Below, piece after piece: positions 1 through 47,987 of a stretch of 47,987 nucleotides of DNA (position 1 is its first letter; each line of letters begins with the position of its first letter). The stretch comes from Verrucomicrobiia bacterium (lineage in GTDB: Bacteria > Verrucomicrobiota > Verrucomicrobiia > Verrucomicrobiales > Akkermansiaceae): positions 1 through 47,987 of the forward strand of contig CANHQJ010000026.1 of NCBI GenBank assembly GCA_947462875.1. The letters run 5' to 3'. Both the position numbers and the translations under genes were made by a program. The notes below the pieces were generated by a model. It worked only from the letters and a program-made list of their open reading frames with translations, ran no database searches and was not told the DNA's origin.

Positions 1-54
1 CCTTGCGCGCATCTTCTTTGTGTATTCTTCGATGCTTTTTTCACTCATACTCAT
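1..54 (-). CDS. Putative transposase/integrase, N-terminal fragment (partial)
   Basis: An open frame starts at ATG 54 (or 48) and leaves the window after 18 codons. It begins MSMSEKSIEEYTKKM followed by RAR. The charged pattern with a Glu-Tyr and a Met-Arg-x-Arg resembles the start of DDE integrase-type transposases of environmental Planctomycetes/Verrucomicrobia elements, but 18 residues cannot prove a family. The repeats just upstream (65-145) fit a transposase gene placed close to the end of its element. Function is inferred mainly from that context. Confidence 0.45.
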   Translation of the reverse strand, partial: MSMSEKSIEEYTKKMRAR

Positions 55-64
55 GGCTGGCGCC

Positions 65-145
65 ATGGTGTCTCTATTTATGAGGCAACGGCACTCTCCC
101 AGTCACTCATGGAAATATTTATGGTGTCCGCTTCAATGAGGCAAC
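65..145. repeat. Two 25-bp direct repeats, probable transposase-binding sites
   Basis: Copies at 65-89 and 121-145 share the outer blocks ATGGTGTC and ATGAGGCAAC and differ only in the middle. They start 56 bp apart. A more diverged third copy may lie at 148-166. They sit between the transposase start and the presumed tip of the element, which is where multiple terminal repeats of IS21-type elements lie. Confidence 0.5.
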
Positions 146-265
146 ACGCGTCCAAAAATGTGACACATCATTTTCTTGACGGGTTTGGCATTTCTTGGCA
201 GTTTGCGCGCCCGCCGTTTTTCCCGTTGTGAGCAAACGGTTCTGATTGATACCCACACTACTACT

Positions 266-1312
266 ATGGCCGCTAAAATTTATACCAACAAAGACGCCTC
301 GCTGGCTCCCTTGAAAAAGAAAACTCTCGCCGTGATCGGCTTCGGTTCCCAAGGACACGCCCACGCTCTGAACCTGAAAGACAGTGGTCTGAAAGTGATC
401 ATCGGCCTCTACAAAAAATCGAAATCCTGGGCTGTTGCCAAGAAGCTCGGCTTCGAAGTGATGGAAACCGCTGATGCCGTCAAAGCAGCCGATGTGATTT
501 TTGTTGCCACCCCTGACACCGTGGTTCCTTCCGTCTACAAAAAAGACATCGAGAAAAACCTCAGCAAGGGCAAGACCCTGTTGTTCTCCCACGGTTTCGC
601 CGTTCATTTCAAAACCATCACGCCACCCAAAGACATCGACGTCATCATGGTCGCTCCCAAAGGCCCCGGCCACACGGTGCGCTCGCAGTTCGTCAATGGC
701 AAAGGCGTTCCCGGCCTGATCGCCGTGCACAACGATGCCTCGGGCAAAGCGAAAGAAACCGCACTGGCCTGGGCGCGCGGCGTCGGTTGCACCCGTGCCG
801 GTGTGTTTGAAACCAACTTCCGTGAGGAAACCGTGACCGACCTGTTCGGAGAGCAGTGCGTGCTTTGCGGCGGCGCATCGGCCTTGGTCAAAGCGGGCTT
901 CGAAGTGCTGGTGGAAGCCGGCTATCAACCGGAAATGGCGTATTTCGAGTGCTTGCACGAGCTGAAACTGATCGTCGACCTGATGAACGAGCAAGGCATC
1001 GCCGGTATGCGCTTCTCGATCTCGGAAACCGCCGAATACGGCGACGTGACCGTGGGTCCCAAGATCATCGACAAGTCGGTGAAAGAGCGCATGCGCAAGC
1101 AGCTCAAGGCCATCGAAGACGGCAAGTTTGCCAAGGAGTGGACCAATGAGTTCGCCGGTGGCAACAAGAACTTCAACGCGATCCGCAAGGCGGAAGCCGC
1201 TCATCCGATCGAAAAAGTCGGCGAGCGTCTGCGCGGTCAGATGAGCTGGATCAAGAGCAAAAAGATCGCCAAAGGAGCCACGCAAGCAAGCTTCGTGGCG
1301 GACTCGAAGTAA
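266..1312 (+). CDS. ilvC: Ketol-acid reductoisomerase (class I)
   Basis: Converts acetolactate or acetohydroxybutyrate to the dihydroxy acid in valine, leucine and isoleucine synthesis, with NADPH and Mg2+. The 348-residue length fits class I enzymes. The Rossmann motif [17 protein letters not shown] lies near residue 20, the phosphate-binding SKSW follows, then [13 protein letters not shown], and the metal-binding Asp/Glu of TDLFGEQ with the Glu of YFECLHELK. The frame is open back to 176, but homology begins at [10 protein letters not shown], so ATG 266 is chosen. No Shine-Dalgarno is visible. The gene stands alone, without ilvB/ilvN, and is closed by its own terminator. It starts about 100 bp inside the left insertion element boundary, so the element may have displaced its original upstream region. 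Confidence 0.96.
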
Positions 1313-1328
1313 TCCGATCGACTCTACC

Positions 1329-1364
1329 AAAAAGCCGGTCTTCGCGAGAAGGCCGGCTTTTTTT
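1329..1364 (+). terminator. Rho-independent terminator of ilvC
   Basis: Stem AAAAGCCGG/CCGGCTTTT with an inner CTTC-GCGA-GAAG stem-loop, followed by a run of T. It lies 17 bp after the ilvC stop codon. Confidence 0.9.
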
Positions 1365-1457
1365 ATGGTGGCGTGCCGCGCCAAGGATGACCGCCCCGCC
1401 GGGACTATCCTGCAATCCCTTGCTTCCCGGCGGAACGGCCAAATGGTGCGGTGGCGC

Positions 1458-2162
1458 CTATTTTTTCGCACGCTTGCGCAGCAAGGTCTCGTGCATGGAT
1501 TCTTTCAGCGCCAGTTTTTCGCATGCGTCCAAGTCCACGCTGGCGGATAATTTTCGCAAGACGGAGATTTTTTCGGAGATCGATTGCTGAACGTAGTGCA
1601 TGTCTTCCTCGTTGGCCACGAAGTTGCTGACGTTGCCGGATTCGATGCCTATCGCGGAGGCGGCGGCGATGGCGTCCTGATTCGCGGCGAGAAAGAGAAA
1701 CTCCCAGGCGTAGACATCCGTCTGGTGACGGATTTTTTCATGAACGTCGCCCAGCGAGTAGTGCCGCGAGCTGTTTTCGTGGCCATCGGTGAGAATCGCG
1801 ATGATGACTTTCCGCGGTCGATCGCCCTCCGGCATCGCCGCCAGCTTGGCGCCGAGCTCATCGATGGTGCGCCCGATGGCATCGAGCAGGGCGGTGTTGC
1901 CGCGCGGTTGGAAGGTCTCGCGTGAGAGCGGCTTGACTTCGGCGATGGGCTGGCGCTGCACCGCGGGCAGGTATTCGTGATCGAAGAGAATCAAGGTAAA
2001 ATCGGCTGGCAGGGGATGGCCGTCGTTGTCGAGGGTTTGCTGCTGGCCTTGGAGGAATTCATTGAAGCCGTCGATCGCGGCCTGGCTCATTGAGCTCATG
2101 GAGCCGGAGCGGTCGAGGATAAAAGCGATTTCCGACTTAGCGGAGGATGGGGATGGTTTCAT
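1458..2162 (-). CDS. VWA-domain protein, cytosolic
   Basis: A 234-residue protein made almost wholly of one von Willebrand A domain. The metal-ion-dependent adhesion site is intact: DRSGSMS at residues 17-23, a Thr in RGNTALLDA, and an Asp in ILTDGHENSS. No signal peptide or membrane segment is seen, so it is probably cytosolic. Compact soluble VWA proteins of this kind (TerY-like and similar) usually act as scaffolds for other proteins. The gene is transcribed divergently from a BrxR/CapW-like WYL regulator at 2377, sharing a 214-bp palindrome-rich gap, so it may be that regulator's target. The C-terminal 40 residues are charged and helical. Partner unknown. Confidence 0.85.
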   Translation of the reverse strand: MKPSPSSAKSEIAFILDRSGSMSSMSQAAIDGFNEFLQGQQQTLDNDGHPLPADFTLILFDHEYLPAVQRQPIAEVKPLSRETFQPRGNTALLDAIGRTIDELGAKLAAMPEGDRPRKVIIAILTDGHENSSRHYSLGDVHEKIRHQTDVYAWEFLFLAANQDAIAAASAIGIESGNVSNFVANEEDMHYVQQSISEKISVLRKLSASVDLDACEKLALKESMHETLLRKRAKK

Positions 2163-2376
2163 AATGTTGATTGATTGGTTTTTTCATAGGAGTGATCGTA
2201 CGATTCGACAGGTGGGTTTGCAAAACGAATCGCGCGGCGGACGATCGGACTCTATCATGTGACTGATTAGAGTCAATCGAAAAAAACGACTTATGCGAAT
2301 AAGACGATTCGTAATTATTTGGATGACATTTGGGAAAAGAAGACTATGATCCGTATCGAAGCTAAAAACTATCCGT
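2163..2376. promoter_or_regulatory. Divergent promoter region with several inverted repeats
   Basis: The gap between the VWA gene and the WYL regulator holds GACTCTA (2248-2254) facing TAGAGTC (2268-2274), CGATTCG (2201-2207) facing CGAATCG (2226-2232), and a further CGATTCG (2305-2311) paired locally with CGAAT at 2296-2300. Dimeric winged-helix WYL regulators bind inverted repeats near their own gene, so these are candidate operators. Which palindrome is bound cannot be told from sequence. Confidence 0.45.
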
Positions 2377-3237
2377 ATGGGAAATCTAACGAACGAAGAA
2401 AATTGGGCCGCGCGCGAACGTCTGCGCATGATCGAAGTGCTTTTGTGGTGGCGTGGCTGGGTGCGCCGTGGCGATCTGATCGATGTTTTCGGCATCTCGG
2501 CGGCACAAGCGAGTGGTGATCTTCAGCGTTTTCTGGAACTCAACCGTGCGGGTGTGATTTATCATACCAATCGCAAGCGCTACGAGGCGGGGGATAGCTT
2601 CACCTGCCGCCTGCATCGCCCGAGTTTGTCCGAAGCGGTTACCTTGTTGATGGGTCAGGGTGCCGGAAATGCGGCGCTGACCATGCGCGCCGAGACGGTG
2701 CCGACCCAGGCCTCCGACATCGTGGACATTGTGACCATGCCACAGCGCGTGATGAATGAGCGTGCCGTGCGCACTCTGGTGATGGCGATGCTGCGCAAGG
2801 AAACCGTGGAAGTGCGTTATGCCTCCGTGAACAGCTCCACGCGCAAACTGCGCACGCTCGTTCCCCGCGCGATCGCCTGGGATGGCACACGCTGGCATGC
2901 CCGTTGCTGGGATCCGGAGCATCAGGAATGGCGCGACTACGTGCTGGGCCGCATGGAAGAATGCCGCTGGGCGAAATTCGATGCCGATGAGCCACCCGCC
3001 GATACGGAATGGGAGACTTTCGTGATTCTCAAGTTGAAGCCAAACGCCTCTCTCAGCAAGGAAGCCAAGGCCGCGATCAAGATGGATTACGGCATGAGTT
3101 CCGACGTGATGGAAATCCGCGTGCGCAAGGCGATGGTGAAATACGTTCGTCAGAACCTCGGATTGCCTTGGGAGAACGGTTCCAAAGCGGGCTGGGAGCC
3201 GTTTTTCCAAGTAGTGAGCGAGAAAAAAGAAGCGTAA
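2377..3237 (+). CDS. WYL-domain transcriptional regulator, BrxR/CapW-like
   Basis: A 286-residue protein with the three-part plan of the BrxR/CapW family: an N-terminal winged helix (about residues 12-75, with VRRGDLIDVFGISAAQAS as recognition region and DLQRFLEL after it), a WYL domain (about 130-205) and a C-terminal WCX-like part. The WYL core reads GTRWHARCWDPEHQEWRDY, close to the RWHxRAW form seen in CapW proteins and not a literal WYL triplet. Family members are homodimeric repressors, many of which control BREX, CBASS and other defence operons in response to a nucleic-acid ligand. No recognised defence gene lies next to it; the divergent VWA gene is the nearest candidate target. No Shine-Dalgarno precedes ATG 2377. 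Confidence 0.82.
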   Translation: MGNLTNEENWAARERLRMIEVLLWWRGWVRRGDLIDVFGISAAQASGDLQRFLELNRAGVIYHTNRKRYEAGDSFTCRLHRPSLSEAVTLLMGQGAGNAALTMRAETVPTQASDIVDIVTMPQRVMNERAVRTLVMAMLRKETVEVRYASVNSSTRKLRTLVPRAIAWDGTRWHARCWDPEHQEWRDYVLGRMEECRWAKFDADEPPADTEWETFVILKLKPNASLSKEAKAAIKMDYGMSSDVMEIRVRKAMVKYVRQNLGLPWENGSKAGWEPFFQVVSEKKEA

Positions 3238-3259
3238 TCGCTCCTCGCAAAAATTCCGC

Positions 3260-3304
3260 GTAACGCGCAATTTGTATCTTCCCAAAATACAGATTGCGCG
3301 TTAC
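3260..3304. promoter_or_regulatory. Long perfect hairpin before the ROK-like kinase gene
   Basis: GTAACGCGCAAT (3260-3271) is perfectly complemented by ATTGCGCGTTAC (3293-3304). A T/G wobble and TGTAT/ATACA continue the stem inward to 18 pairs, with a 9-base loop. It ends 14 bp before the start at 3319 and 22 bp after the regulator's stop. No T run follows, so it does not look like a simple terminator. It could be an operator for a dimeric regulator or an RNA element controlling translation of the next gene. Confidence 0.6.
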
Positions 3305-3318
3305 TGTTTCCGCGCGCT

Positions 3319-4704
3319 ATGAGCCACATTACGATTTCACCGAAGTTTTCTCCCGTCCTCGATCCCGGATTCGTTCCCGCTGTCTTATGGAACCGTGCCT
3401 ACGAAGCGAAAGCCGCCGCAGATGGTCGGGACATCGCTCTGGCCCTGAGTCGCGATGATGGCACCTGTTTCCGCTGGGCTGGCCGCATTCTGCCTGCAGG
3501 CGATGCGTTTGCCGCCGACACGGAGAAGTATATCGATCGGTTGGTGAAGTTTTTGCTGTGGCAAAAAGGCGGTAACCGCATTGCCATTGCCGGAGCGGAT
3601 GATGTGGTGGCCATGCTGGCGCAAAAATACGCGCCCGAGGGCGAGCGCAAGTTTGATCGTGAATTCATCGGCACGAAGATTTTCGGCTCGCCGATTTCGG
3701 TGGAGTCGGTGGCGTTGGAAAGCTTGCCACCCGAGCAAGGGGAGGCGATGCAACTCGGTCGCCATTTGCAGGGCTGCCGCATCGGCTTCGATCTCGGTGG
3801 CTCCGATCGCAAGTGCGCGGCGGTGATCGATGGCGAGGTGGTCTTTTCCGAGGAAATCGTGTGGGATCCCTATTTCCAAAACGACCCGAACTATCACATC
3901 GAGGGCATTCACGATTCCCTCGTCCGCGCGGCGGCGCATCTGCCGCGTGTGGATGCGATCGGCGGCAGCTCGGCGGGCGTGATCATGAACAATCAGGTCC
4001 GCGCTTCATCGCTGTTCCGCGGTGTGAGTGCCGAGGACTATGAAAAACACGTGCGCAACATTTTCAACACGCTGAAGACGGAGCGCTGGAATGGCATTCC
4101 GTTCGAGGTGGTGAATGACGGTGAGGTAACGGCGCTGGCGGGTTCGATGGGCTTGCAGGCAAACTCCGTGCTCGGCGTCGCGATGGGGACATCCGAAGCG
4201 GCGGGCTACGTGGATGCGCAAGGACACATCAAGCCGTGGCTGAATGAGCTGGCCTTTGCCCCGGTGGACTACCGGGAACAAGGTCCGCTGTGCGAGTGGT
4301 CGGGCGATCGCGGCTGCGGTGCGCTGTATTTTTCCCAACAGGCCGTCGCCCGTCTCGCACCTGCCGCGGACTTCGATTTCGGCAAGATGCCGTTTCCCGA
4401 GCAGCTGGTGGAAGTGCAGAAAGCGATGAAGGCCGGCGATGAGCGCGCGGCGAAAATTTATCAAACAATAGGCGTCTGCTTCGGCTATTCGATCGCGCAC
4501 TATGCCGATTTCTACGACATTGAAAACCTGCTGATTCTCGGACGCGTGACCTCCGGCGAAGGCGGCGAAATCATCATTCGTGAAGCGGAAAAAGTGTTGG
4601 CGGCGGAGTTCCCGGAACTGCGCATCAAGCTCGTGGTTCCCGATGAAAAGACCAAGCGCCATGGTCAGGCGGTGGCGGCGGCGAGTCTTCCGTTCGTCGG
4701 ATAG
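3319..4704 (+). CDS. ROK-family protein, probable sugar kinase
   Basis: 461 residues with an ASKHA (actin/hexokinase-like) fold. The phosphate-1 loop DLGGSD is at 158-163, followed by IGGSSAGV near 217, an acidic VNDGEVTALAG near 265 and a second phosphate loop GVAMGTSEAAG near 290, the order seen in ROK kinases and glucokinases. About 150 residues precede the kinase fold, which is longer than usual ROK proteins (about 300) and unrecognised. The usual ROK zinc cluster CxCGxxGC is not obvious; CEWSGDRGCG occupies a similar place. Substrate unknown. The gene follows the WYL regulator by 81 bp, separated by a strong hairpin. Confidence 0.75.
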   Translation: MSHITISPKFSPVLDPGFVPAVLWNRAYEAKAAADGRDIALALSRDDGTCFRWAGRILPAGDAFAADTEKYIDRLVKFLLWQKGGNRIAIAGADDVVAMLAQKYAPEGERKFDREFIGTKIFGSPISVESVALESLPPEQGEAMQLGRHLQGCRIGFDLGGSDRKCAAVIDGEVVFSEEIVWDPYFQNDPNYHIEGIHDSLVRAAAHLPRVDAIGGSSAGVIMNNQVRASSLFRGVSAEDYEKHVRNIFNTLKTERWNGIPFEVVNDGEVTALAGSMGLQANSVLGVAMGTSEAAGYVDAQGHIKPWLNELAFAPVDYREQGPLCEWSGDRGCGALYFSQQAVARLAPAADFDFGKMPFPEQLVEVQKAMKAGDERAAKIYQTIGVCFGYSIAHYADFYDIENLLILGRVTSGEGGEIIIREAEKVLAAEFPELRIKLVVPDEKTKRHGQAVAAASLPFVG

Positions 4705-4728
4705 ACCCGCCGGCCATGGACGCCACGA

Positions 4729-6363
4729 TCAGTGTCCTACCGGGCACTGATTGATGCTTTGGAAGAAGTCGTTGCCTTTGTTATCGACCAGGATAAACGC
4801 GGGGAAATTCTCCACGGTGATTTTCCATACGGCCTCCATGCCGAGTTCCGGATAGGCCACGACTTCCTGGGAGCGGATGTGATTTTGTGCCAATAAAGCA
4901 GCGGGACCTCCCGCCGAACCGAGATAGAAGCCGCCGTGTTTTTTGCAGGCATCGGTGACCTGTTGGGAGCGATTGCCCTTCGCCAGCATGACCATCGAGC
5001 CGCCGTGCGATTGGAACAGATCGACATACGAGTCCATGCGACCGGCGGTGGTGGGGCCGAAGGAGCCGCTGGCCATGCCTGCGGGAGTTTTGGCGGGCCC
5101 CGCGTAGTAGATCGGGTAGTTCTTGAAATAATCGGGCAGTTCGCCGTGTTCTTCGAGGTATTCCTTCATCTTCGCGTGGGCGGAATCGCGGGCGACGATG
5201 ATGGTGCCGGTGAGGGCCAGCGGAGTGGTCACGGGATACTTGCTGAGGGTGGCGAGCGTGTGTTCCATGCCGAGATCGAGGTTGATTTCCACGCCTTTGA
5301 ATTTCCAATTGCGATAGGCCTCGGGGATGAAACGACCGGGATTTTTTTCGAGCTTCTCGAGGAAGATGCCGTCTTTGGTGATCTTCGCTTTGGCTTGTCG
5401 GTCCGCCGAGCAGGAGACGCCGATGCCGACGGGGCAGGAGGCACCATGGCGGGGGAGTCGCACCACGCGCACATCGAGCGCGAAGTATTTTCCACCGAAC
5501 TGGGCACCGATGCCGATATTGCGCGCGCACTCTAACAATTCTTTCTCCAGTTCCAGATCGCGGAATGCCTGGCCGTGGGCGTTGCCGGTGGTGGGCAGGG
5601 CATCGAGATACTTGGTGGATGCCATTTTCACCGTCTTGAGACAGGCCTCCGCCGAGGTGCCGCCGATGACAAACACGAGGTGATAGGGCGGACAGGCGGC
5701 GGTGCCGAGCGAGCGCATTTTTTCGATGCAGAACTCGACGAGGCGCTTCGGATTCAGCAAGGCCTTGGTTTCCTGATAGAGGAACGTTTTGTTCGCCGAT
5801 CCCCCGCCTTTGCTGACGAAGAGGAACTTGTAGGCATCGCCCTCGGTGGCGTAGAGGTCGATCTGTGCGGGCAGGTTGGTCTTGGTGTTGACCTCCTCAT
5901 ACATGGTGAGCGCCGAGGTTTGCGAGTAGCGCAGATTCTCCTGGGTGTAGGTGGCGTGGACTCCTTGCGAGAGCTTTTCCGCATCGTCACAACCGGTCCA
6001 GACCTGCTGGCCTTTTTTGCCGATGATGGTGGCGGTGCCGGTGTCCTGACAGAAGGGAAGAATCCCGTGTGCGGCGATCTCGGCATTGCGCAGCATCATC
6101 AGCGCGACCATGCGGTCGTTTTCGGTGGCGGTGGGGTCATCCAGGATCGCCGCGACCTGGGCGAGGTGGGCGGGGCGCAGCATGAAATTGATCGCTTTGA
6201 ATGCCTCCTTCGCCAGCAACGTGAGAGCCTCGGGCTGGACCACCAGCATCGGCTGGCCATGAAAATTTTCCACAGCCACATGATCCGCGGTGAGCAATTC
6301 GTATTCCGTGGTATCGGGACCGGTGGCGTAGATGTCTTGGTAGATGAAGGGCGCTTCAGGCAT
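4729..6363 (-). CDS. fumA: Fumarate hydratase, class I (FumA/FumB type)
   Basis: Interconverts fumarate and malate in the citric acid cycle using a [4Fe-4S] cluster. The 544-residue chain follows enterobacterial FumA along its whole length, e.g. [44 protein letters not shown] and [11 protein letters not shown]. The three cluster cysteines fall in PFCQDTG, AACPPYH and GVSCSAD with the same spacing as in the Escherichia coli enzyme. That register points to the start MPEAPF at 6363; 6369 and 6390 are alternative in-frame starts. Single-chain, not split into alpha and beta subunits. The cluster is expected to be oxygen-sensitive. It converges with the ROK-like gene. Confidence 0.96.
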
Positions 6364-6479
6364 GCCCATCAGTAGCACGGAAGCCGCCATCCGCCAAGGG
6401 GAGAAAATCGCGCGATGAGCTGTGCAGGGGAAAAGATTTGCCGATCGAACAGAGCTGGGATACCATGACGGGGAACTTT

Positions 6480-7205
6480 ATGATTCGAAATGTTGTATTA
6501 TCCCTGATCGCATTGTTTCTGAGCGGATGCGGTTCCTCCACCGGTGATCTCAGCAAGGGCGAGCTGGGATTGCTGCCTTCGACGCCGGAGAAGGGCACGC
6601 TGTTTGCCTATTACGAGCCGAAGGGGGTCGCCAAATGGAACCGCAACTGGACCTACAATCTGGATCTCACGGGGGTTTCGTGGAATGACACTCGCACCGC
6701 CACTCTGATCGATCAGCAGTATGTCGTGATGGCGGCGCATTACATCCGACCATCCGATGTGCCGGTGATGTTTCACGACCGCAAAGGCAATCCGGTGGAG
6801 CGCTACATCGTGCAGGTCAAATCGCTGGCTCCGATGGCCGATGTGGCGGTGGGGAAATTGAATCTGCCCGTGCCGGGGGGCATTAAAGCGTATTCTTTCG
6901 CTCCCGCAAGAGACCTGGCGCAAGGCCGCGCGGTGCTGATCACGGATCAGACGAAAACCGTTTCCGTGCATCAGATCCAAGCCGTATCTGGCAAAACGAT
7001 TTCGTTCGCCTATCACTCACGACTCGATCCCATCTATCGACGAAATCTCATCGTCGGCGACAGTGGCAATCCGACTTTTATCATCAGTGGCAACGATGTG
7101 AAATTGTTGGAAACGCATCACTTCGGCGGCCCCGGTTCGGGACCGTGTTATGCGAACGGAGAGATCCAGGCGGCCATCCGCGCCGCGATCGCCGAAATGC
7201 GTTAG
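6480..7205 (+). CDS. Trypsin-fold serine protease-like lipoprotein
   Basis: About 241 residues. The start MIRNVVLSLIALFLSGCGSS gives a lipoprotein signal with the lipobox LSGC, so ATG 6480 is preferred over 6438 and 6465. The mature part has candidate catalytic residues in chymotrypsin order: His in VMAAHYI, Asp in MADVAVGKL and Ser in VGDSGNPTF, the last being the GDSGxP signature. Cargo or substrate unknown; an envelope or outer-membrane-anchored protease is the simplest reading. Most similar proteins in this phylum are uncharacterised. It starts about 115 bp from the divergent fumarase gene. Confidence 0.72.
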   Translation: MIRNVVLSLIALFLSGCGSSTGDLSKGELGLLPSTPEKGTLFAYYEPKGVAKWNRNWTYNLDLTGVSWNDTRTATLIDQQYVVMAAHYIRPSDVPVMFHDRKGNPVERYIVQVKSLAPMADVAVGKLNLPVPGGIKAYSFAPARDLAQGRAVLITDQTKTVSVHQIQAVSGKTISFAYHSRLDPIYRRNLIVGDSGNPTFIISGNDVKLLETHHFGGPGSGPCYANGEIQAAIRAAIAEMR

Positions 7206-7219
7206 AGCCGTTGCGCCAA

Positions 7220-8779
7220 TCAGCAATGCTTGCCATCGACCAAACGCGGGATGCCGAGCGGATTGTTTTCCTTCAATTCATCCGGCAACAAGGCATCCGG
7301 TGTGTTTTGCCAGGCGACGGGGCGGGTGAAGCGGAAGGCGGCCATGGTGCCCACGCTGGTGCTGCGGCCATCGGAGGTGGAGGGATACGGTCCGCCGTGC
7401 ACCATGCTGTGGCAGACTTCCACGCCCGTGGGGAAGCCGTTGAAAATCAGGCGGCCGGCCTTGCGTTCGAGGATTTCCAGCAAGGGGCCCGCCGTGGCGA
7501 AATCGCCCTCCGTGCCGTGAACCGATGCGGTCAGTTGACCCTCCAGGGCTTCTGCAATCGTGAGAAACTGCTCCATGGTACCGGTGATGATCAGGCTCGC
7601 AGGGCCGAACATCTCATCGCAGAGTGCCGAGGATGACAAGAACGTCTCCGCACTGCAGAGAAATACGGTGGGCGTCGCTTGTCCCGCGGCGGCCGCTTGC
7701 GCGCTCGCGATGGTGGTGACTCCCGGGTGCGCGGCCGTGGCGGCGGTCGCTTCCTGATAGGCTTTGCAAATGCCCGCGTTCAGCATCGTGCCCGTTGCCG
7801 CTGTGGCGATTTTTTCCTGCAACGCCGCGATGAAATCCGCTTCGGATCCACTGGGCAGCAGCAGCAGGCCGGGGTTGGTGCAGAATTGCCCGACGCCGAG
7901 TGTGAGCGATTGGAAAAAGCCATCGGCCAGAGTCACTGCCTTTTGCGCGAGCACTTCCGGCATCATGACCACGGGATTGATCGAGCTCATTTCCGCATAG
8001 ACGGGAATCGGCTCCGGACGGGCGGCGGCGAGATCCATTAGCGCGCGGCCGCCTTTGTGGGAACCGGTAAAGCCCACCGCCTTGATCGCGGGGTGTTTTA
8101 CCAAGGCACCGCCCACAGTTACGCCGGAGCCGTAGAGCACGGAGAAAACCCCTTCGGGCATGCCGCACTGCTGCGCGGCCTTGATCACGGCCTGTGCCAC
8201 GATTTCCGATGTACCCGGGTGGGATGAGTGAGCCTTGACAATCACCGGGCAGCCGACGGCGAGCGCCGATGCTGAATCGCCGCCGGCGACCGAGTAGGCA
8301 AGCGGGAAATTCGACGCGCAGAATACCACCACCGGGCCGAGCGGGCGCAGCATTGAGCGGATGTCCACTTTCGGGATCGGCGTGCGCTCCGGTTGGGCGT
8401 GTTCGATGCGGGCATCGACCCACGAACCTTCATCGAGCATGGAGGCGAACAAACGCAGTTGGCCGACCGTGCGGCCCGTTTCGCCGCGCAGCCTTGCCTC
8501 GGGCAGTCCCGTTTCGGCACAACCACGGGCGGCAATGGCATCAGCCACCGCTTCGATCTCCGAGGCGATGGTGCGCAGAAACGTGGCGCGGGTGGCGGCG
8601 GGAAGATTGCGATAAACCGGAAATGCCTTGGCCGCGAGTTGCACGGCCGTTTCCACTTCCTGCGCGGTGGGAGAAGCATAGGGAGGCTCCATGGCTTCCT
8701 GGGTGGCAGGATTGATGGCAGAGGAAAATGGACCGACGCTGGCGCCGCGACTGTAACCGATGAAAGAAGTTCCGAGCAT
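7220..8779 (-). CDS. Aldehyde dehydrogenase, 2,5-dioxovalerate dehydrogenase type
   Basis: 519 residues of the NAD(P)-dependent aldehyde dehydrogenase superfamily. Cofactor-binding residues lie in VVFCASNFPLAYSVAGGD and VIVKAHSSHPGTS, the FTGSHKGGRALMDLA turn follows, the general base Glu is in VYAEMSSINPV and the catalytic Cys in GVGQFCTNPGL. This form of the motifs matches alpha-ketoglutarate semialdehyde (2,5-dioxovalerate) dehydrogenases, which finish oxidative sugar-acid or hydroxyproline breakdown. No other gene of such a pathway is beside it, so the substrate is inferred from similarity only. It is convergent with the trypsin-fold lipoprotein gene (stops 15 bp apart). Confidence 0.88.
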   Translation of the reverse strand: MLGTSFIGYSRGASVGPFSSAINPATQEAMEPPYASPTAQEVETAVQLAAKAFPVYRNLPAATRATFLRTIASEIEAVADAIAARGCAETGLPEARLRGETGRTVGQLRLFASMLDEGSWVDARIEHAQPERTPIPKVDIRSMLRPLGPVVVFCASNFPLAYSVAGGDSASALAVGCPVIVKAHSSHPGTSEIVAQAVIKAAQQCGMPEGVFSVLYGSGVTVGGALVKHPAIKAVGFTGSHKGGRALMDLAAARPEPIPVYAEMSSINPVVMMPEVLAQKAVTLADGFFQSLTLGVGQFCTNPGLLLLPSGSEADFIAALQEKIATAATGTMLNAGICKAYQEATAATAAHPGVTTIASAQAAAAGQATPTVFLCSAETFLSSSALCDEMFGPASLIITGTMEQFLTIAEALEGQLTASVHGTEGDFATAGPLLEILERKAGRLIFNGFPTGVEVCHSMVHGGPYPSTSDGRSTSVGTMAAFRFTRPVAWQNTPDALLPDELKENNPLGIPRLVDGKHC

Positions 8780-8962
8780 GGTGTGAAAAGTAAGTGACCG
8801 CCCATGATGTACGCAGATTCAGGCGATTGGCAAGAGTTGCTTGCGGACAACTTGCGGAGAGACATCGGAACCAAGCGAGCGATCTGCCGAATTTTGCAGC
8901 ATTTGTGCTCATTGCCAAATTTGATTGTAAGATTCGGCTCTTTCGGCGATTACTGGTCACGG

Positions 8963-11236
8963 ATGATGAAAAACACACTATTCCTATCGCTAGTCGCTGT
9001 GACGCTACCCTGCAGTGGTGCCAAATGGTTTGAGGAAATGCAATTCGGCCCCGCGTGGTCGAACACCTATACGGGATCCTATCAAGGCAAGCCGCGCGTT
9101 GCGGCATTGAAAGGCCTGTTGCTGGATCTGGGCGAGCGAAAGAACGCCGCTTTGTATGATACCGAGACGCTGCGCTGGGTTTCGGGTTATGAGGGCTTTG
9201 TGAAGTGGGGTGGCACTCCCTGGACAGGTGACCATGGCAAGCTGGTGACCGTGACCGACGAGAAACCGGTTTTTGTCACGGATGCGGCCAGCGGCTACGC
9301 GGATGCGAGCGGCTCCTTTGAGGACAAGCGTCCGATCAAAGGATATGGCAATCTCCCCGCAGCACACGGGCGTTATGTGGGCTATTACAAAAATGGCGGC
9401 AACGTCGTCATTCAAGTGGAAGTGCTCGGCGCGAAGGTGCTGGAAACGGCGCGCGTGGGACAAAACGGCATCGAGCGCCACTGGGAGATCGGGCCGCGTG
9501 AGAAAGATTTGTTGGTGTTGTTAGCCGATGAGTCGGGAGACGTGGAAATTCTGGAAGCTGGCAAATCCGCAAAAAGCGGCCAAGGGTTGATGGCGGTGCT
9601 GGTATCGAGCGACAAGGGCGTGAGTTTGTCGCGCCCCGATGACCGCAAGGGACGCCTCGTGATGCGCGTGCCTGCAGGGAAACAAGTTGTCAAAATCCAA
9701 GTGGCCACGGCGCGTAACGCCACTCCCACACCCAGCAGCTTGGTGACTCTCTCGGATCTCACCAAAGGTGGCTCGCCGCAGTATGCGGAGACTCTCACCA
9801 GTGCCGGCACCATGGGCAAGCCAGAGGAGGGCTCGGCCTGGGCGGTGGATCAGATCAGCCTGCCGGCGAACAATCCGTGGAAATCGAACCTGCGTTTCGG
9901 TGGCTTCGACTTCCTCGATGAAAACACCGCGGTGCTCTCGACCTGGAATGGCGACGTCTGGACGGTATCCGGCTTCCAGAAGGATGTCACCAAGCTCACC
10001 TGGCGCCGCATTGCCAGTGGTCTGTTTGAGACGCTGGGAGTCAAGGTGGTGGACGGGAAAATCTATGTCAATGGCCGCGACCAGATCACCCGCCTGCACG
10101 ACCTCAATGGTGACGGCGAGACCGATTTCTTCGAGGCCTTCAATCGCGACGTGATCATTTCACCGAACTTCCACGAGTTTGCGTTTGATTTGCAGACGGA
10201 TGCGCAGGGGAATTTTTACTTCAGCAAAGGTTCTCCGGTGAAAGGTGGCGGACGTGGCTTCGACCAAATTCTTCCCCACCACGGCATTGTGGCGAAAATT
10301 TCCCCTGATGGGAAAAAATTCGAGGTCATCGCGACGGGCCTGCGTGCGCCGGGCGGTGTCGGCGTCGGCCCCCAGGGGCAAATCACCACGGGAGAAAATG
10401 AAGGCACGTGGCAGCCATGCTGCAAGATCAACTACTTCACGCCCGCGCAGGCTCCGGTGTTTCTTGGCACCGAGCCAAGCCGGCACGAACTTGGCAAGGA
10501 CAAGCCGTTCCATGAACCGATTTGCTATCTGCCGATGAGTGTGGACAACAGCGGTGGCTCGCAGGTGTGGGTGCCGGAAGGGACCGACTTCGGTCTCAAG
10601 GCCGGCGAATTGATCCATTTGTCCTACGGACAGTCGTCCTTGTATCGCGTGCTGCCCAGTCCGGCGGGAGATACCTTGCAAGGCGGAGTCGTGAAAATTC
10701 CCGCCAAGTTGCAGTCATCGGGCATGCGCGCCCGCTTCCACAAGGATGGGTCGCTGTTTGTGTTAGGCTTCCGCGGTTGGCAGACCAATGCTCCGACCGA
10801 GTGCGCCCTGCAGCGCGTGCGTTTTGTCAAGGAAGAGGCGGTATTGATTCCCACGGCACAGAAAATCACCAGCAAGGGCGTGGTACTGACCTTTGCGGAG
10901 GAGCTTGATGCCGAACTCGCGAATGACGTCAGCAGCTTCGCTGTCGAGCGCTGGAACTACGTGCGCGGTCCGCAGTACGGATCAGGCGAGTTTTCGGTCG
11001 ATCAGCCGGACGCGCCCGCGCTGGAAGCGGCACTGAAAGCGGAAAGCAAAAACGTGCGCGTCCACGACAAGGTGGAGGTGCTCTCCGCGAAGTTGCTGCC
11101 CGGTGGCAAATCGGTCGAGCTGGTGCTCAAGGACATGAAGCCGGCGATGACTCTGAAAGTCGGCTACGATCTGGAATCGAAAGAGGGCGACGTGATGATC
11201 GGCACGACCTACAGCACGGTCAAAAAACTTCCCTAA
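8963..11236 (+). CDS. Secreted DUF6797/PQQ-dehydrogenase-like propeller protein
   Basis: About 757 residues. ATG 8963 (or 8966) gives a signal peptide, MKNTLFLSLVAVTLPCSGA, so the longer frame from 8804 is rejected. Residues 20-280 match the DUF6797 type (WFEEMQFGPAWSNTYTG, DTETLRWVSGYEGFVKWGG). The middle is a beta-propeller of the kind found in PQQ-dependent sugar dehydrogenases and planctomycete membrane-bound dehydrogenases (HDLNGDGETDFFEAFN, RAPGGVGVGPQGQ). No heme-binding CxxCH is present, so electron transfer is unproven. Such proteins are abundant in Planctomycetes and Verrucomicrobia and are thought to act on polysaccharides or sugars outside the cell. Confidence 0.78.
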   Translation: MMKNTLFLSLVAVTLPCSGAKWFEEMQFGPAWSNTYTGSYQGKPRVAALKGLLLDLGERKNAALYDTETLRWVSGYEGFVKWGGTPWTGDHGKLVTVTDEKPVFVTDAASGYADASGSFEDKRPIKGYGNLPAAHGRYVGYYKNGGNVVIQVEVLGAKVLETARVGQNGIERHWEIGPREKDLLVLLADESGDVEILEAGKSAKSGQGLMAVLVSSDKGVSLSRPDDRKGRLVMRVPAGKQVVKIQVATARNATPTPSSLVTLSDLTKGGSPQYAETLTSAGTMGKPEEGSAWAVDQISLPANNPWKSNLRFGGFDFLDENTAVLSTWNGDVWTVSGFQKDVTKLTWRRIASGLFETLGVKVVDGKIYVNGRDQITRLHDLNGDGETDFFEAFNRDVIISPNFHEFAFDLQTDAQGNFYFSKGSPVKGGGRGFDQILPHHGIVAKISPDGKKFEVIATGLRAPGGVGVGPQGQITTGENEGTWQPCCKINYFTPAQAPVFLGTEPSRHELGKDKPFHEPICYLPMSVDNSGGSQVWVPEGTDFGLKAGELIHLSYGQSSLYRVLPSPAGDTLQGGVVKIPAKLQSSGMRARFHKDGSLFVLGFRGWQTNAPTECALQRVRFVKEEAVLIPTAQKITSKGVVLTFAEELDAELANDVSSFAVERWNYVRGPQYGSGEFSVDQPDAPALEAALKAESKNVRVHDKVEVLSAKLLPGGKSVELVLKDMKPAMTLKVGYDLESKEGDVMIGTTYSTVKKLP

Positions 11237-11250
11237 CAGAGAGGTAAATC

Positions 11251-11286
11251 AAGCGGGGCGGCTCGATGGGCCGTCCCGCTTTTTTT
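11251..11286 (+). terminator. Rho-independent terminator after the propeller gene
   Basis: AGCGGGGCGGC pairs with GCCGTCCCGCT (one wobble) around a 7-base loop, followed by seven T. It begins 15 bp after the stop codon at 11236. Confidence 0.9.
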
Positions 11287-11290
11287 GTGA

Positions 11291-11740
11291 TCATGACATT
11301 TTGCACGGAATGACCATCGTCGGGCAGAGCGCTTTCCGCACGAGTCCTTCCGCCACGCTGCCGATCAGGAGCGCGGCTACCGCACCGTGACCGTGAGTGC
11401 CGATGACGACGAGATCCGCTGACGTTTTTTTCACGTAGTCGATGATGGCATGGAGCGGGGAGCCGATCATCAGTTCGGCGCGCACATCCCCCATCTCTGC
11501 CTTGGCGGTGGTCATGGCCTGGTTGAGCTTTGCCTCCGCGCGTTTCTGGCTTTCCTGCTGGAATACCTGGATGGCGGGAAACTCCTCGGGCGTCATGCCG
11601 TAGGCGGTGTAGCTTGGTTCCGGCTCCAACACGTGTACGATGTGAAGCGTGGCGTTTTGCAACTTGGCCAGGGAGATGGCGGCAGCCAGCACGGCGTCCG
11701 AGGCATCCGAAAAATCAAGGGCGGTAACGATGTTTTTCAT
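11291..11740 (-). CDS. Universal stress protein, UspA family
   Basis: 149 residues, a single Usp domain. It begins MKNIVTALDFSDASDAVLAA and ends with the ATP-binding loop GTHGHGAVAALLIGSVAEGLVR, whose first part GTHGHG and spaced Gly-Ser match the G-2X-G-9X-G(S/T) pattern of ATP-binding Usp proteins. ATG 11740 is preferred since the family starts MKxI; 11746 is two codons upstream. It is divergent from the metal ATPase at 11873 with 132 bp between, so the two may share a stress-responsive promoter region. No target process can be read from the sequence. Confidence 0.9.
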   Translation of the reverse strand: MKNIVTALDFSDASDAVLAAAISLAKLQNATLHIVHVLEPEPSYTAYGMTPEEFPAIQVFQQESQKRAEAKLNQAMTTAKAEMGDVRAELMIGSPLHAIIDYVKKTSADLVVIGTHGHGAVAALLIGSVAEGLVRKALCPTMVIPCKMS

Positions 11741-11872
11741 AGGCATGCACTTTGCCCCAAATCACATCATTTGACAAGCAAAGGCAATTGTTGCGCGGAT
11801 TTTGCAAGGATATGAGTGCTGGTTGGGCAATTGGCGATGGCATAGGCCTTCACGCCATGATAGACTCACGGC

Positions 11873-13762
11873 ATGGAGTCAACGGAAGATCATGATGCGG
11901 AATGGAAGTGGTTGTTGCTTTCCGCGGTCTTATGCGGGGTTTTTCTTCTCACCGCCATCGCGCTGGAGCGGAGTTCTTTCGCGAGTGTGGCACTGTGGTT
12001 CTATCTATTGTCGTATGCCGCGGGCGGTTGGGATGCTTTGATCGATACCTGGCAAAATGTTCGACGGGGAAAACTGGAGATTCACTTCCTGATGCTGGCC
12101 GTGGCGATCGGCGCGGCAGTGATCGGCGCTTGGTGGGAGGGAGCCGCTTTGTTGTTTTTGTTTTCGCTGAGCGGTGCCCTGGAGTCGATGGCGATGGCGC
12201 GCACGGAACGCGAAATCCGTTCGCTGTTCCGCGATTCTCCCAAGACGGCGATGGTGATGCTGCCCACGGGTGAAATTTCCGAAATGGCAGTGGATGGATT
12301 GCTCAAGGGACAGTTGCTGCGGGTATTGCCGGGTTCGCAGTTTCCGGTGGACGCGGTCATCACCAGCGGCCAATCGGCGGCGGATGAATCGATGCTGACG
12401 GGGGAATCCTTGCCTGTCGAAAAAGGGATAGGCGATACCGTTTTCGGTGGCACCCTGAATACCTGGGGCGCCGTGGACGCGGAAGTGCTGCGTCCGCCCA
12501 CGGAGAGTGCTCATGCCAAAATCATCCGCCTGATCCGCGATGCGCAGGCCAGCAAGGCTCCCTCGCAGAAATTTACCGATCGTTTTGGTACGCCCTACAC
12601 CATCGGCATTCTGTTGCTGAGTTTTCTGGCGTTTTGCTGGTGGCATTGGGGCGCCGGATTGCCTGTGTGGCAAGAGTCGGAGGGGCAACCATCGGCTCTG
12701 TATCGCGCCATGACCCTGTTGGTGGTGAGTTCACCTTGCGCGCTCGTGATTTCCATTCCCAGTGCGATTCTCGCGGGCATCGCGGCGGCGGCCAAGCGGG
12801 GGATTCTGTTCCGCGGCGGCATAGCGCTGGAAAATCTGGCAACCATTCATCGCCTCGCTGTCGACAAAACGGGGACACTGACCGAAGGCGAATTCCAGAT
12901 CACGGGAATCGAGACGGTGCCGAGCGGTCATGACGATGAGCTCTTGCGCATCGCCGCCTCGTTGTCCCAGCAATCCACGCATCCTCTCTCCCGGGCGATC
13001 GCACGGGCCTGGCGACAGAAGCAGGGTGTGCTGGCACCAGCTGTGAGCGATGTGGAATCGGTCACAGGAAAAGGAGTGCGCGGCAAAGTCGACGGAGAGA
13101 TGGCGACGCAAGGGCGAAGAAGCCTGTTTCCCGGTGCCGGGTGGCTGTCGCAATTCAGCGATCCGAAGCCCGGCCTCACGGAGGTATTGGTGGAAGGGCA
13201 GGGGCTTGTCGGTCGCATCCTCCTGCGCGATGCTCCGCGTTTGGAGAGCAAGCCGCTGATTCAGGAGTTGCAGAAAATGGGCATCAAGGTCGTGATGCTG
13301 ACGGGTGATAGGCCGGAATCCGCGACTTTGCTGTCACAGGAACTGGGCCTGGACGAGGCGCGTTCCAGCATGACGCCCGAGGGGAAAGTGGCCGCGATTC
13401 AAGCATGGAAACAACAAGGGGAGATCGTCGCGATGGTGGGCGATGGGGTCAATGACGCGCCTTCGCTCGCCGTGGCGGATGTTTCGATCGGTATGGGGCT
13501 TCGAGGCTCGGATGCCGTATTGGAACAGGCGGATGTGATTCTGCTGAACGACCAGTTGGAAAAAGTGCTGATCGCCTACCGGTTGAGTAAAAAGTGCCGC
13601 GCCATCATCCGGCAGAACATCGTCATTTCTCTCGGCGTGCTGGTGGTGCTGGCACTGGGCTCGATCGGCTTCAGCATCCCTCTGCCACTGGGCGTTCTCG
13701 GTCATGAGGGATCGACCGTGATCGTGGTTCTCAATTCGCTGCGGTTGCTGTTCACGAGATAA
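11873..13762 (+). CDS. Heavy-metal P-type ATPase, P1B-4 type
   Basis: 629-residue cation export ATPase of the inner membrane. In order: membrane helices about 12-100, actuator loop TGES (176-179), transmembrane metal site SPC (287-289), phosphorylation site DKTGT (331-335), hinge GDGVNDAP near 522, and HEGST (611-615) in the last helix. SPC plus HEGxT is the signature of the P1B-4 group, which exports Co2+, Zn2+ or Fe2+ (CoaT, CtpD, PfeT). It lacks N-terminal heavy-metal domains, as is usual for this group. No metal-sensing regulator is beside it. Exact metal cannot be told. Confidence 0.9.
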
Positions 13763-13797
13763 AAAAAAGCGGGCTTGCCCATGAAGGCAAACCCGCT
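13761..13797 (-). terminator. Rho-independent terminator of the metalloprotease unit
   Basis: Read on the minus strand: AGCGGGTTTGCC, loop, GGCAAGCCCGCT with one mismatch, then eight T. It lies 22 bp after the stop of the gene ending at 13819. The plus-strand ATPase ends at its far edge, and the A run there means it works only for the minus strand. Confidence 0.85.
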
Positions 13798-13818
13798 AGG
13801 GAAAGGAAGACGCATGAA

Positions 13819-15447
13819 TTACGGAGCGTTGCCGGAAATGCTGTATTGTCCGATGCTCGCGTAATTCGAATAGCCATCCGCCAGGACATCGCCACGGCCC
13901 ACACCGGAAACGCGCAGGTAATACGTTCCTGCGGCCAGCGTGGCGCTCACGGAGGCATCGGTGAGAGCATCGGGATTGGCGGATGCGATCACGGCACCGG
14001 TGCCATCGAGAATTTCCAGCAGGACATCGACGTTCTGGCTGAGAGCATCACCCAGAGCACTGAACGAACAAGCGCCGCCGGCAGTGCTGAAGCTGTAAAC
14101 ATCCTGATCGCCCGTGGTTTCCAGAATGCCGCTGGCCGAGCGAGTTCCCGTTGTTCCTGCTAGCGCTACGGCACCCGCAGTGGTGTTGGGCACCGCATCG
14201 GCGCGGTAGCCGAAGCCATTCAGTGTGGTGATTTTGTTCAGATCGTTCTCCGTGTTGTTGGCACTGAGATACTCACCGCGCGACCACTGCACGAGCTGAT
14301 TGTAGTAGCCCACGCCCATGATCGGAGCCCAGCCGACTTCGCCGGTACCGTGACCCTGATAATACGCTTCCGAGGGAGAAGTGCGGCCATCGTGATAGAG
14401 AGACAATGTGTGTCCGATCTCGTGCGAGCTGGCTTCCGCGATGTAGCGAGCGGAATTGGACAACATGTCGGAGAACACCCAGCAAGGGGTGTCGCCCGTC
14501 CAGGTGAAGGAATTCAGATAGGCCACACCACCGGCGGAGCCATACCACTCATTGTCTGGTGTGATGATGCAGCGGATGCGGCGGTTGCTGGGAGCGGCGA
14601 GAAACACGCTCTCTTCGGTGGTGACGTTGATTTGGAAGGGGGAAAAGTCCTCCGCGGTGCGACGGCAGATTTCCAACAGCTGGGTATTGGTGAGGGTGCC
14701 GACGATGCCGCGTGCATTGATGGTGCCGCCATTCGCCCACTGGGTTCCGGATACCACCTGTCCATCCATGTCAAGGTAGGCCACCGCCACCGCTCCGGGC
14801 AGGCTGTTGAACACCGGTACACTGCTGGGAGGCGAATCGTCGTTGACGATCGTGCCAATGGCCTGTGAGTCACCGATGATGGCATTGACGGGATTGGAGA
14901 GATTGACCGCGAAGGTTTCATCCGGTTCAATGGTGGTATCTCCGAGAATCGGCACCGAGAGCGTGGCCGTGGTCCGGCCCGCGGCGATGCTCACGGTTCC
15001 CGACGCGGGAGTGTAGTCGCTGCCGCCGAGAGCGGAACCATCCGCCGTGCTGAAATTCACCGAAATGACCCTGTTGCGATCCGCTTTGGACAATCTCACG
15101 GTGAAGACAAGGCTCTTGCTGCCGCTGTTACCCTCGGTGATACTGGCATCAGCGATGCTCAGTGAAATACCCGTGGTTCCTCCGCCGCCAGTTCCGGGCT
15201 TCGCTTCTTGCAGCAATTTTTTGGCTTTTTCCACAGCGGCTTTCTCCTCCTCATCGGCTTTTTTCCCGCGAACGACATCCACAGGGGGGAGACCCATGTG
15301 GGTGACTTCGCCCGCTTGGTGATCGATGAGCGAGCAAATCATCTCACTCAATTCATGGCGAGTGGCCACCATGGCTTCGTCGGCTTTTTTGAACTCATAG
15401 GCGACGGGATGATTTTGGTAATACAGTTGCGCCACAAAAAAGCCCAT
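13819..15447 (-). CDS. Calx-beta/PPC zinc metalloprotease-like protein
   Basis: 542 residues. Residues 1-85 are helical and charged; 94-204 form a Calx-beta domain (SIADASITEGNSG, GSDYTPASGTVSI, IVNDD); 210-400 hold a metzincin-type peptidase with the zinc site HEIGHTLSLYHD (His342, Glu343, His346, His352) and a Met-containing IMGVGYY downstream; about 440-542 is a bacterial pre-peptidase C-terminal (PPC) domain. Calx-beta and PPC domains are typical of exported proteins, yet no signal peptide is visible at the start. The start is set by AGGAGA, 8 bp before ATG 15447 and overlapping the stop of the upstream gene, one of the few clear Shine-Dalgarno sites here. Confidence 0.82.
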   Translation of the reverse strand: MGFFVAQLYYQNHPVAYEFKKADEAMVATRHELSEMICSLIDHQAGEVTHMGLPPVDVVRGKKADEEEKAAVEKAKKLLQEAKPGTGGGGTTGISLSIADASITEGNSGSKSLVFTVRLSKADRNRVISVNFSTADGSALGGSDYTPASGTVSIAAGRTTATLSVPILGDTTIEPDETFAVNLSNPVNAIIGDSQAIGTIVNDDSPPSSVPVFNSLPGAVAVAYLDMDGQVVSGTQWANGGTINARGIVGTLTNTQLLEICRRTAEDFSPFQINVTTEESVFLAAPSNRRIRCIITPDNEWYGSAGGVAYLNSFTWTGDTPCWVFSDMLSNSARYIAEASSHEIGHTLSLYHDGRTSPSEAYYQGHGTGEVGWAPIMGVGYYNQLVQWSRGEYLSANNTENDLNKITTLNGFGYRADAVPNTTAGAVALAGTTGTRSASGILETTGDQDVYSFSTAGGACSFSALGDALSQNVDVLLEILDGTGAVIASANPDALTDASVSATLAAGTYYLRVSGVGRGDVLADGYSNYASIGQYSISGNAP

Positions 15448-15459
15448 GGCGGCATTCTC

Positions 15460-15882
15460 CTAGATCGTCAATTGGCCTTCCGGTGCGCCGGCCACGCGGA
15501 GGTGCGTGATGACCGTGCCATCCGTTTCGGTTTTGCGACCGGATACTGTGGCTTGCAGAGAAGGGATTTGTTTCGAGAACTCGATGGTCAGATCCGTGCC
15601 GACATCACTCGTGGTGGCGGCGGTGAAGCACTTGGCATCGACGGGCATCGATTTGCTCATGCGCTCGCGACCGTTGGCTTCCACCGTTTCCCAGAGTTGC
15701 CCTTTGGCGGCGAGCGATTGCTCGACGAGGCGGTCCACGTTGCTCAAGCGTGTGGAACTTTGCTGTGTGAGCGCGGTGCTGGCGCCATTCATGGCAGACG
15801 TTTGCTGGTGTTTGCTCCACTGAAATACAGCCAGAGTTCCCAGCAATGCGGCGGACGGAACGATGTAATAATGTTTTTTCAT
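15460..15882 (-). CDS. Small membrane-anchored/secreted protein upstream of metalloprotease
   Basis: 140 residues, family not recognised. Residues 1-20 (MKKHYYIVPSAALLGTLAVF) form a signal peptide or N-terminal anchor; the rest is predicted extracytoplasmic, with a Ser/Thr-rich stretch near 30-45 and a beta-rich end (TDLTIEFSKQIPSLQATVSG). Its stop codon lies 12 bp before the next start and overlaps that gene's ribosome-binding site, so the two are surely cotranscribed and probably translationally coupled. A chaperone, inhibitor or pro-region role for the protease is possible but unsupported by homology. The protease itself lacks a signal peptide while this one has one. Confidence 0.75.
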   Translation of the reverse strand: MKKHYYIVPSAALLGTLAVFQWSKHQQTSAMNGASTALTQQSSTRLSNVDRLVEQSLAAKGQLWETVEANGRERMSKSMPVDAKCFTAATTSDVGTDLTIEFSKQIPSLQATVSGRKTETDGTVITHLRVAGAPEGQLTI

Positions 15883-16002
15883 AATTGGGTTTACTCTGGC
15901 ACTATAGCTCTATGTCTCATTTCTTAAAGCAAAAAATCGAAAGACGCAACCGGCTGTCTTTTGCATCGTGTGCGCTGGATCGGCTGCCGGATTGTTTGCC
16001 GG

Positions 16003-16797
16003 TCATTCCATCGGAAGGGAAAACAGTCGCGCGGTGTTTTCACTGATGGCAAGTGCGCATTCCTCCGGTGACAGTTGGTGCATGCGGGCGAGGGCTTCGA
16101 TGCAGCTCGGGATGTCGGCGGGATGATGGTAGCCCTCTCGATGATAGTGACCCTGGAGTTCGAACGGGGGTGCCATATCAGGGGCATCGGATTCGACATG
16201 GATGCGGTCCGGGGGAATGCGCCGGAACGCATCCAAGGCGCGGACTTTGCGCGGGTGGAGAAAGTGGCCGGATAGGGAGAAATGAGCGCCCAGCTTCATC
16301 AGCGACGGAATCATGTCCGCAGGGCCACCGAAACTGTGCAGGAGAAAAGGCGGCAAGGGGGGCGAATGCTTGAGGGTTTGCAACAGCGGATTCCATGCCT
16401 TGAGGCAGTGCAGGGTGAGCGGTTTGTCGAACTCCCGGCTCAGGTCGAAATGAACCGCAAGAACCTCTCTCTGTTGGGTGAGATCGGCATCCGGCATCCA
16501 GAGGTCGAGTCCGCATTCGCCAATCGAACTGGCGGGCGCTGACTCTAACAACTCGCGCAACAGGTTCGCCCAATCCGTGCTGCGTGACGCGATGCGCCAG
16601 GGATGGAGACCCAGGGCAGGGGAGAGGAAAGCCGGATCCGCACGGTGGAGGGCGAGCACCTGCGCCCAATCGGCCTCGCTGGTGCCATTGACGATGGCGT
16701 GGCGAATTCCCGCCGCTTTCATTTCCGCCATGACCAACGGAAGATCGCCGCCAAAACGGGCATCTTGCAGGTGATTATGGGCGTCGATGACCGTCAC
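16003..16797 (-). CDS. TatD-family metal-dependent hydrolase
   Basis: 264 residues with the full set of TatD metal ligands: DAHNHLQ at the N-terminus, GLHPW, the Glu of IGECGLD, LHCLKAW, LLHSFGG and the Asp of ESDAPDM near the end. TatD proteins are TIM-barrel deoxyribonucleases or related phosphoesterases; the exact substrate of this branch is not known. The start is GTG at 16797, which gives the conserved MTVIDAHNH beginning. It is the last gene of a minus-strand run that begins at 18883, 58 bp after the RidA-like gene. Confidence 0.9.
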   Translation of the reverse strand: MTVIDAHNHLQDARFGGDLPLVMAEMKAAGIRHAIVNGTSEADWAQVLALHRADPAFLSPALGLHPWRIASRSTDWANLLRELLESAPASSIGECGLDLWMPDADLTQQREVLAVHFDLSREFDKPLTLHCLKAWNPLLQTLKHSPPLPPFLLHSFGGPADMIPSLMKLGAHFSLSGHFLHPRKVRALDAFRRIPPDRIHVESDAPDMAPPFELQGHYHREGYHHPADIPSCIEALARMHQLSPEECALAISENTARLFSLPME

Positions 16798-16855
16798 AGG
16801 CTGCGATGGCGTTGAGAAATGATTCGTTTTTCAAGGCTTGTCGCAGCGCGTCAGC

Positions 16856-17317
16856 TCAGGCCGGTTCCACCTCGACGACGAGATTGATCTCCACGGCGAC
16901 GTTCAGCGGCAATGACGCCACGCCCAGTGCGGTGCGCGAGTGCTTGCCCGCATCGCCGAAGATTTCCAGAAGCAACTCCGAGGCCCCATTGATGACTTTC
17001 GGGTGATCATAAAAATCCGCTGCGGAACTGACGAAGCCATTGAGCGTGACGACGCGGGTCACGCGATCGATGCTGCCGATTTCCGCCTCAATGACGGCGA
17101 GGCGATTGAGCACGCACATGCGAGCGGCTTCCTGCGCCTCTTCGATCGAAACATCGCGCGGCACCTGTCCGATGATTTTTTTATCGCCATCGATCGGCAG
17201 ACCGCCGGAGAGGAACAACAAATTGCCGGTGCGAACACAGTTGACATAGGCGGCGATGGGCACGGGAACGTGGGGCAGGGAGAGGCCGAGACGAGCGAGA
17301 TTTTGGGTAGGTGTCAT
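16856..17317 (-). CDS. RidA/YjgF-family protein
   Basis: 153 residues of the YjgF/YER057c/UK114 (Rid) superfamily, longer form near 150 residues. Family features include GNLLFLSGGLPIDGD, the amphipathic helix QEAARMCVLNRLA, the middle strand RVTRVVTLNGFVSS and the C-terminal ALGVASLPLNVAVEI. Rid proteins clear reactive enamine/imine intermediates; the Arg expected near residue 105 of RidA (in RxxxGVxxLP) is replaced by the sequence SRTALGVASLP, so Arg is retained two residues earlier in register. ATG 17317 is chosen; the open frame upstream begins only with TTG 17344. Soluble cytosolic trimer expected. Third of four genes on the minus strand. Confidence 0.88.
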   Translation of the reverse strand: MTPTQNLARLGLSLPHVPVPIAAYVNCVRTGNLLFLSGGLPIDGDKKIIGQVPRDVSIEEAQEAARMCVLNRLAVIEAEIGSIDRVTRVVTLNGFVSSAADFYDHPKVINGASELLLEIFGDAGKHSRTALGVASLPLNVAVEINLVVEVEPA

Positions 17318-17340
17318 AAAAATGGAATGAGTCGTGAAAA

Positions 17341-18381
17341 TCAACGGTTGGGTGCTGCGGTGGGAGCCACTGGTGCGGCGGGGAAATAGCCCACGAGGAG
17401 ATCGAGCAGGTTCTGTCCATCGCGTGCGAGGCTGGCACGCGGACCCTCGCCGCTGAGCAGATCGCGGGTTTTGTAGCGATGGGGAATGGGCGATGGCTTG
17501 ACCATGGTCACGGTCGCGGCCGGCACGACGCGATCACTGGCGCAGACCGCAAGAGGCATGCCCGTGTCCGAAAAGGAAATTTCCCACGAGGCCGATGCTT
17601 GTGAGGCGGGGGATTTCAGCAACCAGGGGTAGCGCGTGGCGAGTTCCACTGGACCTTTGTTTGGCAGTGTGACTTTGTAATAGGTGGGATAGCTGGCGAG
17701 GAATTGGGATAGGGTGAGCCCGGGATTCGCCTTGTGTGCGAGAAAGAACGCGGTTACGTCGAGACCGGCCAGATTGATTCCGTTGTAAAGTCCGTGGTAA
17801 TTGATCGTTTTGGGCGCCCAGTCCGGGTAGCGGGCGCTGAGCATCAGGGCGATTTCCAAATGCACGTGAGCGCGCACGCGGGTGATGCCTTCGCCCGTGT
17901 AGCCCATGCGACCGATCAAGCCGCCCTTGGCGATGGGATCGCCGACCTTGCAGGTGATGTCGGCCAGGTGCGCGTAGAGACTCAGCACGGGAGTGTTTTC
18001 CCAGGTGTGTTCGATCACCACATACTTGCCGTAATTGCTGCGTCCGGAAATGGCGCTGGCATAGACCACTTTTCCCGCCGCGATCGCCGATACGAGGTCG
18101 AGCGGATTGCCGGCCTTGTCGCGCTTCATCGGCGCGATGTCGATGCCTTCGTGAAACTTCGTCTGGATGATTTGCTCGCCCACCCGCTGGCTGGTGCGCA
18201 CATATCCGTAAGCTCCGCCCTCCCACGGTTGGGTGTGATCGCCTTCGAAATAGCGGTCCACATACATGAAAAACTTGTCAGGATTCCCCGAAAACAAATG
18301 GTCGTTTTCCGTGGGCAATTGCAGATCGATGGAGGCCCATGACGACGTGGCACTCAGTAACAAGGCGAGCAAGAAACGCAT
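17341..18381 (-). CDS. Secreted M23-family metallopeptidase (LytM-type)
   Basis: 346 residues with a signal peptide (MRFLLALLLSATSSWA). The LytM/M23 zinc motifs are intact: FHEGIDIAPM (HxxxD) near residue 77, the His of YAHLAD near 137, and HVHLEI (HxH) near 172. Family members cleave peptidoglycan peptide bridges, acting in the periplasm on cell-wall turnover or division. The C-terminal 150 residues form an unrecognised extension ending in a low-complexity APVAPTAAPNR. It follows the small secreted gene at 18398 by 16 bp, so they are likely one transcript. Confidence 0.9.
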   Translation of the reverse strand: MRFLLALLLSATSSWASIDLQLPTENDHLFSGNPDKFFMYVDRYFEGDHTQPWEGGAYGYVRTSQRVGEQIIQTKFHEGIDIAPMKRDKAGNPLDLVSAIAAGKVVYASAISGRSNYGKYVVIEHTWENTPVLSLYAHLADITCKVGDPIAKGGLIGRMGYTGEGITRVRAHVHLEIALMLSARYPDWAPKTINYHGLYNGINLAGLDVTAFFLAHKANPGLTLSQFLASYPTYYKVTLPNKGPVELATRYPWLLKSPASQASASWEISFSDTGMPLAVCASDRVVPAATVTMVKPSPIPHRYKTRDLLSGEGPRASLARDGQNLLDLLVGYFPAAPVAPTAAPNR

Positions 18382-18397
18382 GAGGAATCAGGGTGTG

Positions 18398-18883
18398 TTA
18401 CTTCTTTTTTTCTTTCTCCTTGCCGATGCGCGGCGCGATCTTGTCGCACTCCTTGATTTCCGCATCCTGGATGCCGTTCCAGATCACGAGGTAGCCATCC
18501 TTGACCGGTTTGTCAATGATGACGACATCCACCACCCGTCCGTTGCAGGTAGCCAGAAGCATGCGCCCCTGATTGGCAGCCGTGATGCTTTCCAGACGGC
18601 CGGCGGCCGAAGCGCGCAGCTGGAATACCACGCCGAAGTCGATCTGATTGTCGGCGAGAAACGGGCTGAAGGCGATGATGTCTTTGGTGCTGAAATCCGG
18701 CGATTTCTGGAAGTAGCGCTTTTTCCCCGCGATCTCGTGTTCGAAAACCATCTTCGGATTGACGGCGGCCTCCGTTTCCATGTGGAAGGACACGGACATG
18801 TTCTTGCCCTTTTTGTCTCCCGCCCAGGCGGGCATGGCAAGAAGCAGGACTGCGGCACACAGCCGTATTAGCGAGTGGTTCAT
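18398..18883 (-). CDS. Secreted protein of unknown function
   Basis: 161 residues. Residues 1-21 (MNHSLIRLCAAVLLLAMPAWA) are a clear signal peptide. The mature part is a single alpha/beta domain with SFHMETEAAVNPKMVFEHEI, a strand-rich middle (LLATCNGRVVDVVIIDKPV) and a lysine-rich tail ending in KEKEKKK. The alternation loosely resembles the P1-head domain of SecD, but this is weak. Family not recognised. First gene of a four-gene minus-strand run with an M23 peptidase, RidA-like protein and TatD; envelope function suggested by its neighbour only. Confidence 0.75.
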   Translation of the reverse strand: MNHSLIRLCAAVLLLAMPAWAGDKKGKNMSVSFHMETEAAVNPKMVFEHEIAGKKRYFQKSPDFSTKDIIAFSPFLADNQIDFGVVFQLRASAAGRLESITAANQGRMLLATCNGRVVDVVIIDKPVKDGYLVIWNGIQDAEIKECDKIAPRIGKEKEKKK

Positions 18884-18985
18884 GCGTTCATGATGATCAT
18901 TCTCCTCTCATTGGCAAGGCAAGACTCACAGAGGTGGTGAAATTTTCCGCTCGTTTTCAGGGCGCGGTTTTGTCAGGATCAAGCC

Positions 18986-19732
18986 ATGGTTCACGAGTTG
19001 CCCTATCTCCCGAATAATTTCTCGCTGGAAGCGGATTTGCTCGATCAACTGAGCAGTCGCACCGGTTGCCAGCGCTGCCTCAGCGGCGTGAACGGGCAGA
19101 TGCTTCTCGTTCTGCACGATGTGCCGAAACCGGGAATACCGGAGCGCAAAGCGTTGTTTTTCTGGTACGATACCCAGCGCTGGCATGGTGCGGATGGTCC
19201 GGGATTGCAGAGCCTCGTTCATTTGTTGGATCAATATGCCAAGGCCATCGATCAACAGGAAGCCGTTATCGATGATGCCGATACCGCGAAGGAAATTTTC
19301 GAGTTGATTCGACAAGCCGGGCCTCTTGCTCGCTCCTCGCGAAATTTGTATCACGCCCTGCTGGATGCGGCGGCAAGATTCCCCAAGGACAGGGATCTGC
19401 GTTCCGCTCGCGACCGGGCCCATGAGAACGAGCGCGCGGCCGATCTGCTTTATGCCGATGCGCGTGTGACCCTCGAGTTCATCCGCGCCGAGCGGGCGGA
19501 GGAACAGGCGAAATCCAGCGATCGCCTGGCGCGTCTGGGATTTCGTCTGAATCTGCTCGCGGGATTCTTTCTTCCACTCGTGGCACTGGGCGGCTTGATG
19601 GGCATGAATGTGGAATTGCCGAAGTTCGTCATGAACGGCTTCTGGATGATCTTTTTGGGCGGGTTGCTCTTTGGTGTGCTCATTCTTTTCATCGTGGGTT
19701 ATAAAACCGGCGAATCCAGTGAGGAGGATTGA
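18986..19732 (+). CDS. CorA-like membrane protein, short form
   Basis: 248 residues against 310-350 for true CorA. The C-terminus keeps the CorA plan: a long helix (about 85-180), a first membrane helix (188-208) ending in GLMGMNVELP with the GMN ion-filter motif at 206-208, and a second helix (217-238) followed by a charged tail. The N-terminal domain is much smaller and diverged. CorA proteins are pentameric Mg2+ or Co2+ channels; a divergent, CorA-derived transporter is the likeliest reading and ion identity is open. AGGA precedes ATG 18986 by 7 bp. A divergent 102-bp gap separates it from the secreted protein gene. Confidence 0.72.
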   Translation: MVHELPYLPNNFSLEADLLDQLSSRTGCQRCLSGVNGQMLLVLHDVPKPGIPERKALFFWYDTQRWHGADGPGLQSLVHLLDQYAKAIDQQEAVIDDADTAKEIFELIRQAGPLARSSRNLYHALLDAAARFPKDRDLRSARDRAHENERAADLLYADARVTLEFIRAERAEEQAKSSDRLARLGFRLNLLAGFFLPLVALGGLMGMNVELPKFVMNGFWMIFLGGLLFGVLILFIVGYKTGESSEED

Positions 19733-20048
19733 GACGCATGTTCGCGGATTTTTCTGTTAGAGTGGCGCATCGGGCGTTTTCCCTTTTTGTGACAAGGCTT
19801 GCGCGTGATCTTGTGAAATGGGGCAAGCTGAAATTTTAAGATGTCTTAAAAACCTCTCTCAAATCTTTTTGAAATTTTTTACCCGTGGAACGCCTACAGG
19901 TAAGGGGATTGCGTGAGGAATCTTTGGATAGAGATTTTTTTTGATTTTTCAGATGACGATTTTCCTTACAATCACCCCCGCCTCACATCGCAAGTGATTC
20001 GATTCGCTCGATGGGGACGGCTTAAAAATTTCAAAAAAAATCAGGACT
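19733..20048 (+). promoter_or_regulatory. AT-rich leader region upstream of dnaA
   Basis: A 316-bp gap with no gene. The half nearest dnaA is markedly AT-rich with T and A runs (19841-19960 and 20021-20040), unlike the neighbours. No DnaA box close to TTATCCACA was found in it. TACAAT at 19967-19972 could be a -10 box, with TTGATT upstream at 20 bp, longer than ideal. Expected to hold the dnaA promoter; an origin is not supported by visible boxes. Confidence 0.45.
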
Positions 20049-21461
20049 ATGGAATCAAGCGAGGCGCATAAGGAAATCATCAAATCCCCCCTAGCAGCAA
20101 CTATTGATCAATGGCAACAAGTACAGGAAATTCTCACAAAACGCGTCAGCCCTGACGCGTATCACCGCTGGTTCCGCATGAGCCGGTTGCTCGCGGTGGA
20201 TGAGCAGCAAATCACGATCGGCCTACCTAACGAAATTCACCTGGTGTGGATCGAGACGAACTACTGGCCGGAACTTCTGGATGCCTGCACGCAGGTGTAC
20301 GGTCTGCGTGAGATCAAGCTGCTGGTGAGCGAGGAAATCGCGCTGCCCACTCCCGCGACCGTAGCGGCGGAACTTGGTCTGGATGATCGCGATGACAGCG
20401 TGTCGCTGGCGGAGGATCCGTTAGAAAAACGACTCAAGGTGGCGGGCTTGAACCCGCAGTTCAACTTCGGCCGCTTCGTCGTCGGCAGCAACAGCCAGTT
20501 CGCTCACGCGGCGTGTCATGCGGTGGCGAAGCACAAGGCGGTGGGCTACAATCCCTTGTTCATCCACGGCGGTCCGGGCCTCGGCAAAACGCACCTGATG
20601 CAAGCGATCGGCCAGGAATGGCTGCGCACGCGACCGAACTCCCGCGTGGTGTATTTCACCTGCGAGAAGTTCACCAATGAGTTCATCGATGCCGTGCGCA
20701 AAGGTGACCTCGAAAAATTTCGCAAACGCTACCGTACCGCCGAACTGATGCTGATCGATGATGTGCAATTCATCGCCGGCAAGGAGCGCTCGCAAGAGGA
20801 GTTCTTTCATACCTTCAATACCCTGATCGATGGCCAGCGCCAGGTGGTGCTGACCTGTGACCGCCCTGCCTGTGAAATCAAATCGTTCGAGCCGCGCCTG
20901 ATCTCGCGCTTCGAGTGCGGATTGACGGTGGAACTGCAAGTGCCTCTGGAAGAAACACGCACGGCCATTTTGCAGCGCAAGATGGAGGAGTGGAAAGTCA
21001 ATCTGGATGACTCGATCGTGCGCTACCTCGCGGAACATATCCGTAGCAATGTGCGCCGCCTGGAAGGGGCTCTGATGCGGGTGGCCACTTATGCCTCGCT
21101 GGCGGGGGAGCATGTGCCCTTGGAAAAAGTCGAGTATCTCCTGCGCGATATCCTGCGAGAGGAGGCGACGAAGCAGGTCACCATCGATGCGATTCAAAAA
21201 GCGGTGGCGGAGCACTTCGATCTGCGTCTGGCGGACATGACCAGCCGCCGTCGTCCCACGAGTGTGGCGTATCCCCGTCAGGTGGCGATGTATCTGAGCC
21301 GTCAGCTCACCAAGTCATCCCTGATGGACATCGGCGAGGCCTTCGGCGGACGCGACCATGGCACGGTGATTCACGCATGCAAAAAAGTGGCGGAACAAAT
21401 GCGCACGGACAACTCGATGAAAGAGCTGGTGAGCATGTTCGAGTCCAGCTTGCGGCGCTAG
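20049..21461 (+). CDS. dnaA: Chromosomal replication initiator protein DnaA
   Basis: 470 residues. Domain I spans about 20-95, a short linker follows, and the AAA+ domain starts at LNPQFNFGRFVVGSNSQFA. Walker A is GGPGLGKT (174-181), Walker B LMLIDDVQF, and sensor II lies in SNVRRLEGALMRV. The C-terminal DNA-binding domain carries the DnaA signature in FGGRDHGTVIHACKKV. It binds DnaA boxes and melts the origin as an ATP complex. AGGA precedes the ATG. The usual dnaN and recF partners are absent, the genes around being CorA-like and nusB-ribH. A 20-bp palindrome lies in codons 31-38. Confidence 0.98.
   Translation: MESSEAHKEIIKSPLAATIDQWQQVQEILTKRVSPDAYHRWFRMSRLLAVDEQQITIGLPNEIHLVWIETNYWPELLDACTQVYGLREIKLLVSEEIALPTPATVAAELGLDDRDDSVSLAEDPLEKRLKVAGLNPQFNFGRFVVGSNSQFAHAACHAVAKHKAVGYNPLFIHGGPGLGKTHLMQAIGQEWLRTRPNSRVVYFTCEKFTNEFIDAVRKGDLEKFRKRYRTAELMLIDDVQFIAGKERSQEEFFHTFNTLIDGQRQVVLTCDRPACEIKSFEPRLISRFECGLTVELQVPLEETRTAILQRKMEEWKVNLDDSIVRYLAEHIRSNVRRLEGALMRVATYASLAGEHVPLEKVEYLLRDILREEATKQVTIDAIQKAVAEHFDLRLADMTSRRRPTSVAYPRQVAMYLSRQLTKSSLMDIGEAFGGRDHGTVIHACKKVAEQMRTDNSMKELVSMFESSLRR
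20141..20160. repeat. 20-bp palindrome inside the dnaA start
   Basis: ACGCGTCAG and CTGACGCGT are perfect inverted arms around a 2-base centre. It lies within dnaA codons 31-38. One such palindrome could arise by chance in a window of this size, so a binding role is only possible. Confidence 0.4.
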
Positions 21462-21489
21462 AGTCTGCTCTAACGGAAATCTGACAGAG

Positions 21490-21520
21490 GAAAGCCTGAA
21501 CGGCTCAGGCTTTCTCTTTG
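21490..21520 (+). terminator. Hairpin terminator of dnaA, overlapping the nusB stop
   Basis: GAAAGCCTGA (21490-21499) pairs perfectly with TCAGGCTTTC (21505-21514) around a 5-base loop, followed by TCTTT. The right arm contains the stop codon of nusB on the opposite strand, so the two convergent genes share this short boundary. Confidence 0.75.
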
Positions 21521-22398
21521 GCAAGCTGATCGAGCACGCCGTTGACAAAACGGCCGGAGTCGTTGGAGCCGAATTTTTTGGCGAGGTCCACGGCTTCGTT
21601 GATCACGATCTTCGCGCTGAGCTCGGGCCGTGTCAACAGTTCGCAGGTGCTCAGGCGGAGTACGGCGCGGTCCACGGGGTCGATGCGCTCGGGGGCGAAG
21701 TTTTGTATGACTTCGGCAAGGGTTTGATCGATGCGCGCTTTGTGTTGGAGCACGGCGTCCACCATCTGATCGGCTTCGCTGCGCAATTGCAGAAGATCCG
21801 TGTGCGAGGCACAGAGATGCTTCAGATCGGTTTGTTCGGGGAACTGATCGGGATTTTCCAGCATTTGCACGCGGTCCGAGATGCGCTGCAAGCGTCGCAT
21901 CGATGCGGTCGCGGGCTCCAGCAGCGGGCGCAGGGCGGGGAAGTCTTCCAGTGTTTGTTGGAAATTCCGGCGCGCGGTGATGAGATCGCGGTCGATCGCG
22001 TAGAGTTGTTTCAGCGCGGCTTCGAGTTGTCCGACGACGCTATCGTTATCGACATCGCTCAGCGGCATCTTGCGGATTTTTTCCCACTGGATGGACCACA
22101 GCGACTCATACTGCAAGATGTCTTGTAGGACTTTTTTCAACGCTTGCGTGTCAGCGGCCGCGTTGAGGCGGGCGAGGGCCACGGGGGCTCGCTCGGAGAG
22201 TTCCAGCAAACGGTCCTGCCGGCCCTGCGTGATGTGCTCCAGTGCTCTGAAGGTGCTCTGGAGGAGGCGGCGGCGGTCCGGCTCGGTGAGCAGTTCCCAG
22301 AAAGTATTGCGATACTCTTCTGCCGGCGGACCTCCTTCGAGATCGGCGCAGTAGAGGAATTGCACGGCTGCCTCGCGGATTTGACGACGACTAGGCAT
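21505..22398 (-). CDS. nusB: Transcription antitermination protein NusB, long form
   Basis: 297 residues, about twice the usual 140-150. The N-terminus (RRQIREAAVQFLYCADLEG) and the last 100 residues (RIDPVDRAVLRLSTCELL, VINEAVDLAKKFGSNDSGRFVNGVLDQL) match NusB; the two halves are separated by a helical insert of roughly 150 residues (about 30-200) rich in Arg, Leu and Glu. NusB with NusE (S10) binds boxA RNA to prevent early termination in rRNA operons. The gene overlaps ribH by 8 bp, the common ribH-nusB order. The insert is probably lineage-specific; its role is unknown. Confidence 0.9.
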   Translation of the reverse strand: MPSRRQIREAAVQFLYCADLEGGPPAEEYRNTFWELLTEPDRRRLLQSTFRALEHITQGRQDRLLELSERAPVALARLNAAADTQALKKVLQDILQYESLWSIQWEKIRKMPLSDVDNDSVVGQLEAALKQLYAIDRDLITARRNFQQTLEDFPALRPLLEPATASMRRLQRISDRVQMLENPDQFPEQTDLKHLCASHTDLLQLRSEADQMVDAVLQHKARIDQTLAEVIQNFAPERIDPVDRAVLRLSTCELLTRPELSAKIVINEAVDLAKKFGSNDSGRFVNGVLDQLAKEKA

Positions 22399-22897
22399 TG
22401 GAACGTGGTGTGGTGCGGGGAATCGAGCGATCGAGTTCCTGGAAAATGTCGATCATCGAGGTCGCGGCACGGGCTGCCTCGCGACCGCGGTTGATATTGG
22501 CGCCGATGCAACGGGCGTAGGCCTGCTTCTCGTCATCGACCAGCAAGACTTCGTGAATGATGGGAACACGGTGATCGACAGCGAGTTGTTGCAGCGACGT
22601 GGTGACGGACTCCGCGACCAGGTCGGCATGGGCGGTGGATCCGCGAATGATCAGGCCGAGGGCGATCACGCAAACGGGAGCCTCGCGATGGAGGACATTC
22701 GCGATGGTGACGGGGATCTCGAACGCGCCTGGCACACGCACCAGGTCGACGCGCGATTGCGGCATCAATTCGCTGAGTTCATCGATGGTGTTCTCGACCA
22801 GGGCATCCGTGAATTCCTCGTTGTATTTCGAGGCAACAATACAGATGCGCACTTTGGCACCCAGGTGCCGGGGACGTGGCGGGAGTATGGAAGACAT
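22391..22897 (-). CDS. ribH: 6,7-dimethyl-8-ribityllumazine synthase
   Basis: 168 residues. Joins the ribitylaminouracil and dihydroxybutanone phosphate units in riboflavin synthesis, usually as a 60-mer shell or pentamer. Typical motifs are VASKYNEEFTDALVENT, VPGAFEIP, ALGLIIRGSTAHADLVAE and the phosphate/catalytic loop around GANINRGREAA. The first 15 residues (MSSILPPRPRHLGAK) are an ordinary lead-in. It overlaps nusB by 8 bp and is the first gene of that pair. ribA/ribB/ribE are not in the window. Confidence 0.95.
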   Translation of the reverse strand: MSSILPPRPRHLGAKVRICIVASKYNEEFTDALVENTIDELSELMPQSRVDLVRVPGAFEIPVTIANVLHREAPVCVIALGLIIRGSTAHADLVAESVTTSLQQLAVDHRVPIIHEVLLVDDEKQAYARCIGANINRGREAARAATSMIDIFQELDRSIPRTTPRSNA

Positions 22898-22986
22898 CAG
22901 AGGCGTGTTATGCGGGGAAATGCGAATGATGTCAACGCCCGGAGTGAAGGAATTTTGCGATACATCGATTCGCGTCGCGGCACGGA

Positions 22987-24117
22987 TCAGTCGAGATCGC
23001 CATCGTCGCCGTGACGCAGCAGGCCGATTTCGTCGGCTTCGAGCTGGATGCGGTCGTTCAGGTTGCGTGCTTTGACGCGGTGGTCGCGCTTGGCGCGGCG
23101 CTCGGTATTGATCTGGCGTTTTTTCTGGCGGCGGCGCAGTTTTTCGATTTCGTCATCGAGGCGCAGGTAGCTGTCGAGCCTGCTGGGATCCAACAAGCCA
23201 TCGTCCACGGCGGCGCGAATGGCGCAGCCCTTGTCGTTCTGGTGCTTGCAGTCCTGGAAACGGCATTGCAGGGCGAGCTGCTCCACATCGGCGAAGCTCT
23301 CGCGCAGGGTCTGCTCGTCCGTCCACATCTGGATTTCCCGCATGCCGGGGTTATCGATGAGGAGTCCGCGTTTTGGCAACGGCACCAACTCGCGCGCGGT
23401 GGTGGTGTGGCGGCCTTTGCCGGTGACTTCGTTGACGTCATCCGTCCACTGCCATTCCTCGCCGTAGAGTTGATTGACCAGGGTGGATTTGCCGACGCCA
23501 CTGGAGCCGACGATGCACATGGTGGTGCCTTTTTTCAAATGCTTCAGGAGCGCCTTCAGCCCTGTGTCGTGCAGGGCGCTGGTGATGTGGATGGCGGCGT
23601 CCGGGCAGAGTTTTTGCAAAATCTCCGCGGCTTCCTGGTTTTGTGCTTTCGGATAAAGGTCGGCTTTGTTCAACAACACCACCGCCTTCGCGCCGGATCG
23701 CTGGATCAGGGTGAAATACCGTTCCATGCGCCGGGGATTGAAATCCTCACCCGCATCCGTCACCACCGCGACGATGTCGATGTTCGCGCCGATGACCTGC
23801 TCCTCCGTGCTTTTCCCCGGCATCTTACGGGAGAAGCAGGACTGGCGCGGCAGGCGGGCGCGGATGACGTGCTCCTCGTTTTCTCCACCGAGCTTCACCG
23901 CGACCCAATCGCCCACCGCCGGCAAATCCGCATCGTTGACGGCGTCATGCCAGACCTTGCCGGAGAGTACCACATCGATCTCCTCGCCATCCGCGAGGAA
24001 CGCGCCGTAATTGATCGGGCTCTCGCGAATCAAGCGCGCCGGCACCCAATCATTCTCGGGCAATGCGGCGAACGCAGCGGCGAAAAAGTCATTCCATCCT
24101 AAGTCCTGTAAAGTCAC
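22987..24117 (-). CDS. rsgA: Ribosome small-subunit biogenesis GTPase RsgA
   Basis: 376 residues, a circularly permuted GTPase acting in late 30S maturation. An OB-fold begins about residue 40; the G4 motif NKAD comes before the G1 motif GSSGVGKSTLVNQL, with LIDNPGMRE as G3; a C-terminal zinc knuckle has CRFQDCKHQNDKGC. The last 60 residues are strongly basic (RRRQKKRQINTERRAKRD), as expected for rRNA contact. The start is GTG at 24117, giving MTLQDLGWNDFF; no upstream ATG fits better and no Shine-Dalgarno is seen. Confidence 0.95.
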   Translation of the reverse strand: MTLQDLGWNDFFAAAFAALPENDWVPARLIRESPINYGAFLADGEEIDVVLSGKVWHDAVNDADLPAVGDWVAVKLGGENEEHVIRARLPRQSCFSRKMPGKSTEEQVIGANIDIVAVVTDAGEDFNPRRMERYFTLIQRSGAKAVVLLNKADLYPKAQNQEAAEILQKLCPDAAIHITSALHDTGLKALLKHLKKGTTMCIVGSSGVGKSTLVNQLYGEEWQWTDDVNEVTGKGRHTTTARELVPLPKRGLLIDNPGMREIQMWTDEQTLRESFADVEQLALQCRFQDCKHQNDKGCAIRAAVDDGLLDPSRLDSYLRLDDEIEKLRRRQKKRQINTERRAKRDHRVKARNLNDRIQLEADEIGLLRHGDDGDLD

Positions 24118-24192
24118 TGCCGAAGAGCGTAGCGCAGGATGCGAGTGGGGGGAATGCTTTTTTTCAACGGAGCGACACGGCGCTGATTCGCG

Positions 24193-24600
24193 TCACTTCA
24201 ACGTCACATTGTGTAGCATGTTTTCGAGAAACTGCGCGCGCTGGCGCGTCAGGTTCATCGCCATTTCCGCGCGGATGGGAATCCACATCGTGCCTTCCAT
24301 GCGATCGAAGGTGGCATCCATCGCCTTGATCTGCGCATCGCGAAAGGCGATCCACGCGCGCTGGGCGGTGACGAGTTCCTTCCACTCAGCGGCAGGCAAT
24401 TCCTTGCTGAGCGCTTTGTAGCAGGTGTTGAGTTTCTGGTCCCATTGTTTCATCGCCTCATCAATCGCATTCACCATGCCGGCGGTGGACGAGTTTTTCG
24501 CCATCGCAGCCTCCATCGCACGATCGATCGGATCCTTTTCCTGAGCCAAAAGAGGAGCCATCCCGAGTAGGGCCGAGAGCCATAGAGTCTGCAATTTCAT
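24193..24600 (-). CDS. Secreted DUF1311 (LprI-like) protein
   Basis: 135 residues from ATG 24600. Signal peptide MKLQTLWLSALLGMAPLLA, then a helical domain in which AIDEAMKQWDQKLNTCYKALS and WKELVTAQRAWIAFRDAQ follow the DUF1311/LprI pattern, whose defining feature is the W..x.RxAW helix. The single visible Cys means that the disulfide pairs of lysozyme inhibitor LprI are missing. Periplasmic; function not established. The frame is open back to 24642 but the signal peptide fixes the start. Confidence 0.78.
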   Translation of the reverse strand: MKLQTLWLSALLGMAPLLAQEKDPIDRAMEAAMAKNSSTAGMVNAIDEAMKQWDQKLNTCYKALSKELPAAEWKELVTAQRAWIAFRDAQIKAMDATFDRMEGTMWIPIRAEMAMNLTRQRAQFLENMLHNVTLK

Positions 24601-24803
24601 GATGTCGCATGGTAAGTGGATGCCTGCAGAGAGCAAGGGCAAAATGGATGTCCTTTCTGTAAAGAATCAATCATGGCGCACCAGAGCTGAATGGGTTTCA
24701 GTCGTTTTTCCCATAACTGATCTCCGGAACTCCGACACTATCTTCATCTGTTCTTTCGCTGGGCATGCGCGCTTTTCATACCCGCTATTTTACAGAATAT
24801 GGC

Positions 24804-25532
24804 TCAAGGAGTTGAGCCGGTCTTGCGACTGGTGCCGCGGATGCGGAGGTTGCGGAAGCGGCCTTCGTCGTCGAAAGAGCCCAGGGCGATTTTGCCCCAG
24901 GTGAGGGTTTTGTCGCGGGCGGCGAGAATGGGGAAGGGGGAGTCATCGAACCATACGGCGATGTCGCCCGTATCGGTATTGCGCACGACTTTCACTTTGT
25001 GCCAGTGGTCCTTTTTCCACGGGGTGCCGCTGGTGCGGTAGGTGGTGACGGGCTTGCGGTCGGCGTGATCGACGAGGTGGATCTGATGATGGGGGGCGTC
25101 GGCCTTTTCGCCGAGGTGGGCGTAGTAAAATTGATCCGGAGCGGTGCCGCCAAAAGCGATGCAGAGGTCGTTGTTGCCCTTATCGAAACGCGAGAGCTGG
25201 CACTCGAAGGTGAGAGAAAAGCTGCTCCACTCGCGCGTCTGGAACCAGGCCAGATTGATCGGACTGCGATAGGGTGGCTTGTAGGCGTTTTGTTTCTGCA
25301 AGACCAGTTCTTTCCCGGTGGGCGCGGCTTGCCACTGCCATGCGGTGGCATCGGCGAATTTCCATGCCGATTCCTCCGCGAAAGGATCGAGCGCCAGAGC
25401 GGCGGTGCGGCTGGAGCCGGCGCAGCAGGAGGGCTCGACGATGACGGGAGGGGTGATCGACTCCTGGGCCGCTGCCAGTACGACAGAGGCCGCCGTCAGC
25501 AAGACGAGACTGCGGGAAAACTCAAAGGTCAT
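24804..25532 (-). CDS. Secreted DUF1080-like (concanavalin-fold) protein
   Basis: 242 residues. Signal peptide at 1-22 (MTFEFSRSLVLLTAASVVLAAA). The mature domain has the beta-sandwich pattern of DUF1080, also called 3-keto-disaccharide hydrolase: SFSLTFECQLSR, NNDLCIAFGG, HWHKVKVVRNTDTGDIAVWFDD and GKIALGSFDDEGRFRNLRI. A carbohydrate-binding or hydrolytic role outside the cell is likely. It overlaps the preceding gene by 11 bp (25522-25532), so it ends a four-gene unit that starts with the ABC transporter. The hairpin GGCTCAA/TTGAGCC at its stop has no T run. Confidence 0.75.
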   Translation of the reverse strand: MTFEFSRSLVLLTAASVVLAAAQESITPPVIVEPSCCAGSSRTAALALDPFAEESAWKFADATAWQWQAAPTGKELVLQKQNAYKPPYRSPINLAWFQTREWSSFSLTFECQLSRFDKGNNDLCIAFGGTAPDQFYYAHLGEKADAPHHQIHLVDHADRKPVTTYRTSGTPWKKDHWHKVKVVRNTDTGDIAVWFDDSPFPILAARDKTLTWGKIALGSFDDEGRFRNLRIRGTSRKTGSTP

Positions 25533-27525
25533 CCGGATTGTCTTGCGTGACAGGTGGTTTGGGATCGTTTTCCTCCGGCAAAATCTCGTCGAGAAGGCGC
25601 TGCACGCCTTGCTCGGCCAGTTCGCTTTGCGGGTAGATGCGCTGCGCCTTCAGATACCATGCCATGGCCGAACCGGTTTGCTTCGGCGTGCGTTTTTCAA
25701 ACTGCCGGGCGCGGTCGAGGGCTTTGGTGAAATCGGCCACCTTGGGTGCAAGCAATTCCAGTTCGCGGCCCAGCTTCGGATCATCCGGGAATTTTTCGCG
25801 GACCAAAGCCAACTGCTCCCAAGCGGCGTAGTCCTGTCCCATTTTGGAGAACTCGTTCGCTTTGCCGATGGAGGCCTCGATGCTGGTGAGGTTGCCGATG
25901 ATTTGCTTGAACGCCTCCATGCGCTGCGGATCGTTTTGGATCGCGGGGGCGATGCGATACTGATCGGTGAAAATCTGGCGGTAGTTGTTTTCCGAGAGCA
26001 GGCGATCGAAATCATTTTTCGCCGTCACCAGCGTGCTACCGGCCTCCACCAACTGGTCGAACTCGGCGAGTTTCGGGTTCTGCGGCCAGACTTCCATGGC
26101 CTTCTTGATTTCCTCGCGGGCTTTGTCGATCTCATTCGCGGCAACGTGTGTTTTCGCGGTCATGATGTGCATGTTGGACACGCGGGTGTAGGTGGCAATG
26201 GCGGCATCGGCCTTGTTGCTATTGTAATCGCTGGCCATGCCTTTCATATTGGCAGAGATTTTTTCCGCTGTGGTGTAGTCCTTCGCATCGATGGCGGCGA
26301 GGAGCTTGTAGGACTCGCGTACGAATTCCAGCACCTTGCGTTTGCGATCGCGGGGAAGGGTGCGGATGCCCGGCATGAACTCGCCGACGGCATAGGCTTC
26401 CGAGAGTCTCTTGGCGGCTGACTCGAGCTCGCCCTTGTCCACGAGGAAATTGAAGGCCTCCACGCCTTTGTCGCAGTCGCGGATGAATTCCGACGAGAAG
26501 GTGTCGAGACTCGCAACGGTCGGGCTGAAGCCCACGGATTCGTTGAACAGCTTGCTGGTGTCCGAGTTTTTATCGATGTGCAGCTTGCTATCGCCATCCG
26601 TCCAGATCTGGTTGTAGAATCGCGAGGCCATCAGCACGTGCTGGAAACGCCGCTGCATGAAAAATTGCATCATCAGGGCCTGGTATTGGATTTTCGCCTG
26701 AACGATCTGCACCTCGCCCTTGAGCTCGTTCTTTTTCTTCATCGCCTCGATCTCGATGATGCGACGCTGCATGTCGGCGTAACGCAGGGATTGCACGCCG
26801 CGACCGGGGTCTGTGGCCGCTCCCGCGCGTTGACCTGGACCGCCGTTGCCTTGCTGTCCGCCACCGCCGCCGCCGCCGGTGTTTCCGCCGCCCTGCTGGC
26901 CGGTGGTGCGTCCGCCACCGCCGCCGGTGGCAGGGCCGGTTTGATTGAGGCTTGGATCCTTTTCGTTCGCCGCTTTCCAGTCAGCCTCGCGAATGACTCG
27001 TTGTTTTTCGTCCTCAAGGGCTTCCATCAACTTTTTCGATCCTTCGACATTCTTGCGCGATACCATGGCCACGTAGACCGCTTGGGAGAGCGAGTCGCAG
27101 AGCTTGGCATCACCGGGGTAGTTCGAGGCTTTAGGCAGCAGTTTGAAAGCAGCGTAGAGATTGGGCCCTGTCGGGTTGTGCGGAGAAACGAGGGCCAGAA
27201 TCTCATCAATGGTCTTGCGGTATTCCACCGCCTCCTCCGAGCTATCCTCCGGTTCGTTCAGGTAGCGTTCGAAACGGGCGGCAAAAAGGCGGTTGTCGGC
27301 GATGGCGAAGTTTCTGCCGTTGAAGGTCACCGTTTCCGCCGAGGGATCGACGAACGGCACCTCATTGCCCATGAGAGGAGCCGAATTTTGTTGTTGGGGA
27401 CGCACGATGGTGGTGTTGCCACCGCCTTGGTTCGCCGGAGGAGTGTTGCCAGCAGCGGGAGGCGGGGTGTACACCTGGGCGACGCAGGGCAGGCACAGGG
27501 CGCAGAGCAGAAGAGATTTTTTCAT
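25522..27525 (-). CDS. Large secreted helical protein with Gly-rich linker, unknown function
   Basis: 667 residues, family not recognised. Signal peptide MKKSLLLCALCLPCVA, a proline/asparagine-rich stretch (18-50), a first domain (about 55-195), a Gly/Gln/Thr-rich linker (about 205-240, mostly glycine), then a long all-helical part (250-640) with features of TPR repeats such as KAREEIKKAMEVWPQNPKL and AWYLKAQRIYPQSELAEQG. Repeats of this kind mediate protein contacts. It lies in the ABC transporter unit: 21 bp after the 130-residue membrane protein and overlapping the DUF1080-like gene by 11 bp. Periplasmic or surface scaffold is a guess from structure only. Confidence 0.7.
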   Translation of the reverse strand: MKKSLLLCALCLPCVAQVYTPPPAAGNTPPANQGGGNTTIVRPQQQNSAPLMGNEVPFVDPSAETVTFNGRNFAIADNRLFAARFERYLNEPEDSSEEAVEYRKTIDEILALVSPHNPTGPNLYAAFKLLPKASNYPGDAKLCDSLSQAVYVAMVSRKNVEGSKKLMEALEDEKQRVIREADWKAANEKDPSLNQTGPATGGGGGRTTGQQGGGNTGGGGGGGQQGNGGPGQRAGAATDPGRGVQSLRYADMQRRIIEIEAMKKKNELKGEVQIVQAKIQYQALMMQFFMQRRFQHVLMASRFYNQIWTDGDSKLHIDKNSDTSKLFNESVGFSPTVASLDTFSSEFIRDCDKGVEAFNFLVDKGELESAAKRLSEAYAVGEFMPGIRTLPRDRKRKVLEFVRESYKLLAAIDAKDYTTAEKISANMKGMASDYNSNKADAAIATYTRVSNMHIMTAKTHVAANEIDKAREEIKKAMEVWPQNPKLAEFDQLVEAGSTLVTAKNDFDRLLSENNYRQIFTDQYRIAPAIQNDPQRMEAFKQIIGNLTSIEASIGKANEFSKMGQDYAAWEQLALVREKFPDDPKLGRELELLAPKVADFTKALDRARQFEKRTPKQTGSAMAWYLKAQRIYPQSELAEQGVQRLLDEILPEENDPKPPVTQDNPDDL

Positions 27526-27546
27526 GAACGGGAATGGGTTGGAGTG

Positions 27547-27939
27547 TTAGAGGCGTTCGATTTGGGTGGCGACGGGGACTCCGCCCTCGCGGAACTTCAC
27601 CTTGATGGCGTATTTCTGCGAGCGCTCGATGTTGAGGTTGTTGAAGGAGGAGGGGATTTCGATGCCGATGAGATCCTCCGAATCATTGACGAGCAAGGAC
27701 ACCAGTTGCCCGTTGTCGCGCGGCCAGCGCTGATCCACAGTGCCCTCCACAAGGTATTCGTTGCCGCGCAATGAATTGCCATTTTCGAGAAATTCCGAGA
27801 TCGCGAGCGGGGTGGCTCCTTTGATCTTTTGTTTGCTGTCCTTCATCAGAAACTTCGCGCCGATGAAGGCAACGATGACGAAAGCCGCGATGCCGATGAT
27901 CGCGGTATAATTGGGGCCGGAGCTAGCACGTCTTGCCAT
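27547..27939 (-). CDS. Small single-pass membrane protein with OB-like domain
   Basis: 130 residues. One transmembrane helix at 12-32 (YTAIIGIAAFVIVAFIGAKFL) follows a basic start, placing the rest outside the cytoplasm. The remaining 95 residues are beta-rich (GNEYLVEGTVDQRW, GQLVSLLVNDSEDLIGIEIP, KYAIKVKFREGG), resembling small OB-fold envelope domains. Family not certain. It sits between an ABC half-transporter and the 667-residue secreted protein, 55 and 21 bp from them, so likely part of the same envelope unit. Confidence 0.68.
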   Translation of the reverse strand: MARRASSGPNYTAIIGIAAFVIVAFIGAKFLMKDSKQKIKGATPLAISEFLENGNSLRGNEYLVEGTVDQRWPRDNGQLVSLLVNDSEDLIGIEIPSSFNNLNIERSQKYAIKVKFREGGVPVATQIERL

Positions 27940-27994
27940 AGGAAAAAAGGGTTATCAAATTGAATCTGGGTTGTGGAGCAAAAAGAATGGAATT

Positions 27995-29737
27995 TTAGTC
28001 CCATTGATGACGCTTGGCACCAATCAGTGAAACGAGTAAACCTACCGCAATATGCAGTCCAAGCAAGTAGAAACAGAAATTTTGCGGGGTGATGCTGGTG
28101 GAGATCACCGACTTCACGGCCAGATTGCGCGCGGTACCCAGAGCCTCGACCGATCCCGACCACGCCCAGTAGGCGGAAATGAACGGGCGCGTGAAGGTCT
28201 CGATCTTTTCCGGCAGGGCCAGCACGGCACCGGAGAGCGGCAACTGGAATCCCACCAGATAGATCGACAGCAACGATGCCTGTTCCGCCGTTTTCATCAT
28301 GGCCGAGATGCCGAGGCACACCGACGTCATCGCGGCATTGCAGAGCAGCAGGAACAACGCGTGCTGCGCGAAGGTGCCATCGAACGGGGAAAAAATATTC
28401 ACAAACACCGCCATCCACAGCGACTGCGCGATGACCAGGCAGGATAAAAAGGCCACCTTGCTGGCAAGATAGGCGCTCGGGCGCAGCCCGCCGAATTTTT
28501 CCTTCTCATAAATCGGCCGCTCCCCGGCGATCTCGCGCGCGGAGTTGTTCGATCCCATCAGCCCGAGCAAGACCACCTGAAACATGATGATGCCCGATAG
28601 GGCCGAGCCCGCCTTCATGTTGTCCTGCCTGACGTTCTGCTGCTCGGTGATTTCCAGCATCACATCCGTCTGCCGCATGTCGGAGAGCGAGCGCATCTGC
28701 ACATTCGCCTTGTCGCTGAAAAGCGATACGAGGATGGGGAAACAAATCATGATCGCCAGCTGCAAAAACACCTGTCCGCGGTCGCGGAAAAAGATGCGCC
28801 AACGCCGCGAGAGCAAGGTCAGGAACTGACTGAGCACGCCTGGTGTGCTGACATCCTTCTCCTCCTCTTCCTCGCCTTCGGCGGACTTCTTGAGTTCGGG
28901 CACCTGCAATTCGCCTTCCTGAATGTTCTTCTCCCGGCGCTTCTCGATTTTTTCGTAATAGGCGTCGCGATGCTTCATCCACGATGACTGCCAGCGGGTG
29001 GAGGGCTGCTTCGCCAGGCGCGGGTAAATTTCCTCCGTATCCTTGACCGAGAAATAATGCGCGAGCATGTCCGGTGGCCCGTGAAAGGCGACCCGTCCCT
29101 CGTGGAGCACGAGGATGGAATCATACAACTCGAAGTGCGCGAGCGAGTGAGTGACCGACAACACGATGCGGCCTTCTTTTCTCGATAGATCATGGAGCAA
29201 CTTCACGATCTCCCGTTCCGAGCGTGGGTCGAGGCCGGAGGTGACCTCATCGCAGAGCAGAATTTTCGGGTCGGACACAAGTTCCATCGCCAGGCCGAGA
29301 CGGCGTTTTTGTCCGCCGGAGAGCACCTTCACCGGGCGGTCGGCGATGGCGGTGAGGCCGGTTTCCTCGAGGGCGCGGTCGATGCGCGCATCCAGATCCG
29401 CCTCGCCGTGGGTCCTGATGCGCAGGCGCGTGGCGGCTTCCACGGATTCGTCCACGGTGAGGGGATCATAGGCGATCGAGAACTGCGGCACGTAGCCGAT
29501 TTCCGAGGGGGCGAAATCGTGGCCATCCGAAAGACTGAGACCGTTCCATAGCAGCGTGCCCGCGCTTTCGGCATTCAGTCCGGCGATGGTTTTGAGCAAA
29601 GTGGTTTTTCCGCAACCCGAGGGGCCGACGATGGCCATGAAGTGGCCGCGCGGGATCTTGAGAGAGACGTGATCGACGAGGTTCACCTCCTCGCCGTCCT
29701 TGTTGATGGAAAAACAAACTTCCTGTAATTCGAGCAT
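27995..29737 (-). CDS. ABC half-transporter, ATPase fused to permease (ABCG-like)
   Basis: 580 residues from ATG 29737 (a GTG lies five codons upstream). Walker A GPSGCGKTT, Q-loop VPQF, signature LSGGQKRR, Walker B ILLCDEVTSGLD and the H-loop VTHSLAHFE occupy the first 230 residues. An acidic linker (GEEEEEKD) follows, then an ABC2-type permease of about six helices from residue 310. ATPase-first with a fused permease is the ABCG/White arrangement, whose members export lipids or hydrophobic compounds as dimers. It starts the unit continuing with genes at 27547, 25522 and 24804. Cargo unknown. Confidence 0.88.
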   Translation of the reverse strand: MLELQEVCFSINKDGEEVNLVDHVSLKIPRGHFMAIVGPSGCGKTTLLKTIAGLNAESAGTLLWNGLSLSDGHDFAPSEIGYVPQFSIAYDPLTVDESVEAATRLRIRTHGEADLDARIDRALEETGLTAIADRPVKVLSGGQKRRLGLAMELVSDPKILLCDEVTSGLDPRSEREIVKLLHDLSRKEGRIVLSVTHSLAHFELYDSILVLHEGRVAFHGPPDMLAHYFSVKDTEEIYPRLAKQPSTRWQSSWMKHRDAYYEKIEKRREKNIQEGELQVPELKKSAEGEEEEEKDVSTPGVLSQFLTLLSRRWRIFFRDRGQVFLQLAIMICFPILVSLFSDKANVQMRSLSDMRQTDVMLEITEQQNVRQDNMKAGSALSGIIMFQVVLLGLMGSNNSAREIAGERPIYEKEKFGGLRPSAYLASKVAFLSCLVIAQSLWMAVFVNIFSPFDGTFAQHALFLLLCNAAMTSVCLGISAMMKTAEQASLLSIYLVGFQLPLSGAVLALPEKIETFTRPFISAYWAWSGSVEALGTARNLAVKSVISTSITPQNFCFYLLGLHIAVGLLVSLIGAKRHQWD

Positions 29738-29831
29738 ATTGTTCAAACGCACCCAAACAGAGAAGTCTTTCGTTGGCGAGTCTGAATTTTTCGATTCTTG
29801 TAGCGACTTTTCATTCGCCCGAAAGAACGAG

Positions 29832-30356
29832 TCATCGCTGTGGAGGGTATTTTTGCAGCTTTCTTTGGAGCGATCGGCGATGCAACCCGAGGATCCGTGC
29901 TGCCTCGCTGATGTTGCCGTTACAGTCGGATATGACGCGCTGTATGTGTTCCCACTCCACCCGTTCCAAGCTCGGGGCGGTCACCGTGGGTGCGCTTGCG
30001 GTCTTCGCCAGATTCCGCTCCAGCGCTTCTAGCAGAGCATCCACGTCCGTAGGTTTGATCAGATAATCGGCGGCCCCGAGCCGCACGGCTTCCATGGCCG
30101 TGGCGATACTGCCGTAGCCGGTATGAATGACAACTCGCATCTGCGGGCGGGATTGCATGATGGCACGCAGGACATCGATGCCGTTGTGTCGGGGCATTTT
30201 CAAATCAAGAATCGCCGCGTCCATCTCGCGCTGTCCACTGAGGAGGATGGCTTCCGCTCCATCACGTGCCGTGATCACCTCGTGTCCGCGGGCCGTCAAC
30301 GCTCTGGCGAGTCTCAGGCGATAGGCTTCATCATCATCTGCCAGCAACAGTGTCAT
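29832..30356 (-). CDS. regA: Two-component response regulator, RegA/ActR type
   Basis: 174 residues from ATG 30356. Receiver domain with the acidic pocket LLLADDDEAYR, phosphoacceptor Asp51 in ILDLKMP and Lys in LIKPTD, followed by a linker and a Fis-type helix-turn-helix (EHIQRVISDCNGNISEAAR, ILGLHRRSLQRKLQK). A receiver joined directly to a Fis domain with no AAA+ part is the RegA/PrrA/ActR plan, a global regulator of redox and energy metabolism. Its start overlaps the sensor kinase stop by 4 bp (ATGA), confirming a pair. The longer frame reading back to 30704 lies inside the kinase and is rejected. Confidence 0.9.
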   Translation of the reverse strand: MTLLLADDDEAYRLRLARALTARGHEVITARDGAEAILLSGQREMDAAILDLKMPRHNGIDVLRAIMQSRPQMRVVIHTGYGSIATAMEAVRLGAADYLIKPTDVDALLEALERNLAKTASAPTVTAPSLERVEWEHIQRVISDCNGNISEAARILGLHRRSLQRKLQKYPPQR

Positions 30357-31633
30357 GGATGTTCTTCGTGGAGTGGAGATTGCAGGAGCAAGAGGGCATG
30401 CGTGCGACCTTCGAGAGAGCGGCGCATGGAAAATTCCCCGCGCAGCCGTTGAGCGAGGCATTTGACAAGAAAGAGCCCCAAGCCCATTCCTTCCCCCGGT
30501 GCCTTGGTGGTGAAGAACGGATCGCTCGCGCGCGCCAGAATCTCCGGCGCCGGATCCGGGCCTGAGTCGATCACTTCGATCTCGCAGCCCTTGCCATGAT
30601 TGCCAATCCGCAACTCGATCCTGCCTCCGCCGGTATCGGCCTGCGCGGCGTTTTGAATCAGAATGATCAGGGCTTGCACGGTGGTCTCCTGCGGCAACCG
30701 CCACGCGGATTGTTCGTCATGCACAGCGAGCAGGCGCGATGCGATGTCGGTCGGGAGTTTTCCGATAACGGACCGCACGAGCAGCGAAGCGGTGACGAGC
30801 ACGCATGGATCACCGATGCCGAAAGTGTTGCGTTCGTTGAGTTGATCCAGAATCAGTCGGCAACGCCGCGCTTGTTCGTGGATCAGCGAGACGTCCGAGC
30901 GAAGATCGGCCGCCATGGTTTCCGGCAACTGTCCCAGCAATTCCGAGCTGGCCAGTGAAATGGTCGCCAAGGGTGAGCCGAGCTCGTGCGCCACTCCCGC
31001 CGACAAGGTGGCCAGCGAGGCGAAGTGAGCGTTTTTTTCCGCCTCCACGCGTGCCGATTCCAGTGCCTCGTCCTGCTCTAACAGAATGCGATGCATGCGT
31101 GAGACGAATGCCGCGATAAAACTGGCGGTGACGACAAAGGCGATGAGCATGCCTTGCAAATGCCAGCTGTAGCTTTCACAGCCGCTGGTGATTTCCATAT
31201 CACCCAGCATCACGGGACGATGATGCAAAAAGATCAGCACATATCCTGCGATGCAGGCGGTCACCAGGCTCCAGAGATTCCCGGCGGAGAGTGTCATGGC
31301 CGCCAGTGCGATATGCAGCAGATAAAACGAAGTGAACGGATTGTGCGGGCCGCCGGTGAAATAGATCAGCACGGTGAGCAGCAGGACATCCAGCCACAGG
31401 CTCCAGCCTTGCAACACGGCTCGCGGGTGACGCGGGAAAAGGAGGTTGGAAATCACCGTGATGGCAAAGACCGCGCTCACAGGCATCCATGGCACGGAGA
31501 CATCGAAGATCGTCCAGGCGAGCATCGCGGCGAGGACCTGCCCCGCTACCGCCAGCCAACGCATGCGGACGATCCAGCGGATGCTGACCGATTGGCGATG
31601 CGGCAGAGGTGGATGAATCATCAGCGGCATCAT
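30353..31633 (-). CDS. regB: Redox-sensing histidine kinase, RegB/PrrB type
   Basis: 426 residues from ATG 31633 (31630 and 31639 also possible). Six membrane helices cover about 15-180. GGPHNPF (94-100) corresponds to the quinone-sensing GGxxNPF loop of RegB. The H-box AHELGSPLATI has His216; Cys258 in ARRCRLIL occupies the position of the redox-active RegB cysteine, about 40 residues after the His. The ATP-binding N-box is LIQNAAQAD and the G-box is MGLGLFLV. It overlaps regA by 4 bp and is divergent from a TonB receptor with 97 bp between. Confidence 0.88.
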   Translation of the reverse strand: MMPLMIHPPLPHRQSVSIRWIVRMRWLAVAGQVLAAMLAWTIFDVSVPWMPVSAVFAITVISNLLFPRHPRAVLQGWSLWLDVLLLTVLIYFTGGPHNPFTSFYLLHIALAAMTLSAGNLWSLVTACIAGYVLIFLHHRPVMLGDMEITSGCESYSWHLQGMLIAFVVTASFIAAFVSRMHRILLEQDEALESARVEAEKNAHFASLATLSAGVAHELGSPLATISLASSELLGQLPETMAADLRSDVSLIHEQARRCRLILDQLNERNTFGIGDPCVLVTASLLVRSVIGKLPTDIASRLLAVHDEQSAWRLPQETTVQALIILIQNAAQADTGGGRIELRIGNHGKGCEIEVIDSGPDPAPEILARASDPFFTTKAPGEGMGLGLFLVKCLAQRLRGEFSMRRSLEGRTHALLLLQSPLHEEHP

Positions 31634-31716
31634 GCGCATCCGCCCGCATCCCGACAAGTGTTTCCGTCGCCATCGCATGCGGCATTTTGCCACATTCCCG
31701 GGCGGGTGATTCCAGT

Positions 31717-31722
31717 TATAAT
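31717..31722 (+). promoter_or_regulatory. Perfect TATAAT just before the TonB receptor start
   Basis: TATAAT ends 8 bp before the ATG at 31731. If used as a -10 box, transcription would begin at or within one or two bases of the start codon, giving a leaderless or nearly leaderless message. No good -35 box lies at 17 bp. Confidence 0.45.
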
Positions 31723-31730
31723 GACAGGAC

Positions 31731-33797
31731 ATGAACCGGACTTCCCATCTCCTCATACTGGCGGGTGCCACTGTTTTCCTCCATGCCGAGGAACCCATCC
31801 GAGAACTCGCGCCTGTGGTAGTGCAGGCACGGAATGCCGGTACATCGCTTACGGTGCCGGATGCGCAGCAAAGTCGTGAGGAACTGCAAAAAACGCCCGG
31901 TGGCACGGAAGTGGTGGATGCGGAGCGATATCTGTTAGGCCGATCCTCGACCCTCGCCGATACGTTTTTCCTTTCGCCCGGAGTGGTGGCCCAGCCACGC
32001 TTCGGTTCTGACGAGGCACGTCTTTCCATTCGCGGCTCCGGTTTGCAACGGACCTTCCACGGTCGCGGCATTCGGGTGATGCAGGACGGTGTGCCGATCA
32101 ATCTCGCCGATGGCGGCTTCGATATGCAGGCATTGGAACCCACGGCGATCGATTACATCAACGTCTGGCGTGGGGGGAACGCCCTGGCATATGGAGCCTC
32201 GACTCTCGGAGGGGCTATCGATTACATCTCGCACACGGGCGCCACATCACCCGGAACGACATGGCGCACCGAGGCGGGATCATGGGACTACTGGCGATCG
32301 ACCCTGTCCCATGGATGGAGTGATGCCTCACGGGATCTCTTCGTATCCCTTACCTCGCAGCAACAGGACGGTTTCCGCGAGCATGCCGGGCAGGAAAACC
32401 TGCGACTCTTCGGCAATGCCGGATGGCGTCCTGATGACAGTCGCGAATCGCGGTTTTACCTCAGTGCCATACGGACGCGCTCCGAGCTTCCCGGCGCTCT
32501 TACCAGCAAGCAGATGTTCGATGATCCCCGCCAGGCGAATGGCGCGAATCTGTTGCGCGATCAACGTCGCGACTTCGATCTCATGAGAGTGGCGAACAAA
32601 AGCACCTTGCGCTCGGGCGATTATTCGTTGGAGCTGTTTGGGGCGATGACCTACAAGGACCTGAATCATCCGATTTTTCAAGTGTTGGACCAGCTTTCCC
32701 GGGATTTCATGGCAGGTGGAAACCTGACGTATGCCAGTGAGGTGATGGGTCGTGAAAATCGACTGAAAGCCGGGGTGCTGTTCACTCATGGCGAAACCAA
32801 TGCCGCGCAGTTCGCTTATACTTCTCCCACTTCATCGCGGCGCGGTGCCAAGCTCCAGGAGGATGATCAAAAGGCCACCAATGTTGAGGCGTTCATCGAA
32901 GACCAATATGATCTGGGTCGTGGCTTCACAGGCGTGTTGGGAATGATCGCATCGCACAACCGGCGCAAAAACACACGCGAATCCGGCCCTGTGAATCCAT
33001 CCACGAATTATGATTTGAAATACGATCAAATCGCACCCAAGATCGGTATGCGCTGGGATGGCATGGGCATGCAGTTTTTCGCCAATGTTTCAGGCAGCTA
33101 CGAACCGCCCTCGTTCAGCGAAACCGTCACCGCGAACACCGCCCGCGATGCGCAAACGGCGACCACATGGGAAATCGGCACCAGGGGTAAAAAAGAGTTC
33201 CTGCGCTGGGATCTGGCATTGTATCACTCGGACCTTGAAGACGAGTTGCTAGCCGTGCTGGATCCGGCGACGAATCTGAGCACCACCACCAATGCGGACA
33301 AGACCACGCATGCGGGCATCGAACTGGGCACGGAAATCGATTTGTTGGGACAATCCTGGGACAACGCCGCCCGGAACCGTCTGGTTTTGGCAGCGGCCTG
33401 GACTTACGGACGATTCAAGTTTGAGGAACATCGCTCCGCGGGCTATGATTATTCAGGGAATAGCATCGCCGGCCTGCCGCCTCACCTGATCCGCGCGGAA
33501 CTGATGTGGCGAAATGCTGCCGGCTACTATGCGGGCCCTACCTGCGAATGGGTGCCTCAGGGAGGATACATCGATCATCGCAATACCCTGAAAAGCGATG
33601 GCTACGCCTTATTCGGATTGCGCGTGGGCAAACAAACCGAAGAGGGGATCTCCTGGTTCGTGGAGGCTCGCAACCTGACCGATCAGATTCATGCCGCGAC
33701 AACCGGAGTCATCGACAACGCCAACGGAACTGATGTGGCCCAATTCCTCCCCGGCGATGGACTGGGTGTGTTCTCAGGAATGGAAATCCATTGGTGA
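31731..33797 (+). CDS. TonB-dependent outer-membrane receptor
   Basis: 688 residues. Signal peptide MNRTSHLLILAGATVFLHA, then an N-terminal plug domain (about 50-165) with ARLSIRGSGLQRTF, IRVMQDGVPINLADGG and WRGGNALAYGASTLGGAID, followed by a beta-barrel with alternating aromatic strands ending in an aromatic C-terminus (MEIHW). The TonB box is near 25-35 (PVVVQARN). This plug form is found in ferric-siderophore and copper/vitamin receptors such as the OprC and FecA groups; substrate cannot be chosen. It is divergent from the RegB-like kinase, so redox control of metal uptake is plausible. No Shine-Dalgarno is present. Confidence 0.9.
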   Translation: MNRTSHLLILAGATVFLHAEEPIRELAPVVVQARNAGTSLTVPDAQQSREELQKTPGGTEVVDAERYLLGRSSTLADTFFLSPGVVAQPRFGSDEARLSIRGSGLQRTFHGRGIRVMQDGVPINLADGGFDMQALEPTAIDYINVWRGGNALAYGASTLGGAIDYISHTGATSPGTTWRTEAGSWDYWRSTLSHGWSDASRDLFVSLTSQQQDGFREHAGQENLRLFGNAGWRPDDSRESRFYLSAIRTRSELPGALTSKQMFDDPRQANGANLLRDQRRDFDLMRVANKSTLRSGDYSLELFGAMTYKDLNHPIFQVLDQLSRDFMAGGNLTYASEVMGRENRLKAGVLFTHGETNAAQFAYTSPTSSRRGAKLQEDDQKATNVEAFIEDQYDLGRGFTGVLGMIASHNRRKNTRESGPVNPSTNYDLKYDQIAPKIGMRWDGMGMQFFANVSGSYEPPSFSETVTANTARDAQTATTWEIGTRGKKEFLRWDLALYHSDLEDELLAVLDPATNLSTTTNADKTTHAGIELGTEIDLLGQSWDNAARNRLVLAAAWTYGRFKFEEHRSAGYDYSGNSIAGLPPHLIRAELMWRNAAGYYAGPTCEWVPQGGYIDHRNTLKSDGYALFGLRVGKQTEEGISWFVEARNLTDQIHAATTGVIDNANGTDVAQFLPGDGLGVFSGMEIHW

Positions 33798-34109
33798 TGC
33801 GGACACTGGTGGGAACCGACTCGTGCGCAGCCTTACGCTGGCGGGGTATTTCTTCGGAACAGTGGATCTATCAGGTCTTCTTTTCGAACGAGTCGAGGGT
33901 GAGTATTTTAGGCGCGCTGAGTGATCTGTTAGCAGTCAAAGGAGGGCGGAAATCCATCACTCGCCAATGCTAGCCTTGGCGTTGGGACATCGAGGGAGGG
34001 AGATTTTCCCAGAGCGTTGCCGCTGGGCTGACGAGTTTGGCACCGTTGGTGCGGTAGGCTGGGAGGCAAGATGCCTCCGCCACGGTCCATGCCACAATAG
34101 CCTGAAGAC
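33798..34109. other. 312-bp gene-free region between convergent genes
   Basis: No recognisable gene; short frames show no family pattern. It holds GGAGGCA-AGA-TGCCTCC at 34062-34078, a perfect 7-bp hairpin inside a GC-rich context (GTAGGCTGGGAGGCAAGATG). Sequence of this style is a frequent dispersed palindromic repeat in Planctomycetes and Verrucomicrobia. It may also end transcription on either strand, although no T run follows. Confidence 0.5.
34062..34078. repeat. Short palindrome, possible dispersed genome repeat
   Basis: GGAGGCA, loop AGA, TGCCTCC. It is the only copy in this window, so repetitiveness is inferred from the style of such sequences in related genomes. Confidence 0.35.
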
Positions 34110-35210
34110 TCAGTCCAGCTTGCGCTTGGGCGCGGGCTTGGCGGGGGCGGCGCCGGGTTTGGGCGGGGGCGGTTGCTCGAGGCGGTTCACTTCGAAGTCG
34201 AGCGGTGCCTGGTAGTAGGTATTGCCATCGATCTCCCAACCGCAGGGGATATTGAAACTATCGGCGATCTCGCGCGCCTTGATGTAGGTGGCGAATCCGT
34301 TGGGGTTCACCTTGAAAATCAGCACGCTGCGCGGCGACGAGCGCACGCGGTTGCAGACATTGTGGAAGCGGCCTTTTTCCTGTTCCATATCGGCCAGCGA
34401 GGCATCGCCTTTTTTCGGGTCGAAGGTGATGCGGTAATTCAATCGCGTCCATGGTTTGTTGTAGGGCACGCTGATCGATTGATTGCGCACCTTGAGATTG
34501 CGTTGGGCGTAGAACTGTACGATTTTTTCCTGGTCGTAAATGCGCACGTCGGCCTTTTTCGGGATCTTGCGGAGTTCGCGGAACAGCAAACGCTCGTTGC
34601 TCTTGAACTCGGCCATGACCATTTTTTCCGCTTCGTAGGGATCGACGAAATGCGCCTGATCGCCGACGATGTAGCAGTAGTAAATGTCAGCCGTTTCCGG
34701 GATGTCGCGGCTGTTAGGGATCTTGACGACGGTGGCTTGCGGTGCCTTGGGGATCGGGGTTTCATCGAGCAAGGCCTTGATGCGGTTGATCTCCGCAAGA
34801 ATGGTATCGGTTTTCTTGCGCTCCTCCGCTTCGGTCTTCTTCTGCGCCTCGACCTGTTTTTTCAACTGATCGAGTGCCATCAGGCCGGCGCTGTGTTTTT
34901 TCAGGGAATCCTCCATCAGCGAGAGATCCGCTTCGATTTTTCCGAGCTCCTGCGGGGTGGGTTCCGGTGCCTTGAGCAGCTCCTGTTGTTTTTTGATTTG
35001 CTGCTGGATTTGCGCCTGTTGCTGCTGGGCGGCGACGATTTGTTCGGGCGAGGCAGGTTTGAGGTCGTTGAGCATTTTTTCGACCGTATTGCTGACATCC
35101 ATTTGCAGCAGGATGAGGATCACGATGAGAACGGCCACGACATTGGTGAGGGCATCCATCAAGGAGTCCATGCTCACCGCTTCCGAGTCGTTGGATTTTT
35201 TTCGCGCCAT
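34110..35210 (-). CDS. ExbD/MotB-like membrane subunit with coiled coil (Asp-bearing)
   Basis: 366 residues. One membrane helix at about 19-36 (DALTNVVAVLIVILILL), preceded by Asp15 and Asp19; Asp19 sits where ExbD and TolR carry the proton-binding aspartate. A long coiled coil follows (50-150, rich in Gln, Glu and Lys), then a periplasmic domain (165-345) of unknown fold and a Pro/Lys-rich tail. No OmpA-like peptidoglycan-binding domain is seen, unlike MotB or ZorB. It starts 4 bp after the stop of the related gene at 35215 and ends the four-gene unit. Confidence 0.72.
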   Translation of the reverse strand: MARKKSNDSEAVSMDSLMDALTNVVAVLIVILILLQMDVSNTVEKMLNDLKPASPEQIVAAQQQQAQIQQQIKKQQELLKAPEPTPQELGKIEADLSLMEDSLKKHSAGLMALDQLKKQVEAQKKTEAEERKKTDTILAEINRIKALLDETPIPKAPQATVVKIPNSRDIPETADIYYCYIVGDQAHFVDPYEAEKMVMAEFKSNERLLFRELRKIPKKADVRIYDQEKIVQFYAQRNLKVRNQSISVPYNKPWTRLNYRITFDPKKGDASLADMEQEKGRFHNVCNRVRSSPRSVLIFKVNPNGFATYIKAREIADSFNIPCGWEIDGNTYYQAPLDFEVNRLEQPPPPKPGAAPAKPAPKRKLD

Positions 35211-35214
35211 GATT

Positions 35215-36027
35215 CTATCGTTTCAGGAAGAGGGAGAGATCGATTTCCCCTTGGGTGGGGACGGGAAGCTTGCCGATGCGCAGGTTGTACTTGGTCTCCG
35301 CATGGCCGCCCGCCGTGCGGAAGGTGCCGTGACCATCGGCGCGGATGAGGAAAAGAACGAGGTGCTCTCTGGCGGATTTGAGCGTGTTGAAGGTGCTCGC
35401 GAGCTTGCCATCGGTCTCGATCGTGGCGGCGGATATGTTGGTCTTGCCGCCGCTTTTGTCGAGAATGACCAGGCCGTTCGCGTTGCATTCGATGAAGACC
35501 AGTTCCGTGTTGGCGGAAATGCCCGAGCCGGCGGGGTTGATGCGCACAGGCTGGGGCTTCGTATCCGGCTTGATCTTACGGCGTTCCAGCTCCGCCTTGA
35601 GCTCGGCGAGTTGTTTTTCGAGCGAGGGACGTTCTTTTTTGAAGGCGGCGATCTGGTCGATGAGCTGCTCTAACATTTTTTGCAGCGCCTCATCCGATTC
35701 CTTCGGCGCGGCCTTGGTGTCGGCCAACTGCTTGCGCAGCATGATGCGTTTGTTTTCCAGTTCGCTGAGCTCGACCAGTGCCGCGTTGCGCTCCTTGAGA
35801 ACGGCTTTGATTTTCGTCAGCTCCTTTTCCTGCTTTTTGATTTCGCTCTGGATTTGCTGGAACTGTTTGGCGCGCGCCATTTCCTGCTCATCGCGACCGA
35901 CGTTTTCCTGTGCCTTGATGTCGGTGATGATTTTGATCATCATCGTGAGCACACCGATCAAACAGGCCAGGATGCTCAAAAACGGGAAGAGCGAGACTCC
36001 GGTGGAACTGGATTGTCGGCGTGACAT
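35215..36027 (-). CDS. ExbD/MotB-like membrane subunit, Asp-less
   Basis: 270 residues. The N-terminus MSRRQSSSTGVSLFPFLSIL and helix 11-31 give one membrane pass with no acidic residue; the first Asp is at 36, beyond the helix. Residues 40-170 form a coiled coil (LERRKIKPD, KEVELKK-like heptads), followed by a periplasmic domain of about 100 residues. Proteins starting with a LFPFL-x-ILxCxxG helix are common and unexplained in Planctomycetes and Verrucomicrobia. Same plan as its downstream neighbour at 34110, suggesting two non-identical B-type subunits. 21 bp after the ExbB-like gene. Confidence 0.7.
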   Translation of the reverse strand: MSRRQSSSTGVSLFPFLSILACLIGVLTMMIKIITDIKAQENVGRDEQEMARAKQFQQIQSEIKKQEKELTKIKAVLKERNAALVELSELENKRIMLRKQLADTKAAPKESDEALQKMLEQLIDQIAAFKKERPSLEKQLAELKAELERRKIKPDTKPQPVRINPAGSGISANTELVFIECNANGLVILDKSGGKTNISAATIETDGKLASTFNTLKSAREHLVLFLIRADGHGTFRTAGGHAETKYNLRIGKLPVPTQGEIDLSLFLKR

Positions 36028-36048
36028 GGGCGTGGGTGAGGGGAACGA

Positions 36049-37368
36049 TCAGCGCGAGAACAGGCCTTTTTTCTTGATGGTGATGGTTTCGCCGCCGAGT
36101 TGTTTCAAGGTGCTGTTGAGCGACTCCACGCCTTTCGAGAGCGAGGCGAAGTATTCGTTGAGCTGGGCGGCCGGCAGGATAAAGGCATCGCGCGTTTCCG
36201 AAGTGAGCTTGTCCACCGCGTGCTGGAAGGTGCCTTCGACCTTGGTCTGATGGGCATCTAGTCGCGTCTTGAGCGTTTCTCCGGCATCGCGCAGGATGGT
36301 GGAGGCATCCTGGAGCTTGACGAGGAAGACCTCGTGAGCGCGGGAGAGCGAGGCGGCGAAGGCGGGGATGTTTTCGGCTTGGGACAGCAGAAGGTCATCC
36401 GTCGCGTTTTTCGAGTCGTTCAATTTCGGCAGGAGTTTTTCCGTGCAGAAGGCATCGATCTCGGTGAGCATTTCCTCCTCTTCTTTTTGCATCACCGCCA
36501 TCGGGAACGACATGATCATCGAGAGGATGAGGCCGAGCAAGGTGGTATCGAACGCCACGCCGAGGCCGCTGGTGAGGTTGTTGATGGAAGCCTTGAGCGC
36601 CTCGGGGTCGGTGGATCCGGCGGACAGCGAGCTGACGGCCTGGGACAAGCCTTGCACCGTGCCGATGAAGCCGAGGATGGGAATGGCCCAGAGGAACACT
36701 TTCAGCAGCGTATAGGAGCCGGTGATGCGGTTCGCGTCGATGTCCGACTGCGCCGACAGGAACGTGGCGACCTCGCCGTTGTTGTTGCGCTTTTCAAACA
36801 GCTCCATGCCCTTGCGGATGCGGTTGACCATCAGGCTGTCGCGCAGGCGGTGAGGGAGTTTGTAAATGTGATCGATGAATCCGCTGACGGTCTGCGAGTT
36901 GATTTCGCTGCCGAGCTTGCTGGGAACGATATCGAGCAACATCGAGCGGCGCTGGCGTTTGGTTTTTTTCCACTTCATCACCAGAATGGCGCAACCCCAG
37001 ATGAAGAGGAATACTTCCGCGTAGTTGACCCAGCCGCGACGCAGGAACAGATCGCCGAATTTCGGCTCCTGAGGTGTCGGGCCTAACAGGGGAATCATGG
37101 CCACGAGGAACAGGGTGCTGATGACAACTCCGAAGGCCAGGCTGACGAAAAAATTGACATTGGCATGATCCTCTTCCGCCCATCCTCCACGTTGCCCTTG
37201 CGCTGCTTGGTTGGCACCCGTGGCATTCGTTTGAGCTGACTTTACGGGGCCCGTGGGGAGCGGTGGGATCTGGAACTTGCCGTTGCAACCGGGGCAGGCG
37301 ACGATTTTACCGGCGTGTTCGTCTTCAGCGGTCATGCTGAGTTGGCAATGTGGGCATTGGAATTCCAT
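36049..37368 (-). CDS. MotA/TolQ/ExbB proton-channel protein with zinc ribbon
   Basis: 439 residues. A zinc ribbon comes first (CPHC at 5-8, CPGC at 25-28), as in many proteins of this phylum. Membrane helices follow near 77-97 and 115-132, and a conserved pair near 225-245 and 275-300 holds IPILGFIGTVQGLSQAV and FDTTLLGLILSMIM, the ExbB/TolQ channel motif. About 130 residues of coiled coil (310-430) form a cytoplasmic tail, which is longer than in ExbB and recalls ZorA. Likely to use the proton motive force with the two ExbD-like subunits downstream. A 91-bp gap precedes it after the BatA-like gene. Confidence 0.85.
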   Translation of the reverse strand: MEFQCPHCQLSMTAEDEHAGKIVACPGCNGKFQIPPLPTGPVKSAQTNATGANQAAQGQRGGWAEEDHANVNFFVSLAFGVVISTLFLVAMIPLLGPTPQEPKFGDLFLRRGWVNYAEVFLFIWGCAILVMKWKKTKRQRRSMLLDIVPSKLGSEINSQTVSGFIDHIYKLPHRLRDSLMVNRIRKGMELFEKRNNNGEVATFLSAQSDIDANRITGSYTLLKVFLWAIPILGFIGTVQGLSQAVSSLSAGSTDPEALKASINNLTSGLGVAFDTTLLGLILSMIMSFPMAVMQKEEEEMLTEIDAFCTEKLLPKLNDSKNATDDLLLSQAENIPAFAASLSRAHEVFLVKLQDASTILRDAGETLKTRLDAHQTKVEGTFQHAVDKLTSETRDAFILPAAQLNEYFASLSKGVESLNSTLKQLGGETITIKKKGLFSR

Positions 37369-37459
37369 AGGGTTGTGAGGTGGAAGGGTTGCGTAAGATG
37401 ACTACCTTGCCGAGGCTACTCTGACGAGGGAATTTTGCAAAAGTGCAAGAGTGTCATAA

Positions 37460-39274
37460 TCAGGAGACGGGGGCGGGGGACAGCACGGGGGACGAGGGGC
37501 GGTCGCGCTCGCGGGTGAAATGCCACGATGCGAGCAGCACGACGATGAGTGCGAGGAGCCAGAGATGCCAGTAGGGGTCACCTTTGCTGTGCGCCTGAAT
37601 GGCGGCGGCCTGGGCCTCGCCTAACTGATTCTTCTCGGCGCATGCACGGAAATCGGCCTCGCGGGTATCAGCAAAAAACGTGCTGGCCTCGAGCAGCGTG
37701 ATCTCGCCTTGCTGGTAGCGGAAGTGACCGGGGAGTTCGGGCGCGGTGAGTGGCACATTGGGATCGATGGCGGTGGTGCGCAGAACCTGCCCCTGCGCAT
37801 CCAGTTCCAGCAGACGCAACGGGGTGGGTGGCGTGGTGTCTTTGGTGGCGATGCTGAGCGGCTGCGCGGTTTCGAGATTGATCTGAGCCGGGGCGACTTT
37901 GCGCGCGCGGACTTGCTCGATGAAACGCAGCAGGATCACGATCATGGCGGGCTGGGTCTCGATGTTCGAGAGGCGTGGATCGAAATTGAACAACAACTGC
38001 TGGCTGGCGGGGCGCTCGGGGGTGGCGGGGATGTCGCGCAGCAATATCAGCACGCGTTTGTCCTGGTAGAGCAGGGGCTGATCGGTGGGGCGGATTTCCA
38101 GTGCGATGGTCTCGCGAATCATCAGTGACTGCCAGTTCAGTCCATCGAGCAGAGGATGTTTTTCCGCAATGATTCCGCCAGAGAGATACTGCCCGCCCTG
38201 CGTGCCGTCATTGACGAAGATGACGGCATTTCCCTGGATCGGAGTTGGGTCGAGCGGATCGTAGGAGACCAAGGAAACATCCGCCTCGGCAGGACTGCCC
38301 GGCTTCAGTTGTTCGATCGAGCGCAGGAGTTTTTTCGACAGGGCGTCGAGTGCGGGAGCGGTGTGGATGCTGAGCTGTTTGGGCATCGGTCGCACCAGGC
38401 GCAGGGTGTCATCGGTGGTGAACTCGTCGTTCGAGAGCCGCAGCTCTATGCGCTGGCTCTGGCTGGGGAAATTCGATTGCAGGGTGACGAGGCTGCGCGC
38501 GGGGAGTTCGATGGTTTTGGGGGCCGTGGGTGTGCCTTTGCCGGTATCGACTTGCCAGGTGCGGGTGGTAGCCTGTTCGGAATAGTTCTGCACCGTCGCG
38601 CGCCAGAGCAAGGTGCCGTCTTTTGTCTCGAACGAGACACCCGTGAAGCCGACATTTTCGATGGGCTTGCCCATGCACAACTGGATGGCATCGAAGGGGA
38701 GCGATTCCGCGGGGGTATCGCTGACATACATCACAATGCCCTCGCGAGAAACGAGCGAGCGGGCGAGTCGCAGTGCCTGATCGGGATCGGTGACGCCGGC
38801 GAGCGGACGCCAGGATTGCAAGGTGGCGAGCAGTTCTTCCGTCGATTTCCCCGCATACAAGCGCGGTTTGCCGGGCGTCGATTCCAGCACGGTGTATTCG
38901 ACATCGGTCGCGAATCCCTTGAGCGGTGGCAATTCTTTTGCCAGCAGTTCCATCATGCGCTGCTGACTGACCGACATGGATGCCGAGGAATCAAGGACCA
39001 GAGCGATGCGCTGGGTGCTGCGGGCGAGGGGGAAACGCGGCTCGACCATCAGCCAGGTGAGCAGTAGCACGCCCAGCAGCTGCATCCACAGCGGGATCGA
39101 TTGCGTGAGGCGATCGAAATGACGGCCGCTGCTCGCCTCGCGCTGGGTTTTTTCCAACAGAAACAATGTCGATACCGGAATGACCTGCGCCTTGCGCTGT
39201 AGGTAGTGGATCAGGATCACGGCGGGAATCCCCAGCAAGGCCCAAAGACCAGCGGGATTGGCAAAACTCGGCAT
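37460..39274 (-). CDS. BatA-like VWA membrane protein
   Basis: 604 residues. The N-terminus (FANPAGLWALLGIPAVILIH, then YLQRKAQ) is the aerotolerance-regulator BatA-type membrane start, with a second helix near 62-78. A VWA domain begins with the adhesion site LVLDSSASMSVSQQ near residue 96 and carries the Asp of MYVSDTPAES. A long beta-rich extracytoplasmic region follows and the C-terminal helix is WHLWLLALIVVLLASWHF. BatA proteins work with MoxR ATPases in Bacteroidetes, but no MoxR gene is here. First of four genes ending at 34110. Confidence 0.82.
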   Translation of the reverse strand: MPSFANPAGLWALLGIPAVILIHYLQRKAQVIPVSTLFLLEKTQREASSGRHFDRLTQSIPLWMQLLGVLLLTWLMVEPRFPLARSTQRIALVLDSSASMSVSQQRMMELLAKELPPLKGFATDVEYTVLESTPGKPRLYAGKSTEELLATLQSWRPLAGVTDPDQALRLARSLVSREGIVMYVSDTPAESLPFDAIQLCMGKPIENVGFTGVSFETKDGTLLWRATVQNYSEQATTRTWQVDTGKGTPTAPKTIELPARSLVTLQSNFPSQSQRIELRLSNDEFTTDDTLRLVRPMPKQLSIHTAPALDALSKKLLRSIEQLKPGSPAEADVSLVSYDPLDPTPIQGNAVIFVNDGTQGGQYLSGGIIAEKHPLLDGLNWQSLMIRETIALEIRPTDQPLLYQDKRVLILLRDIPATPERPASQQLLFNFDPRLSNIETQPAMIVILLRFIEQVRARKVAPAQINLETAQPLSIATKDTTPPTPLRLLELDAQGQVLRTTAIDPNVPLTAPELPGHFRYQQGEITLLEASTFFADTREADFRACAEKNQLGEAQAAAIQAHSKGDPYWHLWLLALIVVLLASWHFTRERDRPSSPVLSPAPVS

Positions 39275-39405
39275 GACTGATGGGTAGCGGAAATCAAGGG
39301 ACTTGGCGAGAGGAAAGTGGGGGTGAGATGCAGGAGCGTCTCGGAGAAATGTTGATTTCTTTGATTGACAGAATCGCGGGGTAATTGTTCATTTGCGCAG
39401 TGATT

Positions 39406-41508
39406 ATGAGTGCGCCCGTTCGATCCATTGTTTTATCACCGCAGGAGGCCTTGCAACGGTATTTCGGCTTCAGCGCGTTTTTGGAGGGGCAGGAGGAGGT
39501 GATGCATTCGATTCTCTCCGGACGCGATGGCTTGGTGGTGATGCCGACCGGCGGCGGAAAGTCCCTGTGCTATCAGCTTCCGGCACTGTGTCTCGAAGGA
39601 GTGACCTTGGTGATCAGCCCGCTGATCGCGTTGATGAAAGACCAGGTCGATGCCCTGGTGGCCCGCGGCATCGAGGCGACAGTGATCAACTCCACCCAAA
39701 GCTGGGACGAACAAAAAGAACGTCTCCAAGGCATACGCGATGGCCGATGGAAGCTGGTCTACATCGCCCCGGAACGTTTTCGTGCGGAGAGTTTTTTGCA
39801 GGCCATGCAGGGGAGCCATATCGCCCTGATCGCGGTGGATGAGGCGCACTGCCTGAGCCAGTGGGGGCATGACTTTCGCCCGGATTACCTGCGCCTCGGC
39901 AAGGCTCTGGAACAAATGGGCCGCCCGCAATGCATCGCTCTTACGGCAACCGCCACGCCCATCGTGCGTAAGGACATCATCGAGGTGCTGCGCATGCGCG
40001 ATTACTTCGAGCAAGTCAGCGGCTTCGCGCGGCCCAACCTCTCGCTCAACATCACCGCGACCGAAAACGCCCAGCAGAAAGACGAGCGGCTCAAGGCGGT
40101 GATCGCCGCGCATCGCACCGGGATTGTCTATTGTGCCACGCGCAAAAAAGTGGAAGCGGTTTCCGAGACCCTGAGCAGCTGGGGTCTGAAATGCGTGGCC
40201 TATCACGGCGGCATGAGCGACGAGGAGCGGGAGCGCGCGCAGAATGTTTTCATCAGCAAAAAGGCTGACGTTGCCGTGGCGACAAATGCGTTCGGCATGG
40301 GCATCGATCGCTCGGACGTGCGATTCGTGATCCATTACGAAATCCCCGGCAGCGTGGAAGCCTACTACCAGGAGGCGGGGCGCGCGGGGCGCGATGGCGA
40401 GAGCGCCTACTGCGAACTGCTCTACAACTACGCCGATACCCGCACGCAGGAATTTTTCATCGATGGTGCCAATCCCTCCGTCGCCGTGATCCGCGAAGTC
40501 TATCAGTTTTTGCAAAACGCGGCGGACGGCGACTTTGAGGTGCGCAAGACTCTGGAGGAAATCGCCGAGGGCTGCGACGTGAAAAACTCGATGGCCGTGG
40601 GCAGCGCGTTGACCACCCTGGCGCGCTCCGGATACATCGAGCGGTTCGATATTCCCGGCAAACGCATGCGCGGCACCCGCTTGCTCAAGCCGCAGGTGCT
40701 GACGCGCGACCTCGAAATCGATGAGACGGCGATCGAGGAAAAAGACCGCCGAGACCGCGAGAAGCTGAAGGCTATGATCGATCTATCGTATTCCCGCGTG
40801 TGCCGCCAGCAGTGGATCTTGCAGTACTTCGGCGAGGACGACGCCGAGCTCTGCGGCAACTGTGATTTTTGCCGATCGGCGGAATCCGGCGAGTCCCGAG
40901 CTCCGACCGCCGAGGAAGACATCGTGGTGAAAAAAATCCTCAGCGGCGTGGCGCGCATGTCGCGCAAGACCAATGCCGGCTGGGAAGCGCGGTTCGGTCG
41001 GGGAAAAATCGTGCAAATGCTCGTCGGCAGCAAATCGCAGGACGTGCTGGGCAGCGGCCTTCATCAACTGAAAACGTACGGCATTCTGAAGGACAAAGGC
41101 GCGGGTTACGTCGGCGGCGTGATGCGCGCCTTGTTGGATCGCGGATTATTGCGCACCGAGACGGGCGAGTATCCCGTGATCACACTCACGCCACTGGGCG
41201 AGAGTGTGATGTTAGGCAAAAGCAAGTATGTGCTGGTGTGGCCGAAGGCGGGTGCGGAGAAGATGGTGGAACTGCGCGACGAGGGCTTCGACCCCGCGCT
41301 CTATTCCTACCTCCGCGATCTGCGGGAAAAATTTGCGAAAGCGGAAAACGTGCCGTCCTACTGCATTTTCAGCAACAAAACGTTAGAGGCGCTGGCGCGC
41401 TATCGCCCGGCGAGCAGTGATCAGTTGCTCGCCGTGCCCGGCGTGGGACCGGTCAAGGCGCAGCGCTACGGGCGGGCCTTTCTCGATGCGCTGGCGGCGT
41501 TTCGGTGA
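39406..41508 (+). CDS. recQ: ATP-dependent DNA helicase RecQ
   Basis: 700 residues, a 3'-5' DNA helicase of recombination and fork repair. Walker A is MPTGGGKSLCY, DEAH is VDEAHCLSQWGHDF, motif VI is YQEAGRAGRDGE. Zinc cysteines lie in a CRQQWILQYFG and CGNCDFC arrangement, the RQC winged helix follows, and the HRDC domain ends the protein (LYSYLRDLREKFAKA, VPGVGPVKAQRYG). ATG 39406 is chosen; the frame upstream begins only with TTG 39385. A TTGACA at 39365-39370 could be a -35 box but the matching -10 is poor. Confidence 0.97.
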   Translation: MSAPVRSIVLSPQEALQRYFGFSAFLEGQEEVMHSILSGRDGLVVMPTGGGKSLCYQLPALCLEGVTLVISPLIALMKDQVDALVARGIEATVINSTQSWDEQKERLQGIRDGRWKLVYIAPERFRAESFLQAMQGSHIALIAVDEAHCLSQWGHDFRPDYLRLGKALEQMGRPQCIALTATATPIVRKDIIEVLRMRDYFEQVSGFARPNLSLNITATENAQQKDERLKAVIAAHRTGIVYCATRKKVEAVSETLSSWGLKCVAYHGGMSDEERERAQNVFISKKADVAVATNAFGMGIDRSDVRFVIHYEIPGSVEAYYQEAGRAGRDGESAYCELLYNYADTRTQEFFIDGANPSVAVIREVYQFLQNAADGDFEVRKTLEEIAEGCDVKNSMAVGSALTTLARSGYIERFDIPGKRMRGTRLLKPQVLTRDLEIDETAIEEKDRRDREKLKAMIDLSYSRVCRQQWILQYFGEDDAELCGNCDFCRSAESGESRAPTAEEDIVVKKILSGVARMSRKTNAGWEARFGRGKIVQMLVGSKSQDVLGSGLHQLKTYGILKDKGAGYVGGVMRALLDRGLLRTETGEYPVITLTPLGESVMLGKSKYVLVWPKAGAEKMVELRDEGFDPALYSYLRDLREKFAKAENVPSYCIFSNKTLEALARYRPASSDQLLAVPGVGPVKAQRYGRAFLDALAAFR

Positions 41509-41511
41509 AAC

Positions 41512-43170
41512 CTATTCGGCATTCTCCAGCAGACTCTTCGCCATGGCGCGGGCGGACTCTCCGCCGCCGCCCAGCATGCGCACGAGCTCGTGGATGCGGG
41601 CCTCGCCGGTGACGGGGAAAAGGCGCGAGCGGGTGCGGCCATGGGTGATTTCCTTTTCCACCACGAAGTGTTTGGCGGCGGTGGCCGCGACCTGGGGGAA
41701 GTGGGTGATGGCAATGACCTGATGGCGCGCTCCGAGCACGGCCATTTTCCGTCCCACGGCTTTGGCGACCTCGCCGCCGACGTTGGCATCGATCTCATCG
41801 AAGACCATGAGCGGGGTGGCATCTTGCTCGGCAAGCGCGCTTTTCACCGCCAGCATGACACGGCTGATTTCTCCACTGGAAGCGACCTGACGCAGCGGGT
41901 GGAGCGGTTCGCCGGGGTTCGGTCCGAAGAGGAAATCCGTGGATTCCATGCCGTGCGATCCGGGATCGGCGAGCGGATAGAGGGCGATTTCGAAGGCGGA
42001 TTGCTTGAAGCCGAGGTCCTTGAGCTGGGAGGCGATTTCCTTGGCGAGGCGCGGGGCGGCCTTGCGGCGCAGGGTGCTGAGTTTTTGTGCGCTGGCATCG
42101 AGCTCCTGGCGCAGTTGCTGGATTTGCGATTCCAGAGCGGCGAGCTTTTCCCCGCGGTTTTCGATGTTATCAAGGCGGGCACTGGCCTCATCGCGCGCTT
42201 CCAGAATGCTGGCGACGCTACCGCCGTACTTGCGTTTCAGCGACTCTAACAGATTGACGCGTTCTTCCAGTGCGGTGGCTTCCTCCGGATTGATTTCCAA
42301 TTCATCAAGGTAATCGGTGAGCGTGCTTTCCAAATCCTGGAGCTCCACCAAGGCGGTTTCCAGTCCGGCGCAGCGCTCGCTCAGGGAGGGATCCCAGCGC
42401 TCCAGATCGCGCACGAGTCGTTGCAGCTCGCCGAGACGATGGGAGATGCCCTCTTCCTCATCGGCGAGCAATTTGATGGCGGCGGAAGTGTTTTCCAAAA
42501 GGCGCGACGAGCTTTGGCTGCGGCGGTAGCGATTCATCAGCTCTGCCTCTTCATCGGCCTGAAAATTCGCGGCATTGATCTCATCGACCTGATGGCGCAG
42601 GAGGTCCAGTTCGCGTGTGGAAACGGCATCGGCATCGCGCAGATCCTGCCACTCGGTAACTTTTTGTTTCCACGATTGCCAGTGCTGGCGATAGGTGGCG
42701 ATCTGGCTTTCCGCGCCCGCAAAGGCATCGAGCATGGCGAGTTGGCGGTCGGTGGAAAGCAACGACTGATGATCGTGCGGACCATGAAGATCGACGAGGT
42801 GTTCACCGAGTTTTTTCAACAAACCGAGCGTCACGGGCGAGTCATTGACAAACTGTCTTGTGCTGGTGGCACTGATGACGCGGCGGATGATGAGGTCCTC
42901 GTGGGCGGGGAAATCGAGAGCGTTATCGGCAAAAATGGCAGCGATTTCATCGGCCTGTTGCAGGGAAAAGGCGGCTTCCACCGTGCAGGTTTCTTCGCCG
43001 GTGCGGATGAGGGTTTTATCGGCGCGTTCGCCCAGCACGAGCTTCAGCGCGCCGACGATGACGGATTTCCCGGCGCCGGTTTCCCCCGTGACGCTGATGA
43101 GTCCTCGGTCGAGTTCCCAAGTCAATTCATCGACGAGAGCCAGGTTGCGGATTTTCAGCAGAGTGAGCAT
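41512..43170 (-). CDS. recN: DNA repair protein RecN
   Basis: 552 residues of the SMC-like RecN family. The N-terminal half starts MLTLLKIRNLALVDELTWEL with Walker A TGETGAGKS; a coiled coil covers about 150-390; the C-terminal half has the ABC signature SSGEISRVMLA and Walker B MVFDEIDANVGG. RecN promotes repair of double-strand breaks by holding DNA ends together. It converges with recQ, ending 4 bp from it, so two recombination genes share the boundary. Usually SOS-controlled, but no LexA box known to me is visible. Confidence 0.96.
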   Translation of the reverse strand: MLTLLKIRNLALVDELTWELDRGLISVTGETGAGKSVIVGALKLVLGERADKTLIRTGEETCTVEAAFSLQQADEIAAIFADNALDFPAHEDLIIRRVISATSTRQFVNDSPVTLGLLKKLGEHLVDLHGPHDHQSLLSTDRQLAMLDAFAGAESQIATYRQHWQSWKQKVTEWQDLRDADAVSTRELDLLRHQVDEINAANFQADEEAELMNRYRRSQSSSRLLENTSAAIKLLADEEEGISHRLGELQRLVRDLERWDPSLSERCAGLETALVELQDLESTLTDYLDELEINPEEATALEERVNLLESLKRKYGGSVASILEARDEASARLDNIENRGEKLAALESQIQQLRQELDASAQKLSTLRRKAAPRLAKEIASQLKDLGFKQSAFEIALYPLADPGSHGMESTDFLFGPNPGEPLHPLRQVASSGEISRVMLAVKSALAEQDATPLMVFDEIDANVGGEVAKAVGRKMAVLGARHQVIAITHFPQVAATAAKHFVVEKEITHGRTRSRLFPVTGEARIHELVRMLGGGGESARAMAKSLLENAE

Positions 43171-43238
43171 GAGTGGAGTGAGGTGTCAGTAGCTAGCGGA
43201 AATGTCAGGCCGAGGCAATACGCAGAATGAAAAAATGT

Positions 43239-43391
43239 TCATTCCTCCACCGGTTGCGCGCGCAGCGGTGTGCGTGAGGGCTCCTCCACGGGAACGGCGC
43301 GGAGAGCGGGGCGCGCGGGTTCCTCGATGGGCACGGCGCGCAGAGGTGCGGTGGGCGAGGGGGCCTCGTCTTCCTCCACCGGGATGGCGCG
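43239..43391 (-). repeat. Tandem repeats in the tail of the PBP gene
   Basis: The last 50 codons hold four copies of a RA(I/V/Q)P(V/I)EE unit, spaced 13-17 residues, e.g. RAIPVEE, RAVPIEE, RAVPVEE and RAQPVEE. The region is unlike the rest of the protein and may change in length between strains. Confidence 0.75.
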
Positions 43392-45587
43392 CGCGGGATG
43401 CACGGGGCACCAATCATTCGCTGCTGGTGCGATATCCGACGGCACCTGATCCACATACGAAGTATTTGCCGCGTGACAGCCGGCCGTGGCGCGTTTGCCC
43501 GAGGACTTGCAGAGCGTGCAGCTGACGAGGCCGGAGTTCTTGGTCATTTGCTGGAAGGCATTCGCCTTGTAGCCGAGACGGTCCGCCGTTTTCATGATGT
43601 CCACCCAAATCGGCAACGACAGCGTGGAGCCGTAGCCGCCTTGGATCGTGCGTTTCGGCTCATCCATGCCGCACCAGACGGCGCAGGTGAGTGAGGAAGT
43701 GTAGCCCGCGAACCAGGCGTCTTTGAAGTTGTTGGTGGTGCCGGTTTTTCCCGCGCAGGGCTTATCGAAGCCGAGGCGCTTGACCGAGTTCGCGGTGCCG
43801 CTGGTGGTCACTTCTTCGAGGATTTTCGAGACCGAGTAGGCGGAACCGGGGGAGGCGGCCTGGTAGGGCAGGGGCGGTGTTTCATAGACGAGATCACCGT
43901 TGCGTTTGCGGATCGAGGAAATCAGAAACGGCCGGTAGCGCACACCGCCGTTGGGGAGCATCGAGTAGGCCGAGGCGACCTGATAGGGCGTCGCTTCCCA
44001 CGAGCCGAGATAGGACGAGGGGTTCAGCTGCATTTTGTGATTGAACGCCTGTTCGCAGACATGGGCGACATTGCTGAGGCCGGCGTGATTGCCGACCCGT
44101 ACCGACATGGTGTTGCGCGATTTGATCAAGCCATACGAAACCGGATGCGGGCCGCCGTAAGTGCCGTCGGAATTTTTCGGATGCCAGTTCGAAGGCGCGC
44201 CCTTGATTTCGCCCGAGGCGATGTAGCCGTCCGAGATCATCGTATCGGGGCGCAGGCCTTTGTCGAACGCCGCGAGATAAACGAAGGGCTTGAACACCGA
44301 ACCGATCTGGCGCTTGGCCTGGATCGCACGATTGAACTTCGATTCATCCGCCGAGCGGCCACCCACGAATGCCAGCACGGCACCGGTGTGATTTTCAATC
44401 ACCACCGCGGCGCCCTGGATGTATTCGGTGGGAGTTTTTTTGCCTTCCGGAATCGCCTGCCACTGGGCACGCGTTTGGTGGGGGTAGCCGGGCATTTTTT
44501 CGATCTTCGATAGAGTGGCTTCCACGGCCTCCTCGGCTTTGCTTTGAATGAGGTTATCGATGGTGGTGGTGATGATCAGACCACCGAATTCGATGTTTTC
44601 TTTTTCCAGAATGATTTCCAGATCGCGGCGGATGGCATCCAGCGCATAGGACTCGCGCACCTTGCGGCGGTTCGCGGGACGGATGTCGAGCGCTTGCGCC
44701 TTCGCCTCATCGGCCTGGGCGCGGGTGATGACTTTCGCATTCACCATGCGCTCCAGCGTGGAATTGCGCTCGCGGATGGCGGCATCCATGTTGTTGAAGG
44801 GATTGAAGGCGTCAGGTCCACGAACGATGCCCGCGAGCATCGCCGATTCCGATAGGTTCAGTTCCGAGGCATTTTTTTCAAAGTAAATGCGCGAGGCCTC
44901 CTGAATGCCGCGGATCGAGCGGCCCCAGTTGATCGAGTTCAAATAGGCTTCCAGCACGCGGTCCTTGCTGCCAAGGTGTTTTTCGATGCGATAGGCGATG
45001 GCGATCTCGAGAAATTTCCGATCGATCAGTTGCAGTTTGCTTTGTTTGACGCCGTATTGCTTCAGCTTGAAAACATCCGAGGCCAACTGCTGCGTGATGG
45101 TGGAAGCGCCCTCGCGTTTGCCCTGCATGTTGTTGTAGGCGGCGCGGACGATGCCGATGGGATCGAAGGCACCATGGCTGTAAAAGCGCTCGTCCTCACG
45201 CGCGAGGATGGCCTTGCGGAAATCGGCGGATACCTGATCGAGCGAAATGATGTCGCGGATCTCGCCATGCATCCGTGCGAGTTCCTCGCCGCGACGGTCC
45301 AGGATCACCGAGCGCTCGGGCATCTCGTGGATTTTTGTCAGGTCGTATTGCTTGGCGCGGGCTCCGTAGATAATCGAGATGAACAAAAGAACATACAGCC
45401 CCGCGATGCATGGGTCACCGATCAGGCGCAGGAGAAACCTGACAAACATCGGCCGATGGCGGATGGTGTAGTGAAACAGGTGGAACGGCCAAAGGAACAA
45501 TAGCGAAAGCATCGTCGGTTGACGAGTCTCATCGGCACTGCTGGGGCGACGTTTGGGGGTGGGTTTGCCGGATTTGGTGCGAGCCAT
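43239..45587 (-). CDS. Class A penicillin-binding protein (PBP1A/1C-like)
   Basis: 782 residues from ATG 45587. A basic cytoplasmic start leads to a membrane region near 25-75 (possibly two helices). The GT51 glycosyltransferase has EDERFYSHGAFD and STITQQLA; the transpeptidase has the serine box GSVFKPF, SRN and KTGTTN. It polymerises and crosslinks peptidoglycan. A C-terminal cysteine-rich zone (CTLCKSSGKRATAGC) is followed by a 50-residue tail of RAVPVEEP-type repeats. The longer frame upstream (to 45725) lacks support. It is divergent from pyrH by 180 bp. Confidence 0.94.
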   Translation of the reverse strand: MARTKSGKPTPKRRPSSADETRQPTMLSLLFLWPFHLFHYTIRHRPMFVRFLLRLIGDPCIAGLYVLLFISIIYGARAKQYDLTKIHEMPERSVILDRRGEELARMHGEIRDIISLDQVSADFRKAILAREDERFYSHGAFDPIGIVRAAYNNMQGKREGASTITQQLASDVFKLKQYGVKQSKLQLIDRKFLEIAIAYRIEKHLGSKDRVLEAYLNSINWGRSIRGIQEASRIYFEKNASELNLSESAMLAGIVRGPDAFNPFNNMDAAIRERNSTLERMVNAKVITRAQADEAKAQALDIRPANRRKVRESYALDAIRRDLEIILEKENIEFGGLIITTTIDNLIQSKAEEAVEATLSKIEKMPGYPHQTRAQWQAIPEGKKTPTEYIQGAAVVIENHTGAVLAFVGGRSADESKFNRAIQAKRQIGSVFKPFVYLAAFDKGLRPDTMISDGYIASGEIKGAPSNWHPKNSDGTYGGPHPVSYGLIKSRNTMSVRVGNHAGLSNVAHVCEQAFNHKMQLNPSSYLGSWEATPYQVASAYSMLPNGGVRYRPFLISSIRKRNGDLVYETPPLPYQAASPGSAYSVSKILEEVTTSGTANSVKRLGFDKPCAGKTGTTNNFKDAWFAGYTSSLTCAVWCGMDEPKRTIQGGYGSTLSLPIWVDIMKTADRLGYKANAFQQMTKNSGLVSCTLCKSSGKRATAGCHAANTSYVDQVPSDIAPAANDWCPVHPARAIPVEEDEAPSPTAPLRAVPIEEPARPALRAVPVEEPSRTPLRAQPVEE

Positions 45588-45767
45588 AAATAGGAATGAG
45601 CGCAGCCTAGGGCGGAACGGGCGAAATTTCGAGAGCGATTTTGTGAAAAATCGATGAAGAGATGGTGCGCGCTCCGTTATGGCCTGCAAGAAATTTTCGC
45701 GTCGACTCATCTTGGGAATTGCCATCGCGGCGGATTTCTGATGGATTCTTTCAGCCTGAACCGATCT

Positions 45768-46502
45768 ATGACTGACTCATCTTCGTCCGACCCGCGAAAT
45801 TTCCGCCGTGCCATTCTGAAACTCAGTGGGGAGGCGCTGCGGGAAGTCGGCAGTCGTGACAATATCTCGCCGGAAATCGTGGATCGCATCGCCAGCGAAA
45901 TCGCAGCCTCGCTGAAAAACGGACTGCAACTTGGCGTCGTCGTCGGTGGAGGAAATTTCTGGCGCGGTGCCTCCGCCAGTGCGCGTGGCATGGATCGCGC
46001 CACCGCCGACTACGTGGGCATGCTGGCCACCGTGATGAACGCTCTGGCCTTGCAGAGCGCGCTGGAAGACGAGGGCGTGCCTTGTGTGGTGATGTCGGCG
46101 ATCGAGATGAAAAACGTCGCCGAAACCTTCATCCGCCGACGTGCGGAAAAGTACCTCGATGAGGGCAAAGTCGTGATTTTCGCCGCCGGCACCGGCAGTC
46201 CGTTTTTCTCGACGGATACCACCGCCGCATTACGGGCCAGTGAAATGGGTGCACAGGTGATTTTCAAGGCCACGATGGTGGACGGTGTCTATGACAGCGA
46301 CCCGAAGAAAAATCCGAACGCGTTGCGCTACGAGACCGTTTCGTTCCAAGAGTGCATCTCCGCACAACTCAAGGTGATGGACACCACGGCCTTCAGCCTC
46401 TGCATGGACAACCACATTCCGATCATTGTGTTTGATCTGGAGAAACCCGGCAACATCACCACCGCACTCCTGGGTGGTCCGATCGGCACCGTGGTGCAAT
46501 GA
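45768..46502 (+). CDS. pyrH: Uridylate kinase (UMP kinase)
   Basis: 244 residues from ATG 45768; 45741 and 45654 are in-frame alternatives that lack homology. Phosphorylates UMP to UDP as a hexameric amino-acid-kinase fold. Motifs: AILKLSGEALRE, GVVVGGGNFWRGA, a tail TTAALRASEMGAQVIFKATMVDG and GTGSPFFSTD. Its stop overlaps the frr start by 4 bp (ATGA), the common pyrH-frr coupling of translation and nucleotide genes. tsf and rpsB, often upstream, are not here. No Shine-Dalgarno is seen. Confidence 0.95.
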   Translation: MTDSSSSDPRNFRRAILKLSGEALREVGSRDNISPEIVDRIASEIAASLKNGLQLGVVVGGGNFWRGASASARGMDRATADYVGMLATVMNALALQSALEDEGVPCVVMSAIEMKNVAETFIRRRAEKYLDEGKVVIFAAGTGSPFFSTDTTAALRASEMGAQVIFKATMVDGVYDSDPKKNPNALRYETVSFQECISAQLKVMDTTAFSLCMDNHIPIIVFDLEKPGNITTALLGGPIGTVVQ

Positions 46503-47089
46503 ATTTTCTAACTAACAAACGTATGGATCCCGAAGAAGCATTGATGGAAGTCGAAATGGACATGCAGAAAGCCGTGGAGCACTTGCTGCACGAGTTCAGC
46601 AGTGTGCGCACGGGCAAGGCATCGCCCGCTTTGATCGAGAACATGGACGTGTATGTGCGTGCCTATGACTCGGTGATGAAGCTCAAGGCCGTCGCCGTGG
46701 TGACCACTCCGGAGCCGCGCATGCTGATGGTGCAGCCCTTTGACCCCTCGACCACGCAGGACATCGAGCGTGCGATCCGTGAGAGCAAGCTGGGGCTCAA
46801 TCCTTCGGCCGCCGATCGTTCGATCCGCGTGCCCGTGCCGGAACTTTCCGAGGAGCGCCGTCGCGAAATGGCGAAGCTGATCAAACAAATGGGCGAGGAG
46901 GCCAAGGTCAGCGTGCGTCAGGTGCGCAAGGAAGGCATGGATGCGGCGAAAAAAATGAAAGCCGAAAACATCCTCACCGAGGACGGACAGAAAGTGTTCG
47001 AAGACGATGTGCAGAAACTCACGGACAAGTCCGTAAAGGAGATCGATGTGCACGTCGTCGCGAAAGAGAAGGAGATCATGAAGATTTGA
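46499..47089 (+). CDS. frr: Ribosome recycling factor
   Basis: 196 residues. Splits post-termination ribosomes with EF-G. Motifs are LHEFSSVRTGKASPALIE, the bent region PEPRMLMVQPFDPS, then GLNPSAADRSIRVPVPELSEERR and the helix RQVRKEGMDAAKKMK. The ATG at 46499 overlaps the pyrH stop; the internal ATG at 46523 gives MDPEEALME, the more usual beginning of this family, and may be the true start. Same transcript as pyrH. Confidence 0.95.
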   Translation: MNFLTNKRMDPEEALMEVEMDMQKAVEHLLHEFSSVRTGKASPALIENMDVYVRAYDSVMKLKAVAVVTTPEPRMLMVQPFDPSTTQDIERAIRESKLGLNPSAADRSIRVPVPELSEERRREMAKLIKQMGEEAKVSVRQVRKEGMDAAKKMKAENILTEDGQKVFEDDVQKLTDKSVKEIDVHVVAKEKEIMKI

Positions 47090-47129
47090 GTGCGATACTC
47101 GGCATGCAAACAATTGTTTTATTTCAATT

Positions 47130-47876
47130 ATGAACATTGTTTTACCGATTTGCCGCTTTTGGGCTATGTTGATTATCCTGATCAACGTTGCCGCATTTCC
47201 GGCAGTCGGTGATGTTGTTTATGATTTTGAAGCAGCGAAAAAACGTGCGAAGTTGGAGAATAAGGACGTAATCCTCTCGTTTTCTGGATTTCGATGGTGG
47301 CAAGAAACCGTAGGAATCAATACGCAGACCGACGATCCGTGGATTAACACGCACTTCATTGTGATCGAAGTGGGGATTCCCCTTCAGCAATTGGTAAAAG
47401 CGACCCCCAGTAATGAAGATGATCAGGCGATTCGCAAAATTCGTCGGCAGTTCCATCAATTAGTGGATGAACCGTCCCCTGCAATTTTGGTTTTGGATGA
47501 GAGTGGTCGTCCGTATGCTGAAATTGATTCTAATGAACAGCCTGCGGAAGCATACATTCCTGCATTGAAAGAAGCGTTGCTGCTGAAAAGCAAAAGAGAC
47601 CATGCGTTTCAGCGTGCCGAGAAGGTATCTGGCTTGGAAAAGTCACGATTACTGAACGAAGGACTGAAAGCCTTGTGCGAAATCAAAGTGGATGGGGTAT
47701 CCCACATGTCGGTGCTTCAGGAAAATGTGGTGGATTTCTATTATCAGGATATCGTGGAACAGATCGTCAAAAATGATCCCCAAAACACTCTTAGGTTACA
47801 TAAGACGTGGATGGAGAGAATTATGATTGTGAGGCAACTTGTCAGCTCCCCCAAAAGCGGTACAGTTTTAAAATAG
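47130..47876 (+). CDS. Secreted thioredoxin-fold-like protein, 3' end cut by an IS
   Basis: About 248 residues as open. A hydrophobic start (MNIVLPICRFWAMLIILIN) is a signal peptide. Residues 30-130 resemble the secreted thioredoxin-like proteins common in this phylum (FEAAKKRAKLENKDVILSFSG, then SPAILVLDESGRPYAEI), but the active-site position reads GFRWWQETV, so no CxxC is present and redox activity is doubtful. The last residues (SSPKSGTVLK) come from the end of the insertion element beginning near 47830-47840, so the natural C-terminus is lost. It is AT-richer than its neighbours. Confidence 0.65.
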   Translation: MNIVLPICRFWAMLIILINVAAFPAVGDVVYDFEAAKKRAKLENKDVILSFSGFRWWQETVGINTQTDDPWINTHFIVIEVGIPLQQLVKATPSNEDDQAIRKIRRQFHQLVDEPSPAILVLDESGRPYAEIDSNEQPAEAYIPALKEALLLKSKRDHAFQRAEKVSGLEKSRLLNEGLKALCEIKVDGVSHMSVLQENVVDFYYQDIVEQIVKNDPQNTLRLHKTWMERIMIVRQLVSSPKSGTVLK

Positions 47877-47987
47877 AGTTTTAGGGTTGATGGGAGAGTT
47901 GGTTGAGGTTGGTGTTTGACGTGTGGTTTGTTCGAGTTGCTCTCGGAAGAGAGCGGGAGGGATGCCGTTGAGAGCATCGTGAGTGCG
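47830..47987 (-). mobile_element. End of an IS3-family-like insertion sequence running off the right edge
   Basis: A TG-started end at 47840 (TGTCAGCTCCCCCAAAAGCG) or 47830 (TGAGGCAAC) resembles IS3-type terminal repeats with CCCC and AAAAG blocks. The transposase C-terminus lies inside and ends only 28 bp from 47840. The rest of the element is outside the window. TGAGGCAAC is also found twice in the left element. Confidence 0.55.
47868..47987 (-). CDS. IS3-type transposase (OrfB), C-terminal fragment (partial)
   Basis: On the minus strand the frame from 47987 to the stop at 47868 reads RTHDALNGIPPALF then REQLEQTTRQTP and a Thr/Ser/Asn tail. RxHxALxGxPP is the C-terminal signature of IS3-family (rve-type) transposases, comparable with RPHSALGGxTPxEF. 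The catalytic DDE residues lie outside the window. Family assignment is from this short block plus the terminal repeat. Confidence 0.6.
   Translation of the reverse strand, partial: RTHDALNGIPPALFREQLEQTTRQTPTSTNSPINPKTLF

Follow-up and report, generated by a model that had tools for sequence, protein, structure and literature searches.

A conserved A-B1-B2 gene triad as a candidate envelope motor with two unlike TolR-like subunits

Four consecutive minus-strand genes at positions 34110-39274 of the window (the whole stretch of 47,987 nucleotides analysed here, from a Verrucomicrobiia bacterium) raise the question of whether they encode a membrane motor and, if so, which of them belong to it. 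In the order of transcription they encode a BatA-like VWA protein of 604 residues (37460-39274), an A subunit of 439 residues with a MotA/TolQ/ExbB channel domain (36049-37368), and two single-pass coiled-coil subunits that were characterized by alignments and AlphaFold2 models, B1 (35215-36027, 270 residues) and B2 (34110-35210, 366 residues). The gaps between them measure 91, 21 and 4 bp. An earlier note on this DNA had described these reading frames and gaps, all of which are present, and its assignments agree with the Pfam matches of the first two proteins and with hydropathy, which gives three membrane segments for the VWA protein, four for A and one each for B1 and B2. The flanking genes encode a TonB-dependent receptor (31731-33797, convergent) and RecQ.

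The conserved unit and its channel subunit

Three of the four genes recur together. Of 80 public-genome loci, 71 have A, B1 and B2 adjacent and in this order, and the remaining nine are cut by contig ends; among relatives, the arrangement holds at 26 of 28 loci, and 11 of the 80 public-genome loci lie on contigs that are also counted for the relatives. In one genome (G008), A-B1 and B2 lie on separate contigs, and at four fetched matches from the phylum (L202, L204, L225, L227) no A gene was seen. Two cyanobacterial plasmids have an A homologue with a query coverage of at least 80%, and both carry the triad; plasmids of Nonomuraea, Rhizobium and Sagittula gave partial A matches. This recurrence is far beyond chance, and conservation as a unit extends to A, B1 and B2 but not to the fourth gene. 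The synteny bears out the earlier proposal that two B-type partners accompany an A-type channel, and contradicts the possibility, named in the same note as fatal to it, that ExbB-type genes are never found together with the coiled-coil proteins.

The A subunit belongs to the MotA_ExbB family (PF01618, 43.7 bits against a cut-off of 22.9). Its N-terminus carries a zinc-ribbon-like CxxC...CxxC arrangement, for which the zinc-ribbon matches in Pfam are below threshold, and its C-terminus is a coiled coil, with residues after about 300 giving coiled-coil matches. When whole-protein profiles of A and B1 were searched against PDB sequences, nearly all matches were to coiled coils; a search with the core piece of A returned weak matches to PomA, MotA and a ZorA, the best with an E-value of 0.011. 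In the alignment, Asp274 of A directly precedes a Thr-Thr pair that aligns with that of PomA. An acid next to the pore threonines is present in 131 of 135 A subunits and in none of 24 ordinary ExbBs with a readable motif, which come from five related genomes and not from E. coli (31 fetched loci, a subset of all matches, less 7 without a readable motif; named duplicates were removed before both counts). In a tree from which A sequences shorter than 250 residues and named duplicates had been removed, all 134 A subunits with paired B genes fall on one side of a branch with a support of 100, opposite the 24 ordinary ExbBs. These A subunits are a group separate from ordinary ExbBs, and the motif AF[DE]TT followed downstream by a B1-B2 pair can serve as a sequence mark for locating such motors.

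Two homologous B subunits with unequal proton sites

The earlier note had called the two coiled-coil subunits different. They are indeed encoded by distinct genes, but they do not appear to be unrelated, as an HHalign comparison of B1 with B2 gave a probability of 99.35% (E = 6.3e-21); the coiled coils contribute to this score, but the membrane helix and the C-terminal part align as well. Both proteins are far longer than ExbD. Neither has a Pfam match above threshold, and neither is matched by the ExbD model PF02472, which does not place them in that family; when seven divergent B proteins were scanned with this model, three reached 15.5-17.8 bits against a cut-off of 25.4 and four gave no match. 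When profiles of B1 and B2 were compared with eight ExbDs from their own genome, the matches were likewise weak (25% and 3%), and homology to ExbD was not adopted on the basis of sequence profiles.

Among known structures, the AlphaFold2 models come nearest to TolR. The top fold match was TolR (PDB code 5by4) for both B1 (Z = 7.1, 87 residues, 3.0 Å) and B2 (Z = 6.0, 93 residues, 3.5 Å), where both Z-scores, being below 8, are middling, and unrelated folds lie less than one Z unit from the TolR match of B1. Foldseek matched the B1 model to the ExbD structures 8p9r and 8vgc with a probability of 0.97 and target TM-scores of 0.66 and 0.65, at E-values that are not significant. The periplasmic domains of B1 and B2 are thus predicted to be TolR-like, with that of B2 enlarged. 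B2 ends in a proline-rich tail with Leu-Asp as its last residues. Counted from the proton site as far as a conserved residue (Gly or Pro) beyond the helix, the stems span 149 residues in B1 and 146 in B2; the two lengths do not co-vary among 91 pairs (Spearman -0.07).

At the position of the ExbD/MotB aspartate, where the membrane helix starts, B1 of the window has Ser18 (LFPFLSILAC), whereas B2 has Asp19 together with a second acid, Asp15 (MDSLMDALTN). The site Asp of B2 is present in all 129 readable B1-B2 pairs (134 loci less 5 with one unreadable motif; named duplicates removed), while B1 lacks an acid at its site in 73 of them, and in such cases B2 usually carries a second acid one helix turn from its site. 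Exactly two acids per pair occur in 115 of the 129, three in 11 and one in 3. A narrower set of 92 pairs (classes I and II and cyanobacteria, with 11 identical-sequence loci removed and 4 of 96 rows left out for an unreadable position) follows the two-acid pattern without exception; as a strict rule, however, it was given up, being broken in 14 of 129 pairs by the wider sampling, and it describes a tendency only. The exchange of acids recurs on the A tree, at p = 0.0625 over 6 independent pairs, which is not significant, and the class I/II pattern rests on just two changes (tree of A sequences of at least 400 residues, duplicates removed). Judging from these sequences, what appears to be new is that B2 invariably has the site Asp, B1 often lacks it, and a second B2 acid is usual.

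We propose, with a probability of about 0.6, that the products of A-B1-B2 form a TolQR/ExbBD-type (5:2) motor that is driven by protons and has a heterodimeric TolR-like axle. Five A subunits would assemble into a ring enclosing one helix of B1 and one of B2, which would extend as helical stems of nearly equal length to the TolR-like periplasmic domains. In the subtype of the window, the proton-carrying acids would reside on B2 alone, at Asp19 and at Asp15 one turn nearer the N-terminus, with Ser on B1, and Asp274 of A may provide an additional ring acid beside the pore threonines. Proton flow would drive rotation or tilting of the B1-B2 pair, and this movement would act mechanically on the cell envelope. 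For MotAB, ExbBD and TolQR, current models build on an axle of two identical helices, each bearing a single essential Asp. More tentatively, and as less likely than not, the symmetry of the axle may be broken here: unlike TolR-like helices would share the pore, acids would have moved between them in evolution, either with one per helix or with both on B2 a helix turn apart and none on B1, and the ring would carry acids itself, beside the pore threonines. In that case, such a motor would not need two equivalent axle acids that are protonated in turn. A naturally occurring motor whose axles differ, one of them acid-free, would show which parts of the models are necessary, and would be a ready system for placing single carboxylates one by one.

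A different arrangement, which we regard as unlikely, is that two homodimeric motors share the A ring, A with B2-B2 being active and A with the acid-free B1-B1 inactive or regulatory. The AglRQ and AglRS motors have likewise been described as two possible channels, and whether these are hetero- or homodimeric is given as not known (PMC9389320). The reciprocal tendency of the acids in B1 and B2 and the fixed adjacency of their genes nevertheless fit one shared axle better, and a sister subtype has one Asp on each of B1 and B2.

Relation to known motors

The earlier note had started from the premise that such motors combine one A-type with one B-type subunit. This is wrong, since both AglR-AglQ-AglS and PVC tolR pairs are known, and the window's own genome has two ordinary ExbB loci with two ExbD genes each. 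In view of these systems, A-B1-B2 is a variant of a known arrangement. The closest description concerns PVC bacteria, the same superphylum, in which tolQ is accompanied by heterologous pairs of tolR (PMC12204202). There too, a TolQ-like gene is combined with two unlike TolR-like genes, an arrangement that is resembled by class IV loci, L206 among them. The window type differs from it in its long coiled-coil B subunits, the CxxC pairs on A, the Ser at the B1 proton site and the lack of a linked single-pass VWA gene. The section of that paper on PVC tolR pairs makes no mention of acid loss or exchange within a pair.

The Myxococcus gliding motor AglR-AglQ-AglS is described as one MotA/TolQ-like and two TolR-like genes (PMC9389320, PMC3169522), the same composition as in A-B1-B2. 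AglQ and AglS are both described with a conserved Asp (PMC9389320, PMC3169522), in contrast to the Ser of B1, and AglQ (162 residues) and AglS (194 residues) match the Pfam ExbD model, which B1 and B2 of the window do not. With TolQ-TolR and ExbB-ExbD of E. coli, the triad shares the domain family of A, the modelled TolR/ExbD-like periplasmic fold and the site Asp of B2, but these systems have a single kind of B subunit instead of two.

Zorya resembles the triad in that ZorA is described as a MotA-like subunit with a cytoplasmic coiled-coil extension, while ZorB is described as having a single critical Asp and a domain presumed to bind peptidoglycan (PMC11890865). That A-B1-B2 is a Zorya-like anti-phage motor, as the earlier note had thought possible, seems improbable to us. 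A does match ZorA weakly (PADLOC, 5e-11), but the NCBIfam score of 32.2 bits is far from the cut-off of 100, and the Pfam matches of B1 and B2, up to an E-value of 1, include no peptidoglycan-binding domain. No ZorC, ZorD or ZorE gene was found among the flanking genes scanned with Pfam, in line with the earlier statement for ZorC and ZorD, and no Zorya effector gene was seen beside the window's motor. Both cyanobacterial plasmid homologues do sit among defence genes, one set comprising Cmr genes and a CARF-HEPN protein (E = 5.3e-255), the other an N-6 methylase and a DrmD-like helicase. In Verrucomicrobiota, however, the 113 genes scanned around class I/II loci reveal no evident defence island (183 first neighbours, of which 164 were usable; 112 of these and the RecQ of the window were scanned, from 68 loci). 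At an E-value of 1e-10, two was the highest number of these 113 genes matched by any PADLOC model; of 27 models matched, the best 25 were mostly DpdF helicase models, with single matches to mad3, mad8, SngC, AriA, PbeA and others, and genes such as GpsA and FtsY are more common as neighbours. Searches of phage records with the cyanobacterial A and of viral contigs with B2 gave no relatives. Zorya membership was rejected on the ZorA score, the flanking genes and these neighbours, and a defence role gained no support at this locus. The homology does link a chromosomal motor of envelope type in Verrucomicrobiota to a plasmid version in a cyanobacterium beside CRISPR type III-B; in a literature search that was not exhaustive, we recognised no report of such a motor tied to type III CRISPR.

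Still less probable is an ordinary ExbB-ExbD energiser serving the adjacent TonB-dependent receptor. The receptor gene adjoins the triad in convergent orientation and the genome has ordinary ExbB-ExbD-ExbD loci, but on clustering the receptor is first neighbour in 3 loci only (window, L041, L042), and the separate grouping of A and the length and lack of an ExbD Pfam match of B1 and B2 speak against it.

The VWA gene as a neighbour

The VWA protein matches the BatA N-terminus in Pfam (51.5 bits against a cut-off of 25.9), with a VWA_2 match below threshold. The earlier note had treated it as a partner in the motor and had named missing synteny of all four genes as grounds for refutation; for the VWA gene such synteny is indeed not conserved, and a role as a fixed partner is not supported. 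The gene is present in 45 of 54 relatives searched, 25 with B1 and 20 without it, and among the 25 it adjoins the motor in five (G000, G001, G002, G004, G007) and lies on another contig in 20, a distribution independent of A-B1-B2. The VWA gene does not belong to the conserved motor unit. That all four gene products form one complex is the least probable reading, highly unlikely despite a VWA-A gap of about 91-166 bp in five congeneric genomes and a different VWA gene after B2 in the distant locus L206 (by Pfam) and in L207 (by motif only), given that in 10 of 12 class IV loci inspected this VWA motif is missing from the two closest genes on either side; as a conserved unit, this complex was rejected on the distribution among relatives. 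The PVC operon with a vWA force transducer is described with a TPR gene and a single-pass vWA gene beside the motor (PMC12204202), an arrangement that the window does not share: its VWA protein has three membrane segments, and the gene lies upstream of A and is mostly unlinked in relatives. It is a neighbour of the triad, possibly co-transcribed with it in some congeners.

Gene order and the conserved unit

The window is one complete contig (G000:C26) of a 3.95-Mb assembly that is 97.7 % complete. The four genes claimed by an earlier note are all present and placed as described, on the minus strand: the MotA/TolQ/ExbB-like channel subunit A (36049–37368), its putative partners, the single-pass coiled-coil proteins B1 (35215–36027) and B2 (34110–35210), and, just upstream of A, a gene for a BatA-like VWA protein (37460–39274). 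A convergent TonB-dependent receptor gene lies downstream and a divergent RecQ gene upstream of the four. A simple scan found one sigma-70 site, with 1.4 expected.

A search among relatives located B1 in 29 of 57 genomes (98 % identical to the window B1 in contig G004:C4), and A, B1 and B2 follow one another in this order on one strand in 26 of the 28 relatives' loci that we fetched. The exceptions are L058, where the locus ends at the contig end, and L057, which lacks B2. The genome of the latter, G008, carries B2 on another contig (L217), the sole such separation in the 28 loci, and either a true split or an assembly error may account for it. At L051 (3687–4738), B2 reads as two overlapping ORFs and may be frameshifted in that assembly. 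When genome_contigs was searched with a B2 alignment, the best 80 of 295 relatives were all titled as Verrucomicrobiota organisms; the three genes are in order in 71 of these 80 loci, and the other nine end at a contig end. Eleven of the 80 duplicate the relatives' loci. In a sample of the phylum, B2-profile matches occur in at most 55 of 383 genomes, an upper figure because many matches are partial, to shorter forms, and no A was seen in four fetched loci (L202, L204, L225 and L227). Five plasmid records matched A. In two of them, from Anabaena cylindrica PCC 7122 and Microcystis aeruginosa NIES-2481, the match spans 80 % or more of the cyanobacterial A, and both carry A-B1-B2. A second place in the Microcystis plasmid NZ_CP025929.1 (L040) also matches the B2 query.

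The VWA protein had been proposed as a partner of the motor, which its distribution does not bear out. Its gene is found in 45 of 54 relatives (E 1e-10), adjoins A in 5 of the 25 genomes having both VWA and B1 (G000, the window's own genome, with G001, G002, G004 and G007), lies on a different contig in the other 20 (among them G044, with a short, weak match), and occurs without B1 in 20 further relatives. It is therefore a neighbour and not a conserved part of the motor. BatA domains occur at eight places in the window's genome.

Acids of the B pair and of the channel subunit

Position 18 of B1, which we take from its motif to be the ExbD/MotB aspartate site, is a serine in the window, and B2 carries Asp19 at the corresponding position, preceded by Asp15 at a distance of one helix turn. 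We sorted paired-B loci into six classes of our own, I–VI. For 92 non-duplicate pairs readable at all three positions, drawn from classes I and II and from cyanobacteria, B1-18/B2-15/B2-19 reads S/D/D in 49 and D/V/D in 43; only two changes are needed to place this pattern on a tree built from 90 A subunits. Among more distant loci, class III combines an acid-free B1 with two acids in B2, class IV has Asp in B1 and two acids in B2, class V has Asn in B1 and one acid in B2, and class VI has one Asp in each; in these four classes we located the B1 site from an adjacent residue of the motif, used as an anchor, instead of with a profile. Over all 129 readable pairs, out of 134 loci, B1 lacks an acid in 73 (S/D/D 57, C/D/D 7, A/D/D 4, P/D/D 1, T/D/D 1, N/S/D 3) and otherwise has Asp (D/V/D 42, D/N/D 1, D/T/D 2, D/E/D 9, D/D/D 2), and exactly two acids per pair are present in 115. 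The B2 motif was searched with its Asp fixed, and a B2 without Asp would count as unreadable, which sets the margin at five loci; two of these, L119 and L051, have Asp19 by alignment or ORF. On a second, wider tree the B1 acid changes six times and the second B2 acid five times. Among six independent pairs, B2 moved opposite to B1 in about 4.9, was unchanged in about 1.1 and never moved in the same direction (sign test p = 0.0625), a rough count because it rests on a FastTree tree with long branches.

A further acid lies in the channel subunit. Across 135 A subunits, position 274, which directly precedes a Thr-Thr aligning with that of PomA, holds Asp 122 times, Glu nine times, and Asn and Tyr twice each; both Tyr rows belong to class VI, where B1 and B2 each carry the usual Asp. 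Alignments place Leu here in PomA, Ile in MotA (8gqy) and Leu in 8vvn, a 696-residue MotA/TolQ/ExbB protein that, judged by its length, is probably ZorA. None of 24 readable ordinary ExbBs, from 31 loci in five genomes, has an acid at this position (20 motifs were read by pattern and four by eye from printed segments), and one branch with a support of 100 parts all 134 paired-B A subunits from these 24.

Protein anatomy and predicted fold

Hydropathy indicates four membrane segments in A (residues 74–92, 113–131, 220–238 and 275–293) and one each in B1 and B2. In the printed alignment rows, two N-terminal CxxC pairs are present in A in 7 of 11 class I and all four class II rows and in no class III–VI row; one further class I row has a single pair, and the cyanobacterial rows and L211, among the printed class I rows, have none.

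To judge by their sequences, B1 and B2 appear homologous to each other. AlphaFold2 models (mean pLDDT 77.9 and 78.9, pTM 0.39 and 0.54, respectively) predict for both a membrane helix, a helical stem to about residue 150 and a C-terminal alpha-beta domain. Among the chains ranked highest by Foldseek, E. coli TolR (5by4) is the best structural match to both, with Z = 7.1 for B1, where unrelated folds come within 1 Z, and Z = 6.0 for B2, 1.7 Z above the next row; Foldseek itself ranked TolR only 31st for B2. ExbD (8p9r and 8vgc) gave the top target-normalised TM-scores with B1 among the 50 Foldseek matches listed (0.66 and 0.65; E ~0.05). Of 105 class I/II B2 proteins, 103 end, after a proline-rich tail, in a hydrophobic residue and Asp (34113–34118 in the window), possibly a docking end.

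Known motors and possible function

Two class IV loci, L206 (3207–10001) and L207 (1677–9534), contain a large gene, a presumably GYF-like gene, A, B1 and B2, followed by a VWA-domain protein. The VWA domain was identified by Pfam in L206 and by motif only in L207, and the motif was not seen in the other 10 of 12 class IV loci examined; B2 of both loci has Glu or Asp, plus Asp. In the window's genome, two ordinary ExbB loci (G000:C4:56499–57893 and G000:C14:50543–51809) each have two ExbD genes, and all four ExbDs carry Asp at the helix start.

Class IV loci resemble the PVC arrangement described in PMC12204202, and AglR with AglQ and AglS is described in PMC9389320 and PMC3169522; the two-B arrangement is thus already known. 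AglQ and AglS both carry Asp, and their dimer type is left undecided (PMC9389320). Essential Asp residues and a Ser/Thr ring are described for the Ton/Tol and Zorya motors (PMC12215075, PMC11890865). Among the papers listed by our literature searches, we recognised none on an acid-free TolR partner. Our additions are the loss of the acid and its apparent exchange, the B pair with its long stems, and the acid of the ring.

The class I/II neighbour scan covered 113 genes, namely 112 of 164 usable first neighbours and the window RecQ. Their domains include glycerol-3-phosphate dehydrogenase (5), SRP54-type, FtsY-like GTPase (4), sulfatase (3), TonB-dependent receptor (3) and NusB (2). No PADLOC model matched more than two of the 113 (E 1e-10); the matching models were mostly DpdF helicases, to which a RecQ would probably give matches. 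On account of fold and neighbours, we favour an envelope motor as the probable role of the chromosomal types.

In class III loci L179 (2604–9543) and L183 (5642–10001), genes that we named by eye from their sequences as fabZ-like, lpxA-like, secretin-like and GspE-like (type II secretion) follow B2. In L179, a gene lying between A and B1 shows weak matches to SGL/NHL propellers.

The cyanobacterial copies have as neighbours either type III-B CRISPR genes with a CARF-HEPN gene or genes for a methylase and a DrmD-like helicase, and those on plasmids could possibly be used in defence. On the Anabaena cylindrica PCC 7122 plasmid pANACY.03 (L039:6357–10547), A-B1-B2 directly follows CARF-HEPN and Cmr type III-B genes, and a viperin gene lies further on.
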